Source: Pirellulimonas nuda
GTDB taxonomy: Bacteria; Planctomycetota; Planctomycetia; Pirellulales; Lacipirellulaceae
DNA length: 64,000 nt
Assembly (NCBI RefSeq): GCF_007750855.1
Contig: NZ_CP036291.1
Coordinates: forward strand, 4,340,001 to 4,404,000
Reading direction: 5' to 3'
The notes beneath the pieces were generated by a model. That model was not told where the DNA came from, searched no databases, and saw nothing but the letters and a program-made list of their open reading frames with translations. Position 1 is the first letter of the stretch, and each line of letters opens with the position of its first letter. Below are positions 1-64,000 of the stretch, piece after piece. The translations under genes and the position numbers were made by a program.

Positions 1-1158
1 CGTTGGGTAGAAACCAAGACCGGTTTCTATTCCGGCGGCAAGCTCCACTCGATGTCGAACTCGCTGGAGTTCCTGCGGTTCCCGCCGCTGACGACCGCCG
101 AGAAGCTGCGGCTCGGCGCCACGATCTTCTACGCCTCAAAGATCAAGAACTGGCGCAAGATGGAGCAGGTCCCCGTCGCCGACTGGCTCCTCCGGCACTC
201 CGGCCGCGGCGTGTGCGAGAAGATCTGGCTGCCGCTGCTGCGCGCCAAGCTGGGCGACGCGTACCGTGACACCTCCGCGGCGTTCATCTGGGCGCACATC
301 AACCGCATGTACAGCGCCCGACGGTCCGGCCTCAAGAAGGAGATGTTCGGCTACGTCCCCGGGGGCTACGCCACCGTGCTCGGCAAGCTGTACAGCCGGC
401 TGCGCGAACTGGGCGTCGAAATCCGCTGCGGCTCCACGGTATGGGAGGCCCGCAGCGCCGCGGGGGACGCCGGGGTCGAGGTGACGCTGCAGTGCGGCGA
501 GACCCGCACCTACTCGAACGTGGTGTTCACTACCCCCTCGCCCACCATCGCCGCGGCCTGCCCGCAGTTGACGCCGGCCGAGCGCGATCGGTTCGAGGGG
601 GTCCGCTACCTGGGCGTTGTGTGCGCCTCGCTGCTGCTCAAGCGGCCGATCTCGCCCTACTACGTCACCAACATCACCGACGGGTGGGTGCCGCTGACCG
701 GCGTGATCGAGATGACCACGATCGTCGACCCCGCCGAGCTGGGGGGCCGCTCGCTGGTCTACCTGCCGAAGTACGCGTCGTCCGACGACGCGATCTTCAA
801 GGTTTCCGACGCGGAGCTGCGAGAGCGTTGGCTCGGCACCCTTGAGAAGATGTACCCACACTTCCGCCGCGACCAGGTCGAGGCCTTCCGCGTAGCCCGC
901 GCCCGGCAGGTGATGGCGCTGCCGACGGTTGGCTACTCGGACCGCCTGCCGCCGATGAAGACCAGCGTGCCGGGCGTGTGGGGCGTGAACTCGGCCCACA
1001 TCCTCAAGGGGAACCTCAACGTCAACGAGACCATCCAGGTCGCCGAGCAAGCGATCCGCGGCCCGATGGCCATGGCGGTCGCCGCCTCGCGTCCCTACTC
1101 CTCCTTCCTCCCGCCGAGCTATGTCCCGCGCGAACGCGAGTTTGTCGCTCGATCTTGA
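1..1158 (+). CDS. NAD(P)/FAD-dependent amine-oxidase-like oxidoreductase, 5' end cut by window
   Basis: The reading frame is open from base 1 (RWVETKTGFYSGGKLHSM...), so the N-terminal FAD-binding dinucleotide fold lies before the window and 385 residues remain. The visible part has the middle and C-terminal layout of the flavin amine oxidase / phytoene desaturase / protoporphyrinogen oxidase superfamily: a GGYATVLGKL segment where the substrate domain begins, an ELGVEIRCGSTV segment typical of the second FAD-contacting strand, and a C-terminal GVWGVNSAHILKGNLNVNETI stretch where the flavin-binding tail is expected. The substrate is unknown. Its 3' end overlaps the polysaccharide deacetylase gene by 38 bases, so it is read as part of a glycan or glycolipid cluster. 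The superfamily is fairly sure; the exact enzyme is not. Confidence 0.8.
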   Translation, partial: RWVETKTGFYSGGKLHSMSNSLEFLRFPPLTTAEKLRLGATIFYASKIKNWRKMEQVPVADWLLRHSGRGVCEKIWLPLLRAKLGDAYRDTSAAFIWAHINRMYSARRSGLKKEMFGYVPGGYATVLGKLYSRLRELGVEIRCGSTVWEARSAAGDAGVEVTLQCGETRTYSNVVFTTPSPTIAAACPQLTPAERDRFEGVRYLGVVCASLLLKRPISPYYVTNITDGWVPLTGVIEMTTIVDPAELGGRSLVYLPKYASSDDAIFKVSDAELRERWLGTLEKMYPHFRRDQVEAFRVARARQVMALPTVGYSDRLPPMKTSVPGVWGVNSAHILKGNLNVNETIQVAEQAIRGPMAMAVAASRPYSSFLPPSYVPREREFVARS

Positions 1159-2068
1159 CAACCAGTGGGCGTACCTGCGGTCGCTGGGCAAGAAGGATTG
1201 GCCCGACGCCCCCAGCTACCTGCCGGTGGTGGCCGGGCGCGTCTGCGCGTTGCTGGCGCGTCACGGCTGTGGCATGACGGTGTTCGTGGTGGGTCACGAC
1301 CTTGATTCGGCGGAGAACCGAGACGCGGTGCTCCGCCTCGCGGAGGCCGGTTGCGAGATCGCCAACCACTCGCAAAACCACCTCCCCTGGCTCGACCGGC
1401 TCGATCCCGCCGAGCTGCTGAGCGAGGTCGTTGAAGCAGAAGACGCGATCGCGGCGCTGGTGGGCGAGCGGCCCGTCGGCTTCCGCGCCCCAGGGTTTAG
1501 CTGGTCGCAGGAGCTGTTTACGCTGCTCGCCGAGCGTGGCTACCGCTACGACGCCTCGACCTGGCCCACGCCGGTCGGCCCGTTGGTCAGCCGGTACAGT
1601 CAGAGGCTGGCGGACGCGCCCGCCGAGCGGACGCAGAAGTTTGGCGGCCTGCGTGACGGCTTCCGGCGGCTTTCGCCCTACACGCTCTCGACCCCCGCCG
1701 GGCCCCTGGTCGAAGTGCCGGTCACCACGATGCCGTTCACGCGGCTGCCGATCCACGCGACGTACCTGATGCACCTGTGGCAGAAGTCTGCGTCGCTCGC
1801 CCGCGTGTACCTGAAGACCACGTTCGCCGCGTGCCGCCTGGCGGGGGTGGCCCCTTCGATGCTGCTGCACCCGCTCGACCTGCTCGGCGGCGAAGAGGCG
1901 CCGCTGCTGTCGGGGTTCCCGGGCATGGGGCTTGGGAGGGAGGCCAAGGCGGCGGCGCTCGACCGGCTGCTGAAGACCATCACCGACCGGTTCCAGGTTT
2001 GCACGATCGGCCGCCAGGTCGCTTCATTGACCGCCGCCCCGATCCTGGCGAGCGCGCCTGGCGCATGA
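1121..2068 (+). CDS. Polysaccharide deacetylase family protein (NodB fold)
   Basis: 315 residues. The NodB homology motifs are visible in degenerate but ordered form: SLDLDNQ near residue 8 (motif 1, metal-binding Asp), NHSQNH near residue 85 (motif 2, HSxxH metal ligands) and FRAPGFSW near residue 124 (motif 3). This class removes N- or O-acyl groups from sugar polymers or from lipid-linked sugars. No signal peptide is seen, so action on a cytoplasmic or membrane-linked intermediate is more likely than on finished wall polymer. It overlaps the oxidoreductase by 38 bases and the next glycosyltransferase by 4 (ATGA), which indicates one operon. The start is the first ATG in a frame that must overlap the upstream gene. 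Confidence 0.88.
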   Translation: MSRANASLSLDLDNQWAYLRSLGKKDWPDAPSYLPVVAGRVCALLARHGCGMTVFVVGHDLDSAENRDAVLRLAEAGCEIANHSQNHLPWLDRLDPAELLSEVVEAEDAIAALVGERPVGFRAPGFSWSQELFTLLAERGYRYDASTWPTPVGPLVSRYSQRLADAPAERTQKFGGLRDGFRRLSPYTLSTPAGPLVEVPVTTMPFTRLPIHATYLMHLWQKSASLARVYLKTTFAACRLAGVAPSMLLHPLDLLGGEEAPLLSGFPGMGLGREAKAAALDRLLKTITDRFQVCTIGRQVASLTAAPILASAPGA

Positions 2069-3606
2069 TGCACCCGATGCTTGCCCGCGACCTGAGCCCT
2101 CGCGCCCAGCGCCTCTGGATGGTCGCCATCCTGGCGTTGCTCGCCGCGTATCATCTGGCGACCATTCAGCGGCAATGCCTCTTCATCGACGAGGCGGCCG
2201 AGCTGCAACTGTCTCAGCAAACGATCGGGCAGATCGTGTGGGCTGCCGACTCGATGCCGCCGCTGTACGCGCTCTCGCTCAAGGCGTGGACAAGCGTGTT
2301 TGGGGCAGGCGCTTCAGCACGCTGGCTCTCCGCGTTGTACCACGCGGCGACCGTGGTCGCCGCGTGGTTGCTGCTGCGCAGGCTCGCCGGGCCACGCCTC
2401 GCGGTCGTCACCGCCGCGGTCGTTGCGTTCACCCCGCTGTTGCTCTTCTACGCGCAGCTCATCCGCGGCTACGCGATGTTCACCATGCTGGCGGTCTGCG
2501 CCATGGGGTTGCTGGCCGTGGCGGCGCGCTGGAACCGCGTGCTCGACTGGGCGTTGTTTGTTGCGGCGGGCGTGCTGGGGATGTTCTGCCACTACTACTT
2601 CGCCCTGTTGCTGGCGACCCTCGCGCTTCTTGCGCTCGCAACGCCCAAAGCCGCCAGGGTGCGGGCCGTTGCGGCGTTCTTGGCGATCGGTCTGCTGGCG
2701 TCCCCAACCGTGCTGCTGGTGGGCTCGGACCTCCGCTTCCAGAAGGGCATCCGCGAATCACGCCCCCTAAACGCGAGCGCCGCCGCGTACACGTACTTTT
2801 CCATGCTCAGCGGGTACACGCTTGGCCCGTCGCGCGCTCAACTGCATGCACTCGGCGCAAGGGCCGCTGCGGCCGACGCGGCCCCCTGGGCGCTGGGGCT
2901 GGCGGCGGCGGTCGCCCCGCTGGGCTGGCTCGGCGTCGTCGGGCTGCGGCGCCATCGGCTTGCGGTGGGGACCCTTGCGCTGCTGTTTGTGCCGGTGCTG
3001 CTGGCGGGCGCGCTGGGTTGGGCGTCCGGCGTGACGTACAACACCCGCTTTGTCGCGTGGTGCGCCGCCCCGCTGGGGCTGCTGCTGGCCGCGGGCATGG
3101 TAGAAGGGCTCTCGCGCCGCGGGGTCCTCAAGTGGGCCGCCGTGGCCGCCACTGCGCTGCTGACGCTGCTTTGTTGCGTCGCCATCTACAACCGGGCGGA
3201 GTCGCCGCGGTACGCGAACGAAGACCTCCGCTCGGCCGTCGCGGCCATCGAATCAGCGGAACTCGGGCCGACCGACAACGCGGACCCTTCCCCCGTGCTG
3301 GTGGTGTCCGGCTACATGTCGGAAGTAGCGGCGTTGTATCTGGCCCAGCCCGGCCGGGCGATCCCCCTGCCCCGCCCCGAGACTGCTGAGCCGGTCGTCG
3401 CCGACGCTCGGCAGGCAGAAGCGGCCGCACAACAGGCCGTCAAGCTCACGCAAGAACACGGCGGGTGGCTGATCTACACGCGCCCGTTCCACGGCGACCC
3501 GGATGGTCTGCTGCTCGATGCAATGCGGGCCAGGCTTGACCTGGTAGAGCAGACGCCTTGCGCCGGCGTGCGGGTGTTCCGTGTTACGCCGCGGCGGGAC
3601 TACTAG
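2065..3606 (+). CDS. GT-C fold glycosyltransferase, family 39 / ArnT-like membrane protein
   Basis: 513 residues from the ATG that overlaps the deacetylase stop as ATGA. The protein starts with a short basic stretch and a first membrane helix (WMVAILALLAAYHLA), then FIDEAAEL, which fits the acidic first-loop motif of GT-C enzymes that use polyprenyl-phosphate sugars. About ten more hydrophobic helices follow, then a periplasmic C-terminal region of roughly 130 residues. Family role: transfer of a sugar from a lipid carrier to a protein or lipid outside the membrane. With the deacetylase and oxidoreductase it suggests a small glycan modification cluster. Its TAG stop interlocks with the stop of the convergent nqrM gene by 3 bases. 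Confidence 0.85.
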   Translation: MMHPMLARDLSPRAQRLWMVAILALLAAYHLATIQRQCLFIDEAAELQLSQQTIGQIVWAADSMPPLYALSLKAWTSVFGAGASARWLSALYHAATVVAAWLLLRRLAGPRLAVVTAAVVAFTPLLLFYAQLIRGYAMFTMLAVCAMGLLAVAARWNRVLDWALFVAAGVLGMFCHYYFALLLATLALLALATPKAARVRAVAAFLAIGLLASPTVLLVGSDLRFQKGIRESRPLNASAAAYTYFSMLSGYTLGPSRAQLHALGARAAAADAAPWALGLAAAVAPLGWLGVVGLRRHRLAVGTLALLFVPVLLAGALGWASGVTYNTRFVAWCAAPLGLLLAAGMVEGLSRRGVLKWAAVAATALLTLLCCVAIYNRAESPRYANEDLRSAVAAIESAELGPTDNADPSPVLVVSGYMSEVAALYLAQPGRAIPLPRPETAEPVVADARQAEAAAQQAVKLTQEHGGWLIYTRPFHGDPDGLLLDAMRARLDLVEQTPCAGVRVFRVTPRRDY

Positions 3607-3821
3607 GCCTTGGCCGACTCTCTTGCGGCCGCCTCGCGCAGGCCGGCGCATTCCGGCTTCGGGTCGCTGCAGGCGTGGCACATCACCTCTCCCTTGGAGT
3701 CCTTCATGTTCGCCAACCCGCCGCATGAGCCCTTGAGTCGGCGGTTGGAGAAGATCACCCCCGCCGCCAAACCGGCGATGGCGAGCGCGAAGAACGCGGC
3801 GGTGATCAGGTAGATGCCCAT
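3603..3821 (-). CDS. nqrM: Na(+)-NQR maturation protein NqrM
   Basis: 72 residues: one N-terminal membrane helix (YLITAAFFALAIAGLAAGVIF), then RLKGSCGGL, then a CHAC pair and a further Cys. This pattern (helix, KGSCGG, C-x2-C) is the signature of NqrM (DUF539), which is needed to install the membrane Fe centre between NqrD and NqrE. It is the last gene of the nqr-apbE transcription unit, 9 bases after apbE. Its stop codon overlaps the stop of the convergent glycosyltransferase gene, so there is no room for a separate terminator between them. Confidence 0.93.
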   Translation of the reverse strand: MGIYLITAAFFALAIAGLAAGVIFSNRRLKGSCGGLANMKDSKGEVMCHACSDPKPECAGLREAAARESAKA

Positions 3822-3830
3822 AGCGATGCT

Positions 3831-4889
3831 CTACTTGGATGTCGTCTGGTCGATAGCCGCGGTCCACGCAGTCGTGGCCCGCTCGCGGAAGCCTTCGTCG
3901 GTGCGTTCGATAAAGAGCGCGGCCACTTCGTTCTGCTCACACCAATCGTACCCCGCGCGGGGGCCCATGACCAACAGCCCGGTCGCCAGCGCGTCTGCCT
4001 CGGCGCAGGTCGGGGTCCGGACGGAGACCGTGGCGAGGGTGTGCGTCACGGGGCGGCCCGTCTTGGGGTCGATGGTGTGCGAGTAGCGTTTCCCCCCTTC
4101 CTCGAAGAAGTTGCGGTAGTCGCCCGAGGTCGCCAGGGCGCCGTCTCTCAGCTCCACCACCGCCTCTACCGTACGCCCCTCGGAGTCGGGCTTCTCTACG
4201 CCGATCCGCCAAGGCGAGCCGTCCGGCTTAGCGCCACGGGTGCGGACCTCGCCGCCGATCTCCACCATGGAGCTGCCCACCCCCTCGCCCAGCAGCAGCT
4301 CGCTCACCGCGTCGGAGCCGTACCCCTTGGCGATCGCCGAGAGGTCGAGGTAGACGTCTGGCGCCGATTTCTTCAGCGCGGGGGGCTCGCTGCGGGCCTC
4401 GACTTTTCGGTAGCCCACCCTGGCGAGCGCAGCGGCGATCTGGGCGTCTGTCGGCGGCGCGTCACGGCGCCCGTCGGGCCCGAAACCCCACAGGTTCACC
4501 ACGGGCCCGACCGTGGGGTCGAACGCGCCCTGGGTCTGCTCGGCTACCTCAAGCGCTAACTGCACAACGGCGGCCGTCTCTGGCGAAACCTCGAACCAGT
4601 CGGTCCCCTGCTGGGCATTGAAGCGCGACAGCTCGGAGTCCGCCTGGTAGGTGGACATCTGGTCGTTGACCGTCTTCAGCAGGCCATCGACTAGGCTTTG
4701 CAGCCGCGCGACTTCGGCCGCGTTGCCGTCCGCCGGCAGCACCACGCTGACGTTGTAGCGGGTGCCCATCGTGGGGCCGCTGAGCTTGTACACCTCGGCG
4801 CGGAAGAAGCCATCACAACCGAGCGTGAAACAAACTACGCAGGCTAGAAACAACCGCGGATGAACGCCGATGAACGCCGATGGGGTCAT
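3831..4889 (-). CDS. apbE: FAD:protein FMN transferase ApbE (lipoprotein)
   Basis: 352 residues. Role: transfers FMN from FAD onto Thr of S-G-A-T motifs in NqrB and NqrC, both encoded just upstream. Visible family marks: GPTMGTRYNV near residue 37, the AIAKGYGSDAV segment near 190, MVEIGGEVRTRG near 212 and HTIDPKTGRPV near 272 followed by AEADALATGLLVMG. An N-terminal hydrophobic run ends in FTLGC, a lipobox, so the enzyme is probably an anchored periplasmic lipoprotein. The ATG used here lies in a tandem intergenic word (repeated TGAACGCCGA on the plus strand). A TTG 36 bases downstream (4853), just before the hydrophobic run, is a serious alternative start. Confidence 0.92.
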   Translation of the reverse strand: MTPSAFIGVHPRLFLACVVCFTLGCDGFFRAEVYKLSGPTMGTRYNVSVVLPADGNAAEVARLQSLVDGLLKTVNDQMSTYQADSELSRFNAQQGTDWFEVSPETAAVVQLALEVAEQTQGAFDPTVGPVVNLWGFGPDGRRDAPPTDAQIAAALARVGYRKVEARSEPPALKKSAPDVYLDLSAIAKGYGSDAVSELLLGEGVGSSMVEIGGEVRTRGAKPDGSPWRIGVEKPDSEGRTVEAVVELRDGALATSGDYRNFFEEGGKRYSHTIDPKTGRPVTHTLATVSVRTPTCAEADALATGLLVMGPRAGYDWCEQNEVAALFIERTDEGFRERATTAWTAAIDQTTSK

Positions 4890-4952
4890 TGCGTTTCGCG
4901 AACTCCGGCGGCGCCTGCTCTTCTCTTCTCTGCGACTCTGTGGTTAGCCTTT

Positions 4953-6176
4953 CTACCCGCCGAAGTCGTCGAAGGCGATGTTTTCCTTCTCGACACCCAG
5001 GTCGTCCAGCATCTTGAAGACGGCCGCGTTCATCATCGGCGGGCCGCAGATGTAGTACTCGATGTCCTCGGGCGCCGGGTGCTCCTTCAGGTAGTTGTCG
5101 TGCAGCACCTGGTGGATGAAGCCGGTGTAGCCGTCCCAGTTGTCCTCGGGGAGCGGCTCGGAGAGGGCGATGTTGAACTTGAAGTTGGGGAAGTCCTTCT
5201 CGATCGCGCGGAACTGATCGACGTAGAACAGCTCGCGGCTGCTGCGGCCGCCGTACCAGTAGGTGACCTTGCGGCCCGTCTTGACGCGCTTGAACAGCTC
5301 GAAGATGTGGCTCCGCAGGGGCGCCATGCCGGCCCCGCCGCCGATGTACACCATCTCGGCGTCGGTGTCCTTGATGAAGAACTCGCCGTAGGGGCCGGAG
5401 ATGGTGACCTTGTCGCCCGGCTTGAGGCTGAAGATGTAGCTCGACATCTTGCCGGGCGGGGTCCCCTCGGGCGCACGGGGCGGCGGGCTGGCCACGCGGA
5501 CGTTGAGCATGATGATGCCCTTCTCGCCCGGGTAGTTGGCCATGGAGTAGGCCCGCACCACGGGCTCGTCCACCTTGGAGGTGTAGCGCCAGACGTTGTA
5601 CTTGTCCCAGTCGGAGCGGAACCGCTCCTCGACCTCAAAGTCCTTGTACTGGACCACGTGCGGCGGGGCCTCGATCTGGATGTACCCGCCCGCCTTGAAG
5701 TCGACCTCTTCCCCCTCGGGGAGCTTGAGCTTGAACTCTTTGATGAAGGTGGCGACGTTGTGGTTGGAGATGACCTCGCATTCCCACTTCTTGGTCTCGA
5801 ACGCCTCGTCCGGCACGACGACCTTCATGTCCTGCTTGACGGCCACCTGGCAGGAGAGCCGACAGCCCTCGCGTTCCGCCTTCTTGTTGATGTGCGTCTT
5901 CTCGGTGGGCAGGATGTCGCCCCCCCCCTCAAGGATGTTCACCTTGCACTGGGCGCAGGTGCCGCCGCCGCCGCAGGCGCTGGAGACAAAGATGCCCTCT
6001 TCGGCGAGCGCCCCCAGCAGCTTGCCCCCTACCGGCACGCTGATGTCCTTCTGGCCGTTGATGTTGATCGTGACGTTCCCGGACGGAACCAGTTGGCTCT
6101 TGGCCAAAAGGATCACGGCCACAAGCGCGAGAACCACGCCGGTGAACATCGCCACGGCGGTAATGACAGTGAACAT
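4953..6176 (-). CDS. nqrF: Na(+)-translocating NADH:quinone reductase subunit F
   Basis: 407 residues, the usual length. Order: one N-terminal membrane helix (residues about 5-25), a ferredoxin-like 2Fe-2S domain with Cys in [11 protein letters not shown] plus a fourth in LSCQ, an FAD domain with RAYSMANYP, and an NADH domain with [15 protein letters not shown]; it ends in AFDDFGG. This is the entry subunit: NADH passes electrons through FAD to the 2Fe-2S centre and on into the membrane subunits. It follows nqrE after a 107-base gap that holds an inverted repeat, and precedes apbE by 63 bases. Confidence 0.97.
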
Positions 6177-6200
6177 TGGATGCTAGGAGTTGAGGTTGGG

Positions 6201-6280
6201 CTGTCAGCTGTTAGCGTTCAGCTTTCAGCCCGAACCCTCCGACAGGCAGGCTGACGGCTGATTGCTGAAAGCTGACCGCC
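6201..6280. repeat. Inverted GCTGAAAGC-word repeat between nqrF and nqrE
   Basis: Left arm 6201-6230 carries GTTCAGCTTTCAGCC and right arm 6250-6280 carries GCTGACGGCTGATTGCTGAAAGCTGACC. The same words flank the S23 gene between sucC and sucD (12872 and 13330), but here no gene lies between the arms, only about 20 bases. It reads as an empty version of that unit or as a REP-like hairpin inside the operon. Confidence 0.7.
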
Positions 6281-6283
6281 CCG

Positions 6284-6925
<642 letters not shown>

Positions 6926-7030
6926 TGTCTTTGCTCTGGTTTTCTGTCCGCGAATGTCGCGAATCTACGCGAATAAAAAGGGTCGTCTCATATAACGTTG
7001 TTCGCCCGATCCGCGGACGGTTCTCTGCAG

Positions 7031-7660
7031 CTAGTCGGCGGCCTCGACCTGCTCGGGCTTCCAGGTCCGCAGCAGCCAGATCAGGGCCCCGATCAGGAAG
7101 AACGCGCTGGGCGGAAGCAGCAACAGGCCGTTGGGGACGTACCAGCCACCCTCGGTCGCCAGCGGGAAGACGGTGAAGCCGTACAGCTTGCCGGAGCCGA
7201 ACAATTCGCGGACGAAGCCGACCGCCACCAGCACGATCGCGTAGCCGGTGGCGTTGCCTACCCCATCGAGGAAGCTCATCCACGGGGGGTTCTTCATGGC
7301 GTACGCCTCGGCGCGGCCCATCACGATGCAGTTGGTGATGATCAGGCCGACGAAGACGCTCAGCGTCTTACTCACTTCGAAGAAATAGGCGCGCAGGAAC
7401 TGATCGACCACGATCACCAGCGACGCGATCACCGTCATCTGCACGATGATGCGGATGCTGCTGGGGATGTAGTTGCGGATCAGGCTGACCACCAGGTTGC
7501 TCATGCCGACCACGAAGATCACGGCCACCCCCATGATGACCGACGTCTCGAGCTTGACCGTCACGGCCAGCGCGGAGCAGATGCCCAGCACCTGCAGCAT
7601 GATGGGGTTGTTGTCGAACAGCGGGTCGAGGAGGACCTTCTGTGCGGATTGCTTGGCCAT
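7031..7660 (-). CDS. nqrD: Na(+)-NQR subunit D
   Basis: 209 residues with about six membrane helices. It starts [38 protein letters not shown], where the LGICSALAV Cys matches the first Fe-ligand Cys of the NqrD/NqrE pair; the second is in [13 protein letters not shown]. NqrD and NqrE form a pseudo-symmetric pair in the membrane around an Fe centre. It is paralogous to the nqrE product. It lies 63 bases downstream of nqrC, in a gap that contains a degenerate CACGGATGTCGCGGAT word. Confidence 0.96.
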
Positions 7661-7723
7661 AGGTCGGCGGGGGTTGGGCGTGCTGCTTTCTAAGCACGGA
7701 TGTCGCGGATACGGTGGGCGGGT

Positions 7724-8521
7724 CTACGTAGCCGAGTCGGCCTGCCTGGCGTTTTGCTCGAGGAACTTGCCGAAGCCGTCCTCGCCGAGCCAGTAGCGGA
7801 CCAGGTTCGAGACCCCCTTGGTGGTGATCGTGGCGCCGGAGAGCCCGTCCACCTGGTGCTCGGGGTCGGTGATTGGCGTGCCCCCCTTGAGGACCTCAAT
7901 CAGCACGTCGCCTTGGTCGTCGAGCGCCACCTTGTCGGGCCATTGCGACTTCCACTTGGGGTTGTCGACCTCGCCCCCCAGGCCGGGCGTCTCGGCGTGC
8001 TCGTAGAAGGTGATGCCGCGGACGGTGCGGCCGTCTCCCTGCATGGCGAGGAAGCCGCGGAGCGTCGACCACAGCCCCTTGCCGTAGATCGGCAGCACGT
8101 AGCCCTCGACGCCCCCCTCTTCGCCCTTGATCTCGTAGACAAAGGTCGCCTTCTCGCGCCGCGCGATTCCGGGCAGGTCGCCCGGGGGCGTCACCGGCTC
8201 GCTGGTGTCGGGCTGCTTGGCCGCCTTGCGCGGATCGTAGTTCGCCTTGTCCTTGTCCGAGAGCTCCTCGGCCGGCTTGCCGGTGGCGAGGTCGATCAGC
8301 AGCAGGTTGATGCGTTCGTCGAACAGCACCTTAACCTCTTGCTCGGTGGCGTCCTTCTCGCACAACCCCGCGGCAATCAAGACGTTCTTGTTGCGGTCGA
8401 GCGTCTTCTGCGCTTCCTGCTTGTCCTTCAGGCCGACAGCGGCGCCGGCGACCAGCACCGAACAAACGACGCACAGCACCGTGGCCACCACAAAGGTTCC
8501 CAGCACACTGTCACGTTCCAT
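7724..8521 (-). CDS. nqrC: Na(+)-NQR subunit C
   Basis: 265 residues. One N-terminal membrane helix (residues about 8-28) then a periplasmic FMN-binding domain. The covalent flavin site is visible near residue 226 as [10 protein letters not shown]; the Thr of SGAT receives FMN from ApbE. Other family marks: [11 protein letters not shown] and [12 protein letters not shown]. It overlaps nqrB by 11 bases, consistent with coupled translation. Confidence 0.96.
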
Positions 8522-9734
8522 AGCGGGCGACCCTCTGGCTAACGTTCGCTTGAATGACGAAGTAATCGATGAGCGGCGCCATCGTGTTGCCGAACAAGAT
8601 GGCGAGCATAATCCCCTCGGGGAACGCCGGGTTGATCACCCGGATCATGATGGTCATCACGCCGATCAGGGCGCCGTACCAGTACTTGCCTGCCTCGGTC
8701 ATCGAGGCCGAAACCGGGTCGGTAGCCATGAAGACCGTGCCGAACGCGAAACCGCCGATCACCAGGTGCCACATGGGCGAGATCTGCGTCATCGGGTTGT
8801 CGCTGTAGACGCGGAAGGCCCACAGCAGGGTGGCCATCCCCACGGCGCCGGCGACGCAGCTCACCATGATCCGCCACGAGCCGATGCCGGTGGCGATCAG
8901 CAGCCCGGCGCCCAGCAGGCAGGCCAGGGTCGAGGTCTCGCCCATCGAGCCGGGGATGAACCCGAGGAACGACTCCATCCAGCCCTGGTTGATCACCTGC
9001 GAGAAGGTCGACCCCGGCTCGGAGCTGCCGAGCTTGGTCAACACCGTGGCGCCAGAGTACCCGTCCGCGGCGGCCCACACCGAGGCGCCGGCCAACTGGG
9101 AGGGGAAAGCAAAGTAGACGAACGCCCGGGCCGTGAGGGCCGGGTTGAGGAAGTTCTTGCCGGTGCCGCCGAAGATCTCCTTGCCGATGACGATGCCAAA
9201 CGCGATGCCCATGCCCACCTGCCACAGCGGCACCGCCGGGGGGAGCGTGAGCGGGTAGAGCATGCCGGTGACGAGGAACCCTTCGTTGATCTCGTGGCCC
9301 CGGATCAGCGAGAAGATAAGCTCGCAGACGCCGCCGACCGCCATCGTGGTGATGTAAATCGGCAGGAACCACAGGGCGCCGTGGATGAAGCAGCCCAGCA
9401 CGTTGTTCGGGTTGTGATCGCCCAACCCCAGCAGGCCCAGCACCGTCTCACGCCACGAATCGATCGGCGCCGCGCCGGCCTGGATCGCCAGGTCGGCCTG
9501 CAGGCCGGTGTTGTACATGGCCATCAAGATGCACGGGCCCAGCGCGACGATCACCATCGACATCATCCGCTTCATGTCGAGCGCGTCGCGCACGTGTGAG
9601 GCGTGCTTGGTGACCTCGCCCGGCGTGAACAGGAACGTGTCCTGCGCCTCGTAGAGCGGGTAGAGACGCTCCAGCTTGCCCCCTTTTTCGAAGAGGGGCG
9701 CGATCGCGTCGAGCTGTTGACGAATGAATTTCAT
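8511..9734 (-). CDS. nqrB: Na(+)-NQR subunit B
   Basis: 407 residues, the usual size, with about ten membrane helices. It is the main membrane subunit carrying covalent FMN and riboflavin and taking part in Na+ transfer. The FMN attachment motif [11 protein letters not shown] is visible near residue 224; like the motif in NqrC it has the D-x2-S-G-A-T form read by ApbE. The soluble N-terminus (residues 1-50) ends in [15 protein letters not shown], typical of NqrB/RnfD proteins. Upstream spacing to nqrA is 100 bases, filled by palindromic and tandem repeats. Confidence 0.97.
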
Positions 9735-9748
9735 GGCTTTGTTGGTAG

Positions 9749-9823
9749 GTCAGGCAGCGCCTGACGTCGTGGCTGTTCTTCGCCGCTGGCTGTTCTTCGC
9801 CGCCGTGTCAGGCGCCGCCTGAC
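9749..9823. repeat. Palindrome pair and 17-bp tandem between nqrA and nqrB
   Basis: Two near-identical 17-base palindromes, GTCAGGCAGCGCCTGAC (9749-9765) and GTCAGGCGCCGCCTGAC (9807-9823), flank two exact tandem units TGGCTGTTCTTCGCCGC (9770-9786 and 9787-9803). The whole fits in the 100-base gap between nqrA and nqrB. No coding sense is seen. Confidence 0.75.
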
Positions 9824-9834
9824 CCACGGGTTGC

Positions 9835-11199
9835 CTATCCCTCGTGCTCGATGCGGGTCAGGCTTTCCCGCAGCATCGGCCCGTAGTCGTTCTTGCTGGT
9901 GCAGACGAACGTGCACAGGGCCAAGTCTTCCTCGTCCAGCTCAAGGCAGCCGAGCGACTGGGCCGAATCGGTGTCTCCCACCGCCAGCGACTTGAGCAGC
10001 GCCGCCGGGATGATCCTCAGCGGCATCACCTTGTCGTGGTTGCCCAGCGGCACGATGGAGCGGTGGCTCCCTTCGGTCGAGGTGGTCAGCGCGAAACGCT
10101 TCGCCCCCGGGATCCAGTTGGCCGCAAACGCCGGCACGACGCTGAATTTCTTGAATCCCGGGCCCATCCAGCCGATGAAGTCGCGTTGCTTGCCCTCGAG
10201 CAGCAGCGAAACCTGCGTGTGGTACCGCCCCAGGAAGTCGCACGGCGCCTTCGCGGCCCGGCCGGCGAAGACGCTGCCCGACACCACGCGAACCGGAAAC
10301 GGCAGGCCGGGCTTAACTTCCCCTTCGGTCAGCTCAGAGAGCGATGCGCCCAAACGGGTCCGCACCAAACGCGGGTTCACCGCCACCGGGCCGGCCACGG
10401 AAACCACGCGGTCGGTCATCACCTTGCCGGTGCGCATCAAGTGGCCAACCGCCGCCACGTCCTGATAGCCGATGTGCCAAGAAACGTGGCCCAGGCTGGC
10501 CGGGGCAAGATAGTGGATGTGCGTGCCCGGCAGCCCCGCGGGGTGGGGGCCGGCGAACTCGACCGTCTCGACGCACCCCAGGTCCGCCCCGGGGATGTTG
10601 GAGTCGGGCGCGACGCAGAGAAATATCGGGCGGTCCGCCAAGACGCTCAGCGCTTCGAGCCCGGCGACAAACTCCCGCTCAAGGTTCGCCAGCACCACGG
10701 CCGGGTCGGCCGCGAGCGGGTTCGTGTCGATCGCTGTGACAAAGATCGCCTCGGGGACCTGATCGATCGGCGGGACGGCGCTAAACGGGCGGGTGCGCAG
10801 AGCCGTCCAGAGGCCGCTCTCGACCAGCAGGTCGCGGACTTCGTCCCGCTTGAGCAGCGTCAGGTTGGCCTCGGGGTAGAAGCCGAAGACCTCCTCTTCG
10901 TCCCCGTCGAGCCGGACCACTACCGACTGAAACTTCCGCTTGGCGCCGCGGTTGACCGACACGATCTCGCCCGCGCCGGGCGACGTGTAGCGGACGCCCG
11001 CGTTCTTTTTGTCGGTGAACAGCAGTTGACCGAGCTTGACGCGGTCCCCCTCGCGGACCTCCATCGTCGGCTTCATGCCGATGTAGTCGTCGGCCACGAG
11101 GGCGACGTGGCGGGCCGCGGTGGCCGCCTCGATGACCTGGGTTGGGGGGCCTTCCAGCGGCAGGCTCAGGCCGCGCTTGATGTCGATGCGACTTGCCAT
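9835..11199 (-). CDS. nqrA: Na(+)-NQR subunit A
   Basis: 454 residues from the ATG that gives MASRIDIKRGLSLPLEGPP, the normal NqrA start; the frame stays open 92 codons further upstream but that part has no NqrA-like sequence. NqrA is the cytoplasmic-face subunit without redox cofactors. Marks: VREGDRVKLGQLLF, TSPGAGEIVSVNRGAKR, FAVLANLEREF-like barrel-sandwich region and a C-terminal region ending near CTFVCTSKNDYGPMLRESL. It is the first gene of the operon, divergent from sucC across 479 bases. Confidence 0.96.
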   Translation of the reverse strand: MASRIDIKRGLSLPLEGPPTQVIEAATAARHVALVADDYIGMKPTMEVREGDRVKLGQLLFTDKKNAGVRYTSPGAGEIVSVNRGAKRKFQSVVVRLDGDEEEVFGFYPEANLTLLKRDEVRDLLVESGLWTALRTRPFSAVPPIDQVPEAIFVTAIDTNPLAADPAVVLANLEREFVAGLEALSVLADRPIFLCVAPDSNIPGADLGCVETVEFAGPHPAGLPGTHIHYLAPASLGHVSWHIGYQDVAAVGHLMRTGKVMTDRVVSVAGPVAVNPRLVRTRLGASLSELTEGEVKPGLPFPVRVVSGSVFAGRAAKAPCDFLGRYHTQVSLLLEGKQRDFIGWMGPGFKKFSVVPAFAANWIPGAKRFALTTSTEGSHRSIVPLGNHDKVMPLRIIPAALLKSLAVGDTDSAQSLGCLELDEEDLALCTFVCTSKNDYGPMLRESLTRIEHEG

Positions 11200-11678
11200 A
11201 GAGCGTGTGAGCGGCCGGTGCGGCGAAGAAATCGAGGTGCGGTGGGGTACGATACCAGTCCAGGCTACCCGCTCGTGAAATTTTTCACAAGAGCGGGCCG
11301 AGAGCCAGCATGGTTGACTTTTTCTCTTGGAGGCCGTCCCGGCGTGCCAGCGGTGGGCGTTCTGGCCTGTCTGGACGGCAGTGCGGGCCGGCGACCGCCA
11401 GCGGGCCATCGGCCGAGGGGCAGTCGCAAACTCTTCCTCTACATTCTTCCCGCCTGACAGCAAGATGATACACACATAGAGTCGGCCCGCAATGCAGAAC
11501 GGTTACGAATTCTTCATCGCCGCGGCGATCCGGCGCCCGAGCTGCTGACGCGCACGAGCGCCTCCCGTTGAAGCTTCTGCCGCTACGGCGCTATACTCCT
11601 TGCCCAACCGACCCCCGAACGCACCGGCAATCGGCTCGATCGGCGTGTGCTCCCCCGAACTACTTCGCCCAGAACGCT
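11200..11678. promoter_or_regulatory. Divergent nqrA / sucC intergenic region with a hairpin
   Basis: 479 bases without a convincing gene. It must hold the promoters for the nqr operon (minus) and sucC (plus). An imperfect hairpin spans 11268-11297: CCCGCTCGTGAAA pairs with TTTCAC(AA)GAGCGGG with a tiny loop, a possible operator or attenuator for nqrA. No clear -10/-35 pair could be called with confidence. Confidence 0.5.
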
Positions 11679-12866
11679 ATGAAGATCCACGAGTTTCAGG
11701 CAAAGCAACTCTTCCGCGACGCCGGCGTGGCCACGCTCCGCGGGGTGGTGGCCACCACCCCCGTCGAGGCAGCGGCCGCGTTCGACGAGCTCGGCGGCAA
11801 GCTGGCGGTGGTGAAGTCGCAGATCCACGCCGGCGGACGGGGCAAGGGGACGTTCAAGGCAGACGCGTCGCAGCACGGCGTGCAACTGGTCCGTTCGGCC
11901 GAGGAGGCCGAGAAGGCCGCGGCGGGGATGCTGGGGGGCGAGCTGGTGACCATCCAGACCGGCCCCGAGGGGCAGACCGTCCGGCGGGTGCTGGTAGAAG
12001 AGGGCTGCGACATCGCCCGCGAGCTCTACTTGGGGATCGTGGTCGATCGGGCCATGTCGCTGCCGGTGCTGATGGTCAGCACCGAGGGCGGGATGGACAT
12101 CGAAGAGGTCGCCGCCAACACCCCCGAGCGGATCTACAAGGAGCACTTCGTCCCCGGCGAGGGCCTGCAGGCCTACCAGGTGCGGAAGCTGTCCAAGAAG
12201 CTGGGCCTCGAGGGCGCCGCGGCCAAGGCCGCCAGCAAGTTTCTGCCGGCGGTCTGCCGGCTGTTCTGCGAGCTCGATTGCAGCCTGCTGGAGGTGAACC
12301 CGCTGGTCGTCACCGGCGCGGGCGACCTGGTGGCGCTCGACGGCAAGGTGACCTTCGACGAGAACGCCATGTTCCGCCACGCGAAGCTCACGGAGCTGCG
12401 CGACACCTCCGAGGAGAACCCCAACGAGCTCAAGGCGGGCGCCGCGGGGCTGAGCTACGTTCAGCTCGAAGGCAACATCGGCTGCCTGGTCAACGGCGCC
12501 GGGCTGGCGATGAGCACGATGGACATCATCAAGCTGCACGGCGGCGAGCCGGCCAACTTCCTCGACGTCGGCGGCGGCGCCAACAAAGACCAAGTGACCG
12601 AGGCCTTCCGCATCCTGCTGGGCGACAAGAACGTCAAGGCGGTGCTGGTGAACATCTTCGGCGGCATCATGCAGTGCACCACCATCGCGAACGCGGTGCT
12701 GGCCGCCTACAAAGAAGTCGGCTTCAACGTCCCGCTGGTCGTCCGGCTCGAAGGGACCGAGGTCGAAGAGGGCCGCAAGATCCTGGCCGAGAGCGGCGTC
12801 GACATCATCTCCGCCGAGGGGCTGACCGACGCGGCCAAGAAAGTAGTCGCCGCCGCCGCGGCGTAG
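11679..12866 (+). CDS. sucC: Succinate--CoA ligase (ADP/GDP-forming) beta subunit
   Basis: 395 residues from the ATG giving [17 protein letters not shown], the standard SucC start; the frame is open further upstream but without family sequence. TCA-cycle enzyme that forms ATP or GTP from succinyl-CoA. ATP-grasp marks: [15 protein letters not shown] near residue 46, [15 protein letters not shown] near 109, EVNPLVV near 205, [13 protein letters not shown] near 222, and the CoA-ligase domain with [13 protein letters not shown] near 327. The partner sucD lies 497 bases downstream instead of adjacent, because a repeat-flanked S23 gene sits between them. Confidence 0.96.
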
Positions 12867-12871
12867 CCGCT

Positions 12872-13330
12872 GGCTTTCAGCGGTCAGCTTTCAGCTTTCA
12901 GCTTTTTGGGAGAGCGGCTTGAAGGATTTTCGCGATCTGGTCGTTTGGCAGAAATCGCATGCGTTTACGATGGAGGTTTATCGTGCTACTAGCCGCTTCC
13001 CCGACACTGAACGGTACGGGTTGACCAGCCAACTTCGCAGGTCCGCGGCTTCGATTCCTGCAAACATTGCCGAAGGCTGCGGGCGAGGGAGCGACCCAGA
13101 CCTACGCCGGTTTCTCCAGATGGCGATGGGCTCGGCATCCGAGTCGGAGTACCACATCCTGCTGGCAGAAGACCTCGAGTACATCAAGTCGGACAAAGCC
13201 GAACGATTAGCGAGTGGAGTCCAAGAAATCAAACGGATGCTCGCCACCTTCATCGCAAAACTCGCCCCAACCAATCCACCGAAACCCCGCGCGTAAATAG
13301 CTGACCGCTGAAAGCTGATAGCTGAAAGCC
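12872..13330. mobile_element. Repeat-bounded unit carrying an S23 / four-helix-bundle gene between sucC and sucD
   Basis: Left edge 12872-12904 (GGCTTTCAGCGGTCAGCTTTCAGC...) and right edge 13298-13330 (GCTGACCGCTGAAAGCTGATAGC...) are imperfect inverted copies of one another. They enclose a single 125-residue gene. The unit separates two genes normally translated together. No transposase is inside, so if mobile it must move by means supplied elsewhere. The same words occur without a gene at 6201-6280. Confidence 0.55.
12919..13296 (+). CDS. Four-helix bundle protein (S23 / 23S rRNA intervening-sequence family)
   Basis: 125 residues starting at a TTG with a good GGGAG ribosome site about 6 bases before it. 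The sequence KDFRDLVVWQKSHAFTMEVY, then FPDTERYGLTSQLRRSAASIPANIAEGCGR, is the classic pattern of the S23/bIVP family of four-helix bundle proteins, whose function is unknown. The fold is related to Avd of diversity-generating retroelements, but no reverse transcriptase or repeat cassette is visible nearby. The gene is bounded by GCTGAAAGC-type inverted repeats and placed between sucC and sucD, which suggests late insertion. Family is certain; role is not. Confidence 0.9.
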   Translation: MKDFRDLVVWQKSHAFTMEVYRATSRFPDTERYGLTSQLRRSAASIPANIAEGCGRGSDPDLRRFLQMAMGSASESEYHILLAEDLEYIKSDKAERLASGVQEIKRMLATFIAKLAPTNPPKPRA

Positions 13331-13363
13331 AAAGCGAAGCGCAGCCGCACCACCCACGCCGCC

Positions 13364-14254
<891 letters not shown>

Positions 14255-14286
14255 TCCAGCGGGGCAATGGATCTGACGGGGGAGCC

Positions 14287-14643
14287 ATGGCGGATTCGTC
14301 GTCGCCGGACGGCATGACCGCCGTCACCCCCGCAGACATGGAGCGGTTCCGCCGGAACGCCCCGGCGGCCCTTGCGCGCCGCGGGCCCGGATTCGTGCAG
14401 CAGGAGTTGCTCTCGGCGTTCTCGACGATGCTGACGGGCGTCGTCCCCATCTTCGGCCTCGCCCTGTGGGGCTGGTCCCCCGCCGAGATGTTCGCGTTCC
14501 TGCTCTTCGGGAGTTGGTTGGGCATCTTCGGCGACATGATCAAGTACGCGGCGCTGCGCGGCCGGGCCCACGCGGTGGCCGACGCGGCCTACGACGACTG
14601 GCACGTCTGGGTCGTCGTCGGGGCGATGCGATCTGGAACCAAC
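14287..14643 (+). pseudogene. Membrane protein gene truncated by an IS66-type insertion
   Basis: About 119 codons of a membrane protein remain: a charged N-terminus (residues 1-45) then two hydrophobic segments with PIFGLALWGWSPAEMFAFLLF and GSWLGIFGDMIKY. The WGWSPxE...W pattern resembles DUF6498-type membrane proteins, but this is from memory and uncertain. Reading continues only as junk after 14643, where GTAAGCGCCCACCAGC, an IS66-type terminal sequence, begins. A ribosome site (GGGGGAG) precedes the ATG. It was probably the last gene of the suc operon before truncation. Confidence 0.6.
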
Positions 14644-15304
14644 GTAAGCGCCCACCAGCACCATTGGCTTGTCAGCTTGCCGGCGCCACTCACGCCGTCC
14701 GCATCTTGTGCCGAGCCTGCTTGCGATCGGCCTTGTCGCGGCGTTCTTCGACGCGGTACTGGCGGATGGCTTCGGGGTGCTGCGCGCGCCAGACGTCGGG
14801 GCGGAGCTGATGGTAATCGGTCTCTCCGGCCAACAGCCGATCGAGCACGTCCTTAAGGTAGGCCCACACGTCCAGGTCGTTGCGCACCGCGCTGGCCACG
14901 AGCGTGAAGAAGTCGGCCGTCCGCTCTCCGGCGCCAACGCTCCCCACAAAAATCCAGTTCTTCCGCCCCAGGGCTATCTGCCGCATCAACTGTTCGACGT
15001 CATTATTGTCGATCGGCATCCGCCCGTCCGAGAGGTACAGCCGCAGCGCGTCCCAGTGGTTACGTAGGTAGCCCAGCGCCTGGCCGAACTTGCCGGTCGG
15101 GAGCACGCGGGTTGCTGTGTCGGTTTCGAGCCACGCGCCGAGCGATTCCCACAGAGGGACCGCTTCGCGCTCGCGCAGCGCCCGCCGCTCATCGGCCGGC
15201 AGCGTCGCGGCCTCGGTCTCGATCGCGTACAACGCCCGGAACCTGGCCAGCACGAGGGCCGCTTCGGTGGGGTATCCGTAGAGGCAATCGGGACCGACCA
15301 CCAA
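14644..15304 (-). mobile_element. IS66-family insertion sequence remnant (C-terminal transposase fragment)
   Basis: The minus strand encodes a 204-residue fragment (14690-15304) with PIDNNDVEQLMRQIALGRKN and WIFVGSVGAGERTADFF, the DDE C-terminal block of IS66 TnpC transposases, which are normally about 500 residues. The N-terminal two thirds, TnpA and TnpB are absent. An in-frame stop lies just upstream, so this is a dead remnant. The right-hand terminal sequence GTAAGCGCCCACCAGC at 14644 is the usual IS66 end, and it abuts the broken membrane gene. Confidence 0.85.
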
Positions 15305-15590
15305 CCGTAGGCCGGAACAAGCCGGGCGCCGGAGGACAAGCTCGTTGATGGGTGTCCCTCAGCGGCATCTAAACGTCTTGGGTAGCAACAGCTTACGGCG
15401 ATTGCGGCGACGCGTCGCTGGATGGGTGTCCCTCGCTTGGCTTCGCCGGTCGGTGTCGGAGGACGCCAGTGGCCCCCTCGGATCGCGACACGGTAGTCGC
15501 CGGGGGAGACTTTCTTGGCTAGCGGCGGGTGGTGCGCGGCTATCTGATCCGCCCTGACCGAGACGATTCTACGCCCCGACCAGGAACCAC
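15305..15590. repeat. Non-coding stretch with dispersed GGGTGTCC words
   Basis: No gene seen. It contains two copies of GATGGGTGTCCCTC (15348 and 15420 areas), relatives of the GGGGACACCC word that recurs at 16741, 16824, 18550-18595 and 20150 and that forms the insertion site of both IS110 elements. A CTTACGGCGAT word also occurs twice (about 15392 and 15591). Confidence 0.5.
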
Positions 15591-16490
15591 TTACGGCGAT
15601 AGAGGCAGCGGGTCGCTGGACGGGTATCCGTCGCCCACCTTCTCATCGATTCGATTCAACATTCGTCTAGCCGCTTCCCGTACGTCCTTGTCTGTCAGAA
15701 GATGTAAGCCGTGATTTGGCCAACGCCCAGGTGAAAACGCCGGAGCAGCTTCCTTGCAATCTAACGCCTCCCGAATTGCGGCAATACTGACGTCGTCATG
15801 TATACGATAGAGCTCTTGGATAGCCATGCAGCGTGCCGCGGCGTCTCCATCAGTCAAAAGGGCGATGTAGTGCTCTCTTCGCTCGGCATTCAGAGGCACC
15901 ACGAGTTGATACGTGTCCTGCGTGCTCTCCAATGGGAAGTCGCTTAGATGGCTGAAACTTGACATTCCGGAAAGGTCTACAGGAACCTTCGGCCGGGTTT
16001 CTCGAAAGTCCGCAGGGCGCGCCTGGCTCTTTGCGACTCTATCCGAGATTGCGGCGAGTAATCTTTCTTCAGTGAGATACAACTCCCCGAACTCAGAAAC
16101 GCCGTAGACGGCGTAGTCGAGACGTACTGCGTCCGGGCCCCAGCGTGGTCTTGCCAAACGGACTTCCTGTAGCAGCTCCGACTTCCCCCGCACGTAGACA
16201 AGTCTTGCCGGCCCACCCGAACGCGGCTGCCAGAGTTGGCCGCTTGTGGATGGCGATTCCTTAAGCGGGAGCTCTATCCCGCCCGCGTCCCCTTTTAGAA
16301 CTCGAACGACTTGCGAGAGTGCGATCTCATCATCGGTTGTTGTGTAGATGGCGATCGTGTCGCTGCTATCGACCAGCCACTCAACGGTGCGAATCGTCCA
16401 TGCATTCAAGTCTGCACGCACTTCTCCGCTGGAGGTGAAAATCGCAGCAGTAGCGCAGAGCGTCGAGAAGACTCTGTGTGTAATGTCCAT
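15591..16490 (-). CDS. Secreted protein of unknown function
   Basis: 299 residues. A probable signal peptide (FSTLCATAAIFTSSGEVRA) ends near residue 26. The middle part has alternating beta-like segments; the C-terminal 90 residues (EHYIALLTDGDAAARCMAIQEL, then DDVSIAAIREALDC) look like short HEAT-type helical repeats. No family is recognised. Base composition appears lower in GC than its neighbours and it lies between an IS66 remnant and an IS110 element, so it may be acquired DNA. The ATG start fits the signal peptide. Confidence 0.65.
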   Translation of the reverse strand: MDITHRVFSTLCATAAIFTSSGEVRADLNAWTIRTVEWLVDSSDTIAIYTTTDDEIALSQVVRVLKGDAGGIELPLKESPSTSGQLWQPRSGGPARLVYVRGKSELLQEVRLARPRWGPDAVRLDYAVYGVSEFGELYLTEERLLAAISDRVAKSQARPADFRETRPKVPVDLSGMSSFSHLSDFPLESTQDTYQLVVPLNAERREHYIALLTDGDAAARCMAIQELYRIHDDVSIAAIREALDCKEAAPAFSPGRWPNHGLHLLTDKDVREAARRMLNRIDEKVGDGYPSSDPLPLSP

Positions 16491-17056
16491 ACTCTATTCA
16501 GGAATTGCGGGCAACGGAGCCTGTGATTAAACTATCATTCACCGCGGTCTACCTCAATAAGCAGTCGTCTGCATATTTGAGAACACTACCCCACTTCCCC
16601 AGTGGGATTGCACATCGAATGCACCGAGGTTCTGAAGTGCGATTCCGCTGCGCATGTAGCTTATGCTGCCATTCAATGAAATCGTGACAGTGAACACCCC
16701 TCCACTCTTTACCACGTCCACAATCATGAGCAGAAATCGGGGGTCACCCAGCTCGCGACAGGCTTTTAGGTTTGCCCTAAGTCGCTGTAGTGCATCGGTT
16801 TACTATCATTGGAGAGAAATCGGGGGACACCCAGCTCGCGACAGGCTTTTAGGTTTGCCCTAAGTCGCTGTAGTGCATGGGTTTCCTGTCATTGCAACAA
16901 CGAGACTTTGGATGGCTGTCCCCAATCCGTCCGTAGGCCGCCGCCGATAAGTAGAATGTCCCCTTTCCGTCGCGCAGCCGACAACATGCCGCGCCGCGAG
17001 GTTTCGTTGTCATTTAGAGCACGAATGCAATCTAAAGCTCGATACAAATCGGGGAC
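16491..17056. repeat. Gene-free stretch with direct repeats and an intact IS110 target word
   Basis: No gene is supported. Two direct repeats of about 69 bases with 83-base spacing run 16732-16800 and 16815-16883 (AGAAATCGGGGG-CACCCAGC...TGTAGTGCAT). They differ at few positions, including GGGTCACCC versus GGGACACCC. A third, inverted copy lies at 18662-18734 and ends exactly at the left edge of the second IS110 element. The copy at 16821-16836 is therefore an empty version of that insertion site. 16491-16731 holds nothing recognisable. Confidence 0.75.
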
Positions 17057-17066
17057 ATCGGCTGTC

Positions 17067-18196
<1,130 letters not shown>

Positions 18197-18289
18197 TTTT
18201 TCAGTCTAATTGCCTCCGGCGTTCTCTCCTGAGCCGGCCGCCGATCGGGTCGCAGCAGCGACCTCCGCTCCGGCTCGACAGAGGGGGGC

Positions 18290-18363
18290 GCCCCTCCCCC
18301 TTCGCCCTCGCATCGGCCCCTCGATTGGGCGCAGGGCCGATGCGAGGGCGAAGGCGGAGGGGC
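18290..18363. repeat. Long hairpin in the left end of IS110 copy 1
   Basis: The counterpart of the 30-bp perfect stem in copy 2, here with one mismatch (CTCCCCCTT against AAGGCGGAG). Arms about 30 bases, loop 14 bases. It lies between the element's left tip and the putative bridge RNA. Confidence 0.85.
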
Positions 18364-18429
18364 TTAACCCACTCCCAAGAAAGAAATCAAGCAATCAAAC
18401 GACAAGTGCAGTGCCTTAGGTAAGACACT

Positions 18430-18734
18430 ACCCAGCCTCCCAAGTCTACGGCAACGCCAGCTTGGAAACATCGGCAAGGGGAACCTCCGCAGTGCGTGAT
18501 GACGCGGAGAAGAGGACGCCGCGCGCGTTCCGAGTCGAGAATCTGGGGGCGAGAATCTGGGGACACCCAACCGAGAATCTGGGGACACCCAACCGCCGCG
18601 TTCTCCACAATAGCCGCTTGACGGCCAACGGACCGGATTGGGGACAGCCATCCAAAGCGTCGTTGTTGCAATGACAGGAAACCCATGCACTACAGCGACT
18701 TAGGGCAAACCTAAAAGCCTGTCGCGAGCTGGGT
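18430..18734. repeat. Spacer between the inverted IS110 copies, full of dispersed words
   Basis: About 305 bases with no gene. It holds two tandem copies of GAATCTGGGGACACCCAAC (about 18558-18595), a GGATTGGGGACAGCCATCC word also seen inverted near 16915, and the inverted third copy of the 16732/16815 repeat (18662-18734). Its edges, ACCCAGC on the left and GCTGGGT on the right, are the halves of the IS110 target word left at each insertion. Confidence 0.75.
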
Positions 18735-18800
18735 AGTGTCTTACCTAAGGCACTGCACCTGTCGTTTGATTGCTTGATTTCTTTCTTGGGAGTGGGTTTA

Positions 18801-18874
18801 GCCCCTCCGCCTTCGCCCTCGCATCGGCCCTGCGCCCAATCGAGGGGCCGATGCGAGGGCGAAGGCGGAGGGGC
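18801..18874. repeat. Perfect 30-bp stem hairpin in the left end of IS110 copy 2
   Basis: Arm 18801-18830 (GCCCCTCCGCCTTCGCC...) is fully complementary to arm 18845-18874 with a 14-base loop. It has no following T-run on either strand, so it is not an ordinary terminator. It is followed by a weaker GAGCCGG/CCGGCTC pairing (18894-18941). Both lie upstream of the putative bridge RNA. Confidence 0.9.
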
Positions 18875-18967
18875 GCCCCCCTCTGTTGAGCCGGAGCGGA
18901 GGTCGCTGCTGCGACCCGATCGGCGGCCGGCTCAGGAGAGTACGCCGGAGGCAATTAGACTGAAAAA

Positions 18968-20097
<1,130 letters not shown>

Positions 20098-20220
20098 GAC
20101 AGCCGATGTCCCCAGATTCGTCCCCTCGCCAGATTCTCCCAGATTCTCGGCGGTTGGGTGTCCCCAGATTCTCCCTAGTCGTGAGCAGCCAATATCGCAT
20201 GCGCCAAGAATAATCACGAT

Positions 20221-20326
20221 GGCGAGCCGTCGGCGTTAGCCGCCGGAGGGCTTTCTGGAGTTTTTCCGCTTCTGGCAGCTCTCTTCCGCCCCGCAAACCT
20301 CCGGCGGCTGACGCCGACGGCTCGCC
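20221..20326. repeat. 29-bp inverted repeat (GGCGAGCCGTCGGCG element)
   Basis: Left arm 20221-20249 and right arm 20298-20326 are complementary over 29 bases with one T/C exception, with a 48-base loop. It lies between IS110 copy 2 and the desaturase gene. The form (GC-rich arms, no gene, no T-run) fits a REP/MITE-like element; no second copy is in this window. Confidence 0.85.
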
Positions 20327-20379
20327 GCTGGGGGGGCGATTGCTTGCAATGCTATCGAGGGCGACCACAATAAAGCGGC

Positions 20380-21411
20380 ATGCAAGCCCTCCCAGACTCC
20401 CCACCTGACGCAGAGATCGTCGCTGGCAGCGTTGAGCGGTTCCCGCGTGCCCGTCATGTGGAGGAAGTCCGGCGGCTCTCTCAGATCCGCCCCTGGCGGA
20501 GCGTGGGTCTGATCACGCTGCAGTGGGGCGTGGTTGTCGCCGCGATGACGTGCGCCCTCTACTTCCCCTACTGGTGGGTCTACCTGATCGCCGGGGTCGT
20601 GATCGCTACTCGGCAACAAGCGATCGGGGTGCTGGTGCACGACGGCGCCCATTGGCTGCTGTTCAAGAACCACACCGTCAACGACATCGTGTGCGACCTG
20701 TTCCTTGGTTTCCCGTCGAACCTCAGCACCACGCTCTACCGCAGCACCCACTTCCAACACCACCGTTACGTCAACACCGAGGAAGACTGCGACCTCGCTG
20801 CGCAGCGCGACGACCACGAGTGGTTTGATTGGCCGAAGACCCGCTCCGAGCTCTGGTGGACGATGCTCCGATCGATCACCGGGCTGAACGCCTACCGCGC
20901 TTGGCCGCTGGTCAAGCAGTGGGCGCCCTGGATGCACATGACCGACCCGATCACCCCCGCCTTTCCGCTGCGGGCCCGGGTGCTGTACGTGGCGAACATC
21001 GTGGCGGTCTACACCGCCATCGCGTTGGGGTTCCGCTACGCCCCCGGCAACACCCTGGTGGTAGTGCTGCTGTACATCATCCCGACCATGACGCTGCTCA
21101 ATTTGTTCAACCGCCTCCGCGCCACCAGCGAGCACGTCGGGTTGGCCGATGAGCAGGACGAGCTGGGGGCGACACGCTCGGTCGCGCCAAGCTGGTGGGA
21201 ACGCCTCACGGTCTGCCCGGTGGGGGTGAACTACCACCTTGAGCACCACCTCTTCCCGTCGGTCCCGGGGCCCAACCTGGCCCGGCTGCACCGGCACCTG
21301 ATGCAAGACGACGACTACCGCCGGCGCGCCCACGTGACGCGGGGGTACGCCGGGGCGGTCAACGAGTTGATGGCGTCCCCCGAGCCGACCTCACGCGGTC
21401 TCAGAGCGTAA
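20380..21411 (+). CDS. Fatty acid desaturase (membrane di-iron)
   Basis: 343 residues. The three His boxes are in the right order and spacing: HDGAH near residue 87, HFQHHRY near 123 and NYHLEHHLFP near 286. About four membrane helices are seen in two pairs between the boxes. The family uses O2 and electrons from ferredoxin or cytochrome to place double bonds in acyl chains; some relatives act on sphingolipids or carotenoids (hydroxylase/ketolase), so the exact substrate is open. It stands alone, after the IS110 island. The ATG is preceded by a weak ribosome site (AATAAAGCGGC), and the conserved region starts well inside, so the start could shift a little. Confidence 0.92.
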   Translation: MQALPDSPPDAEIVAGSVERFPRARHVEEVRRLSQIRPWRSVGLITLQWGVVVAAMTCALYFPYWWVYLIAGVVIATRQQAIGVLVHDGAHWLLFKNHTVNDIVCDLFLGFPSNLSTTLYRSTHFQHHRYVNTEEDCDLAAQRDDHEWFDWPKTRSELWWTMLRSITGLNAYRAWPLVKQWAPWMHMTDPITPAFPLRARVLYVANIVAVYTAIALGFRYAPGNTLVVVLLYIIPTMTLLNLFNRLRATSEHVGLADEQDELGATRSVAPSWWERLTVCPVGVNYHLEHHLFPSVPGPNLARLHRHLMQDDDYRRRAHVTRGYAGAVNELMASPEPTSRGLRA

Positions 21412-21604
21412 TCACGCCCGCCGCTGCCCGCTGCGCCGTGGGCCGGAGCAACGCGTCCGGCCCCTCCGCTGCGTCCCGCTCCAAGGAAGCGGACGGGCCC
21501 CCGCACACCAGCCGGGTAGGCCGGCGGCCCGTGGCCATTCCGAACAGCGTCGGCGCCACGCACACCGCGGCGATCAATAGTGGCACAGCAATTCGGGTAG
21601 ACAC
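21401..21604 (-). CDS. Small putative exported protein
   Basis: 67 residues from a GTG with a strong GGAGG ribosome site 7 bases upstream. Residues 2-25 (TRIAVPLLIAAVCVAPTLFGMATG) read as a signal peptide or membrane anchor, followed by a short polar tail with one Cys. It overlaps the 3' end of the convergent desaturase gene by 11 bases. No family is recognised. Support rests on the ribosome site and the hydrophobic N-terminus only. Confidence 0.45.
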   Translation of the reverse strand: MSTRIAVPLLIAAVCVAPTLFGMATGRRPTRLVCGGPSASLERDAAEGPDALLRPTAQRAAAGVITL

Positions 21605-21781
21605 GGGGACGCCTCCGTCGCGATGGTTAGGGGGGCACGATGGGACCGACGCCGGGCCGCGCCCGACGATCCAGCCATGCCCCTCCAACGCCCGCCGGAG
21701 CGGGGTGTTACGATCAGGGGGGATCGCACGGTTGAGGTCCTCGCTGGTGAGCCAACCGCCCCCTACCCGACCGCCCCGCCC

Positions 21782-22111
21782 ATGTTCGTCAATCTGCTGC
21801 GCCGCTTGAGCGACTGGGTGGGAGACCGGCACCTGGACACCGCGATCCGCGACGCCCTGCGGCGCGACGGCTACGGCGTCCACATGGCCGCCATCCGCGA
21901 CGTGCGTCTGTCGGCCGTTGAGCGGCCTGGCTGGGTGCAGGTCTACACATTCTGGGTCGAAACCACCGACGCCGCGCGGCAGCCGATCGAGGTGTTTGGC
22001 GTCTCTCTGAACGACGGGCGGCAGATCGGGACCGAGGTGTTCCTCTCGCCCGACCCGATGGCGCGCGACGCGCAGTTCGCCCAGTGGTCGACGGGCATGA
22101 CGGTCCGCTGA
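21782..22111 (+). CDS. Conserved-looking hypothetical protein
   Basis: 109 residues from ATG 21782 (MFVNLLRRLSDWVGDRHLDTAIRD); the frame is open about 50 codons further upstream but those residues are Pro/Arg-rich and not protein-like. The product looks cytoplasmic and mixed alpha/beta (VQVYTFWVETTDAARQPIEVFGVSLNDGRQIG). No known domain recognised. It is a single gene between the small exported protein (divergent, about 180 bases away) and the PEP-CTERM gene; 22112-22410 after it shows no gene. Confidence 0.6.
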   Translation: MFVNLLRRLSDWVGDRHLDTAIRDALRRDGYGVHMAAIRDVRLSAVERPGWVQVYTFWVETTDAARQPIEVFGVSLNDGRQIGTEVFLSPDPMARDAQFAQWSTGMTVR

Positions 22112-22410
22112 CGCGGGGCGCGCCAAGCGCCCCTGGGCCACGCCATCCCGGTGACCACGCCCCGGCGACGCGGCCGATTCGGGCCGCCGCACGCGCCTGG
22201 GCGACCCGCAGAAATCTGCGCCGACCCCTCTCGCGGGCGTTGTAAGCCTGCGCCCCGCGTCGCGGTGCACGGCCGGCCGCGGGGCGTGCGCAAAAGCGCG
22301 AATCACCTACGCCTTTCAGTGCGACCCAATGCTGGACAGCAACTACAACGGACTAGTGAAAGACCACGTTCCCGCGCCGGCTCCCTGGCGGACACCCGAG
22401 GAAAAATAAG

Positions 22411-23610
22411 ATGTCGCTGCCCCGCTCTCTTGTCTCAGATCGCCGCCTAGCGGCTGGACTAATGCTGTGGGCCGCGGCCCTGCTCGCCGCGCCGGCCGCT
22501 GCCGACACGACGCTTGTCTCGGAGACCTTCGACGGCTTTGCAGACAACACGGCGCTCTACAGCGTGTGGGAGCCCCGCAACGGCACCGGGACCGCGGCGC
22601 CTGCCAATTCCGACGACGGAATCCTCACCTCCGACAGCTCGCTGTTCCCGGGGATAGAAGGCAACGCGGTCGACCACGTCGGCAACTCGGTGATGCAATG
22701 GACCGGGCTGGCCCCGGGCGGCGAAATCCATCCAACCACGTCTCAATCGATCAAGCTGTCGGTCGACATCTACGACAACGCTTCGGGCAACAAGCGGATG
22801 TCGGCCGGATTGCGGAACCGCACGACCTCCGGCGACCTCATCGAGCTGGGTTTCTGGAACGCGGACACGTTCGACCCCGTTGATCCGATGAACGCGCCGC
22901 CAAACACACCGGTGAATGATCAGCCCACCACGAGTTACGCGTACCGGCTGCAGTCGTTTACCGGAGTCTTCGGCGACTTGGTCCGGAATCCAAACTGGCA
23001 GTACTTCCAGCTCGACCCTGCCTTGGACCGGACGACCGACCTAGACGACTTGGTAACCCCGGCCGACATCGGGGCCGCTTGGCACCGCTTCTCCGCCACC
23101 ATCACCCCCGATTCCATCACCGTTGAACTCGACCTCTTCCGTGACGGATTGGACAACGGCGCCACGCTCACCACCGGGTCGGACGTGATGGGCGTCGACG
23201 CGTCGCAGACTTGGTTGATCACCACGGGTGTGGCCGGCTACGACAGCCTCCGCATCGGCTCGCCGTCGGGTCTTTCTTCGCCTGGGGGCGGCGTGGCGTT
23301 TGACAACGTGGTGCTCTCGCTCCTCGACGTTGGAACGGGCACGCTCGACGGCGACTACAACGACGACGGCTTCGTCGACGCCGCGGACTACACCGTGTGG
23401 CGCGACAACCTCGGCCTGTCGGTCACGCTGCCCGGCGACACCACGCCCGGCACGGTCGACAACGGCGACTACGACGTGTGGGTCGCCAACTTCGGCAACC
23501 CGATGGCGGTCGGCGCCATCGGCGGCGCGGCGGTCCCCGAGCCCTCAACGCTGGGCATCGCGGCGGTGATGTCGACGCTGGGCGCGCGGCTGGTTCGCCG
23601 CCGTCGCTAG
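22411..23610 (+). CDS. Secreted protein with dockerin-like repeat and PEP-CTERM tail
   Basis: 399 residues. Signal peptide at residues 12-30 (AAGLMLWAALLAAPAAADT region). The body (residues 35-305) is a beta-rich domain of concanavalin/LamG-like feel. Then a calcium-binding dockerin-like pair (GDYNDDGFVDAADYTVWRDN and DNGDYDVWVANFG), and a C-terminal VPEPSTLGIAAVMSTLGA plus RRRR, the PEP-CTERM sorting tail (motif, helix, basic end) recognised by exosortase. Expected to be exported and processed at the cell envelope. A GAGG site precedes the ATG. Binding partner or substrate unknown. Confidence 0.85.
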   Translation: MSLPRSLVSDRRLAAGLMLWAAALLAAPAAADTTLVSETFDGFADNTALYSVWEPRNGTGTAAPANSDDGILTSDSSLFPGIEGNAVDHVGNSVMQWTGLAPGGEIHPTTSQSIKLSVDIYDNASGNKRMSAGLRNRTTSGDLIELGFWNADTFDPVDPMNAPPNTPVNDQPTTSYAYRLQSFTGVFGDLVRNPNWQYFQLDPALDRTTDLDDLVTPADIGAAWHRFSATITPDSITVELDLFRDGLDNGATLTTGSDVMGVDASQTWLITTGVAGYDSLRIGSPSGLSSPGGGVAFDNVVLSLLDVGTGTLDGDYNDDGFVDAADYTVWRDNLGLSVTLPGDTTPGTVDNGDYDVWVANFGNPMAVGAIGGAAVPEPSTLGIAAVMSTLGARLVRRRR

Positions 23611-23661
23611 ACGCCGCCTCTGTACCAGAACCCTTCGATTTGAGAACCGAGACAACGCTGC

Positions 23662-25275
23662 ATGTTACGCCACGGGCCCCGCCGACCACTGCTGATCGCG
23701 CTCTGCGGCGCCCTGGCTGCGCCTGCGGCGGCCCAGTTCCAGGCCCTGTCGACGATCAACGTCACCGGCAGCGGCGCGGTGGCGATGGAGTCGGACTACG
23801 TGCCCAACGTGGTGCACTGCGAGAACGGTCTGGCCAGCTTCGAGGCGCTCAAGGCCCAGGCGGTCGCCGCCCGCACCTTCGCCTACTACAAGGTGGACCT
23901 GCAGGGGTTTATCAACGACGGCCAGAGCGATCAGGTCTATAGCTGCTCGGGCTCCGCGCTGGCCATCCACCAGGCGGCCGCCGCGGCCACCGAGGGGGAG
24001 ATCCTTTACGTCGACAACTTCTCCGGCGGCGACGTGCTGATCGCGGCGTTCTACGTGGCGGGCGCTATCCCCACGGGGCCCTTCAACCCGGCCGATCCGA
24101 GCGCCGTGCCCAACCCGGGTGACTCCGACCCCACCACCACGCAGAAGTGGGTCACCTACCCCTACGAGAACAACCTCTCGCGGGGCTCGAACCTGGGGAC
24201 GCCGCTGGGCTTCCGCGGCACCCCCACCAACCCTAACTGGCCCAACCGCGGCGCGATGAGCCAGAACGGCGCCGACTTCTTGTCCGACAACAGCGTCTCC
24301 TACGTCGACATCCTCAAGTACTTCTACGGCGCCGACATCCAGCTCCGCACCGCCACGACCGCGGGCACGGGCGTCGTGTACGACCGCAAGGTGCTGACCG
24401 ACTTCGACAACTACGGCGAGCGCTCCGGCCGGGTGATCGAGGGGCACGAGGGGTACTTCAACCGGGCCCCTGACTTCTCCGGCACCACCACCGCCAACAT
24501 CGCCGGCTCCACCGCGGAACGCTCGTCGCTGGCGGCCCAGTCCGGCGGCCACAGCCAGCGGATCGACATCCAGTACGACGAGTCTGCCGGCGGCGACTTT
24601 GTGCTCCGCCACGTAGCGGGCGCCAGGTTCAGCGATTTCGGCGGCTCCAACAACGCGGCCAGCGCCGTGGCCAACCTGCAGTTCGAGTCGACCGGCGCCG
24701 TCGGGCTGTGGCTCAAGACAGACACGCCGGGGCTGAGCGTCTCGATCGCCCTGGACGACCCAACCACCGCCGACCGCGGCGTGCTCCGCAGCGTGGTAGC
24801 CGACGGCCAGTGGCACGAGTACCGCTGGTTCCTCGACCGCAACGCCGACTGGGAGGCGTGGCTGGCCGGCGGCAACGGGCAGATCGACGGGGCGCTGGTG
24901 TCGCTCGATTCCATCCAGTTGTTCGGCGCCAGCGACGCGGTGGTGTTCCTAGACACCGTGTACTGGGAGCCCACGGCCGAGTTCGTCGCCGCCGCGATCG
25001 GCGACTTCAACGCGGACGGCTTTGTCGACGCCGCCGACTACACGGTGTGGCGCGACTCGTTCGGCGAGACGGGCCCCAACCTGCCCGCCGACGGCAACGG
25101 CGACAACTTCGTCAACTTCGAAGACTACGCCTTGTGGAAGAACAACTTCTCCGCCGGCGGCGTGTCGGCGGTGGGCGCGGCCGTGCCCGAGGCCTCCTCG
25201 CTGGCGCTGCTGCTCGTCGCCGCGGGCGCGGCGGGCCACGCGGGGCGTCTGCACCCGCGCACGAACCAGAACTAA
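23662..25275 (+). CDS. SpoIID-domain protein with C-terminal carbohydrate-binding-like module, dockerin-like repeat and PEP-CTERM-like tail
   Basis: 537 residues with signal peptide (residues 8-23). Residues about 30-235 match the SpoIID/LytB pattern: HCENGLASFEALKAQAVAARTFA (with the Glu at the place of the catalytic Glu) and NRGAMSQNGADFLSDNSVSY followed by VDILKYFYGADIQL, the equivalent of GVGMSQxGA...ILxxYY. SpoIID is a lytic transglycosylase for peptidoglycan glycans stripped of peptides. Residues about 270-430 form a module shared with the GHL10 protein at 27389. Then DFNADGFVDAADYTVWRDSF and NGDNFVNFEDYALWKNNF (dockerin-like) and VPEASSLALLL, a PEP-CTERM-like tail with Ala in place of the second Pro. 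Confidence 0.82.
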   Translation: MLRHGPRRPLLIALCGALAAPAAAQFQALSTINVTGSGAVAMESDYVPNVVHCENGLASFEALKAQAVAARTFAYYKVDLQGFINDGQSDQVYSCSGSALAIHQAAAAATEGEILYVDNFSGGDVLIAAFYVAGAIPTGPFNPADPSAVPNPGDSDPTTTQKWVTYPYENNLSRGSNLGTPLGFRGTPTNPNWPNRGAMSQNGADFLSDNSVSYVDILKYFYGADIQLRTATTAGTGVVYDRKVLTDFDNYGERSGRVIEGHEGYFNRAPDFSGTTTANIAGSTAERSSLAAQSGGHSQRIDIQYDESAGGDFVLRHVAGARFSDFGGSNNAASAVANLQFESTGAVGLWLKTDTPGLSVSIALDDPTTADRGVLRSVVADGQWHEYRWFLDRNADWEAWLAGGNGQIDGALVSLDSIQLFGASDAVVFLDTVYWEPTAEFVAAAIGDFNADGFVDAADYTVWRDSFGETGPNLPADGNGDNFVNFEDYALWKNNFSAGGVSAVGAAVPEASSLALLLVAAGAAGHAGRLHPRTNQN

Positions 25276-25296
25276 CCCAGCCACGAAGGGCATACG

Positions 25297-26382
25297 ATGG
25301 GAACGACCTACACCGGCCGAACGAACAAGCCGAACGCCTTCACCCTGGTCGAGCTGCTGGTGGTGATCGCTATCATCGGAATCCTGGTGGCGCTGCTGCT
25401 GCCCGCGGTGCAGGCGGCGCGCGAGGCGGCGCGACGCAGCAGCTGCCAGAACAACCTGCGGAACCACGCGCTGGCGTGCATGAACTACGAGTCCACCAAC
25501 GGCCGGTTCCCGCCGGGCGCCGAGTACAGCGGCAAGAGCGGCAGCGGCAACAACGGGTTCAGCTGGAACGTGTTGGTGCTGCCCTACATCGAGGAGTCGG
25601 CCCTCGCCCAGCAGCTCGGGCAAGAGATCGACAAGCGGAACGCGTCCACGCCGAACAACCCGTTCCAGGCCTACGACCTGGTGAACATGAGCAAGGGGGT
25701 CACCGAGCTGTTCCGCTGCCCCAGCGATCCTAACGCCATCGACATGCTGCAGACGACCGGCGAGCTGCCGGCCTGCACCTACTACGCGATCGCCGGCTCG
25801 GCCAGCAGCCGCGCCAACACGGTGCTCCCCACGACCGCGCGGACCCCCAACAGCGACTACCTGAAGGAAGCAGACGGCACGACCGACAACGGCCACATCA
25901 ACAAAGACGGCGTCATGCCGCTGTTGGGGCGCGTCCGCCACGGGCAGATCTCCGACGGCACGTCTAAGACCTTCTTGCTGGGCGAGGGCTGGTACCAGCT
26001 GCGTGCGTGGGCGATCGGCGTGTGGTGGACCGGCAAACGCGAGACCACCGGCGCCGGCGGCGTGCTGATCCCCCCGAAGGAGCTCCTGGGCAAGTCGTTC
26101 GTCTTCTCGACGAGGAACATCGACTTCCGCTACCCGCCCAACCCGAACCTCCAAACGGTCGGCTACTACACCTACCACGAGGACGACGACCGCCCCGACT
26201 TCATCACCGGTTCGCCCAAGACGATGCAGCTAAACAACCTGCCGTTCGGCAGCGCCCACCCGGGCGGGGCCCTGTTCGCTCACGCCGACGGCAGCGTCGA
26301 GTATGTGACGGACGACGTCGACATGCTGCTGTACGTCGCCAAGGCCTCGCGCAACGGCGAAGAGGTGGTTTCGCAAAACTAA
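25297..26382 (+). CDS. DUF1559 family protein with prepilin-type N-terminus
   Basis: 361 residues. The N-terminal NAFTLVELLVVIAIIGILVAL followed by LLPAVQAAREAARRSSCQNN is the hallmark of the planctomycete DUF1559 family: a type IV pilin-like cleavage site and helix, then a large exported beta-rich domain. The C-terminal HPGGALFAHADGSVEYV is the family's closing motif. Function unknown; members are very numerous in planctomycetes and thought to be processed by prepilin peptidase. It lies 21 bases after the SpoIID gene, so the two are probably co-transcribed. A CCCTGCGccccGCGCAGGG hairpin follows the stop but has no T-run. Confidence 0.93.
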   Translation: MGTTYTGRTNKPNAFTLVELLVVIAIIGILVALLLPAVQAAREAARRSSCQNNLRNHALACMNYESTNGRFPPGAEYSGKSGSGNNGFSWNVLVLPYIEESALAQQLGQEIDKRNASTPNNPFQAYDLVNMSKGVTELFRCPSDPNAIDMLQTTGELPACTYYAIAGSASSRANTVLPTTARTPNSDYLKEADGTTDNGHINKDGVMPLLGRVRHGQISDGTSKTFLLGEGWYQLRAWAIGVWWTGKRETTGAGGVLIPPKELLGKSFVFSTRNIDFRYPPNPNLQTVGYYTYHEDDDRPDFITGSPKTMQLNNLPFGSAHPGGALFAHADGSVEYVTDDVDMLLYVAKASRNGEEVVSQN

Positions 26383-26510
26383 CGCCTGCGCGATGGCGAG
26401 AACCCCCTGCGCCCCGCGCAGGGAACCCCCTAGCCGCCGCGACTAACCTGAAACAAGAAGCGTTAACGAGTTCCGCGCCCCGGCGCACTACTTTACTTGG
26501 GAGAGACCTC

Positions 26511-27251
26511 ATGAAGACGACCCGCGTACTTCTCACCATCGCCGCGGCCGCGGCGATGGCCCCGGCGGCCGATGCCGCGTTCCTGATTCAGATCGACGTC
26601 GATGGGGTTACCAATAGCCCTTCGGCTGGAACTTTCAACACAACGAACTTCGGGTTCGGCGGCGACACCACGAGCGCGAGCTTCAGCTCTACCTCGGCCA
26701 CTGTTGGGTTGGGCCCAGGCAATAGCATTTTCGGCGGTAACGGCGCCAATTCCCTGGACACGTACCTCTACACGTACACCCCAGGAACCGATGCCGATAA
26801 TCTAGCCCTCGCCGCCGGCGCCGCCTTGAATGATGACGGAGACCTCGCTTCTGGTTTGGCAGGCGGAAGCACCGGGCAGTACAACGTGTACGCCACCTGG
26901 CCGATCACAAATTCGATTAGTGGAGGACTGACAACGTTCTCGCTTTCCGGCGGCGGCGGCGCCCTGTTCACAACGGCCGTGGACCAGAACTCGGTCAATG
27001 GCTTTGTGGACCCAGCGAACGGTCAGACCTTCGCCGGAGGAGAGTGGGTTCTCGTGGGAACGGCCTCGCTCGATGCCTCGACGACCTACACACTAGCCCA
27101 AACCGCTGGCAGCAACACGTTTGTCTCCATGCGCGCCACCGCGGTGATGTTCGAGCTCGTTCCGGGCGCCCCGGTCCCCGAGCCCGCGTCCATCGGCATC
27201 GCCGCCCTCGCGATGCTCAGCACTTTGGCGGTCGTGCGTCGCAAGCGTTGA
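26511..27251 (+). CDS. PEP-CTERM secreted protein, no recognised domain
   Basis: 246 residues from ATG 26511, preceded by a GGGAGAGA ribosome site; the open frame upstream is a shadow of the DUF1559 gene. Signal peptide residues 3-23 ends in ADA. The body is Gly/Ser/Thr/Asn-rich beta-type sequence without Cys. The C-terminus is VPEPASIGIAALAMLSTLAV followed by RRKR, a standard PEP-CTERM tail. It is followed by a strong terminator, so it ends the plus-strand unit. Function unknown. Confidence 0.85.
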   Translation: MKTTRVLLTIAAAAAMAPAADAAFLIQIDVDGVTNSPSAGTFNTTNFGFGGDTTSASFSSTSATVGLGPGNSIFGGNGANSLDTYLYTYTPGTDADNLALAAGAALNDDGDLASGLAGGSTGQYNVYATWPITNSISGGLTTFSLSGGGGALFTTAVDQNSVNGFVDPANGQTFAGGEWVLVGTASLDASTTYTLAQTAGSNTFVSMRATAVMFELVPGAPVPEPASIGIAALAMLSTLAVVRRKR

Positions 27252-27282
27252 GGGGCAGCCCCGCTTGCTTCGTGCTGAACAA

Positions 27283-27318
27283 CGCCCCGGCGACACGGTC
27301 GCCGGGGCGTCTTTTTTT
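27283..27318 (+). terminator. Rho-independent terminator after the PEP-CTERM gene
   Basis: Perfect 12-bp stem CGCCCCGGCGAC (27283-27294) / GTCGCCGGGGCG (27298-27309) with a 3-base loop, followed by TCTTTTTTT. It closes the SpoIID-DUF1559-PEP-CTERM run and separates it from the convergent GHL10 gene. Confidence 0.93.
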
Positions 27319-27388
27319 GCGCCCGCCGGGCCGATCGTAAGAACCGCCGCGGGCGGTGGTTCACGGCGGGCCGTCCGAGCCGGCGCGG

Positions 27389-29416
27389 CTAACCGCGGCC
27401 AGCGACGCCGCGTCGCCGCCCCAGCAGAACCAGGCCAACGGCGATGCCGGCCACGACGCACGCGGCAGGCTCCGGCACGGCGGCGGCGGCCGCCGCACCG
27501 AGGCCGGCCTGGGCGTCGCGCCACACGGTATAGTCCGAGGCGTCTACCACGCCGTCGCCGTTGCCGTCCGCGCCGGCGCCCGGCGTTACGCTCTGGCCGA
27601 ACTGCGTCCGCCAGGCGGCCAGGTCCTCAGGGTCCACCAGGCCGTTGCGGTCGTAGTCCCCCGCAACAAAGGGAACCAGCAGGCTCCCCAGCGGGTTGTG
27701 GGCCACCGTGTCGAGGTAGATCACCGCGTCGCCGGCGCCGTAGAACTGGATAGAATCGAGCGTCACCGTGGCGCCGGAAATCAGGCCGTCGCCGGCGACC
27801 CAGCCCTCCCACTGCGAGTCGTCGGCCAGGTCCCACTCGTACAGCCGCCACTGGCCGTCGGCCACGATGGCCTTGAGCAGCCCGCGATCGGCGGTGCCCG
27901 GGTCGTCGACCGCTACCTGCACGCTCAGGCCGGGGGTGTCGGTCTTCAGCCAGAAGCCGACCGAGCCCTCCGAAGTCAGCGGCAGGTTCCCGCTGGGCGA
28001 CGCCGCGCCCCCGGGTCCGGTCCCCGCCAAGTGGCGTAGGAACCAGCCGGAGTTGCTGCCGTCGATAGTGATCACCTGCGAGGCCTCCCCCAGGTGGGCC
28101 TGGGAGGTGGTCCGATCCGCGCTGGCGCTGTTAATCCCCTGGTTGCTCCCCGAGAGGGTGGGGGAAGTGCCAAAGTACCCCTCGCCCGACTCAAAGTCGG
28201 TGACGATGGTCGCGTTCGGGTCCAAGAAGCCGTCGTCCCCCGGCTGATTGGGGTCGGGCAGGTTGGCGTAGTACTGCGTTACGGCCTCCCGCCGCGCCGC
28301 GGCCAGCGGGTCGTTGCCGAAGAAGCTGCTGTAGCTGTAAAGCGTGGCGCCGTCGGCCCCCAGCGTGCGTAGCTGCTCGAGCTGGGTGATCGTCAGGTCG
28401 ACTCCGCCGGCGTTGGCGGTTTGCAAGTACACCCCCAGCCCCGGGGCGATCTGTGTGTTGGTGGGGATGTTCAGCGTGTTCAGCAGGTTCGGCTGCAGCA
28501 GGTTCGCGTTGGAAGAGCTGAGGTAGATCATCGGCATCGCGATGTCCAGCAGGTCCTGCTCCAGCCAGGTGCGGTAGTCCTGCAGGTAGTCGTTCTCCGC
28601 GATGTCCGGGTCGCGCCACACCGCGGCGGACAGGTCGATCGCCCTGCCCGAAGCCAGCTCGACGCCGTCGACCGTCGTCTTCAGGCTCCCCACCAGGTCA
28701 GTAATCCGATCCTTGATGAACCCGCGGTAGGCCGCGGCATTGGCGGGGTTCGTCCCGTCGAGGCCCGTCGCTTGATTGAAGAGCGTGTGCGACTGTGCGT
28801 CGTGCGGCAGCGTGTCGAAGCCCAGGCCCCCGACCCAGCGGATGTAGTCGAGGTGGACGCCGTCCACCGCGTAGTTGCTGGCGATGTCCTGCACCACGCT
28901 GTTGATGTGGGTGTGCACCTCCGGCAGCAACGGATTCACGGTGGCGTACGATCCGTACGGCGCCGCGATGCTCTCTGGGACGCCGTTGATGTCGTACAGG
29001 CGGAACGAAGGGTCGGTGTTGTAGTACGGGTGCGAGGGGCTGGTGGGCGGCGAGGCGCCCTGCCACAGCGGCATGGTGTTGATCCACGCGTGCAGCTTCA
29101 TGCCGTTGGCGTGGGCCGCGTCGATGGCCGTCTGCAACGGGTCAAAACCGGCCGAAAGCCCCTGGGCCCGCGGCTCGAACGCGCTGTCGTAGTACGCGTC
29201 GGCCCGGCCCCGCACCTGGAAGAGCACGTCGGTCACCCCCAGGCTGGCGGCGTTGGCCATGATCTGCTGCACGCTGGCGGGGCTCGTGCTGCTGTACTCG
29301 AAGCGGGAGACCCACATCCCGCGGAAGTCGGCGAAGCCCTCCCCCCTGGCGATGCCCGCGCCGCAACAAGCGGTCCCACACACGGCCAGGGCCCACGCGA
29401 TCGTTTTCAACCTCAT
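27389..29416 (-). CDS. GHL10 / DUF187 (YngK/DigH-type) glycoside-hydrolase-like protein with carbohydrate-binding-like module, dockerin-like repeat and PEP-CTERM tail
   Basis: 675 residues from the ATG giving MRLKTIAWALAVCGTACC (signal peptide); the frame is open further upstream but non-protein-like. Residues about 30-400: FRGMWVSRFEYSS, DVLFQVRGRADAYYDS, MKLHAWINTMPLW, AVDGVHLDYIRW and LDIAMPMIYLSS, the ordered signature of the GHL10 TIM barrel; the Asp in GVHLDYIRW is a likely catalytic acid. E. coli DigH of this family cleaves peptide-free peptidoglycan glycans. Residues about 430-590 repeat the module of the SpoIID protein (VGFWLKTDTPGLSVQVAVDD). Then GDYDRNGLVDPEDLAAWRTQ and DGNGDGVVDASDYTVWRDA, and a VPEPAACVVAGIAV tail. 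Confidence 0.88.
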   Translation of the reverse strand: MRLKTIAWALAVCGTACCGAGIARGEGFADFRGMWVSRFEYSSTSPASVQQIMANAASLGVTDVLFQVRGRADAYYDSAFEPRAQGLSAGFDPLQTAIDAAHANGMKLHAWINTMPLWQGASPPTSPSHPYYNTDPSFRLYDINGVPESIAAPYGSYATVNPLLPEVHTHINSVVQDIASNYAVDGVHLDYIRWVGGLGFDTLPHDAQSHTLFNQATGLDGTNPANAAAYRGFIKDRITDLVGSLKTTVDGVELASGRAIDLSAAVWRDPDIAENDYLQDYRTWLEQDLLDIAMPMIYLSSSNANLLQPNLLNTLNIPTNTQIAPGLGVYLQTANAGGVDLTITQLEQLRTLGADGATLYSYSSFFGNDPLAAARREAVTQYYANLPDPNQPGDDGFLDPNATIVTDFESGEGYFGTSPTLSGSNQGINSASADRTTSQAHLGEASQVITIDGSNSGWFLRHLAGTGPGGAASPSGNLPLTSEGSVGFWLKTDTPGLSVQVAVDDPGTADRGLLKAIVADGQWRLYEWDLADDSQWEGWVAGDGLISGATVTLDSIQFYGAGDAVIYLDTVAHNPLGSLLVPFVAGDYDRNGLVDPEDLAAWRTQFGQSVTPGAGADGNGDGVVDASDYTVWRDAQAGLGAAAAAAVPEPAACVVAGIAVGLVLLGRRRGVAGRG

Positions 29417-29700
29417 CAAGCTGTTCTCACCAGGGCGGTTTCTAAACCCTGATTCTACGCGGCCGCTACAAACGCCGAGCGGCCTGTGCGCGACCGCGAG
29501 AAGCCGCTGCGCATAACCATGCGGGTCGCCCCCCATCGTGTTCTTCAAACCGTCAACGCCCGGGCCGCCCAACCACGCGGCGGTCGTGCTACGATGTCTG
29601 TAGCGCGTTGCCGCATCGCGAGCGGCGTCGGCGCGTCGACTTATCCCCTCTTCGTTGTCTGCAACGGCGTTCCAGTCCGAATCAGGAGAGCCCCACCGTG

Positions 29701-31152
29701 ATGCGTAGCAAGTGCCTCATTGCTGTCTGCTGCTTGGCGTACTGCGCCCCCGCTGACGCCGCGGATAAGCCCAACGTGCTGCTGGTGGTCTGCGACGACC
29801 TGAACTGCGACCTCGGCTGCTACGGCCACCCGCTGGTCGAGTCTCCCAACATCGACCGGCTGGCCGCCGGCGGCGTCTTGTTCGAGCGCGCCTACTGCCA
29901 GTTTCCCCTCTGTGGCCCCAGCCGGGCCTCCTTCATGTGCGGGCTGTACTCCGACCAGACCCTCATCGAGGCCAACCGCATCCGCGTACGCCAAACGCTG
30001 CCTGGCGTGCAGACGCTCCCGCAGCTCTTCCAGCAGCACGGCTACCAGAGCGCGCGGGTCGGCAAGCTGTACCACTACAACGTGCCGGCCGACATCGGGA
30101 CCCAGGGGCACGACGACCCCGCCTCCTGGGACCGCACCTTCAACCCCATCGGCCGGGACAAACGCGAAGAGTCAAAGATCTTCTCGGTGGTTCCGGGCCA
30201 GTTCGGCGCCGCGCTGAGCTGGATGGCGCAGGACGGCGCCGCGGAAGAACAAACCGACGGCGTCGGCGCCACGCGGGCCGTCGAGATGCTCGAAGAGTAC
30301 GCCCAGAGCGGTCGGCCCTTCTTCCTGGCCGTCGGCTTCTACCGGCCGCACACGCCGTACGTGGCGCCCAAGCCGTTCTTCGACCGCTACCCGCTCGACC
30401 AGATCCGCATCCCGTCGACCCCCGCCGGCTACCGCGCGGCCCTCCCCAAACCGGCCCAAGAGTGCATGGCGCGGCAGAAGGGGCAGCGCAACCTGGCGGA
30501 CGAGCTGGCCTCGCAAGCAATCCGCGCCTACTACGCATCGATCACCTTCGTCGACTCCCAGGTCGGCCGGGTGCTAGACGCGCTGCAGCGCACCGGGCTG
30601 GCAGACAACACGATCGTGGTGTTCACGTCCGACCACGGCTACCACATGGGAGAGCACGGGCACTACCAGAAGATGACGCTGTTTGAGAACGCCGCGCGCG
30701 TGCCGCTGGTGATCCGCCTGCCCGGCGGAGGCGCCGTGGCGGGGTCGGCCCGGTCGCCGGTTGAGCTGGTCGACCTCTACCCCACGCTGGCCGAGGCGTG
30801 CGGGCTCCGGCCGCCGGCGTTCCTCAGCGGGACCTCCCTCACCGGCGTGCTGGCCGACCCGGCCGCCCAGGCGCGCAGCGACGCGCTCACCAAGATCGTC
30901 CTGGGCCGGCGCGTCTCGGGGTACAGCCTGAGGACCCCACGCTACCGCTACACCGAGTGGGGCGAAGCGGGCCGCGACGGGCGGGAGCTGTACGACCACC
31001 AGACCGACCCCCAAGAGCTGACCAACCTGGCCGGCGACCCCGCCCACGAAGCCGCCCAGCGCGGGCTGGCGGACCGGCTCCGCGAGCGTGTCGCCGACGC
31101 TAGGCGGGCCCCGCAGGGGCTGGCGCAAACCCCACTCGCGGATAGCCCGTAG
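29701..31152 (+). CDS. Sulfatase (formylglycine-dependent, iduronate-2-sulfatase-like)
   Basis: 483 residues. Signal peptide residues 3-20; then NVLLVVCDDLNCDLGCYGHP (metal-binding Asp pair) and FPLCGPSRASFMCG near residue 76, the C-x-P-S-R sulfatase signature whose Cys is converted to formylglycine. DNTIVVFTSDHGYHMGEHGH near 304 carries the second metal site, and KMTLFENAARVPLVI follows. Likely removes sulfate from sulfated polysaccharides in the periplasm. A GTG directly before the ATG (29698) fits the AGGAGAG ribosome site (29684-29690) equally well. Divergent from the GHL10 gene. Confidence 0.95.
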   Translation: MRSKCLIAVCCLAYCAPADAADKPNVLLVVCDDLNCDLGCYGHPLVESPNIDRLAAGGVLFERAYCQFPLCGPSRASFMCGLYSDQTLIEANRIRVRQTLPGVQTLPQLFQQHGYQSARVGKLYHYNVPADIGTQGHDDPASWDRTFNPIGRDKREESKIFSVVPGQFGAALSWMAQDGAAEEQTDGVGATRAVEMLEEYAQSGRPFFLAVGFYRPHTPYVAPKPFFDRYPLDQIRIPSTPAGYRAALPKPAQECMARQKGQRNLADELASQAIRAYYASITFVDSQVGRVLDALQRTGLADNTIVVFTSDHGYHMGEHGHYQKMTLFENAARVPLVIRLPGGGAVAGSARSPVELVDLYPTLAEACGLRPPAFLSGTSLTGVLADPAAQARSDALTKIVLGRRVSGYSLRTPRYRYTEWGEAGRDGRELYDHQTDPQELTNLAGDPAHEAAQRGLADRLRERVADARRAPQGLAQTPLADSP

Positions 31153-31158
31153 GCGCCG

Positions 31159-31659
31159 CTAGCGGTAGAAGTCGACCCACTGGACCTCGATCCGCGGGCC
31201 GGCGTCGAGCACAGACCGCGGGACACGCACGTCGAAGCAGGGCTGGCCGTCCGCCTCGTTCCGGTCGATCGCCAGGGACTCCTTGTCGAGCGTCTCTCCA
31301 CCGCCGGACACCGAGAAGCCCTCGAGGGCCTTGAGGTACAGACGCACCGTCACCTTGGCCGGCCACTCGGGGCCGGTCCGCTGCAACGCGGCGCGGCCGA
31401 TCCCAAAGTCGCTGCGCACCTCAACCACCGCCCCGTCCGTGCCGTCGACCACGCGTAGCGTGCTTGGCCGCGAGTGGAGGTTCTGGGTCTGGATCGCGGG
31501 GGGCCCCGCGGCCGGCTCGTCGCACCCGCAACAAAACAGCACGCAGGCCAAGCCGCTGCCGACCGCCCCGCGTAGGACCGATCTGGCTCGGACCGATCTG
31601 GCTCGGACCGCTCTGCCTCGGACCGCTCTGCTTAGCACGCTTCGTTTATTGGATTGCAT
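31159..31659 (-). CDS. Putative lipoprotein with a tandem-repeat N-region
   Basis: 166 residues from ATG 31659 (MQSNKRSVLSRAV...), preceded by GAGAAG. The n-region contains RAVRG-RAVRA-RSVRA-RSVLR, coded by four 15-base tandem units, then a hydrophobic run ending CCGC, a lipobox. The mature part (about 110 residues) has a beta-rich pattern ending RIEVQWVDFYR. No family recognised. An upstream TTG (31734) would add 25 residues before the Arg repeats and is less likely. It is convergent with the sulfatase, 6 bases apart. Confidence 0.65.
   Translation of the reverse strand: MQSNKRSVLSRAVRGRAVRARSVRARSVLRGAVGSGLACVLFCCGCDEPAAGPPAIQTQNLHSRPSTLRVVDGTDGAVVEVRSDFGIGRAALQRTGPEWPAKVTVRLYLKALEGFSVSGGGETLDKESLAIDRNEADGQPCFDVRVPRSVLDAGPRIEVQWVDFYR
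31575..31634. repeat. Four 15-bp tandem repeats inside the lipoprotein signal region
   Basis: Units GGACCGATCTGGCTC (x2, 31575-31604) then GGACCGCTCTGCCTC and GGACCGCTCTGCTTA (31605-31634). In frame, so the copy number only lengthens the positively charged n-region of the signal peptide by five residues per unit. Confidence 0.9.
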
Positions 31660-32223
31660 TGGCTTCTCATAGAGCTCGCGCCCGCCGTGCTCGCCGGCGG
31701 CCGCTGCGTCACTTTGGGTCGGTCGGTCCTTCAAGAGAGAGCCTCAGCTTGGGCTCGCCAATAGTAGGGTCGCCCCGCCTTCGTCGCCGTTGCTTCGCCC
31801 CCTAGCCAAGACCAGGGTCGATGCGATCGCGCGGACGCGAGAAGCCCAGAGCGGCGCGGCGCCTGGTGTTGCCGCCCCGTCGAACCGGAGCGGAAGCACC
31901 AGCATCCGGCCCTCTTCGCGGCCCGAGCGGTAGTCTCTAGCGTCTGGATTCTCGCCGCATTTCATTGTCGAAAATAGCCACCCACGCCGCGATAATGAGG
32001 GGTTGTCTGCTAGCCGACGGAGAAAACGATGCGCCCTATTTTGTCCCCGAGGTGTCCGCGCGTGTCCGCTTGCGACCCCTTAGGCAAGCCCGGCGGGCCC
32101 CGCCGGGCGAACGGGCGGCGCGAAAACGTGCAGAAACGTAGGGGGTGGGGGGGGTTTTGTCCGATTTTCTTCTCCCCCAGGACGGGACAAAAGGGACAAA
32201 ACTCCAGAGCCACGCCCCGCGGG
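31660..32223. other. Gene-free stretch
   Basis: No convincing gene. A 73-codon frame on the minus strand (31744-31965) has no family features. Near 32150-32205 there are opposed GTTTTGTCC and GGACAAAA words (TTTTGTCCGATTTTC... GGGACAAAAGGGACAAAA), which could form a hairpin downstream of the barrel gene at 32224, and a CGGCGGGCCCCGCCG palindrome near 32092. Promoters for the minus-strand lipoprotein gene would lie at the left end. Confidence 0.5.
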
Positions 32224-33306
32224 CTAAAAACCTATCCCGGCGCGGAGCAGGATCGAGTCGTTCACCGGGATGTCGTTCGGGTAGTTGTCGAACTCTACCT
32301 GGCGGCCGAACACGTAGCCCAACTCGAGGTAACGCGAGAGCCCGCCGATGACCTTGTGCTCGTAGCCCACGATGAAGCGGTAATCGGAGTAGGCCAGCGT
32401 GTCGGGCGTGCCGTCTTCTTGGCGGATCGCCCAGACGCTGCCCCCCAGCTCGCCAAGCAGGTAGACCCAGCGCTCGTCGCACGGCGGGCAGCCCCCGTCG
32501 AGCCGCCAAGCGATGCGCGGCCGGGGGAAGACCAGCTCGACCTTCAAGGCGTCGTCTGCGTAGAGCAGCCCCGCGGCCGGGATGACGCTGTAGCCGGCGC
32601 GGTTCAGGTAGACCACCCCCACCAGCACCTTCCAATGCTCGCTCCAGTCGTACACGCCCAGCGCCCGGCCGTTGACGCGGAACGCCCCGCCGTCCCCCAG
32701 GGCGTCTGCCTCGCCGTAGACGCCCAGCGTCACGGCGCCGTCGAACAGCCAGCGGTCGGTGATCCTGCGGAAGTGGTGCAAGTCGACCTGGGCCTCGTGC
32801 AGCCGGCTCGGCACGTCGTAGCCGGGGGGCAGACGCGTGCCGCCGGGCCCGTCGAGGCCGATCGTGCGGTACTGGGGGGTCACCACCAGCGGCGTTTCTC
32901 GCTCGAAGAACGGGAAGCCAAACACCCCATTGGCCTGCCAGCCGTGCACGCCCAGGCCGTTGTCGTTGCCCAGGCGGGGCATGAAGTCGGACTGAAGGTT
33001 GACGCCCTGGAACACGCCGGGCCGCGTGCCGGGGGGGAGCAGGCTCGGCTGGTCTGCGCGCTCGGCCGCCCCCAGCGGCGTTTGGGCCGGGAGCGAGGCG
33101 CCATCGACGGGGAGGACCAGCGGGTCGTAGGTCGGCCCGGCGATCGGCGCCACGTAGGGCGGCTGCTCGCCCATCGTCACCTGGAACGGCGGCTGGTAGT
33201 CGATGGGCTCAACCACCGCGTACCCCCCCGCGGGCTGCGCCGCGGCCCACGCGGCGCCGAGCGGCGCCACGAGGCACAGGAGCAGGATGCGGCGGTAGGG
33301 CTTCAC
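32224..33306 (-). CDS. Outer-membrane beta-barrel-like secreted protein, paralogue 1
   Basis: 360 residues, signal peptide residues 6-23 (ILLLCLVAPLGAAWAAAQ). From about residue 95 it is alternating amphipathic beta strands (VNLQSDFMPRLGND, RWLFDGAVTLGVYGEADAL, HWKVLVGVVYLNRAGYSVIP, FIVGYEHKVIG) and ends in LLRAGIGF, a terminal Phe as used for Bam-dependent barrels. It is clearly related to the next gene: GVVYLNR...PAAGLLY...FPRPRIAWRL against GVVYLDR...PAGGVRW...FPNPRFRRRL. The family may be DUF6268, from memory. Transport or structural role unknown. Confidence 0.75.
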   Translation of the reverse strand: MKPYRRILLLCLVAPLGAAWAAAQPAGGYAVVEPIDYQPPFQVTMGEQPPYVAPIAGPTYDPLVLPVDGASLPAQTPLGAAERADQPSLLPPGTRPGVFQGVNLQSDFMPRLGNDNGLGVHGWQANGVFGFPFFERETPLVVTPQYRTIGLDGPGGTRLPPGYDVPSRLHEAQVDLHHFRRITDRWLFDGAVTLGVYGEADALGDGGAFRVNGRALGVYDWSEHWKVLVGVVYLNRAGYSVIPAAGLLYADDALKVELVFPRPRIAWRLDGGCPPCDERWVYLLGELGGSVWAIRQEDGTPDTLAYSDYRFIVGYEHKVIGGLSRYLELGYVFGRQVEFDNYPNDIPVNDSILLRAGIGF

Positions 33307-33354
33307 GCGGTGTTCGGGCCGAGGGATGAGCGTGGCTGCGCGGGTAGGCGCGTG

Positions 33355-34653
33355 CTAGAAGTCGAAGCCGGTGCGGAAGTAGATGGTGGAGTCGGGCTTG
33401 AAGTCGGGGGGGGACTGCGAGCGGAAGTCGATCTCGCGGTCGAACGCGTAGCCGATCTCGAACCGGCCGCGGCGTTGCAGCGGGGTTTCGTACTCCATGC
33501 CGATCGAGAGGCGGATGTCGTTGTAGTCGATCTGGTCGTTCAGCCCGCCGCGGTCCACGGTCCAAGAACCGCCGCCGTACTCGCCGGAGACGAACCACCA
33601 GAAGTTGACTCCTTCATAGGTACTGAGCCGGCGCCGGAACCGCGGGTTGGGGAAGACGGCGTAGATGTCGGTATCCGGATTGGGCCGCCAGCGAACGCCG
33701 CCGGCCGGGAGCATCTTGATCCGTACCCGGTCGAGGTACACCACGCCGGCCAGCACCTCGAAGTCGGGAGAGGTCGACACCACGCCGATCGCCCGTCCGA
33801 GGATGCGCACCGAGTCGGAGTTAACGTTGCTGAAATCGGTCCACACGCCCGTGCGGACACCGAGCTCGGCCCCCAGCAACGGAGTGAACTGTGGGAACCA
33901 GGCCGCGTCGAGGTAAGCGTCGTACACGCGTGGCGGCAGGTCGGGCTGGCCCGTCAACGGAACGCCGGGGGGGCCGTCGAACCAGTTAAACGCGAAGCCC
34001 GGGGTCAGCAGCAAAGGCGTGTCGATCTTGCCGCCGATCGGCATCGCGAACGTGGTGGTCAGCTCGAGCCGGTTGACGCCGAACTGGTCCGGAGAGCCGT
34101 CGCCGTAGAGGTAGGTGTTCTCGACGCGGAGCTGCTGCACGAGCCGCTGGAACTGCACGACGGTGCCGTCGGGCTGCTGATAGCCGTAGTTGCCCTGCTC
34201 CCAAGTGGGGGTGCTGCTAGGGAACCAGGGCGAGTCGGACGGCGAGGCCGCCTGCGGCGCCGCGGGCCACGCCGAGGCCGGGGGCGCGCCGTAGGGAGCC
34301 GGTGCGCCGTACGGGGCCGGCGCGCCGTAGGGGCTGGGGGGCGCCAGGCCCCCGGTGGGCGCGGGGGCGGCGTAGGAGTAGGGCGCCGCCGGGGCGCCGG
34401 AACCAAGCGCGTAGGGATCAAAACTCGGCGGCGGGACCGCGCCCGCCGTCGGCGGGAGCGAGGGCGCCACGAAGGTCTGCGGGGGCGCCGCCGCGGCGGG
34501 CGCGCTGTAGGAGCCCGCCGGGATCTGCACGCGTTGCCCCGCGGCGGGAACCGCCACGAGCGCAAGCGACAAGCCCCAAGCGATCGGGCTTGGCGTTCGC
34601 ACGCGGCTTGGGGGGTTGGAACGCGGCATGCGCAAACGCATCGCGGCTGGCAC
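33355..34653 (-). CDS. Outer-membrane beta-barrel-like secreted protein, paralogue 2, with Pro/Ala repeat linker
   Basis: 432 residues. Signal sequence residues 20-40 (SPIAWGLSLALVAVPAAGQ). Residues 45-145 are a low-complexity Pro/Ala/Tyr linker with tandem APYG units. From about 170 the barrel part shares strand order with paralogue 1 (FAMPIGGKIDTPLLLTPGF, VLAGVVYLDRVRIKMLPAGG, FEIGYAFDREIDF) and ends TIYFRTGFDF with terminal Phe. It sits 48 bases upstream of paralogue 1 in the same direction, so the pair is one unit. The first Met may be later (residue 5 or 9). Confidence 0.75.
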   Translation of the reverse strand: MPAAMRLRMPRSNPPSRVRTPSPIAWGLSLALVAVPAAGQRVQIPAGSYSAPAAAAPPQTFVAPSLPPTAGAVPPPSFDPYALGSGAPAAPYSYAAPAPTGGLAPPSPYGAPAPYGAPAPYGAPPASAWPAAPQAASPSDSPWFPSSTPTWEQGNYGYQQPDGTVVQFQRLVQQLRVENTYLYGDGSPDQFGVNRLELTTTFAMPIGGKIDTPLLLTPGFAFNWFDGPPGVPLTGQPDLPPRVYDAYLDAAWFPQFTPLLGAELGVRTGVWTDFSNVNSDSVRILGRAIGVVSTSPDFEVLAGVVYLDRVRIKMLPAGGVRWRPNPDTDIYAVFPNPRFRRRLSTYEGVNFWWFVSGEYGGGSWTVDRGGLNDQIDYNDIRLSIGMEYETPLQRRGRFEIGYAFDREIDFRSQSPPDFKPDSTIYFRTGFDF

Positions 34654-34753
34654 GAGGAAGCATGGAGAATACGGCCAAGCTACTTAGCAGCGGCCGAGCG
34701 CCCGAAGCAACCCCAACGCCCCAGCGGTTCGAACCCGCCGTCGTCCCACAGCG

Positions 34754-34793
34754 CAAAAACAAGGGGCGCGGAGCCCAAGGCCCCGCGCCCCTT
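34754..34793 (-). terminator. Rho-independent terminator for the Cys-rich secreted protein gene
   Basis: Read on the minus strand: AAGGGGCGCGG (34793-34783), loop, CCGCGCCCCTT (34771-34761), then GTTTTTG. It lies 24 bases after the stop of the gene ending at 34817. Confidence 0.85.
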
Positions 34794-34816
34794 CGATCGA
34801 TTGCTAGCGGCGCCGG

Positions 34817-35863
34817 CTAGTTGGCGGCAGACGTCCAACCCTCGAAACCAACCTGCGTGCGACGCACGGGCGCCGGCGCCTCGGACTCGACCCGCAGCGA
34901 CGTACGGTGGACCGTGCCGCTGTCGGCCGGCTTCTCGTAAACCGCGTTCCACACCGGGGCGGTCGGCCGCCGCGTGGTGCGGTCGCGGGGGTCATACAAC
35001 TGCGGGGCCTCGAAGTACGTCGAGCTGTCTTCGATCGACGTGCCGCTGGGGCCCAGGTCGCTCGGCTCGGCTTGAGGGTCGATTTGCGGCTCGACGGGGG
35101 GCTTCTCGAGTACGCTGCGCTCGGCAGCGGGGTTCTCGTCTGCTCCCAGCGACGGCGCGGGGGTGGGTTGGCCGGAGTTCTGCGGAACATACGACTGACC
35201 CGCCGGCTCTTCATAGTAGCTGGGGGCGACATTCGAAGAGAACGACGCGGGGGCGCTGCAAGAGGCGCACCCGCTGGAGGGCGCCGCGAAAGCAGCCGTC
35301 GACGCCTGACCGCACGAGCTGCACCCGGGTGCGCTCATCGTCACGGGCATGGCGCACGACGTGCATCCACAAGGATCCGTGCCGCACGAGTTACACGCCG
35401 GTTCGACGATCGGGCGGTAGACGGTTTGCAGCGGGACCTCCATCGCCAAGCTGTACGACGGCGGGAAGGTCGGCCGGTACGCGGCGGTGTAGCTGGTGGC
35501 GGTTGGCGCGTAGCTGACCATTTGCGGGGCGTAGCCAACCGTCTGCGGAACATAGCCGGCCGTCACCGGAACGAAGCTGGGGGCTGCCGGGGCGTAGTTG
35601 GTAGTGACCGTGGTCGTGGCGCGCGGGCGGAAAAGGTTTCCGATCACCTTCCCTGGGTACCATCCGTCGCGTGCGGTGGTGGTTTGCGTCTGCCAGACGA
35701 CCGGTTGGGGCGCCGGCTGCATGACCGGCGCCTGCACGACGGGCGAGAACGCCACCACGGGCTGAGCGCACGAAGTGCACTGGGCCCAGGCGTCAACGCT
35801 GGCGAAGCAAGCCAACGCAAGGATCGCTACGGAGAAAAGCATACGGGACATCATGGTTCTCAT
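34817..35863 (-). CDS. Secreted Cys-rich protein with Tyr/Pro/Val repeats
   Basis: 348 residues with signal peptide (residues 8-27, ending AWAQC). Residues 90-125 hold GYVPQTVGYAPQMVSYAP-type repeats. Residues 150-215 carry about ten Cys as CxxC-like pairs (CNSCGTDPCGCTSC, CSSCG, CASCS). The C-terminal 130 residues are polar and acidic, with GFEGWTSAAN at the end. The pattern (repeated GYxPQ plus CxxC pairs) suggests a cross-linked envelope or cell-surface protein, but no family with known function is recognised. It has its own terminator. Confidence 0.75.
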   Translation of the reverse strand: MRTMMSRMLFSVAILALACFASVDAWAQCTSCAQPVVAFSPVVQAPVMQPAPQPVVWQTQTTTARDGWYPGKVIGNLFRPRATTTVTTNYAPAAPSFVPVTAGYVPQTVGYAPQMVSYAPTATSYTAAYRPTFPPSYSLAMEVPLQTVYRPIVEPACNSCGTDPCGCTSCAMPVTMSAPGCSSCGQASTAAFAAPSSGCASCSAPASFSSNVAPSYYEEPAGQSYVPQNSGQPTPAPSLGADENPAAERSVLEKPPVEPQIDPQAEPSDLGPSGTSIEDSSTYFEAPQLYDPRDRTTRRPTAPVWNAVYEKPADSGTVHRTSLRVESEAPAPVRRTQVGFEGWTSAAN

Positions 35864-36105
35864 GTGTGAGGATGGGCGCTAAAAGTCCCTCATCAACTTG
35901 TAACTCGCAATGACCCATAGTGGCAACTATTCACTTGAGTCTTTCCCCCATTTGGAAGCGAATTCCAATTAGGGGGGCCCGGCCGGTTGTGCCGAACAGG
36001 CCGGGCGGCCGCGCGTTACTGAGAACCGTCTTGGTCCGCAGCAATCGTAGCCCGGGCCCGCAGAACGCAAGCCCAGTATTCCGATCACGCCCCGCGTGGA
36101 TCGAG

Positions 36106-36726
36106 CTAAGTCGCTTCTTGCGTAGGAGTTAACCGAACCGCACGCCCCCTGCTGCGGCGCTGCAAGCACGAGACAGACGCCCCCCCGGCGCCTCGACTGC
36201 GCCTCTCGTGAAGCAGGTAGAGGGCGAACCAGACCTCCCTGATGTTCCCCTGGCAACGGTCGTAATGATCATACGCGTCAGCCAAGGTCGTGGAGTTCTC
36301 GCGGTCGGTCGTTAGGCGTTGATACAGCTCGCGCAGTTGATCGAGCGCCGGCGCCATCCGGCACAGTGTTGGCAGTCCGGCGCCCACATGCGTTGTCGCC
36401 AGCAGCCTGCATTTGGGGCGCACCAGCAGCCGCCGGGAGAGCCAAGAGGCCTCGTCCAGTCCGTCGATGATCGTGAGCTCCCCGCCCGCCGCCGACCTCG
36501 CGACCGGCGCCAGGGCGGCCAGCAGCGTCGATTTCCCCGATCCGTGGGGGCCCACGATCTCTCCACGCCAGGCATTCGACCGTAACCGCTCTACCAGGTC
36601 CTCAATCGAAAGCCCATCGGGCAAGATCGGCGTCAACGCCCCCGGTCTGGTCCAGCAGGTAGCGAAGGGGTTGGAAAAGCGTGAGGGGACGTCCGCGTCG
36701 CGGGGCGCGATGGAGATCGTGTTCAT
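36106..36726 (-). CDS. P-loop ATPase, last gene of a three-gene membrane/arrestin-like operon
   Basis: 206 residues from ATG 36726 (MNTISIAPRDADVPSRF). Walker A is GPHGSGKST near residue 60; Walker B-like LTIIDGLDEASWL near 88. The C-terminal half (LTTDRENSTTLADAYDHYDR) is helical and basic. No ABC signature or other family mark is seen, so it is a stand-alone NTPase of unknown class. The ATG overlaps the stop of the upstream gene as ATGA. Its role is inferred only from coupling to two envelope-type genes. Confidence 0.75.
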   Translation of the reverse strand: MNTISIAPRDADVPSRFSNPFATCWTRPGALTPILPDGLSIEDLVERLRSNAWRGEIVGPHGSGKSTLLAALAPVARSAAGGELTIIDGLDEASWLSRRLLVRPKCRLLATTHVGAGLPTLCRMAPALDQLRELYQRLTTDRENSTTLADAYDHYDRCQGNIREVWFALYLLHERRSRGAGGASVSCLQRRSRGRAVRLTPTQEAT

Positions 36727-37136
36727 GCCTCTTCCCCGGCAACCGCGGCGCTCACGCTCCCCAACCGAAACGGCGCCTCCACCATCTGACTCCGACCCAG
36801 CCGTGGCTTGACGCGCAGGCGGACCGCCCAGCAAACCTTCAGGATCAACCCGTCGTAGCTCAGCGGCGCCGAAGGGAGCGTCACTGCGAACTGGATCGGC
36901 TTGGCTGGATCGGAATCTGACGGGTCGCGGCCGGGAAGCCGCCGCAGGAAGTGGACCGCCATGTCCTCCTCCCCCTGCCCCGCTGTGTACCACACCACCG
37001 ACAGCTCGGCCCGTGGATGGATCAACTCGCTCCAGTTGCGGACGTGGCAACGCCCGGTGAGCTCGTCGCCCGGCGCGAAATCGCCGCGCCAATCGAGCGC
37101 GATGTGGAGATCGGGGATCGGGCTGGTGGGCTTCAT
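36723..37136 (-). CDS. Arrestin-like beta-sandwich protein, middle gene of the operon
   Basis: 137 residues from ATG 37136, which overlaps the upstream stop as ATGA. No signal peptide. The sequence DLHIALDWRGDFAPGDELTG and CHVRNW, then AELSVVWYTAGQGEEDMAVHF and FAVTLPSAPLSYDGLILKVCWAVRLRVKP reads as an arrestin/Vps26-type pattern (x-aPGDxLxGxxxxxN, later LPxxP.SYxGxLxxxxWxVRxxV). It resembles the C-terminal domain of the upstream membrane protein. Function unknown; a protein-protein adaptor role is an inference from the fold guess. Confidence 0.65.
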   Translation of the reverse strand: MKPTSPIPDLHIALDWRGDFAPGDELTGRCHVRNWSELIHPRAELSVVWYTAGQGEEDMAVHFLRRLPGRDPSDSDPAKPIQFAVTLPSAPLSYDGLILKVCWAVRLRVKPRLGRSQMVEAPFRLGSVSAAVAGEEA

Positions 37137-38158
37137 GTTGCGGCGCCAGAGAGCTGACCCTTCGTCGCGCTGGCCGGCTGGGCCGGCGCGGGGTAAACGC
37201 ACAACGGGAATCGGCGGCGGAAGCTGGGCCAGCGGTGCGCGAGGCATTGCACCTCAACCGACCACGCGACTTCATTGTGCGTAGATCGGAACGAGTGCAT
37301 CGCGTCGGCCGGGATCTCGATCTCAAACTCGGCTTCGAACGGCCGCGCGGGATCGACGTCGAACCTGCGTTCGCGGAGCAAGGTGTTGCGGTAGACCTCC
37401 GCGGTGGCGACGCGCGAGTCGGTGCCCTGCAGGTACGTGGCGACTTCCTCGCACACCAGCGCCGCCACCAGCGAGCGCACCCGGAGCTGTCCGGCCTGAA
37501 TCACCACGCAGCGGTAGGTTCCCCCGGGGATCATCGGGAGGTCGGACACCTCGACCCGCGTCACCCCAACCCCCGTGGCGGTCCAGGCGTCGCGCATCAG
37601 CTCGTAGCCCAGCCCCACGCCGGCAAAGGCCAGCGGGGCCACCAGCAGCGTGATCGGCCAGTTCACGTTTCCTTGCAGAACGTTGGAGACGATCTCTACC
37701 AGAAAGAACCCAACCAACCCGTTCCACAGCACGCAGATCAGCGCCATGCCCACCACGCGCCAGCCGCGGGCGCCGTCGATGGGCAGTCGGTACTGCATCC
37801 GCACGCCCGGGCTATCGGTGGCGCTCTCCACGGATGGCAGCGGCGACGCCGATAGGACCGACGGCAGTCGGTGCGGCAGCCAAGGGCGATCGGCGCGCCA
37901 ACGGACCCACTCGGGAGAAGCCCCCACCCGCCGAAGCGTTCGCCACAGCCCAACCCCGCCGATCGCCGCCAGCGACAGCGGGATCGCCAAGGCCCAGGCC
38001 GCCCACTGGTCGCGTTCTCGGAGCATCGCGATCGCTCCCCCCACCCCTACGGAAAGGAAGATGAGGTCGGACGCAATCGCCCCAGAAGCGGCCAGCAGCG
38101 GCGAGCCGGTGCGCCGCCGCCCCCGTTTCTTTAGCAGCAGTGAGAATCTTGAACGCAT
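37133..38158 (-). CDS. Membrane protein with C-terminal arrestin-like domain, first gene of the operon
   Basis: 341 residues. About four membrane helices: residues 20-46, 52-72, 135-158 and 168-188. After that a soluble domain with VGVTRVEVSDLPMIPGGTYRC, a conserved-looking VAALVCEEVATYLQGTDSR loop and FEAEFEIEIPADAMHSFRST followed by NEVAWSVEVQ, the arrestin-like end (aPxxxxxSxxxxxxxVxWxVxV). The layout resembles DUF3592-like membrane proteins that carry such domains. It overlaps the next gene by 4 bases (ATGA). Expected in the inner membrane, sending or receiving a signal together with the soluble arrestin-like protein and the ATPase. Biological role unknown. Confidence 0.7.
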   Translation of the reverse strand: MRSRFSLLLKKRGRRRTGSPLLAASGAIASDLIFLSVGVGGAIAMLRERDQWAAWALAIPLSLAAIGGVGLWRTLRRVGASPEWVRWRADRPWLPHRLPSVLSASPLPSVESATDSPGVRMQYRLPIDGARGWRVVGMALICVLWNGLVGFFLVEIVSNVLQGNVNWPITLLVAPLAFAGVGLGYELMRDAWTATGVGVTRVEVSDLPMIPGGTYRCVVIQAGQLRVRSLVAALVCEEVATYLQGTDSRVATAEVYRNTLLRERRFDVDPARPFEAEFEIEIPADAMHSFRSTHNEVAWSVEVQCLAHRWPSFRRRFPLCVYPAPAQPASATKGQLSGAAT

Positions 38159-38467
38159 TGCAGGAGGGAGTCACGCACGGGAAGGCGGAGCTGATGGATC
38201 GATGGCGGCTGCAGTTCGGAAAGGCTCGAACGCCTGGTTTGGGCGCCGCACAGCAAAGTTCGGCGCCCGGTAAGACGCCCGACGAGCGTTCCGGCTGAAG
38301 CAGCTATTATCGCCCGGGGCGGGGGGAATTACGAGCGGCGTTTTTCTGGCTGCCGGCGCGAGCGTCAAGCCGCCTGCGGGCAAGCGCTCGTTAGAACTGC
38401 TTGCATGGACCACCGGCATCGCTCAAACTTGCAACTTCGGCTCATTCAATCCATCGGAATATCGCAG
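38159..38467. promoter_or_regulatory. Divergent promoter region, arrestin-like operon / SGNH gene
   Basis: 309 bases without a gene. It must hold promoters for both directions. A CAGGAGGG near 38160 is on the plus strand and not in register with either gene. No clear operator, repeat or RNA is seen. Confidence 0.4.
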
Positions 38468-39175
38468 ATGCACCTTGCCTCAACTCCCCGCACCGCGCTG
38501 GCCATTTGGACGATCGGCGTCGGTCTCGCGTTGCCAACCCGGGCCGAGCAGGCCAAGCCGTACGACCCCTCGCGGTGGGAAGACGCGATCTCTGCGATCG
38601 AGGCGCGCGACCAGAAGTCTCCTCCCCCGCAGCGCGGCATCGTTTTCGTGGGCTCTAGCAGCGTCCGTCTCTGGCCCGTGGCGACATCGTTCCCCGATCG
38701 GCGGGTGGTGAACCACGGGTTCGGGGGCTCGCAGATCTGCGACTCGAATCACTTCTTCGACCGCTTGGTGGCGCCCCTGAAGCCCCACACCGTTGTGTTC
38801 TACGCCGGCGACAACGATATCGCCGCGGGCAAATCGCCCGCACAGGTGCACAGCGACTTCCAAGCGTTTGTCGCCAAGCTGCACGAGGCGCTCCCCGAGA
38901 CGCGGCTGGTTTATGTCGCCATCAAGCCGAGCCTGGCGCGGTGGAAGCTTGCCGACACGATCCGCGAAGCGAACGGTCTGATCCGAGAAGATGCAGAAGG
39001 GGACGAACTCGTCTCGTACCTCGATGTCTGGCCCCCGATGCTGGGGGCCGACGGAACGCCGCGTAAGGAGCTGTTCCGCGAGGACGGGCTGCACCTGAAC
39101 GACGAGGGGTACCGGGTTTGGACCAAGCTGCTGCGTCAGTCGCTGGCGGACCGTCAGTCGGCAACGCCCCGGTGA
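38468..39175 (+). CDS. SGNH/GDSL-family hydrolase (exported)
   Basis: 235 residues from ATG 38468, giving a signal peptide (TALAIWTIGVGLALPTRAEQ). Blocks in order: GIVFVGSSSVRLW near residue 60 (block I, nucleophile Ser), NHGFGGSQICD near 82 (Gly block), VVFYAGDNDIAAG near 114 (Asn block) and DGLHLNDEGY near 207 (Asp-His). Acts as esterase, deacetylase or lipase in the periplasm; the close relatives with GFGGS are often called GDSL lipase/acylhydrolase or carbohydrate esterase. A frame from 38405 would put 21 residues before the signal peptide and is less likely. It ends inside the convergent DUF2231 gene by 22 bases. Confidence 0.9.
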   Translation: MHLASTPRTALAIWTIGVGLALPTRAEQAKPYDPSRWEDAISAIEARDQKSPPPQRGIVFVGSSSVRLWPVATSFPDRRVVNHGFGGSQICDSNHFFDRLVAPLKPHTVVFYAGDNDIAAGKSPAQVHSDFQAFVAKLHEALPETRLVYVAIKPSLARWKLADTIREANGLIREDAEGDELVSYLDVWPPMLGADGTPRKELFREDGLHLNDEGYRVWTKLLRQSLADRQSATPR

Positions 39176-39594
39176 ACTCCGACGCCGTGGCGGAATACCA
39201 GCTCGCCCCCTAGCCAGCCGGCGATCGCAAGCAACACGACAGCCGCGGCGCTCAGTCCAAGTGCGAGCGTCGTCGGCGTCGGCGGCGATTGGTAGCGTAA
39301 CGTCCAACTGGCCGCAAAAAGGGCCACCGAGAGCACCGCGGCGACGCCGTGCCAGAGGCCGATATGCTTGGCGGGGGCGCCCGACGGGATCCCCAACCGG
39401 TCGATCGTGCCGAAGGGCGCCGCGATCAGCCCCGAAACGATCCCTAAACCGAGCGTCCAGAACGACACGTCTGCCCACCTTGGCTCATCGGTCGCCATCA
39501 GAGCAACGTCAAACACCACCGACCCGACCAGCAACCCGATCGGCAAACCTACCAGCATCGGGTGCACGCGGTGGCCCAAGATCTCAACGCCCAT
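39154..39594 (-). CDS. DUF2231 membrane protein
   Basis: 146 residues from ATG 39594. MGVEILGHRVHPMLVGLPIGLLVGSVVFDV is the start motif of DUF2231 membrane proteins (HPxLVxxPIG), followed by three more helices (residues 45-65, 82-100, 112-132). The function of the family is unknown; some members bind haem or sit with cytochromes. It is convergent with the SGNH gene, overlapping by 22 bases, and follows the DUF2892 gene after 50 bases. Confidence 0.88.
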   Translation of the reverse strand: MGVEILGHRVHPMLVGLPIGLLVGSVVFDVALMATDEPRWADVSFWTLGLGIVSGLIAAPFGTIDRLGIPSGAPAKHIGLWHGVAAVLSVALFAASWTLRYQSPPTPTTLALGLSAAAVVLLAIAGWLGGELVFRHGVGVHRGVAD

Positions 39595-39644
39595 GGTAGT
39601 CTCCGTGGCGGCTATCGGTGAACGCGGTCGGCCCCCGGAGCCCA

Positions 39645-40109
39645 CTAGCTCCGCATCATTTCCACTACGCGTTTGGCGTTCACCCCTTCGCGTTCGTGCT
39701 TCCGCTCCGGCAGCCGGCGGAAGTCGCCCCGTACGTACTTCAGGGCGTAGCGCTCGTGATCGATCTCCGAACGGGTGCGGTACCCCAACCGTCGCAGCAC
39801 CGGCAGCGGCGGGCACCACCCCTCGATCGCGTGCAGCAACAGAAAGCCGGCGACCGCCGTCGGCAATAAGTACCACTTGCGGTTGACCCCGGCGCCTAGC
39901 GCCAAGCCGATGAGGGTCAACGTTGCCGCGTTGGCCTCAAGCGTGCGCTCAACATCCCACTCGTGATCGAGCTCGTCGAGCCGATCGTTGATCGCTTGTG
40001 GACCAGCCGATGCACACCGCGCGATCTGCCGCTCTGCATTCTGCCGGATCTGCTCATTGATTTCGTCGCATGTGCTCTGCGGGACGCGCTCGACGCTGGA
40101 AGGGATCAT
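39645..40109 (-). CDS. DUF2892 (YgaP-type) membrane protein
   Basis: 154 residues. N-terminal 45 residues polar and helical; two membrane helices at about 58-77 and 80-98; then GWCPPLPVLRRLGYRTRSE, matching the GxCPxxxLLGxRT ending of DUF2892 proteins. Such proteins are short inner-membrane proteins, sometimes fused to rhodanese; no rhodanese is here. It is probably co-transcribed with the DUF2231 gene. Function unknown. Confidence 0.75.
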   Translation of the reverse strand: MIPSSVERVPQSTCDEINEQIRQNAERQIARCASAGPQAINDRLDELDHEWDVERTLEANAATLTLIGLALGAGVNRKWYLLPTAVAGFLLLHAIEGWCPPLPVLRRLGYRTRSEIDHERYALKYVRGDFRRLPERKHEREGVNAKRVVEMMRS

Positions 40110-40506
40110 GGCTTCTTACCTGGGTAGTGGGGTGATTAGGTCGACTGGACCAACCTCTAGTTTCTTAGCAGAGCAAACGCCGCCAATCAGGCGGGTCACC
40201 CACCCGGCCGTAGCAGGGCGTCGCCTCGGGCTGACGAAGGCGCGAAAAGCCAGCCGTCTCGGGCTTAGGGCAACCCCGCCCCGCTGATGCACCTGATCGT
40301 CGCGTGGCGGCGTTTGCTCAACGGGTACGCAAGCAAACGGGGCGCCACAAGGTTCGTAGCACTCGCGAAGCGGCATGTGCTTTGCGTTGCGTGGCAGGCA
40401 TCCCGCTGCGGACGCCGCGCAAACCGTCGCCGGCGGCAGTCGTCCAGCGATCAACCTGAAAGCCGAACAATCGACTTCGGCATTCCAACAACCAACCACT
40501 ACTTCC
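40110..40506. promoter_or_regulatory. Divergent intergenic region before the SDR gene
   Basis: 397 bases. Open frames here on both strands have no protein-like composition. It should carry promoters for the DUF2892-DUF2231 pair (minus) and for the SDR gene (plus). Nothing else recognised. Confidence 0.4.
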
Positions 40507-41376
40507 ATGACCGACCCACGCACTCGCTTTGCCAGTCCCCCATTCTCGGAACAGTCTCAAGAGATGCCCGGATGCACGCAGCGTATGAAGCCCGTCCCCG
40601 ACCACGGCGAGCAAACGTACCGCGGCAGCGGCCGTCTCGAGGGCTGCGTCGCGATCGTCACCGGGGGCGACAGCGGCATCGGCCGCGCGGTGGCGCTGGC
40701 GTTCGCGCGAGAGGGCGCCAGCGTTGTGGTTTCGTATCTTTCGGAAACCGAGGACGCCGAGGCCAGCCTGGCCGACGTACGCGGCGCCGGGGCGGAGGCC
40801 GTCGCCGTGGCGGGCGACTTGCGGGACGAAGCCCAGTGCCAGGACCTGATCGACCAAGCGGTCAGGCGTTTCGGCAAGCTGTCGATACTCGTCAACAACG
40901 CTGCCTATCAGGAGACGAGCGATTCGGTCGAGGGCTTCTCCAGCGAGTCGTTCGACCGCATCTTTAAAACCAATGTCTACGCGCCGTTCTACCTCTCTAA
41001 GGCGGCGCTCCGCCACCTTCAGCCGGGCGATTCGATCATCAACACGGTCTCGATCCAAGGCTACGATCCGGGGGGCTACCTGCTGCCGTACGCGTCGAGC
41101 AAGTCCGCCCTGATCGGCATGACCAAAGCGATGGCCAAGCTGACCATGGAGCAAGGGGTGCGGGTGAACGCCGTGGCCCCAGGGCCGGTGTGGACGCCGT
41201 TTATCCCGGCCTCGATGCCCGGCGAGAAGGTGAAGAACTTCGGCAAAGACACGCTGTTTGGCCGACCCGCTCAACCGGCGGAGCTAGCGCCGCTGTACGT
41301 GTGGTTGGCGTCCGAAGACGCGAGCTACGTCACCGGAGAGGTCTTCGGCGCCACCGGGGGCAGCACCCCGCTCTGA
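40507..41376 (+). CDS. SDR family oxidoreductase (YghA/GsiB-type)
   Basis: 289 residues from ATG 40507. Cofactor motif AIVTGGDSGIGRAVALAFAREG near residue 49; LVNNAAYQ near 132; catalytic NTVSIQGY and YASSKSAL near 181-198; GVRVNAVAPGPVWTPFIPA near 220. The N-terminal 40-residue extension (PGCTQRMKPVPDHGEQTYRGSGRLEG) is typical of the YghA / general-stress SDR subgroup that uses NADP. The substrate is unknown. A PNPOx-like stress protein follows 47 bases downstream, supporting a stress role. Confidence 0.93.
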   Translation: MTDPRTRFASPPFSEQSQEMPGCTQRMKPVPDHGEQTYRGSGRLEGCVAIVTGGDSGIGRAVALAFAREGASVVVSYLSETEDAEASLADVRGAGAEAVAVAGDLRDEAQCQDLIDQAVRRFGKLSILVNNAAYQETSDSVEGFSSESFDRIFKTNVYAPFYLSKAALRHLQPGDSIINTVSIQGYDPGGYLLPYASSKSALIGMTKAMAKLTMEQGVRVNAVAPGPVWTPFIPASMPGEKVKNFGKDTLFGRPAQPAELAPLYVWLASEDASYVTGEVFGATGGSTPL

Positions 41377-41423
41377 GGCAGAGCTTTTAACCGCCGCCTT
41401 ACACATCCATCCTGGAGAAACCC

Positions 41424-41960
41424 ATGTCCGTATCCAACACCAGCGCCGAGAAAAAGATCGACGAGATGTACGATTTGATCGGCGACATCGAGACCGCCTT
41501 GTTCACGACGCGCCGCACGGACGCAGCGCTAGTGACCCGCCCGATGGCGACGCAGAAGCGGGACGCGGTCGCCGACGTATGGTTCGTGACCAACATCGAG
41601 ACGCACAAGGTCGACGAGATCCAGCACAACAGCGAGGTCTGCCTGGGCTACTACGACAGCGGCAGCAAGGAGTGGGTTTCGGTCAGCGGCACGGCCAGCA
41701 TCTGCACCGACCGCATGACGATCCGCAAGCTGCACCAGAGCGACTGGCAGGTGTGGTTTGAGAACGAAGGGGGCGACCGCGACGGCGGGCCCGACGATCC
41801 GCGCCTGGCGCTAATCCTGGTAAACGCCCACACGGTGACCTACATGAAGGCCAAGCACTCGCGGCCGGTGGCCCTGTTCGAGATCGCGCGGGGCTTCGCC
41901 ACGGGCCACACGCCCGACCTCGGCCGCCAGGAGCACCTCTCAGAAAAGGAGCTGGGCTGA
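41424..41960 (+). CDS. Pyridoxamine 5'-phosphate oxidase-like / general stress protein 26 family
   Basis: 178 residues, ATG with a GGAGAA site. Split-barrel flavin-binding fold: DLIGDIETALFTTRRTDAALVTRPMATQ near residue 16, DVWFVTNIETHKVDEIQ near 49, VCLGYYDSGSKEWVSVSGTA near 72 and the C-terminal WxxWF...GG(D)DPRLALILV pattern. This matches the general stress protein 26 group rather than true PdxH. Likely co-transcribed with the SDR gene. Expected to bind FMN, F420 or haem; which one is not visible from sequence. Confidence 0.88.
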   Translation: MSVSNTSAEKKIDEMYDLIGDIETALFTTRRTDAALVTRPMATQKRDAVADVWFVTNIETHKVDEIQHNSEVCLGYYDSGSKEWVSVSGTASICTDRMTIRKLHQSDWQVWFENEGGDRDGGPDDPRLALILVNAHTVTYMKAKHSRPVALFEIARGFATGHTPDLGRQEHLSEKELG

Positions 41961-42001
41961 CGCGCAGAGCGGTTTCCCCCGAGCGGCGGTCGCTAGGCGC
42001 T

Positions 42002-42277
42002 CTACCTCGGCTTGCCGACTTGCGCCCGGCCTGGGCGGGGGAAGCCGATCACTTCGAGCGCCGCGTAGACCTCTTCCAAGGTCTTTTCGCCGAAGTTAGA
42101 GATGCCCAGCAGGTATTCCGGCTGGCACTGCAGCAGGTCGTAGACGGTGAGGATGCCCTTCTCTTCCAAGCAGTTGGTGGTGCGAACGGCGAGGCCGATC
42201 TCCGCGGTGCTCATCTCGAGACGCTCGTTGAGCTGGTCGCTGTGCAGTTGAGCGTGGTTCAGAGGGATGCGGGGCAT
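42002..42277 (-). CDS. Stand-alone RNA polymerase alpha-CTD-like protein
   Basis: 91 residues from ATG 42277, preceded by AAGGAAGGAG at ideal spacing. Residues 24-82 (IGLAVRTTNCLEEKGILTVYDLL, then LGISNFGEKTLEEVYAAL) match the alpha C-terminal domain, with the two helix-hairpin elements that bind UP-element DNA and activators. There is no N-terminal alpha dimer domain. Known stand-alone alpha-CTD proteins occur in several phyla but their job is unclear; competition with RNA polymerase for UP elements or partner proteins is an inference. The frame upstream of this Met is not protein-like. Confidence 0.9.
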   Translation of the reverse strand: MPRIPLNHAQLHSDQLNERLEMSTAEIGLAVRTTNCLEEKGILTVYDLLQCQPEYLLGISNFGEKTLEEVYAALEVIGFPRPGRAQVGKPR

Positions 42278-42554
42278 CTTTGACTCCTTCCTTGGGTCGG
42301 TGAAAGCGGTCCAGATCGCTGGGGCGGAGTATACCGTCAGATTGGGGTTGCGGAGCAAGATTCTCGACAGATTTTCCACGTGCTAGCAGGCATGAGGGAC
42401 CGCCAAGAGCGCCACGGCGCGCCAAGACGGACAGAAGAAGCCAAGCCGAGAATACGGGATCGGAACAGCTAATAGCGCGAAATAGTTTGCGTGCTGTTCT
42501 TGGCGTCTTGCTGGTTCCTTACGTCGGACCTGCCTATCGGCGTATATTCATCCG

Positions 42555-44828
42555 ATGCCGAGCACGAAGCTTACCGAGGGGCTTAACGCCGCCCAGGCCG
42601 AGGCGGTGCTGCACGTCGATGGTCCGCTGCTGATTCTGGCGGGGCCCGGGAGCGGTAAGACGCGTGTGGTGACCCACCGCATCGCCCACCTGCTGGAGCA
42701 GGGGGTCCCCGCCCACGCCATTTTGGCGCTCACGTTCACCAACAAGGCTGCCGAAGAGATGCGGCGCCGGGTCGGAACGCTGGCGCCGGGGCAGCGGGTA
42801 TGGCTGAGCACGTTCCACCGCTTCGGCGCCAAGCTGCTACGCAAGTACGGCGACTACGTGGGGCTCAGCCCCAACTTCACGATCTACGACGCCGGCGACG
42901 CGCGGAAGACGCTCAAACGCGTGATCGAGGCCCAGCGGCTGCAGACCGGGGGCTACACCGCCGACCGCATTGGCCACGCCATCAGCGACGCCAAGAACAA
43001 GCTGATCACCGCGGACAAGTTCAAGGCGACCAGCGGGAGACCGATCTCCCACGTGGTGGCCGAGGCCTACCCCGCCTACCAGCGGAAGCTGATCGAGTCG
43101 GACGCGGTCGACTTCGACGACCTGCTGCTGCACGTCGCCCAGATGCTGCACGACAACCCAGAGCTGCGCCGCGAGCTCGACCGGCAGTTCCGCTACGTGC
43201 TAGTAGACGAGTACCAGGACACCAACCGGGCGCAGTACGTGATCCTGCGTGCGCTGTCGGTCGACTACCCCAACCTGGCCGCGACCGGCGACCCCGACCA
43301 GTCGATCTACGGCTGGCGTGGCGCAGACATCAAGAACATCCTGGAGTTCGAGCGCGACTACCCCAACGTCAAGGTAGTGCGGCTGGAGCAGAACTACCGC
43401 AGCACGGGGCTGATCCTACAGGCGGCCGACGAGTTGATCGCCCACAACACCCAGCGGAAGCAGAAGCGGCTGTTCACGGAGAAGGGCCCCGGCGCCCCCG
43501 TGCGGCTGGCGGTGTACGGCGATCAGGACAAGGAAGCCTCCGGCATCGCCCGGCAGATCCGCGAAGCGATCGACTCCGGCGAGCGGCGCGCCAGCGACTT
43601 CGCCATCTTCTACCGCATCAACGCCCTGTCGAGGTCGATCGAGCGGGCGCTGCGCGAGGCCCGGGTGCCGTTCCAGATGGTGCGGGGGCAGGAGTTCTTC
43701 CAGCGGAAAGAGATCAAAGACGTGCTGGCCTACTGCCAGTTGGCCGCCAACCCGCGCGACGACGTGGCGTTCGAGAGGACGGTGAACACGCCGGCACGGG
43801 GCATCGGCAAGAAGACGATCGACGCTCTGGCGGAGCACGCCTACCGCACCGGCTCGCCGATGCTTGAGGCGGCCCGCCACGCGGACGCCACGGGCCTTCC
43901 CGCCCGTACGGCGAAGAAGGTGCAGGCGTTTGTAGAGATCATCGACGACGTCACCCGGGCGGTAACCGGCTCCGTGGAAGAGCTGCTGGGGGTGGTCCTC
44001 GACCGCACCGATTACCTCGAGAAACTCAAGGCCACCGGCGACGAGGAAGACCAGAACCGCATCGAGAACATCCAGGAGCTTCTGACCGACGCCCGGCAGT
44101 TTGACGAGCAGTCGGACGAGGGGGGGCTCGAGGAGTACCTCGAACGCGCCTGGCTGGTGAACGAGACCGACAACTGGGAGAACGACGCCGACAAGGTGAC
44201 CATGATGACGCTGCACGCCGCCAAGGGGCTGGAGTTCCCCGTGGCGTACATCGTGGCGCTCGAAGACGGCATCCTGCCTCACGAGCGGAGCTTGCAAGAC
44301 CCCAACCAGCTAGAAGAAGAACGCCGGCTGGCGTTCGTGGGCATCACCCGGGCGATGCAGAACCTGCAGCTCAGCTACGTGGCCCGACGCGACTACCGCG
44401 GGCAACGGCGGATCGCCATCCCCAGCAGCTTCCTGATGGAGATGCCGCGGGGCCAGATGGACGTGGTGCGTGAAGAGGTCGAGGTGCAGCTCGATACGTG
44501 GGACGCCGATCCCTGGGACGCCGAAGAACTGGAGGAGTGGCGGCAAGAGCCACCCCCGGCGCCCGCCAAGCGGCTGCCGGTCGATATCGCGGGGCTGATG
44601 ACCACCGCGGCGGCCTTGGCGGATGACTCGGCGGAAAAGGCCCTGCCGCGGGTGTCGCCGGAGGTTTTCCGGCAAGGGATGGTGGTGGTCCACCCCGAGT
44701 TCGGCCCCGGGAAGATCGTGGCGCTCAGCGGTTCTGGCAAGGGACGCAAGGCGACCATCCGCTTCGCCAAGGCGGGCGAACGACGCTTCGTGCTGGCCCA
44801 CAGCCCGGTGCGGCCCGCGCAGGGGTAG
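42555..44828 (+). CDS. pcrA: ATP-dependent DNA helicase, UvrD/PcrA type
   Basis: 757 residues, usual for PcrA/UvrD. SF1A motifs in order: Q-motif LNAAQAEAV near 10, Walker A AGPGSGKTRVVTHRI near 28, VLVDEYQDTNRAQY near 216, TGDPDQSIYGWRGA near 245, LEQNYRST near 277, TLHAAKGLEFPVAYIVALEDG near 552 and AFVGITRAMQNLQLSYV near 593. The C-terminal PEFGPGKIVALSGSGKGRKA is the Tudor-like domain that contacts RNA polymerase in PcrA. Role: DNA repair and clearing of stalled transcription or replication complexes. A TTG-rich word repeat region lies upstream (42391-42540). Confidence 0.96.
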   Translation: MPSTKLTEGLNAAQAEAVLHVDGPLLILAGPGSGKTRVVTHRIAHLLEQGVPAHAILALTFTNKAAEEMRRRVGTLAPGQRVWLSTFHRFGAKLLRKYGDYVGLSPNFTIYDAGDARKTLKRVIEAQRLQTGGYTADRIGHAISDAKNKLITADKFKATSGRPISHVVAEAYPAYQRKLIESDAVDFDDLLLHVAQMLHDNPELRRELDRQFRYVLVDEYQDTNRAQYVILRALSVDYPNLAATGDPDQSIYGWRGADIKNILEFERDYPNVKVVRLEQNYRSTGLILQAADELIAHNTQRKQKRLFTEKGPGAPVRLAVYGDQDKEASGIARQIREAIDSGERRASDFAIFYRINALSRSIERALREARVPFQMVRGQEFFQRKEIKDVLAYCQLAANPRDDVAFERTVNTPARGIGKKTIDALAEHAYRTGSPMLEAARHADATGLPARTAKKVQAFVEIIDDVTRAVTGSVEELLGVVLDRTDYLEKLKATGDEEDQNRIENIQELLTDARQFDEQSDEGGLEEYLERAWLVNETDNWENDADKVTMMTLHAAKGLEFPVAYIVALEDGILPHERSLQDPNQLEEERRLAFVGITRAMQNLQLSYVARRDYRGQRRIAIPSSFLMEMPRGQMDVVREEVEVQLDTWDADPWDAEELEEWRQEPPPAPAKRLPVDIAGLMTTAAALADDSAEKALPRVSPEVFRQGMVVVHPEFGPGKIVALSGSGKGRKATIRFAKAGERRFVLAHSPVRPAQG

Positions 44829-44964
44829 AGTTTTCTCTCGCAGGGGCGCGGAGGCGCTGAGAGAACTTTCCGAGTAGGATAGGCGACTCACCGAGTCGTC
44901 CTCTCCGCGTCTTTGCGCCTCCGCGAGAGATCTTAGCCTCTTGGCGCCTAACCCTCCGACCCCT

Positions 44965-46077
44965 ATGCAATTCGTCTTCTGTACCTGCCAGCCCGGCGCC
45001 GAGGGGGCCCTCAAGCGCGAGGTTGCCCACCGCGCTTCAGAGTGGCGGTTCGCCTACTCGCAGAGCGGGCTGGTCACCTTCAAACTGCCCGAGCCGACCA
45101 CGATCGAGGCGTTTGCCGCGCCCCGGCTGGTCTTCGCGCGCACGCTGGGGCTGTCGGCGGCACAAGTGAAGCCCGAGAGCGGCGCAACCAGCAGCAGCCG
45201 ACCTACGGTCGGCGAGTCACTCGACCCAATGACCCAAGCCCTCTGGGAGACCCCAGGGCTCCGTGAACTAGCTCAAGCAGCGACAACGCTGCACGTGTGG
45301 ACCCGCGACCCGGGCGTGCCAGGGGACCGCGGCTACGAGCCGGGGCAGACCGACACCGACCTCGAGACCCGCCAAGCCATCCTCGACTCGGCGCCGGAGG
45401 GAAACACGCTGGGCCGCGGCCTGCAGACCGGGGGTGTGGTGATGGATGTCATCCGGATGGCGCCCGGGTGGTGGTGGGTCGGTTGCCACAGGGCCGCCGC
45501 GCGGTACGAGCGCTGGCCGGGGGGAACGCCCCCGCTGGACACCCCAGAGGCGATGATCTCTCGGGCGTACCTGAAGATCGCTGAGGCGCTGCGATGGTCG
45601 GCCCTTCCGGCCGAGGCCGGCGACCAGTGGGTTGAACTAGGGGCTTCTCCCGGCGGGGCGAGCCAGGCGCTGCTGGACCGCGGGATGAAGGTGATCGGCG
45701 TTGATCCGGCGGTGGTCGACCCGTCGCTGGAAGAGAACCCCAACTTCCGCCACCTCCGCCGCCGCGTGATGGACGCCCCGCGGCGCGACTTTATCGGCTG
45801 CCGGTGGCTGGCCGCCGACCTGAACGTAGCGCCGCGCTACACGCTGGACGCGGTCGAGGCGCTCGTCGCCCGCCCCGACTCTACCATCCGCGGCATGCTG
45901 CTGACGCTCAAGCTGGCCGATTGGGAGCTGGCCGCCCCCGAAAAGCTAAGCGAGTACGCCCAGCGCGTGCAGGGCTGGGGCTTCCGCGACGTCCGCTTCC
46001 GCCAACTCGCCCACAACCGGCAAGAGCTGTGCATGGCGGCGCTCAAGAGCCGCTCGCAGCGGCGATTGCGAAGGTAG
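44965..46077 (+). CDS. RlmM-like 23S rRNA 2'-O-methyltransferase
   Basis: 370 residues from ATG 44965. The N-terminal FCTCQPGAEGALKREVAHR is a THUMP-related pattern as in RlmM; the C-terminal Rossmann-like domain has WVELGASPGGASQALLDRG near 222 (SAM site), VIGVDPAVVDP near 242, WLAADLNVAP near 281 and MLLTLKLADWEL near 308, giving the K-D-K-E arrangement of RrmJ-type 2'-O-methyltransferases. RlmM modifies C2498 of E. coli 23S rRNA; the planctomycete target is inferred. A TTG at 44941 is an alternative start. It follows the helicase after 136 bases of degenerate CGCGGAGGCGC words. Confidence 0.85.
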   Translation: MQFVFCTCQPGAEGALKREVAHRASEWRFAYSQSGLVTFKLPEPTTIEAFAAPRLVFARTLGLSAAQVKPESGATSSSRPTVGESLDPMTQALWETPGLRELAQAATTLHVWTRDPGVPGDRGYEPGQTDTDLETRQAILDSAPEGNTLGRGLQTGGVVMDVIRMAPGWWWVGCHRAAARYERWPGGTPPLDTPEAMISRAYLKIAEALRWSALPAEAGDQWVELGASPGGASQALLDRGMKVIGVDPAVVDPSLEENPNFRHLRRRVMDAPRRDFIGCRWLAADLNVAPRYTLDAVEALVARPDSTIRGMLLTLKLADWELAAPEKLSEYAQRVQGWGFRDVRFRQLAHNRQELCMAALKSRSQRRLRR

Positions 46078-46241
46078 TTGACGGACGGTTTAGCCACGAA
46101 GGACACCAAAGATCACGAAGGTTTGCGACGGAAGCCGTTAAGAAGTTGGCGGCGCCGCCTGCACTTTCTTTGCTTTAGGCTTTGATCGCATCTTCAACTC
46201 AAGCGTCGTCCGTCCTTGGTGCTCCTTGGCGACCTTGGTGG

Positions 46242-47201
46242 TTAGCCGTCGCCGTTCTTCCGGAAGACGGTGCCGTGGTCGACGACGCTCATTCCGAGGA
46301 ACTTGCTCAGGCCGATCGCCGCGGCGTTGCCGTCTTCGATCTGCGCCTCGACCAGCGCGTAGCCGCGTTTGCGGAGCACGGCGTAGGTCTCGCTCAGCAA
46401 ATAGGTGGCGAGCCCTTGGCGGTGCAGGGTCGGGGCGACCCACAGGTCGAACACCCCCGCGGTGCGTAGGCCCCAACTGCTGGCGAGCGGCTCGACGTCC
46501 CAGATCGACACCGAGGCCTGGATGGCGCCGCCGCGCTTCTCGGTCAGCGTGAACCGCGTGCGGTCGAGGCCGGCCATCACGCAGGCTTCCCACCAGTTGG
46601 TCGATTTCGGGGCGTCGATCGTGTCGAAGTTCAGCTCGCGGCGCAACTGCCTCTGCGTGCGGGTGACGGGGGGGCGGAACCTCGCCAGGTCGCGCTGAAG
46701 CACCACCAGCCGGCGGTGGGCCTGGTAACCGCTGCGGATATAGAGGTCGGCCTGGCGGTGGTCGCTGTCTAGCACGCCGGGCGCTTGGCTGCCGCCGATC
46801 AGGCCCAGGTAGAAGCCGCTGAGCGCCCCCGCGCCCCCGCCCAGGAAGCACGTCGCGCCGTGGCCGCGGAGGTATTCTTCGCTGGCGCGCAACAGGTCGT
46901 CTTCGAGGTGGGGGTCGGCCACGCCGGCGTGCGTCATCACCAAGTGGGTGATGCCGAGCGACGTGTCGAGTTCGGCCCCCCCCTGCAAAGGACCGAAACC
47001 GGCGTGTGCGAACCCGATCGGCCGGCCGTCCTGCAGGGCGACCACCAAGCCGTCACGGTCGAAATACGGCTTGCTAAAGACCGACATCTCCAGCATGGCG
47101 GTCGACACCGGGTGCATCCGCCCGCGTTCCGGGGGCTGGCTACGCCACACCTCGGCAAGGTGGGGCGGGTCGGTGTTGCGGAAGGGTCGCAGTTCAATCA
47201 A
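46242..47201 (-). CDS. GNAT family N-acetyltransferase (two GNAT-like halves)
   Basis: 319 residues from a TTG start (LIELRPFRNTDPPHLAEVW). The N-terminal half has a degenerate GNAT fold (VVALQDGRPIGFAHAGFGP, ending GGGAGALSGFYLGLIGGSQAPG); the C-terminal half is a clear GNAT domain with FDLWVAPTLHRQGLATYLLSE near 265, where QGLATYLL contacts acetyl-CoA, and EAQIEDGNAAAIGLSKFLGM. Substrate unknown. The open frame continues about 30 codons upstream without protein-like content. It is downstream of the Rieske and acyltransferase genes and may share their transcript. Confidence 0.82.
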   Translation of the reverse strand: MIELRPFRNTDPPHLAEVWRSQPPERGRMHPVSTAMLEMSVFSKPYFDRDGLVVALQDGRPIGFAHAGFGPLQGGAELDTSLGITHLVMTHAGVADPHLEDDLLRASEEYLRGHGATCFLGGGAGALSGFYLGLIGGSQAPGVLDSDHRQADLYIRSGYQAHRRLVVLQRDLARFRPPVTRTQRQLRRELNFDTIDAPKSTNWWEACVMAGLDRTRFTLTEKRGGAIQASVSIWDVEPLASSWGLRTAGVFDLWVAPTLHRQGLATYLLSETYAVLRKRGYALVEAQIEDGNAAAIGLSKFLGMSVVDHGTVFRKNGDG

Positions 47202-47265
47202 GAGGGTTCGCGGCCTCCGCGGGCGGGCGCCGGTCGCACCGCGGGGGGATCGCGGGGACGGCGGA

Positions 47266-47607
47266 TCATTGGGAGCTACACGACACAGCCCCAACCGACA
47301 CCCAAATCCTATCGCCCGCGATGCGGGTCGGAAAGACGCGCTGGCGGATTGTCTGGCTCAGCACCTGCCGCCCCGTGGCGGGGTCATACTGCCAGCCGTG
47401 CCAGGGGCAGGTCAGGCGGCACCCGTCCGCTTCGCGGGAAAGGACGCCCCTGCCCAGCGGACCTCCCTGATGGGCGCAGACCCCGTCGATCGCGAAGATC
47501 TGCCCCGCGACGTTCGCCAACGCCACCACTTCGGTGCCGACAATCACCTCGATCACCTGCCCGGGCGAAAGCTCCGTAAGCGCCGCTACGTCGTGCCATT
47601 CAGCCAT
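47266..47607 (-). CDS. Rieske 2Fe-2S ferredoxin-like protein
   Basis: 113 residues. Rieske ligands are visible as CAHQGGPLGRG near residue 44 and CPWHGWQYDP near 67 (C-x-H ... C-x2-H), the spacing of NirD / aromatic dioxygenase ferredoxins. It is a soluble electron carrier with no signal peptide. The ATG overlaps the 3' end of the acyltransferase gene by 8 bases. Its electron donor and acceptor are not encoded nearby. Confidence 0.93.
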   Translation of the reverse strand: MAEWHDVAALTELSPGQVIEVIVGTEVVALANVAGQIFAIDGVCAHQGGPLGRGVLSREADGCRLTCPWHGWQYDPATGRQVLSQTIRQRVFPTRIAGDRIWVSVGAVSCSSQ

Positions 47608-48550
47608 GGGAGGCCCCCGCTTGGGCCCGTTTGGCCAGCCGTGCGGCCGCCCTGGGGGGCGGTTCTCCTTTCCACCGACGGTGGACCCACCAGTACTGCT
47701 CGGGGGCCCGCCGGATCATCGCCTCGAGCCGCTCGGTGAACCACTCGGTGAACGAAGCGGCGTCTCCCAGTTCGAAACCATCCGCCTGGGGGTCCGCCAC
47801 GCCCGCCAACTCTACCGTGTACCGCAATGGCGCCCCGCGGCGGCGGGAGGTCATCACCAGCGTGGGGGCCTGGTAGCCAAGCGAAAACAGCGCCACCGCC
47901 TTGTGGGTCGAGGCGGGTTTGCCAAAAAAGTTCACCCAGCACCCCCGCGGGCCGGCGTGCTGGTCTCCCAGCAGCGCCACCACCCCGCCGGACGCCATCA
48001 GCCGGTCGATGTCTCCCGAACTGCCGTCCTTGGGCAGGATGTGCTGCCCCGTGCGGCCGCGGAAGCGGTTGATCCAGCGGTCGACGTACCGGTTGTCGAG
48101 CCTGCGCGCCACCGTGTGGGTCGGAAATCCGAACAGCCCGAGCAGGTAGCCGCCGAGCTCGAAATTGCCGTAGTGGCCGGAAATAATGACCTTCGGCCTC
48201 GGCAGCAGCATCAGATCGACGATCGCCCGCTCGTCCCCGATCTGGGTGACGCTCTTCCAATTGCTGCGGTGGACCTTCCGCGGCGCGTGGGCGATCTCGG
48301 CCACCATCAGGAATAGGTGGCGCCAGACCTGACGGGTCATCCTGTCGATCTGGGCCTCGCTGGCCGCCGGGAAGGCGATCTTGAGGTTCTCGCGCACCAC
48401 CCGCCGGCGCAGGCGGATGACCCGGTCGAACAGCCACGCCAGCCCGGCGGCGCCACGGTCGCACAAGCCAAGCGGCAGGGCTTGGATCGTCGCCACGAAC
48501 ACCCGCAGTGCGGCGTAGGCGGCGAAGTCGGCGGCGTTGCGGGGGCCCAT
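47600..48550 (-). CDS. Lysophospholipid acyltransferase family protein (LpxL/HtrB-like)
   Basis: 316 residues from ATG 48550 (MGPRNAADFAAYAALRVF). N-terminal hydrophobic anchor (residues 10-35), then RRVVRENLKIAFP, a mark of the LpxL group, PKVIISGHYGNFELGGYLL near 138 with the H-x4-E catalytic pair, GDQHAGPRGCWVNFFGKPA near 211 and EQYWWVHRRWKGEP near the C-terminus. Role: secondary acylation of lipid A or a related glycolipid at the inner membrane. No other lipid A genes are in view. It overlaps the Rieske gene and is divergent from trmL. Confidence 0.93.
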   Translation of the reverse strand: MGPRNAADFAAYAALRVFVATIQALPLGLCDRGAAGLAWLFDRVIRLRRRVVRENLKIAFPAASEAQIDRMTRQVWRHLFLMVAEIAHAPRKVHRSNWKSVTQIGDERAIVDLMLLPRPKVIISGHYGNFELGGYLLGLFGFPTHTVARRLDNRYVDRWINRFRGRTGQHILPKDGSSGDIDRLMASGGVVALLGDQHAGPRGCWVNFFGKPASTHKAVALFSLGYQAPTLVMTSRRRGAPLRYTVELAGVADPQADGFELGDAASFTEWFTERLEAMIRRAPEQYWWVHRRWKGEPPPRAAARLAKRAQAGASHG

Positions 48551-48721
48551 GGGAGTCTTCCAGATTCGAGCGGCTAGGTCGGCGTCTCCCCCGGCCGGCC
48601 ACGTGGCCGGGGCTCGCATCGGCGCCCGACGCGCCCCGCTGCGAGGGCCGTGATTTCTTCCAACGGCGCCGCAGGGTATCCTAGCGGCCCCCCCCATCCC
48701 GCTCCAGGCAAATGGTGCAAC

Positions 48722-49231
48722 TTGGACCCGGCCCCCCCCTACGACCCCTGTCTGCACGTTGTGCTGTTCGAGCCCGAGATCCCCTACAACACGGGGAGCG
48801 TGGGCCGGACGTGCGTCGCCCTGGGCGCCAAGCTGTGGCTGGTGCGGCCGCTGGGGTTTCGCGTCGACGACTACTACTTGAGGCGTGCCGGGCTCGATTA
48901 CTGGAAGCACCTGGCCTGGGAGGTGGTCGACGAATGGGCCGCGCTGACCGCCCGATTGCCGGTCGATCGCTGCTGGTTTTTCACCAAGCACGGCCAGCGG
49001 GATTACTTAGACGCCGACTACTCGAGGCAAGACGTGCTGGTCTTTGGCCGCGAGTCGAGCGGCCTGCCCGAGGCGATCCGAGGCTTGGCGCCCGACCGCA
49101 ACCTGATGATCCCTACCCGCCCCGAGGTGCGGAGCCTGAACCTCTCCAACGCGGTCGCGGTCGCCGGGTACGAAGCGGCGCGGCAGTGGCGGGCAATCCG
49201 CGGGAAATCACCAACGCCCGAGCCTCAATGA
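48722..49231 (+). CDS. trmL: tRNA (cytidine/uridine-34-2'-O)-methyltransferase TrmL
   Basis: 169 residues from a TTG at 48722; the core starts LHVVLFEPEIPYNTGSVGRTC, the TrmL opening. SPOUT knot motifs: LVFGRESSGLPEAI near residue 115 and IPTRPEVRSLNLSNAVAVAGYEA near 139. It methylates the wobble ribose of Leu tRNAs. A GTG at 48650 in the same frame would add 24 residues that look unlike the family, so the later start is preferred although its ribosome site is weak. Confidence 0.92.
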   Translation: MDPAPPYDPCLHVVLFEPEIPYNTGSVGRTCVALGAKLWLVRPLGFRVDDYYLRRAGLDYWKHLAWEVVDEWAALTARLPVDRCWFFTKHGQRDYLDADYSRQDVLVFGRESSGLPEAIRGLAPDRNLMIPTRPEVRSLNLSNAVAVAGYEAARQWRAIRGKSPTPEPQ

Positions 49232-49274
49232 CCGATCCGCGCAGGCGCCCAGGCACGTCCCTTGGTCATTGAGG
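49225..49274. repeat. Inverted repeat at the end of trmL
   Basis: CCTCAATGACC (49225-49235) is complementary to GGTCATTGAGG (49264-49274) with a 28-base loop. It overlaps the trmL stop codon. A second GCTTGGTCAT word follows. No T-run, so a weak terminator at best. Confidence 0.6.
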
Positions 49275-49386
49275 CTTGGTCATCAAGGATTCGACACCGA
49301 GTTTTTTGTGCGTCTTCGTGCCTTTTCGTGGCAATCTTCTTTCGTTCCAATAGGCGGATTGGTTTTGCGTCCGCTCCGAGGCAGTT

Positions 49387-50265
49387 ATGGCGATCGACAC
49401 CGGATTCGAGCATTTCGTTGAACGGGGGGCCCCGCTGGCGCCTCGTACGTGGCTGGCGTTGGGGGGCCCGTCGGAGTACCTGGCTTCGCCGACGTCCGTC
49501 GAAGAGCTGGCGGAGCTTGTCCAGCGGTGCCACGCAGAAGAAGTCCCGATCCGCGTGCTGGGGGCCGGGTCAAACCTGCTGGTCAGCGACGCGGGCGTCA
49601 AAGGGGTGATCATCGACCTCGAGGCGCCCTGCTTCCAAGGGGTCACCGCCGCCGGCAACCGGCTCAGCGCCGCCGGCGGGGTGCCGCTGGCGACGGCGAT
49701 CAGCAGCTCGGTCCGCGCCGGGCTGGCGGGCCTAGAAACGCTCGTCGGCATCCCGGGCACCGTGGGGGGGGCGCTGCACGCAAACTCCGGGGGCAAAGGG
49801 GGCGATGTCGGCCCCTGGGTCTGCGAGGCGACCGTGATGACACGCACCGGCGAGGTGCGCACCCGCAGCCGAGAAGAGCTGGTGTTCGCCTACCGCCAGA
49901 GCAGCCTAGACGAATTGGTGATCCTGGAGGCCGTGTTCGAGCTCTCGCCGGACGACCCCCAGCAGCTCACCAAACGCATGCAGAAGCAGTGGATCATCAA
50001 GCGTTCCGGCCAGCCGATGTCGCACGAGCGGTGCGCCCTGGTCTGGAAGAACCCCCGCGGGATGAGCGCCGGCGCGCTCATCGACCAGGCCGGCCTGAAG
50101 GGCGCCAGCAGCGGGGGCGCCGAGGTCTCCAAGAAGCACGCCGGGTTCGTGCTAGCTCACGACGGCGCCACCAGCAAGGACGTCCAGGACCTGATCGAGC
50201 TTGTCCGCTCGCGTGTAGCGGAGCGGTTGGGGGTCGAGCTGGAAACAGAACTGGAAATCTGGTAA
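49387..50265 (+). CDS. murB: UDP-N-acetylenolpyruvoylglucosamine reductase MurB
   Basis: 292 residues. FAD domain: TWLALGGPSEYLASP near residue 20, VLGAGSNLLVSDAGVKGVII near 58 and GIPGTVGGALHANSG near 122; RQSSLDEL near 171 supplies the conserved Arg. C-terminal domain: WKNPRGMSAGALIDQAGLKG, then GGAEVSKKHAGFVLAHDGAT. It makes UDP-MurNAc for peptidoglycan, which fits a wall-bearing planctomycete. Oddity: where most MurB have GS(V/C)FxNP with the catalytic Ser, this one reads CALVWKNP, so Ser is replaced by Leu in my alignment. Followed by an FtsQ-like gene. Confidence 0.94.
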   Translation: MAIDTGFEHFVERGAPLAPRTWLALGGPSEYLASPTSVEELAELVQRCHAEEVPIRVLGAGSNLLVSDAGVKGVIIDLEAPCFQGVTAAGNRLSAAGGVPLATAISSSVRAGLAGLETLVGIPGTVGGALHANSGGKGGDVGPWVCEATVMTRTGEVRTRSREELVFAYRQSSLDELVILEAVFELSPDDPQQLTKRMQKQWIIKRSGQPMSHERCALVWKNPRGMSAGALIDQAGLKGASSGGAEVSKKHAGFVLAHDGATSKDVQDLIELVRSRVAERLGVELETELEIW

Positions 50266-50450
50266 TCCACGGACGGTTGTGAACCACACAGTCACTGAGG
50301 TCACCGAGAAGAACGCCATCTCGCCGAGGCGCCGAGCCGTTTCCAGCTCTGCGTCTCTGCGAGAGATTGTCGTCGTGCTTCTCGGTGAGCTTCTCTGACC
50401 ACTGTGGCGTACCACTGATTCGCGCGCCCGGACCGCAAGGAGGCGGCCCG

Positions 50451-51368
50451 ATGCCAAAGAAACCAGAAGTAACCGCTGCACCTCCGGCGCCGGCGCCGAC
50501 GCCGAGTCGGAGCAAGCGTATTGGGCAGATCGCCGTCGTGCTTGCCGTGATGGCCTTCGCGACCTGGGCGTGCTGGACGCGTCTGGCGGGTTGGATGCGC
50601 GTGCGGCCCGAGTACGCCGTCGCGGCCGAGAATATTGAGCTCGTGCCACCCCCGCCGGCGTGGGTGCCGGGCGACCTAAGGCTCGACGCCCTCCGCGACG
50701 CTGGGGCGCGGGGCGGGCTCTCGATCCTCGACCCTCCCGCCGAGCTGCAGCAACGGCTGGCTGACGCACTGCGGTTTCACCCCTGGGTCCGCGAGGTCAT
50801 CCGTATTCGCAAGGCGCCCCCGGCGCGCGTGCTGGTTGAGCTGGAGTACCGCAGGCCGGTGGCCGCCGTGCAGTGGGGCCCGGCGGGAAGCGAGCTGCTG
50901 CTTGTCGACGAAGACTGTGTCCGGCTCCCGGAGCGCGACCTCTCCGACACCGCCCGCCGCCGGCTGCCGCGGATCGTGGCCGGGGGGCACAAGCCGCTGG
51001 TGGGCGAGCTGTGGACCGATACGCGTGTGATCGGCGCGCTGGCGTTGGTCCGGCGCCTTGGCCCCTACTGGGACAAGCTTTCGTTGCTGGAGGTGTCCGC
51101 CCACGCGCAGCCCGAAGTGCGGGGGCAGCAATCGTGGCCCATCTTCCGGCTGCTCACCACCAAGACGATCCGCATTGAGTGGGGCGCCGCGCCCGGGCTG
51201 GGCCCCGCCGACGAGCCGGCGTTCGAAGACAAGCTGGCGCGGCTGCTGGGCTACATCGCCGAACACGGCCCGCTCGACTCGCTGTTCGACTCCCCGGGCG
51301 TGCTGGAAGTGCGGTACACGTTGACGGCGACGCCGCTGACGGTCAAGCGCAGCGAAGTCGTCAAGTAG
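50451..51368 (+). CDS. ftsQ: FtsQ/DivIB-like division protein
   Basis: 305 residues from ATG 50451 with an AAGGAGG site 7 bases before. Cytoplasmic Pro-rich tail, one membrane helix (residues 27-47), then a POTRA-like region (LADALRFHPWVREVIRIRKA followed by PPARVLVELEYRRPVAAVQ), the LRFHPWVxxAxVxRxxPxxLxVxVxERxPxA pattern of FtsQ, and a C-terminal beta domain with LLTTKTIRIEWG. The place after murB is the classical dcw-cluster position. Planctomycetes lack FtsZ, so retention of FtsQ is notable. The symbol is given on pattern and context. Confidence 0.8.
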   Translation: MPKKPEVTAAPPAPAPTPSRSKRIGQIAVVLAVMAFATWACWTRLAGWMRVRPEYAVAAENIELVPPPPAWVPGDLRLDALRDAGARGGLSILDPPAELQQRLADALRFHPWVREVIRIRKAPPARVLVELEYRRPVAAVQWGPAGSELLLVDEDCVRLPERDLSDTARRRLPRIVAGGHKPLVGELWTDTRVIGALALVRRLGPYWDKLSLLEVSAHAQPEVRGQQSWPIFRLLTTKTIRIEWGAAPGLGPADEPAFEDKLARLLGYIAEHGPLDSLFDSPGVLEVRYTLTATPLTVKRSEVVK

Positions 51369-51373
51369 CCCCA

Positions 51374-51417
51374 AGATGGGTCAGCGTCCGCCTGCGGCGG
51401 TCTCGACCCGTCCTACA
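51374..51417. repeat. Dispersed GTAGGATGGGTCAGCGTCCGC element, copy 1
   Basis: AGATGGGTCAGCGTCCGCCTGCGGCGG...GACCCGTCCTAC. A near-identical copy is at 62808-62853. Ends are complementary (ATGGG...CCCGTCC / CCATCC), so it can fold. Both copies lie between convergent genes and supply the TAG stop of the minus-strand gene. Confidence 0.85.
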
Positions 51418-51973
51418 ATTCTTCTTTTACCAGCGAGCTGATCTTGCGGAACGCTTCGTGCTTAGCGTCCGCGCACCACTCGAACATCGCCGCCTCGGTG
51501 GTGGTGAGCGTCACCCCGGCGCACTCCATCCGCCGCAGCGCGGTAGCGTGGTCGATCGCGTGGCGAGAGCTGACTGCGTCGAGGGCGACATAGACGCGGA
51601 AGCCCTCGGCCAACAGGTCGAGGGCGGTTTGCGCGACGCAGACGTGCGTCTCGATGCCGCACAGCAGCACCCGGAAGCGGCCCTGCGCGGCCAGCGCCCC
51701 CTTCAGGCCTTCGGCGCCGCAGCCGCTGAAGGCCGATTTGACGAGCGTTTGCGAGAGACGCTGCGCCAGCGAGCCCTCCGTGCCCCCCAGCTTCTCGGGG
51801 ACCTGCTCGGTCGCTAGCGCCGGCACGCCGAGCGCCGCCGCGGCGTCCAGCAGCCGACGGGCGTTCCAGACGATTGCTGGGCCGTCGGGCTCGGTCGCCA
51901 GCAGCCGCGTTTGCACGTCGACCACCAGCAGCGTGGTGTCGTCTGCGTTCATGAGGTCGGGGCTGCGGCTCAT
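51413..51973 (-). CDS. Isochorismatase-family cysteine hydrolase (YcaC-like)
   Basis: 186 residues. Catalytic triad of the family: Asp in LLVVDVQTRLL near residue 18, Lys in TEQVPEKLGGTE near 62, and Cys in GIETHVCVAQTALDL near 117. The HVCV group and length match hydrolases of the YcaC/nicotinamidase-related type; the true substrate is unknown. A Met at residue 8 is another possible start. It is convergent with ftsQ, and its stop codon lies in the dispersed repeat. Confidence 0.9.
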   Translation of the reverse strand: MSRSPDLMNADDTTLLVVDVQTRLLATEPDGPAIVWNARRLLDAAAALGVPALATEQVPEKLGGTEGSLAQRLSQTLVKSAFSGCGAEGLKGALAAQGRFRVLLCGIETHVCVAQTALDLLAEGFRVYVALDAVSSRHAIDHATALRRMECAGVTLTTTEAAMFEWCADAKHEAFRKISSLVKEEL

Positions 51974-52081
51974 CGGCGGGGCTCGGTCGGCATTTTCTGG
52001 TGGTCGCTAGCGTTTGGGCAAGGATAATAGCGGAGGCCGGCGCCCGGCTACTCCTCGCCCGCCCCACCCCAGGCCCCGCGT

Positions 52082-52252
52082 TTGTCCAAGAAAGACAAAA
52101 CCCTCTGTGATTGGACCAAGCACGATATCCGCGATCGGGCAGAAGAGCTCTACGCCATTGTCCGTTCGCCGAAGTATGTGTGCCTCAAGTGTGCGCGGAG
52201 CGCCTGCGACAAGAAGCACCTCTGCAAGCCTACCGAACTACCGAAGAAGTGA
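52082..52252 (+). CDS. Small conserved Cys-containing protein
   Basis: 56 residues starting at a TTG (LSKKDKTLCDWTKHDIRDRAEEL). The C-terminal half has YVCLKCARSACDKKHLCKP: C-x2-C-x4-C-x5-C, a likely zinc or iron knuckle, then a Lys-rich tail. This resembles a short uncharacterised protein common in planctomycetes and relatives, from memory. No ATG is available and the ribosome site is poor, so the start is uncertain, but the codon use and Cys spacing make a real gene likely. Confidence 0.7.
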   Translation: MSKKDKTLCDWTKHDIRDRAEELYAIVRSPKYVCLKCARSACDKKHLCKPTELPKK

Positions 52253-52385
52253 GTCGGGCCGTGCCTGACACAGCGCCAGTCGGTTGACAGTTGGTGCGCA
52301 AAGCCTCCTCCGGCCCGGCGTCGGGTACGGCCTGACCTACGGCCGTCCCTAGCCGCGCGGGGGGCTGGCGCCGACAATCAACGGC

Positions 52386-52925
52386 ATGAAACGCCCGCGC
52401 ATCCGCTCGACCACCATCCTTACTGTCCGCCGCGACGGCGTTGTCGCCATGGGGGGGGACGGCCAGGTAAGCATGGGGGACACCGTGATGAAAGCGGACG
52501 CCCGCAAGGTGCGGCCGCTGGCGGACGGGCGTGTGCTGACCGGGTTCGCCGGGAGCGCGGCCGACGCGTTCGCCCTGCTGGAGCGGTTTGAGGCGAAGCT
52601 CAAGGACTACCCCGGCAATATGGTGCGGGCGGCGACAGAGCTGGCCAAGGATTGGCGGACCGACCGCGCCCTCCGCAGGCTCGAAGCGCTCATCGCGGTC
52701 GCCAGCTCGACCGACACGCTGCTGGTCTCTGGCACCGGCGACGTGATCCAGCCCTCGGACGGCGTGCTGGGGATCGGCTCCGGCGGCAACTACGCCACCG
52801 CCGCGGCCCGGGCGCTGCTTGCGCACTCGACGCTCTCGGCCGAGCAGGTCGTGCGCGAGTCGCTCAAGATCGCCGCAGACATTTGTGTCTACTCAAACCA
52901 GAACATCCTTGTGGAAACGCTTTAG
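52386..52925 (+). CDS. hslV: ATP-dependent protease subunit HslV
   Basis: 179 residues. After a short propeptide (MKRPRIRS) the mature N-terminus [21 protein letters not shown] carries the catalytic Thr; further [22 protein letters not shown] near residue 39 and [20 protein letters not shown] near 124, typical of HslV. It forms double hexamers capped by the HslU ATPase encoded 90 bases downstream. Role: degradation of damaged or regulatory proteins. Confidence 0.97.
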
Positions 52926-53015
52926 TCAGTTGCCATTGATCCGTTTTTGATTGGACGGACGCGCAAGCGATCCCGGCTGGATCAACGGGCAACGGGCAAT
53001 TGGCAACCGACGAAC

Positions 53016-54362
53016 ATGGAACAACTCACCCCCCGCGAGATTGTTGCGGCGCTCGACCGCCACATTGTCGGCCAGGCAGACGCGAAGCGCGCGGTCGCCG
53101 TAGCGATCCGCAACCGTTGGCGACGGCAGCAATTGGACGACGACCTCCGCCGCGAGGTGGCGCCGAAGAACATCCTGATGATCGGCCCGACCGGCGTCGG
53201 CAAGACCGAGATCGCCCGTCGGCTGGCCAAGCTGACCGGCGCGCCGTTCGTGAAGGTCGAGGCGTCGAAGTACACCGAGGTGGGCTACTACGGGCGCGAC
53301 GTTGAGAGCATGGTGCGCGAGCTGGTAGAAAACGCCATCGGCATCGTCCGGGCCACGGAGCTCGAGTCGGTGCGTGAAGAGGCCGAGCGCCGCGTCGAGG
53401 ACCGCTTGGTTGAGCTGCTGGCCCCCACGCCGCACAGCTACGACGTCGGCGCCGGCAGCGAGAACACGCCGGAGCGGCACGAGCGGACCCGCGAGAAGAT
53501 GCGCGCCATGCTGCGGGCCGGGAGCCTGGACGATCGCCAGGTAGAGATCGCCGTCGAGCAGAAGATGAAGGCGATGATGATGCCGGGCATGGGCCCCGGC
53601 GGCGGGGGCGACATGGACTTCGACCTGCAGGGGATGATGGAGAAGATCCTCCCCAAGCAGGTAAACCGCCGCGAGATGAGCGTGAAGGACGCACGCCGCG
53701 TGCTGTTCGAACAAGAAGTCGAGCAGCTCATCAACCAAGAGAAGGTCAACGCCGCGGCGATCGAGCTGGCGGAGAACCTCGGCATCTTGTTCATCGACGA
53801 GGTCGACAAGGTGGTGGCCAGCGAGGGGGGCAAGGGGGCGGACGTCTCGCGCCAGGGGGTGCAGCGCGACCTGCTGCCGATCGTCGAAGGGACCACCGTG
53901 CAGACTCGGTACGGCTATGTGAAGACCGACCACGTGCTCTTTGTCGCCGCCGGCGCCTTCCACAAGGTGAGCCCCAGCGACCTGATGCCGGAGCTGCAGG
54001 GGCGGTTCCCGATCCGCGTGGAGCTGAGCGATCTAACCAAGGAAGACTTTGTCCGCATCCTGACGGAGCCCAAGACGTCGCTCACGCGGCAGTACGAGGC
54101 GCTGCTAAAGACCGAGGGCGTGTCGCTCGACTTCCGCCCCGACGCGATCGAGTCGCTCGCCGAGTACGCGTTCAACCTCAATCAGAAGACTCAGAACATC
54201 GGCGCCCGCCGGCTCTACACCATCATGGAGCGGCTGCTGGAAGAGCTGAGCTTCGAAGCCCCCGACATGAAGATGGGCCGGGTAGAAGTGAACGCAGCGT
54301 ACGTGAAAGAGCGGCTGGAGGAGATCGCGAAGGACGAAGACTTGAGCCGGTTCATTTTGTGA
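53016..54362 (+). CDS. hslU: ATP-dependent protease ATPase subunit HslU
   Basis: 448 residues from ATG 53016 (MEQLTPREIVAALDRHIVGQ). Walker A GPTGVGKTEIARRLA near residue 55, pore loop GYYGRDVESMVRELV near 90, Walker B ILFIDEVDKVV near 256, RQGVQRDLLPIVEGTTVQTR near 276 and the extreme C-terminal EDLSRFIL, the tail that inserts into HslV. The I-domain (residues about 110-240) contains a Met-rich acidic stretch (MKAMMMPGMGPGGGGDMDFD). Operon with hslV. Confidence 0.97.
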   Translation: MEQLTPREIVAALDRHIVGQADAKRAVAVAIRNRWRRQQLDDDLRREVAPKNILMIGPTGVGKTEIARRLAKLTGAPFVKVEASKYTEVGYYGRDVESMVRELVENAIGIVRATELESVREEAERRVEDRLVELLAPTPHSYDVGAGSENTPERHERTREKMRAMLRAGSLDDRQVEIAVEQKMKAMMMPGMGPGGGGDMDFDLQGMMEKILPKQVNRREMSVKDARRVLFEQEVEQLINQEKVNAAAIELAENLGILFIDEVDKVVASEGGKGADVSRQGVQRDLLPIVEGTTVQTRYGYVKTDHVLFVAAGAFHKVSPSDLMPELQGRFPIRVELSDLTKEDFVRILTEPKTSLTRQYEALLKTEGVSLDFRPDAIESLAEYAFNLNQKTQNIGARRLYTIMERLLEELSFEAPDMKMGRVEVNAAYVKERLEEIAKDEDLSRFIL

Positions 54363-54381
54363 TCTCGGTCAACCGTGCTTC

Positions 54382-54804
54382 CTAAACCCCGTTGATCGTC
54401 ACACGCCTACCGTCTCCCTCCAGGGGCTCGATCTGGATCGTCACGACGCCCGGCGGCAGGCAGCGCTGGACGCGGTCGCCCCACTCGATGAACGTCAGCC
54501 CCCCCGCCGCGAAGTACTCTTCCGGGCCGAGTTCGAGAAACTCGTCGTCGTCCCGCAGCCTATAGGCGTCGAAGTGGAACACCGGCATACGGCCGGAGCG
54601 GTACTCGTTCACGAGCACGAACGTGGGGCTGGTCACGTCCTCGGCTACGCCCAGCGCGCGGCACACGGCCTGCACCAGGCGCGTCTTGCCGGCGCCCAGC
54701 GGCCCGATCAGGGCGACCACGCGGCCGGCGGGCAGTTCGGCGGCTAGGCGTTGTCCCAGCCGTTCGGTGTCCGATTCGTCCGCCAGTTCGAGGACGGTTG
54801 CCAT
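54382..54804 (-). CDS. tsaE: tRNA threonylcarbamoyladenosine biosynthesis protein TsaE
   Basis: 140 residues from ATG 54804. Walker A IGPLGAGKTRLVQAVCRALG near residue 33, SPTFVLVNEYRSG near 62, FHFDAYRL near 80 and the FLELGPEEYF and LTFIEWGDRV motifs near 91-110, all typical of TsaE. It is the ATPase that drives t6A synthesis with TsaB/TsaD. Convergent with hslU and 8 bases after thiL, so thiL-tsaE are co-transcribed. Confidence 0.95.
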   Translation of the reverse strand: MATVLELADESDTERLGQRLAAELPAGRVVALIGPLGAGKTRLVQAVCRALGVAEDVTSPTFVLVNEYRSGRMPVFHFDAYRLRDDDEFLELGPEEYFAAGGLTFIEWGDRVQRCLPPGVVTIQIEPLEGDGRRVTINGV

Positions 54805-54812
54805 GGCGATCG

Positions 54813-55742
54813 CTAGCGGTGGAGGTAGCCGAAGGCCGGCAGTGGTTTGAGCGTACCGTCTGCCCCCCTGCCCTGAAGGCCCGCGCCGGCCACGCACTCG
54901 CCGACCTGGGTGATCGAAAGACCCGCGGGCTGCTCGCGGAGGATCCGCTGGGCCTCTGCGGGGGGCGCCGCGAGCAGCAGCTCGAAGTCCTCGCCGTCGC
55001 TCAGGGCGTGCTCCAGCGGCGAGCGCCCCGACTTGGCGGAGCGTCGTACGGCGGCCGCGTCGATCGGCACCGCCGCGAGATCAATCACGGCGCCGACTCC
55101 GCTCGCCTCGGCGAGCCTGCTGAGGTCCAGCGACAGGCCGTCCGTGATGTCCATGCCGGCGTGCAGCTCGTAGGCGTCGCGCAGCGCGATGGCTTCTCGC
55201 ACGCGGGGCGCGAAATCGAGGTGCGCGCCCAACAGGCTGCCACCCAGCGGCCCGGTCACCAGCAGCGCGTCGCCCGGCGCGGCGCCGGCGCGCGTCAGCG
55301 ACCCGCGGGGGTGGGCCTCGCCGAGGATAACGATGTCGATCACCAGGCCCCCCGACCACGTGTTGGTGTCGCCGCCGGCGATCGTCAGGTCGAACCGCTC
55401 GGCCAGCGGCAGCAGGCCGGCGTAGAGCCCCTGGCACAGGGCGAGCGCGTCGAGGCCGCCGGCGCCCTCGCGCGGAGCGAGCAGGCTCACCACGGCCGCG
55501 ACGGGGGTCGCCGCCATGGCCGCCAGGTCGCTCAGGTTCACCGCCAAAGCCTTGTGGCCGATCTGCTGCGGCGAGGCGCTTCCAGAGTCGAAATGGACCC
55601 CTTCGGCCAACAGGTCTGACGAGACCACTAGGTCGCGCCGGGCGCCCCACGCCAGCACGGCCGCGTCGTCACCGGGGCCCAGCTTCAGGCGGGGCGACGC
55701 GGGGAGCCGGTCGCGGAGCCACTGAACGAATGCGTCTTCCAT
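54813..55742 (-). CDS. thiL: Thiamine-monophosphate kinase ThiL
   Basis: 309 residues. Marks: GPGDDAAVLAWG near residue 23, VVSSDLLAEGVHFD near 39, VNLSDLAAMAATPVAAVVSLLAP near 69, IAGGDTNTW near 119 (metal sites) and DITDGLSLDLSRLAEASGVGA near 198, followed by SDGEDFELLLA. It phosphorylates thiamine monophosphate to the diphosphate. The pairing with tsaE is common in bacteria. Confidence 0.96.
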   Translation of the reverse strand: MEDAFVQWLRDRLPASPRLKLGPGDDAAVLAWGARRDLVVSSDLLAEGVHFDSGSASPQQIGHKALAVNLSDLAAMAATPVAAVVSLLAPREGAGGLDALALCQGLYAGLLPLAERFDLTIAGGDTNTWSGGLVIDIVILGEAHPRGSLTRAGAAPGDALLVTGPLGGSLLGAHLDFAPRVREAIALRDAYELHAGMDITDGLSLDLSRLAEASGVGAVIDLAAVPIDAAAVRRSAKSGRSPLEHALSDGEDFELLLAAPPAEAQRILREQPAGLSITQVGECVAGAGLQGRGADGTLKPLPAFGYLHR

Positions 55743-55775
55743 GGGGCGATTGGAACGCCCCGCCCGGCGCCGCGC

Positions 55776-57155
55776 CTAGCGGCGGATGGCGCCCCCCGAC
55801 GTGGCGGCGGCCGTCCTAGTGGCGGCGATCTTCAGGTCCCCGTACAGCGTCTTCTCACCGCGGAGGATGTAGAAGCGGAAGTCCTCCAGCCGGCCCGCGT
55901 TCGCCTGGGAGACGATGTACCGCACGTCGCTGTCGCTGGCGGTCTCCCAGGTGTGCATGCCGACCAGGATGTCTCCCTCGCGGATCCCCTTCGCAGCGGC
56001 GGGGCTGTCCGCACGGACGTCCAGCACCCGCATGCCGCCGGAGTAGCGTGAGCCCGACTTGGCGAAGGTCTCGCGGGGCTCCTCTCGCAACGACAAGCCG
56101 AACAGCTCCCAGGAGTCGTCCGGCGTGGCGACCGGCGTGACCTGCTGCGCCACCGACCCGGCGCCCCCGCGTCCGAGGGTCATCGACAGGGCGATCCGCT
56201 CGCCGCCCCGGACGACTTCTACCGGCACCGTGGCGCCGCTCCGCTGTCCCAGCAGGGCGCGCTCGAGGTCGAGGGCGCGGTGGGTCTCGACTTCGCCGAC
56301 CCGCTTCACGATGTCGCCCGGCTGCAGCTCGATGCGTGCGGCCGGCGAGTTGGGGGCGACGCGGCGGACAACCAACCGGCCGCCGTCTTCGCTCTCGGTG
56401 ACGCTGGTCACGCCGTGCGTGACCCCCTCGAGCCGCTGGATGCTCATCAGGTCTGCGGCGATCTCCATCGCCTTGTCGACCGGGATCGCAAAGCCGATCC
56501 CCTGGGCGCCCGCCCGCACGGCGACGTTCACCCCGACCATCCGCCCCTCGATGTTCAGCAGCGGGCCGCCGGAGTTGCCCGGGTTGATGCTGGCGTCGGT
56601 CTGGATGAGGTCTTCGTAGGCCTGCGTCTCGCTGACCTGCACGTCGCGGTGCTGGGCCGAGACGATGCCGCGGGTGACGGTGTGCTCGTAGCCGTAGGCG
56701 TTGCCGACGGCGATGACCGACTCGCCGGTCATCAGGTCGGAGGAAGAGCCGATCTCGATCACCGGCAGCTCGCGGCCGGTGCGGATCCGGATCACGGCCA
56801 GGTCGGTCCGCTTGTCGGCGGCCACCGGCGTGGCGATGTAGCTGCGTCCGTCGTCCAGCTTGACGTTGATCTGTCGGACCCCGTCTACCACGTGGGCGTT
56901 GGTGAGGATGTAGCCACGCGGGTCGATCACCACCCCCGTGCCCATGCCGTTCACGCTGCGAGAGGTCTCGCCCGCGGCGGTCGCCTCGCTGACGATCTTT
57001 TGACCCTGGATGTTGACCACCGAGGATTTGACCGCCTCGACCGCGACGACGATCGGCGATCGCCGCGCCTCGCTTACTTCCGCGCAGCAGTGGCGCGTGG
57101 TAGAGAGCGAGGTCAATGCGACCGCGGTCGCTAGCATCAGTCTTTGGATGGGCAT
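55776..57155 (-). CDS. Trypsin-like serine protease, HtrA/Deg type with two PDZ domains
   Basis: 459 residues, signal peptide residues 5-24. Catalytic triad: His in YILTNAHVVDG near residue 91, Asp in KRTDLAVIRI near 122, Ser in NPGNSGGPLLN near 196. PDZ1 about 240-330 (GRLVVRRVAPNSPAARIELQPGDIV), PDZ2 about 365-440 (MRVLDVRADSPAAAKGIREGDIL). Periplasmic quality-control protease. A third pseudo-domain is absent; the length is normal for DegP-like proteins with shortened loops. Stands 33 bases after thiL going the other way along the same strand. Confidence 0.94.
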   Translation of the reverse strand: MPIQRLMLATAVALTSLSTTRHCCAEVSEARRSPIVVAVEAVKSSVVNIQGQKIVSEATAAGETSRSVNGMGTGVVIDPRGYILTNAHVVDGVRQINVKLDDGRSYIATPVAADKRTDLAVIRIRTGRELPVIEIGSSSDLMTGESVIAVGNAYGYEHTVTRGIVSAQHRDVQVSETQAYEDLIQTDASINPGNSGGPLLNIEGRMVGVNVAVRAGAQGIGFAIPVDKAMEIAADLMSIQRLEGVTHGVTSVTESEDGGRLVVRRVAPNSPAARIELQPGDIVKRVGEVETHRALDLERALLGQRSGATVPVEVVRGGERIALSMTLGRGGAGSVAQQVTPVATPDDSWELFGLSLREEPRETFAKSGSRYSGGMRVLDVRADSPAAAKGIREGDILVGMHTWETASDSDVRYIVSQANAGRLEDFRFYILRGEKTLYGDLKIAATRTAAATSGGAIRR

Positions 57156-57472
57156 CGGGCGACGGTCGGCGGGGCCAGGTGGGTCGTGCGGTGGCGCCGG
57201 CGGCGGGCGTGGGGGCGTGGCGCCCGACTAGCCTTTCGCGTGCAAAGCAAGGATCGGCCGCATGTTACGATCGGCTTAAGACGCACGACCGGCCGGCGTC
57301 ACAGACGCCCTACCTTGACACCCGCCTGCACGAAGCCCGTAAACCATGCTCAAGGCGAGAGAAACCGCACGCTGATGCGGGCAAACCGGGGCCTAGCCCA
57401 GACCCGGGGTGATGGACCGGCCGCCGCCGGGACGCCCTGCGGCGATTGGCCGCAGTGGCTTGCCCGTCGCCT
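57156..57472. promoter_or_regulatory. Upstream region of the HtrA-like gene
   Basis: 317 bases without a gene. The promoter of the protease gene should lie near its right edge of coding (57156-57250). No repeat, RNA or clear operator is recognised. Confidence 0.4.
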
Positions 57473-57943
57473 CTAGAACTGCGGGCCGGCGTGTTCGAAC
57501 ATCGCCGCGGTGGGCACTGGCGCGAACACCGGCCGCGTTGGGGCGGGAAAGAACCTGCCGGGCGGGCCGGGGGGGAGGGGCACCTCGGGCTCTTTGTGCG
57601 GGATCTTGCAGGCGCCCAGCAGCGACGGAATCGGGCAGCCGGCCTCGAACTCACAACCCGCCGCGTCGCACGTTGCGTCCAAAGGCGCTTCGCACGGGGC
57701 GACGCCGCAAACCGGTTCGGCACAGCCGCCGTCGCAAGCGTCGCCGCAGCAGACGCCGGCGCCGCAGCCCAATCCACAGGGCTCGAGCCACTCGCGGCGT
57801 AGATGCGCAAGACACCTATCCGCCGGCCCCGGCGAGTAGCCCACCGGCACTACCGGGGCGCCGCAGCCACACGGCGCGCCGATCTGGCAGCCGGCGGCCA
57901 TGAGGCAGCCCAGCGCCACGAGCGCGGTTCGGATTGTTGGCAT
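57473..57943 (-). CDS. Cys-rich lipoprotein
   Basis: 156 residues from ATG 57943. Signal peptide ending LMAAGC, a lipobox. The mature protein has about 16 Cys in pairs and C-x3-C steps (CGLGCGAGVCCGDACDGGC), then a Pro-rich tail (PLPPGPPGRFFPAPTRPVFAP). It resembles the other Cys-rich secreted protein in this window (34817) in style but not by clear homology. Probably anchored in the outer membrane; function unknown. Confidence 0.72.
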   Translation of the reverse strand: MPTIRTALVALGCLMAAGCQIGAPCGCGAPVVPVGYSPGPADRCLAHLRREWLEPCGLGCGAGVCCGDACDGGCAEPVCGVAPCEAPLDATCDAAGCEFEAGCPIPSLLGACKIPHKEPEVPLPPGPPGRFFPAPTRPVFAPVPTAAMFEHAGPQF

Positions 57944-58139
57944 CACAGCTAGCACTCGACGGCCGCTTGGCGTGGTAGACGGACCGCCCCCCTTCCCTGC
58001 AATCATCGGTCACCGGCGCCCGCAACTTCGGCAAAACCGGCAAACTCTGCCCAGCTTATGAGAGCACGCGCCCTACGGTCGGTCAGGCCGTGCCGGACAA
58101 GACCGCGGGCAAGCAAGCGGCCGACAGGCACTGCCCGAT

Positions 58140-59864
58140 CTACTTGCGGCCGACCAGCTTTTTCAGCTCGCTCCATGAAAGCGTGTTTGCGACGTCGCTA
58201 GCGGTGAGCCCGCCGCGTCGCGCCTGGAGGACTCCGTAGCGCAGCACGTCGAGCCCCTCGATGCGGTGGGCGTCGGAGCTGATGACGATCGGCACGCCGT
58301 GCTTCTTGGCCAGCGCGCAGTGCTGGTCGTTCAGGTCGAGCCGCGCCGGGTTGGCGTTCAGCTCCAGCAGCTTGCCCGCCGCGGCCGCGGCCGCGACCAG
58401 CCGCTCGATATCCACGTCGTACGCCTCGCGGCGGTTGATCAGCCGGCCGGTGGGGTGGGCGACGATCGACACGTGCTTGTGCTCAACCGCCCCCAGCAGC
58501 CGCTCCATAATCTGGCTGCGGGGCTGCGACTGGCCGTAGTGCAGGCTAGCGATCACCCAGTCGGCCTCGGCCAGCACGTCGTCCGGAAGGTCCATGCCGC
58601 CCCGTTCGAGGATGTCGCACTCGATCCCCTTGAGCACCTCGATACTGTCAAATTCTTTGCGGACCAGGTCGATCTCTCGCCACTGTTCGCGCAGCCGTTC
58701 CGGCGTGAGCCCACCCGCCATGCTGACGCGTTGCGAGTGGTCGGTGATCGCGATGTACTTCAGCCCGCGGTCCTTGGCCGCCTGCACCATTTCGCGCAGG
58801 CTCGCCCGGCCGTCGGTCGCGGTGGTGTGCATGTGCAGGTCGCCCCGCAGGTCGGCCAGCTCAATGAGCTTCGGGGCCTGCTTGAGGTCGAACTCGCCGC
58901 GGTCTTCTCGCAACTCCGGCGCCGGCGTGACCAGGTCGAGCAGTGTGTAGACCTCGTCCTCCGTGGCGCCCCCGACACGCTCCCCCTCGGCTCCGTCTTT
59001 GCCCACCCGGAACACGCCCCACTCGTTTACTTTTAAGCCGCGGTCCTTCGCTAGGCCGCGGAGCTTGACGTTGTGCTCCTTCGAGCCGGTGAAGTACTGC
59101 AGCGCGGCGCCGAACGACTCGGCGGGCATCACCCGCAGGTCGACCTGCATCCCGGTGTCGAGCCGGACCGACATCTTGGTGTCGCCGCGGGCGAGCGTCT
59201 CGGCGATGCCGGGGAACTCCGCCAGGCGGTCCATCACCGGGCCGTGATCGGGGGCGTCGGCCAGCAGGTCGAGGTCGCCGACGGTCTCCTTGCCACGCCG
59301 GTAGCTGCCGGCCGCTTCGAGCCGGCGCACGCCCGGGGCGCCCTCCAGGTGCGCAAGCAGTTCTTGCACGGTCGCGTCGGCGGTCGCCCAGTAAACACGC
59401 TCCTGGGCGTGCGCGGCGAAGTCGATGCCCGCCAGGATGGCCTCTTCGGTCTTGTCGCCAAAACCCTTGAGCGCGCGTACCTTGTGCTCCTCGCACGCCG
59501 CGCGCAGCATCTCGAGCGACACGATGCCCAACTCCTTGTGCAACGCGGCCGCCTTCTTGGGCCCCAGCCCCGGGATCCGCAGCAGCGCGAGCACCCCAGG
59601 GGGCACCGCGGAGCGGAGCTCGTCGAGCATCGCTGTACGCCCGGCGGTCGTCAGCTCGGCGATCTTCTCGGCAAGGTCCTTGCCGATGCCGTCGAGCTTC
59701 GTCAGGTCGGCGCCCTCGTCGACCATCGCGGCCAGAGACTCCGAGAGGTCGCGCACCTTGCGCGCCGCGTTGCGGTAGGCCCGCACCCGGAACGGGTTGG
59801 CGGCCTGGAACTCCAACAGGTCGGCGATCTCGTCGAACGCGTCGGCGATTTTTGGGTTGTTCAT
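58140..59864 (-). CDS. polX: DNA polymerase X family with PHP domain (PolX)
   Basis: 574 residues, normal for bacterial PolX. N-terminal helix-hairpin-helix (IADAFDEIADLLEFQAANPF, LDGIGKDLAEKI, IPGLGPKKAAALHKELG), nucleotidyltransferase core with AAGSYRRGKETVGDLDLLA near residue 189, fingers region, and C-terminal PHP domain with DLHMHTTATDGRASL near 345, ITDHSQRV near 372 and a final ISSDAHRIEGLDVL. It fills gaps in base excision repair and has 3'-5' exonuclease through the PHP domain. Upstream is a region of repeated words. Confidence 0.96.
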   Translation of the reverse strand: MNNPKIADAFDEIADLLEFQAANPFRVRAYRNAARKVRDLSESLAAMVDEGADLTKLDGIGKDLAEKIAELTTAGRTAMLDELRSAVPPGVLALLRIPGLGPKKAAALHKELGIVSLEMLRAACEEHKVRALKGFGDKTEEAILAGIDFAAHAQERVYWATADATVQELLAHLEGAPGVRRLEAAGSYRRGKETVGDLDLLADAPDHGPVMDRLAEFPGIAETLARGDTKMSVRLDTGMQVDLRVMPAESFGAALQYFTGSKEHNVKLRGLAKDRGLKVNEWGVFRVGKDGAEGERVGGATEDEVYTLLDLVTPAPELREDRGEFDLKQAPKLIELADLRGDLHMHTTATDGRASLREMVQAAKDRGLKYIAITDHSQRVSMAGGLTPERLREQWREIDLVRKEFDSIEVLKGIECDILERGGMDLPDDVLAEADWVIASLHYGQSQPRSQIMERLLGAVEHKHVSIVAHPTGRLINRREAYDVDIERLVAAAAAAGKLLELNANPARLDLNDQHCALAKKHGVPIVISSDAHRIEGLDVLRYGVLQARRGGLTASDVANTLSWSELKKLVGRK

Positions 59865-59949
59865 GGCGGGGAAGCTAAGTTAGCGGCGGCAGGCTGCCGC
59901 GAAAAACCTTGACCACGGTTAGCACGGATTTCATGGATGACGATTGCCG

Positions 59950-60079
59950 CGAAAAGGCACAAAAAGCACAAAGGACGGAAAGACGAATGACCAAGTCGCA
60001 ATGACCGATGCACCTACCGTTCGTTCTAGGGAAACGAAGTTCGGTCGTCCTTTTTGTGCATTTTGTGCCTTTTCGTGGC
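59950..60079. repeat. Inverted GCACAAAA/TTTTGTGC word pair upstream of polX
   Basis: GCGAAAAGGCACAAAAAGCAC (59950 on) is the approximate reverse complement of GTCGTCCTTTTTGTGC...GTGCCTTTTCG (60044-60079). Similar CTTTTCGTGGCAA words occur near 49320. No gene in this 249-base gap. Confidence 0.65.
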
Positions 60080-60113
60080 CAGCTTAAGCCGTGCTATCCG
60101 TGGTTCCCTTCGT

Positions 60114-60797
60114 CTAAGCGGCCAGCCACGCCACGATCTGTTCCTGGTCTTCCAGCGTCTCTACCAGCAGGTCGGGCGACTCGGCCGCGAGCGCGGCCCG
60201 GTCGACAAAGCCTGTGGGCACCGCGACGGCCTTGGCGCCGATCGAGCGGGCGCAGCGTATGTCGTGCTCGGTGTCGCCGATCACGACGATCGTCTCGACC
60301 GGAGAGATATCGGTGCGATGGAACCGCTCACGCGCCGCCGCGCGGGCCGCTTCGGCGATGGCGCTGCGGTCGCAGTGGGCGTCGCCGAAGCCGCCGAACG
60401 GGAATCGTTCCCACAAGCCAAAGTGCGACAGCTTGATGCGGGCGCCCTCGACCACGTTGCCGGTGAGCAACCCGACCAGCACGCCGTCCATCGCTTCGAG
60501 CCGCTCTATCAGAGGGAGCACCCCCGGCAGCACGGCGCCTTGGCGCTCGGCGAGCGCCGCCGGGAGTCGGCGGGTGTACCCGGCGAGGAAGGCATTCCAG
60601 GTGGCGTCGGTGGCCTCAAGCCCGTGGGCCAAGAATAAGTCGTGCGCGATCGCCCGGTCGCTGCGACCGGAGAACGAGATCTCGCTCGAAAGGTCCGGCA
60701 CCCCCAGGTCCTCGGCAAACGTCTGCGCGAACGCCAGTTGCCCGGCGCCGCCGGTTTGGATCAGGGTCCCGTCGATATCGAATAGGCATGCTTTCAT
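60114..60797 (-). CDS. HAD-family hydrolase, phosphoglycolate-phosphatase-like
   Basis: 227 residues. HAD motif I LFDIDGTLIQTGGAG at residue 5, motif II GLLTGN near 113, motif III Lys in the GARIKLSHFGLWERFPFGG region, and motif IV VIGDTEHDIRCARSIGAKAV near 172. The cap and ending resemble Gph-type phosphatases, which remove phosphate from 2-phosphoglycolate made in DNA repair or photorespiration-like damage; related members act on other small phosphates. Single gene between polX and the GGQ protein, same strand. Confidence 0.9.
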   Translation of the reverse strand: MKACLFDIDGTLIQTGGAGQLAFAQTFAEDLGVPDLSSEISFSGRSDRAIAHDLFLAHGLEATDATWNAFLAGYTRRLPAALAERQGAVLPGVLPLIERLEAMDGVLVGLLTGNVVEGARIKLSHFGLWERFPFGGFGDAHCDRSAIAEAARAAARERFHRTDISPVETIVVIGDTEHDIRCARSIGAKAVAVPTGFVDRAALAAESPDLLVETLEDQEQIVAWLAA

Positions 60798-60872
60798 GAT
60801 GGGGGATTGTAGGGCGCCGCCCCTGGAGCGTCGAAGCGCCCGCCTGAAACCAGCGATCGGCGTACCCGATAG

Positions 60873-61367
60873 CTACCTGAGCGGCGGCTGCCCACGCTCA
60901 GTGCGGGCGCCGTTGAGCAGCGCCAGCGCCGCCGGCCCGTGCTTCAAGAGCCGCACCAACTGCGTGCGGCTAACGCCCATCCGCTCGGCGGCGACCGCGT
61001 CGTCCCAGTCCTCCGCGGCCAGCACATCGAGCGCCTCGGCCAGCAGTGACGGGAAGTCGTCGTGCTCGGGGTTTACTGCGATCCGCGATCCACGCAGCCG
61101 GCCTCGCCACAGCTCCGAACGCTCGGCCGGCGGCGAAGTGCGGACCTGCAGCGCGAGTGCTACCCGCAGGCGGAACTGCGCCACCCGCAGGTTTTCTGCC
61201 TGACTCCGACGCTCGTTGGCTTCGGCCGCGACACCCGTCGGCTCGTGCGTCAGCACCACCGCGGTCTCGACCTTGTTGCGGTGCTGCCCCCCCGGCCCGC
61301 CGCGCCGCTGCCGGCGTGAAGCGCACTGGGCCATCAGGGCGTCGGTAGTGAGGGCGGCGGGGTGCAA
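60873..61367 (-). CDS. Release-factor-like GGQ-domain protein
   Basis: 164 residues from a TTG; a Met at residue 12 is a good alternative. RRGGPGGQHRNKVETAVVLT is the GGQ domain with the peptidyl-tRNA hydrolysis motif; it lacks the codon-reading domains of RF1/RF2. The helical C-terminus differs from the Lys-rich tail of ArfB/YaeJ. The basic mark suggests ribosome rescue or peptidyl-tRNA cleavage, but the family in planctomycetes has no confirmed role. Followed by the HAD gene on the same strand. Confidence 0.85.
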   Translation of the reverse strand: MHPAALTTDALMAQCASRRQRRGGPGGQHRNKVETAVVLTHEPTGVAAEANERRSQAENLRVAQFRLRVALALQVRTSPPAERSELWRGRLRGSRIAVNPEHDDFPSLLAEALDVLAAEDWDDAVAAERMGVSRTQLVRLLKHGPAALALLNGARTERGQPPLR

Positions 61368-61415
61368 GCGAGGTGAGTGGTGAGTCGTGGGTAGATTCGT
61401 TAATGGTAGTCATTA

Positions 61416-61484
61416 GTGAGCCGGGGCGTCCCCGCCCCCGGCGGGTTACGAAACGCCCCGGGGGGCGGGGACGCCCCGGCTCAC
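61416..61484. repeat. Perfect 24-bp inverted repeat between divergent genes
   Basis: Arm 61416-61439 (GTGAGCCGGGGCGTCCCCGC...) and arm 61461-61484 are fully complementary, with a 21-base loop that itself contains GGCG/CGCC pairs. It sits between the divergent GGQ and PH-domain genes. It fits a REP or MITE-like element. Confidence 0.9.
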
Positions 61485-61579
61485 ACGGGCTCAACCTATC
61501 GACAGCGGTTGGCGGATGCATAAAACTCAAGCGGCGTGGGCATCCGACCCACCACTCACCATCCTCGATTCACCCCCCA

Positions 61580-62116
61580 ATGCAAGCCATCGCCGGCGTC
61601 AGCCCTGCCGCGGTCCGCGAGTCGACCGTCATGGTCGTCTGGCCGTCGATTTGCGCCGGGCCCTGGGGCCGCTGGCTAGGGCGTTGGTACGGGGTCCGCG
61701 CCGGGGTGACCGTGGCCGGGGTGCCGCTGACGCTGGGCTGGGCCGCGGTGTTTGCATCGATCCCGCTCGCACTGCTGCTCTATTTCGACAAGAAGGTGCC
61801 GCGGATCCCGCTGGTGTTTGTCGGTTGGAGCAACCCGAGCTGCCGACGCTACCGGCTCACGAACCGCCGGGTGCTGGTGGAGCACCCCTTCGAGGGGACG
61901 CTCATCGCGTCGCTGCCGCTCGATCGGTTCGACGAGGTCCGTGTCGAGACGCTGCCCGGCCAGGCGTGGTTCAACGCCGGCGACCTTGTCTTCATGCAGG
62001 AGGGGGTCGAGCGGCTCCGGCTGCCCGGCGTTAACCGCCCGGAGCCCTTCCGCCAAACGTGCCTGAAGACGCAGCAAGCACGCCTGGGCGTGCTAGCGTG
62101 CACGCCGCAGGCGTAG
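61580..62116 (+). CDS. PH-domain-like (bPH2/DUF304) membrane protein
   Basis: 178 residues from ATG 61580 (MQAIAGVSPAAVRESTVMVVWPS). One or two hydrophobic segments at 47-68 (VAGVPLTLGWAAVFASIPLAL), then RYRLTNRRVLVEHPFEGTLIASLPLDRFDEVRVE, the typical bPH2 core (YxLTxxRvxxxxG... I.L.xIdxVxvx), ending in GDLVFMQEGVERLRL. Members are small membrane proteins of unknown role, often linked to envelope stress. The frame from 61373 adds a non-protein-like stretch. Confidence 0.75.
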   Translation: MQAIAGVSPAAVRESTVMVVWPSICAGPWGRWLGRWYGVRAGVTVAGVPLTLGWAAVFASIPLALLLYFDKKVPRIPLVFVGWSNPSCRRYRLTNRRVLVEHPFEGTLIASLPLDRFDEVRVETLPGQAWFNAGDLVFMQEGVERLRLPGVNRPEPFRQTCLKTQQARLGVLACTPQA

Positions 62117-62273
62117 CGGGTCGGGCGCGACCGCGCTTGTGACCGGCCGCGTTACAACCGGCACAACCCGGACCGTGCGTCGCCGCACGCTGCTGGGCGC
62201 CGCCAAGGGCCGAAGAAGATGGCATCGCCCGCCCCCACTCGCTTCTGAGCCGATCGCTCAGCAAGGAGCCGCT

Positions 62274-62801
62274 ATGCCACGCTGGATTCTCTGCACGCTC
62301 ACCCTGGCCGTCGCGCCGCTGGCCGCCCAGGCGCAAGCGCCCCGCCTGCTTCCGACGGTTCAGCCACAAGCGACCCATGCGGCCATCGCGCCCGTGGGGA
62401 CTACGCCGGCGGCGCCTGCGCCGCTGTTCCGTCACGCGAGCATCGACGCCGCCTGGTCGGCGACACAGCAGTCGGGCAGGCCGATGTTGGTTTATGTCAC
62501 CAGCGACAACTGCTTCTACTGCAAGAAGATGCAGATCGAAACGCTCGCGCAGCCACAGATCGCCCGCGGGGTCGCCGCGATGACCGAGCCGGCGATCGTA
62601 AACGCGTCGCAGTCGCCCGAGATGACCAAGCTGCTCCGCGTGCGCGCGTTCCCCACCACGCTGGTGATCTCGTCGGAGAACCGCGTCATCGGCAAGATCG
62701 AAGGCTTCGTCGAACCGACGGAGTTTGCCGAGCGCGTCTGGCCGGTGCTGCGAGTCGCCGCGGAAACAACGACACAGCAACGCCGCATCGCGAAGCAATA
62801 G
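62274..62801 (+). CDS. Exported thioredoxin-family protein
   Basis: 175 residues from ATG 62274 with AAGGAG at 62263-62268; earlier open frame lacks family sequence. Signal peptide residues 4-21 (ILCTLTLAVAPLAAQAQA). After a Pro/Ala linker comes PMLVYVTSDNCFYCKKMQIETL with the CxxC of the thioredoxin-like DUF255/TlpA type, and FPTTLVISSENRVIGKIEGFV near residue 125 with the cis-Pro. It likely handles thiols or disulfides in the periplasm. Confidence 0.88.
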   Translation: MPRWILCTLTLAVAPLAAQAQAPRLLPTVQPQATHAAIAPVGTTPAAPAPLFRHASIDAAWSATQQSGRPMLVYVTSDNCFYCKKMQIETLAQPQIARGVAAMTEPAIVNASQSPEMTKLLRVRAFPTTLVISSENRVIGKIEGFVEPTEFAERVWPVLRVAAETTTQQRRIAKQ

Positions 62802-62807
62802 CGCGTT

Positions 62808-63899
<1,092 letters not shown>

Positions 63900-63947
63900 C
63901 TAGAATCCGCTACCCGGCCCGCCATTAACAGGGCCTACGAGCGAAAC

Positions 63948-64000
63948 ATGCCCGATCCAGAACCACAGCACCAAGCCGCTCCCCCGACGCCCGCCGATGC
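63948..64000 (+). CDS. Start of a gene cut by the window end
   Basis: An ATG opens a frame (MPDPEPQHQAAPPTPADA) that runs off the window. It is Pro/Gln/Ala-rich, like the N-terminal tails of many planctomycete membrane proteins. Divergent from hemB across 99 bases, where a shared promoter region would lie. The product cannot be named from 18 residues. Confidence 0.45.
   Translation, partial: MPDPEPQHQAAPPTPAD

Follow-up and report, generated by a model that had tools for sequence, protein, structure and literature searches.

Genes of the S23 family (PF05635), a widespread protein family of no known function, are flanked in many bacteria by inverted arrays of a tandemly repeated heptanucleotide word, and by sequence comparison the distribution of the words across phyla agrees with the S23 protein tree. 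We consider it likely that gene and arrays together form a transferable unit in which a putative S23 ring protein recognises the array of its own unit, and that paired arrays lacking a gene are dependants of such units. The case from which the analysis departs lies in a stretch of 64,000 nucleotides from Pirellulimonas nuda (contig NZ_CP036291.1, positions 4,340,001 to 4,404,000), called the window in the following, for which an initial annotation had described an S23 gene between repeats. This case is a single instance of a wider phenomenon. Beyond that annotation, the repeat is not one family, since each S23 lineage has its own word.

In the window, the unit including its arms occupies positions 12871-13331 (TCAGCNN on the left, GCTGANN on the right) and is enclosed by two host genes that lie outside it, sucC upstream (11679..12866, plus strand; NCBIfam NF001913, E 6.4e-162) and sucD downstream (13364..14254, plus strand; NCBIfam NF004230, E 1.2e-139). 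The left arm (12871..12905, plus strand; lag-7 score 17) consists of a short lead-in and four TCAGC+NN heptads, namely TCAGCGG followed by three copies of TCAGCTT at 12877-12904. A plausible ribosome site, GGGAG (12908..12912, plus strand, read from the sequence), stands six bases 5' of the TTG start of a gene of 125 aa annotated as S23, 23S_rRNA_IVP or four helix bundle (12919..13296, plus strand; PF05635, E 1.5e-39), and the right arm (13299..13331, plus strand; lag-7 score 13) carries four GCTGA+NN heptads inverted relative to the left arm. The 125-residue S23 gene with a ribosome site of its own that had been described between sucC and sucD is thus borne out by the PF05635 match, the GGGAG and the NCBIfam assignments of both flanks. 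The enclosing inverted repeats likewise stood, as none of 5000 dinucleotide shuffles gave an equally good arm pair (score 23 vs 16 for the best shuffle); their description as single GCTGAAAGC words did not, because they are really tandem heptads of TCAGC plus two bases. The inverted alignment of both arms extends over 33 nt, with mismatches confined to the free heptad positions. Allowing up to two mismatches, AGCTGAWAGCTGA occurs 12 times in the window vs 1.24 expected, with seven places at the S23 locus, four in the nqrF/nqrE gap and one elsewhere. The four places in the gap, between genes confirmed by NCBIfam, agree with the earlier statement that a copy of the repeats without a gene stands between nqrF and nqrE. 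This pair (6200..6279, no strand assigned) has TCAGC on the left and GCTGA on the right, the same polarity as the S23 unit, and as RNA it forms one long strong hairpin (z -5.57). The S23 locus as RNA also folds more strongly than its own shuffles (z -3.22). An array search found a further gene-less inverted pair in the window (61372..61560, no strand assigned); it is of the GTGAGTG type, the one also present around L004, another S23 gene of P. nuda.

The complementary ends of the S23 locus form a stem around the S23 ORF, as in an intervening sequence (IVS), and the insertion site is sucC/sucD rather than a helix of 23S rRNA. The same-strand ORF between the arms, to which the family scan was applied, is S23, and nothing recognisable as a transposase, a nuclease or a reverse transcriptase was noted between the arms. 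Judged by an encoded transposase, and for the ORF scanned, the unit is thus not an insertion sequence or MITE. Two ORFs near the unit and outside it, at window positions 17067-18020 and 14690-15304 (both minus strand), resemble IS110 and IS66 transposases by eye.

The window protein scores 134.9 bits against PF05635 (cut-off 33.8) and matches TIGR02436 with E 2.1e-39. Its predicted structure is a four-helix bundle (four helices, mean pLDDT 95), and the nearest folds to the model are those of Xcc0516 (2gsc; Foldseek E 1.2e-8) and BT_0352 (2rld). Both entries contain five chains as deposited, and the available text of PMC4990558 calls the 2gsc protein a homopentamer. Next in the Foldseek list is Avd of diversity-generating retroelements (DGR; 4dwl, TM 0.74 by query length, E 0.012), and chains of DGR complexes such as 8ubb and 8ub7 are matched as well. 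The fold of Avd is the same as that of S23 according to Foldseek, and a likeness of PF05635 to Avd is mentioned in the available part of PMC10053308. With 22.1 bits against the NCBIfam Avd equivalog, far under the cut-off of 80, the window protein is not an Avd by this measure.

A search of the P. nuda genome with PF05635 returned six S23 places, the sixth with a gene broken by two stops. By eye, all six have inverted arrays of approximately seven bases (looser at L003), each with a different word: GGGGCGA, AGCTGAA, GGGGGCT, GTGAGTG, GATGATA and TTGCAAA. The TCAGC pattern occurs at only one of them, that of the window. A single repeat family moving all S23 genes was therefore rejected, the six places having six words. 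At L004, L005 and L006 the S23 units apparently lie beside or inside tight housekeeping pairs, the neighbours recognised by eye being pyrH/tsf, 2-oxoacid:ferredoxin oxidoreductase genes and the start of rpoC.

Gene-less arrays are spread through the same genome. A TCAGC-type 13-mer, allowing one mismatch, is found 109+88 times vs 13+11 times for the reversed control. The 54 typed TCAGC places among the 100 listed include ten minus-then-plus pairs, one of them that of the window, and no plus-then-minus pair. Perfect matches to AGCTGANAGCTGA, 40 among those listed, all lie outside G000:C1 1.33-4.35 Mb and hence in about half of the chromosome. For a census of arrays we used 60 stretches and the window, together 1.264 million bases of this genome. 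At a score of at least 12 there were 31 arrays of period 7 vs 2 to 7 at periods 4, 5, 8, 10, 11 and 13; multiples of three were frequent (20, 25, 34 and 42 arrays at periods 6, 9, 12 and 15), as were arrays of period 14 (30). Of the period-7 arrays found at a looser setting, 29/76 had an inverted partner no more than 600 nt away, compared with 3/25 at period 8, 3/27 at period 11 and 21/51 at period 10; the period-10 inverted arrays of this genome are a separate hairpin class. The sample lists 18 heptad pairs. In the 17 beside that of the S23 unit in the window, the arms are separated by 7-152 nt, which leaves no room for an S23 gene. For types that flank an S23 gene of this genome, the polarity of the gene-less pairs matches that of the gene's own arms in 12/12 cases. 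Gene-less copies throughout the genome are also a feature of REP/RAYT systems, the copies here being heptad pairs and not REP palindromes.

The six S23 words cover 46/77 arrays of the sample, with 21, 11, 15, 5, 3 and 0 arrays for the individual words, counts that overlap between the G-rich ones; no sample array corresponds to the word of L006, whose gene is broken. Forty words from other genomes that are unlike those of P. nuda match a mean of 1.75 sample arrays each. Six random words from other genomes of the family cover a mean of 23.8 arrays and reach at least 46 in 5/500 draws; the outcome of this test is modest. Some inverted heptad pairs without a gene have words that resemble none of the six S23 places, namely GTTGCCA and AATGACC (L284 2850-2959, L247 14541-14620 and L248 11924-12017). 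Inverted arrays with a period of 9-10 (CGCCGATGGACGCGGATGAA; CACGAAAAGGCACAAAAAAG) stand at L252 18076-18147, L257 12864-12934, L260 13790-13899 and L247 1064-1195, and an array of the same class lies in the window at 59952-60073.

We then compared 174 S23 loci: five from P. nuda (L006 was left out because it fails the profile of the script), 89 from its family (29 plus 60, mostly the better-scoring of the places listed) and 80 from many phyla (the 80 top-ranking among 410 matches to the window protein). On at least one side of the S23 gene, a period-7 array was present no more than 350 nt away at 140/174 loci, with 5/5, 66/89 and 69/80 in the three sets; 34/174 have none at the threshold used. 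Such arrays were found upstream at 123/171 and downstream at 88/171 loci, and on both sides at 74. Periods 5, 6, 8, 9, 10, 11 and 13 gave only 0 to 13, period 14 being the double of 7. In P. nuda, 121/4000 random 350-nt windows and 29/519 regions upstream of long ORFs gave a period-7 array, compared in the same test with 61/94 upstream and 54/94 downstream flanks of S23 genes from this genome and its family. At a stricter score, arrays were present in 49/110 and 32/111 near flanks vs 4/101 and 3/104 flanks 900-1200 nt away. Ten conserved 23S words had no match at any of the 174 loci.

Where both sides carry an array, 65/74 loci have inverted copies of one word, five have direct copies and four are unclear. 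Among two-sided loci with words other than TCAGC, the two flanks matched in inverted orientation in 47/47 cases vs 208/925 pairs with swapped partners; a first, cruder flank test had given a median of 13.5 for matched vs 9.0 for swapped flanks, with the matched flank best of its row in 32/108. TCAGC words run forward in 52 and backward in five upstream arrays, and forward in two and backward in 29 downstream arrays. The arrays have a median length of 4.3 units, with 4-5 units in 56/141 upstream and 30/94 downstream cases. The two less conserved positions of the heptad are adjacent at 37/54 loci, many of them of TCAGC type and hence not independent, where one third is expected, which corresponds to five fixed and two free bases. 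In-register pairing of the free bases was considered as a conserved trait and rejected, with 18 matches at 12 S23 loci vs a mean of 18.3 after shuffling of the order; five gene-less pairs gave six matches vs 5.8. Compared with swapped partners the S23 loci did show an excess (18 vs 11.2; 6/1000 swaps as high), for which base composition alone could be enough. Since the free bases of the two arms are out of register, conservation does not extend to a perfect hairpin.

For a further set we drew 20 S23 genes, each from a different genome, from the better-scoring places listed; together they represent 17 families of the phylum. The prediction, fixed beforehand, was that at least half would have a period-7 array and that matched flanks would exceed swapped ones. 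Period 7 was found at 11/20, at nine of them on both sides, and matched flanks were best of their row in 15/20 (median 20 vs 9). The other 9/20 include at least four with period 8 by eye (L380, L388, L393 and L395), and scoring for period 8 identified six upstream and six downstream flanks; the unit is thus not always 7 nt long. Among plasmids, a search for near-identical replicons that differ in the presence of S23 yielded 23 records, all with less than 60% identity to the window protein.

The relation between word and protein was assessed at 134 loci with arrays and a near-whole S23 gene. Pairs of loci with the same word make up 1-2% below 50% protein identity, rising to 17%, 35% and 53% above it. 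In tests that ignore kinship, the Mantel correlation was r 0.49 for all loci (0/2000 permutations), 0.40 for the family alone (0/2000) and a weak 0.19 for the cross-phylum set alone (17/2000); the TCAGC label, on a tree of 166 S23 proteins with few columns and many open forks (59 with TCAGC, 81 with other arrays, 26 with none), required 13 changes vs a mean of 45 after shuffling (0/500); and TCAGC triplets occurred in 42/120 genomes of the phylum with S23 vs 7/124 without (n=244), two or more matches in 34/120 vs 1/124. The word of a cross-phylum S23 gene resembles that of the nearest family protein with a similarity of 4.70 vs 3.37 at random. For family S23 genes and their nearest cross-phylum proteins there was no gain (3.31 vs 3.37), because the cross-phylum set is mostly TCAGC. 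The one S23-free genome with several matches has 16, all in a single array. The reversed control pattern was found in 19/244 genomes, 14 of them with S23, and gave 111 matches vs 790. Together with the seven S23-free genomes, these control matches indicate that some background of TCAGC-like arrays exists.

Sites with and without the unit were compared at two places. In the family, 29 of 30 sucC-sucD gaps were readable; 24/29 are without S23, and S23 is present in five (G000, G040, G042, G019 and G012), each time with arms, so that an S23 gene free of repeats was not met at this position in these relatives. The arms are of TCAGC type in G000, G040, G042 and G019. In G012 the word is of GTTAGTC type and the S23 protein belongs to another clade, which implies that the gap was entered at least twice or that the unit was replaced. 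Three of the five S23 proteins group together (86/80), with the window protein in the same unresolved part of the tree, and part of the pattern may therefore be vertical. The two species of genus g13 differ, the unit being present in one and just an arm-like array in the other. By eye, several S23-free gaps contain either hairpins of 8-9-nt units with no gene inside or a lone array resembling one arm; G041, which shares its genus with G040, is among them. The sucC-sucD gap of G009 (L209), a genome with seven S23 places, contains a gene-less GAATGAC pair.

The second place is the thrH-recQ junction of Nitrospira. Of 32 genomes searched 31 gave some match; 26 loci were examined, and at 24 both genes could be read. 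TCAGC arms enclose S23 at 5/24, in one of these in the opposite orientation; 7/24 are junctions of 7-30 nt, 5/24 hold shorter pieces and 7/24 a DUF559-like ORF (checked with Pfam for L335). When the reversed unit (L331, G288) is compared with L326 (G286), the flanks are 89-95% identical on one strand and the S23 piece is 77% identical on the other, with the borders of the reversed piece falling within the arms. This lower identity of the piece favours an independent arrival no less than a flip. TCAGC-type arms around the DUF559-like ORF are clear on both sides at L334, L335, L344 and L347 and weak or one-sided at L341, L342 and L348. These ORFs also bear CCTCCCCTTTGTAAGGGGAGG-type ends of their own and could be nested or alternative cargo. 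Between Nitrospira sites with and without the unit, the ends share heptad letters and no duplication was separable from the arms.

Inverted arms are not restricted to S23. GxxExxY genes (PF13366) of the same genome family have arms of 8-9-nt units (CACGGAGAA-like). In the 28 usable of 30 loci (L296-L325), period 7 was absent (0/28), period 8 was found at six upstream and nine downstream flanks and period 9 at nine and ten; matched flanks reached a median of 20.75 vs 10.5 and were best of their row in 14/28. The period hence varies with the protein family, and a general intergenic property is thereby made less likely. Gene-less hairpins of GxxExxY type were noticed by eye in the sucC-sucD gaps of G007, G010, G001, G006, G034 and G037. 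DUF559 flanks (15/23 listed places, after weak, fused and short ones were left out) were best of their row in 6/15, with a median of 16 vs 10.5, and had no shared period, period 12 occurring upstream in 5/15. In the available text of PMC8934634, on reverse transcriptases, GxxExxY is mentioned only beside a CRISPR case.

Several known systems resemble the unit in part. In REP/RAYT systems, a gene is flanked by short inverted repeats of which many gene-less copies exist in the genome; the RAYT is a Y1 transposase and the REPs are palindromes. The unit described here differs in that S23 is a four-helix bundle, not a Y1 transposase, and the repeats are heptad arrays. TRAP is a ring that reads short words set at regular intervals, with spacers of two bases, along one strand. 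TRAP and S23 are different proteins, and that an S23 ring would read its array alike is an idea. The intervening sequences of 23S rRNA share with the unit the protein family and a gene between complementary, stem-forming ends, but they are located in rRNA, from which RNase III excises them, whereas the S23 unit here lies in a protein operon. For Coxiella burnetii, the available text of PMC4990558 describes tandem heptameric GACAGAT repeats immediately before the start of S23p and regards the IVS as a selfish element; nothing was met in that text that would connect S23 with heptads in general, assign words to lineages or describe copies lacking a gene. According to the parts of the articles at hand, 23S_rRNA_IVP genes also occur in cas loci (PMC3936711) and in rRNA insertions of CPR bacteria (PMC11270868).

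Heptameric repeats as such have been described, in the sections available, for Xanthomonas and Nostoc (PMC4692102, where they are called over-represented in bacteria) and for Beggiatoaceae (PMC4679880), and paired tandem hepta- and octanucleotides were reported as 'global regulator binding sites' of Geobacter metallireducens (PMC2700814). These share tandem units of 7 or 8 nt with the S23 arms, and the Geobacter sites are paired on opposite strands at variable distance. They differ in that no protein partner is named for any of the three in these texts; S23 and four-helix proteins are not mentioned in the portions of PMC4692102 and PMC4679880 at hand, nor four-helix proteins in that of PMC2700814. 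We recognised no article that ties S23 genes generally to heptad arrays in a search that left most subscription journals outside its scope, so that absence from the literature is unproven. S23-bearing intervening sequences are already known; the literature found does not extend to a lineage-specific word or to gene-less partners.

Under the explanation we favour, the unit would be a hairpin with an S23 gene in its loop, each arm being made up of tandem copies of a 7-nt word with five fixed and two free bases; the polarity of the arms would be fixed relative to the gene, the word would belong to the S23 lineage, and gene-less arm pairs would be non-autonomous relatives of S23 units. S23, as a five-membered ring of four-helix bundles, would recognise the array of its own unit, probably as a single strand of RNA or unpaired DNA, each subunit taking one 5-base core with two-base spacers in between. 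The hairpin marked in this way may be copied or recombined into new intergenic places by host enzymes, with replication, recombination or a reverse transcriptase as candidate helpers, the gene being taken along or left behind. The arrays with their inverted pairing and fixed polarity, the matching of protein and word and the recurrence of the same protein-word pair in many phyla emerge from the comparison of loci, as do the presence or absence of the unit and its opposite orientation at one site. We infer from them that S23 may bind the array, may do so as a ring and may move the unit through its own action, and the helper enzymes are named in the same spirit. The small mobile or hitch-hiking unit suggested by the initial annotation gains support from the matching arms at S23 genes in many phyla, from the dispersed gene-less arm pairs of the same polarity and from the Nitrospira junction, which may lack the unit or have it in either orientation, bordered by the arms; no movement in progress was witnessed in the site comparisons.

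S23 could instead be a resident RNA-binding regulator whose targets, the arrays in its own and other mRNAs, are kept by selection and do not move under the influence of S23. The position of arrays in intergenic and operon-internal places such as sucC-sucD and nqrF-nqrE would suit such a role, as would the sharing of a word by an S23 gene and gene-less places, and five fixed plus two free bases suggest reading by a protein over base pairing. We nevertheless regard this as unlikely, because related S23 proteins occur with the same word in many phyla, unit types turn over at one gap, a unit has opposite orientations at a fixed site and several S23 lineages with different words reside in one genome. 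A similarly small probability is given to the view that the arrays are slippage products or recombination-prone hairpins spread by other means, with S23 as mere cargo in the loop. That a DUF559-like ORF replaces S23 at 7/24 Nitrospira sites, in some of them between two-sided TCAGC-type arms, that most arm pairs of P. nuda are without a gene and that heptameric repeats are over-represented in bacteria (as stated in the available part of PMC4692102) would all be compatible with it; however, a word that tracks the S23 protein sequence is not expected of a passenger, multi-copy TCAGC arrays are nearly missing from S23-free genomes, and the arms of GxxExxY genes are of 8-9 nt and never of period 7. 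Least of all do we believe in an ordinary vertical insertion, with S23 long resident at sucC-sucD in the family and the repeats local and meaningless. The same location of S23 in G040, G042, G019 and G012 and the grouping of three of the proteins agree with it, but the many readable gaps that lack S23, the difference between the species of g13, the other clade and word of G012 and the arms in all five cases speak against it, and the general link between S23 and heptad arms contradicts it.

Somewhat short of an even chance, in our estimate, is the more specific proposal that bacterial heptanucleotide repeats have in S23 proteins their missing partners, as pentameric rings with one 5+2 word per subunit and a word that changes as the protein diverges. 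In that case dozens of mutually distinct protein-repeat pairs would coexist as independent selfish units, several per genome, which would move between phyla and leave gene-less hairpins in operons. The intervening sequences of rRNA would be the special case of units that landed in rRNA, and other small orphan families such as GxxExxY with its 8-9-nt arms would share the plan. The heptanucleotide repeats of bacterial genomes have long been puzzling, and a tie to S23, with one word for each protein lineage, makes both directly testable. It would explain why S23 genes appear in unrelated places and would provide a common frame for rRNA intervening sequences and the paired sites of Geobacter, and from the natural protein-repeat pairs a recognition code could be read.
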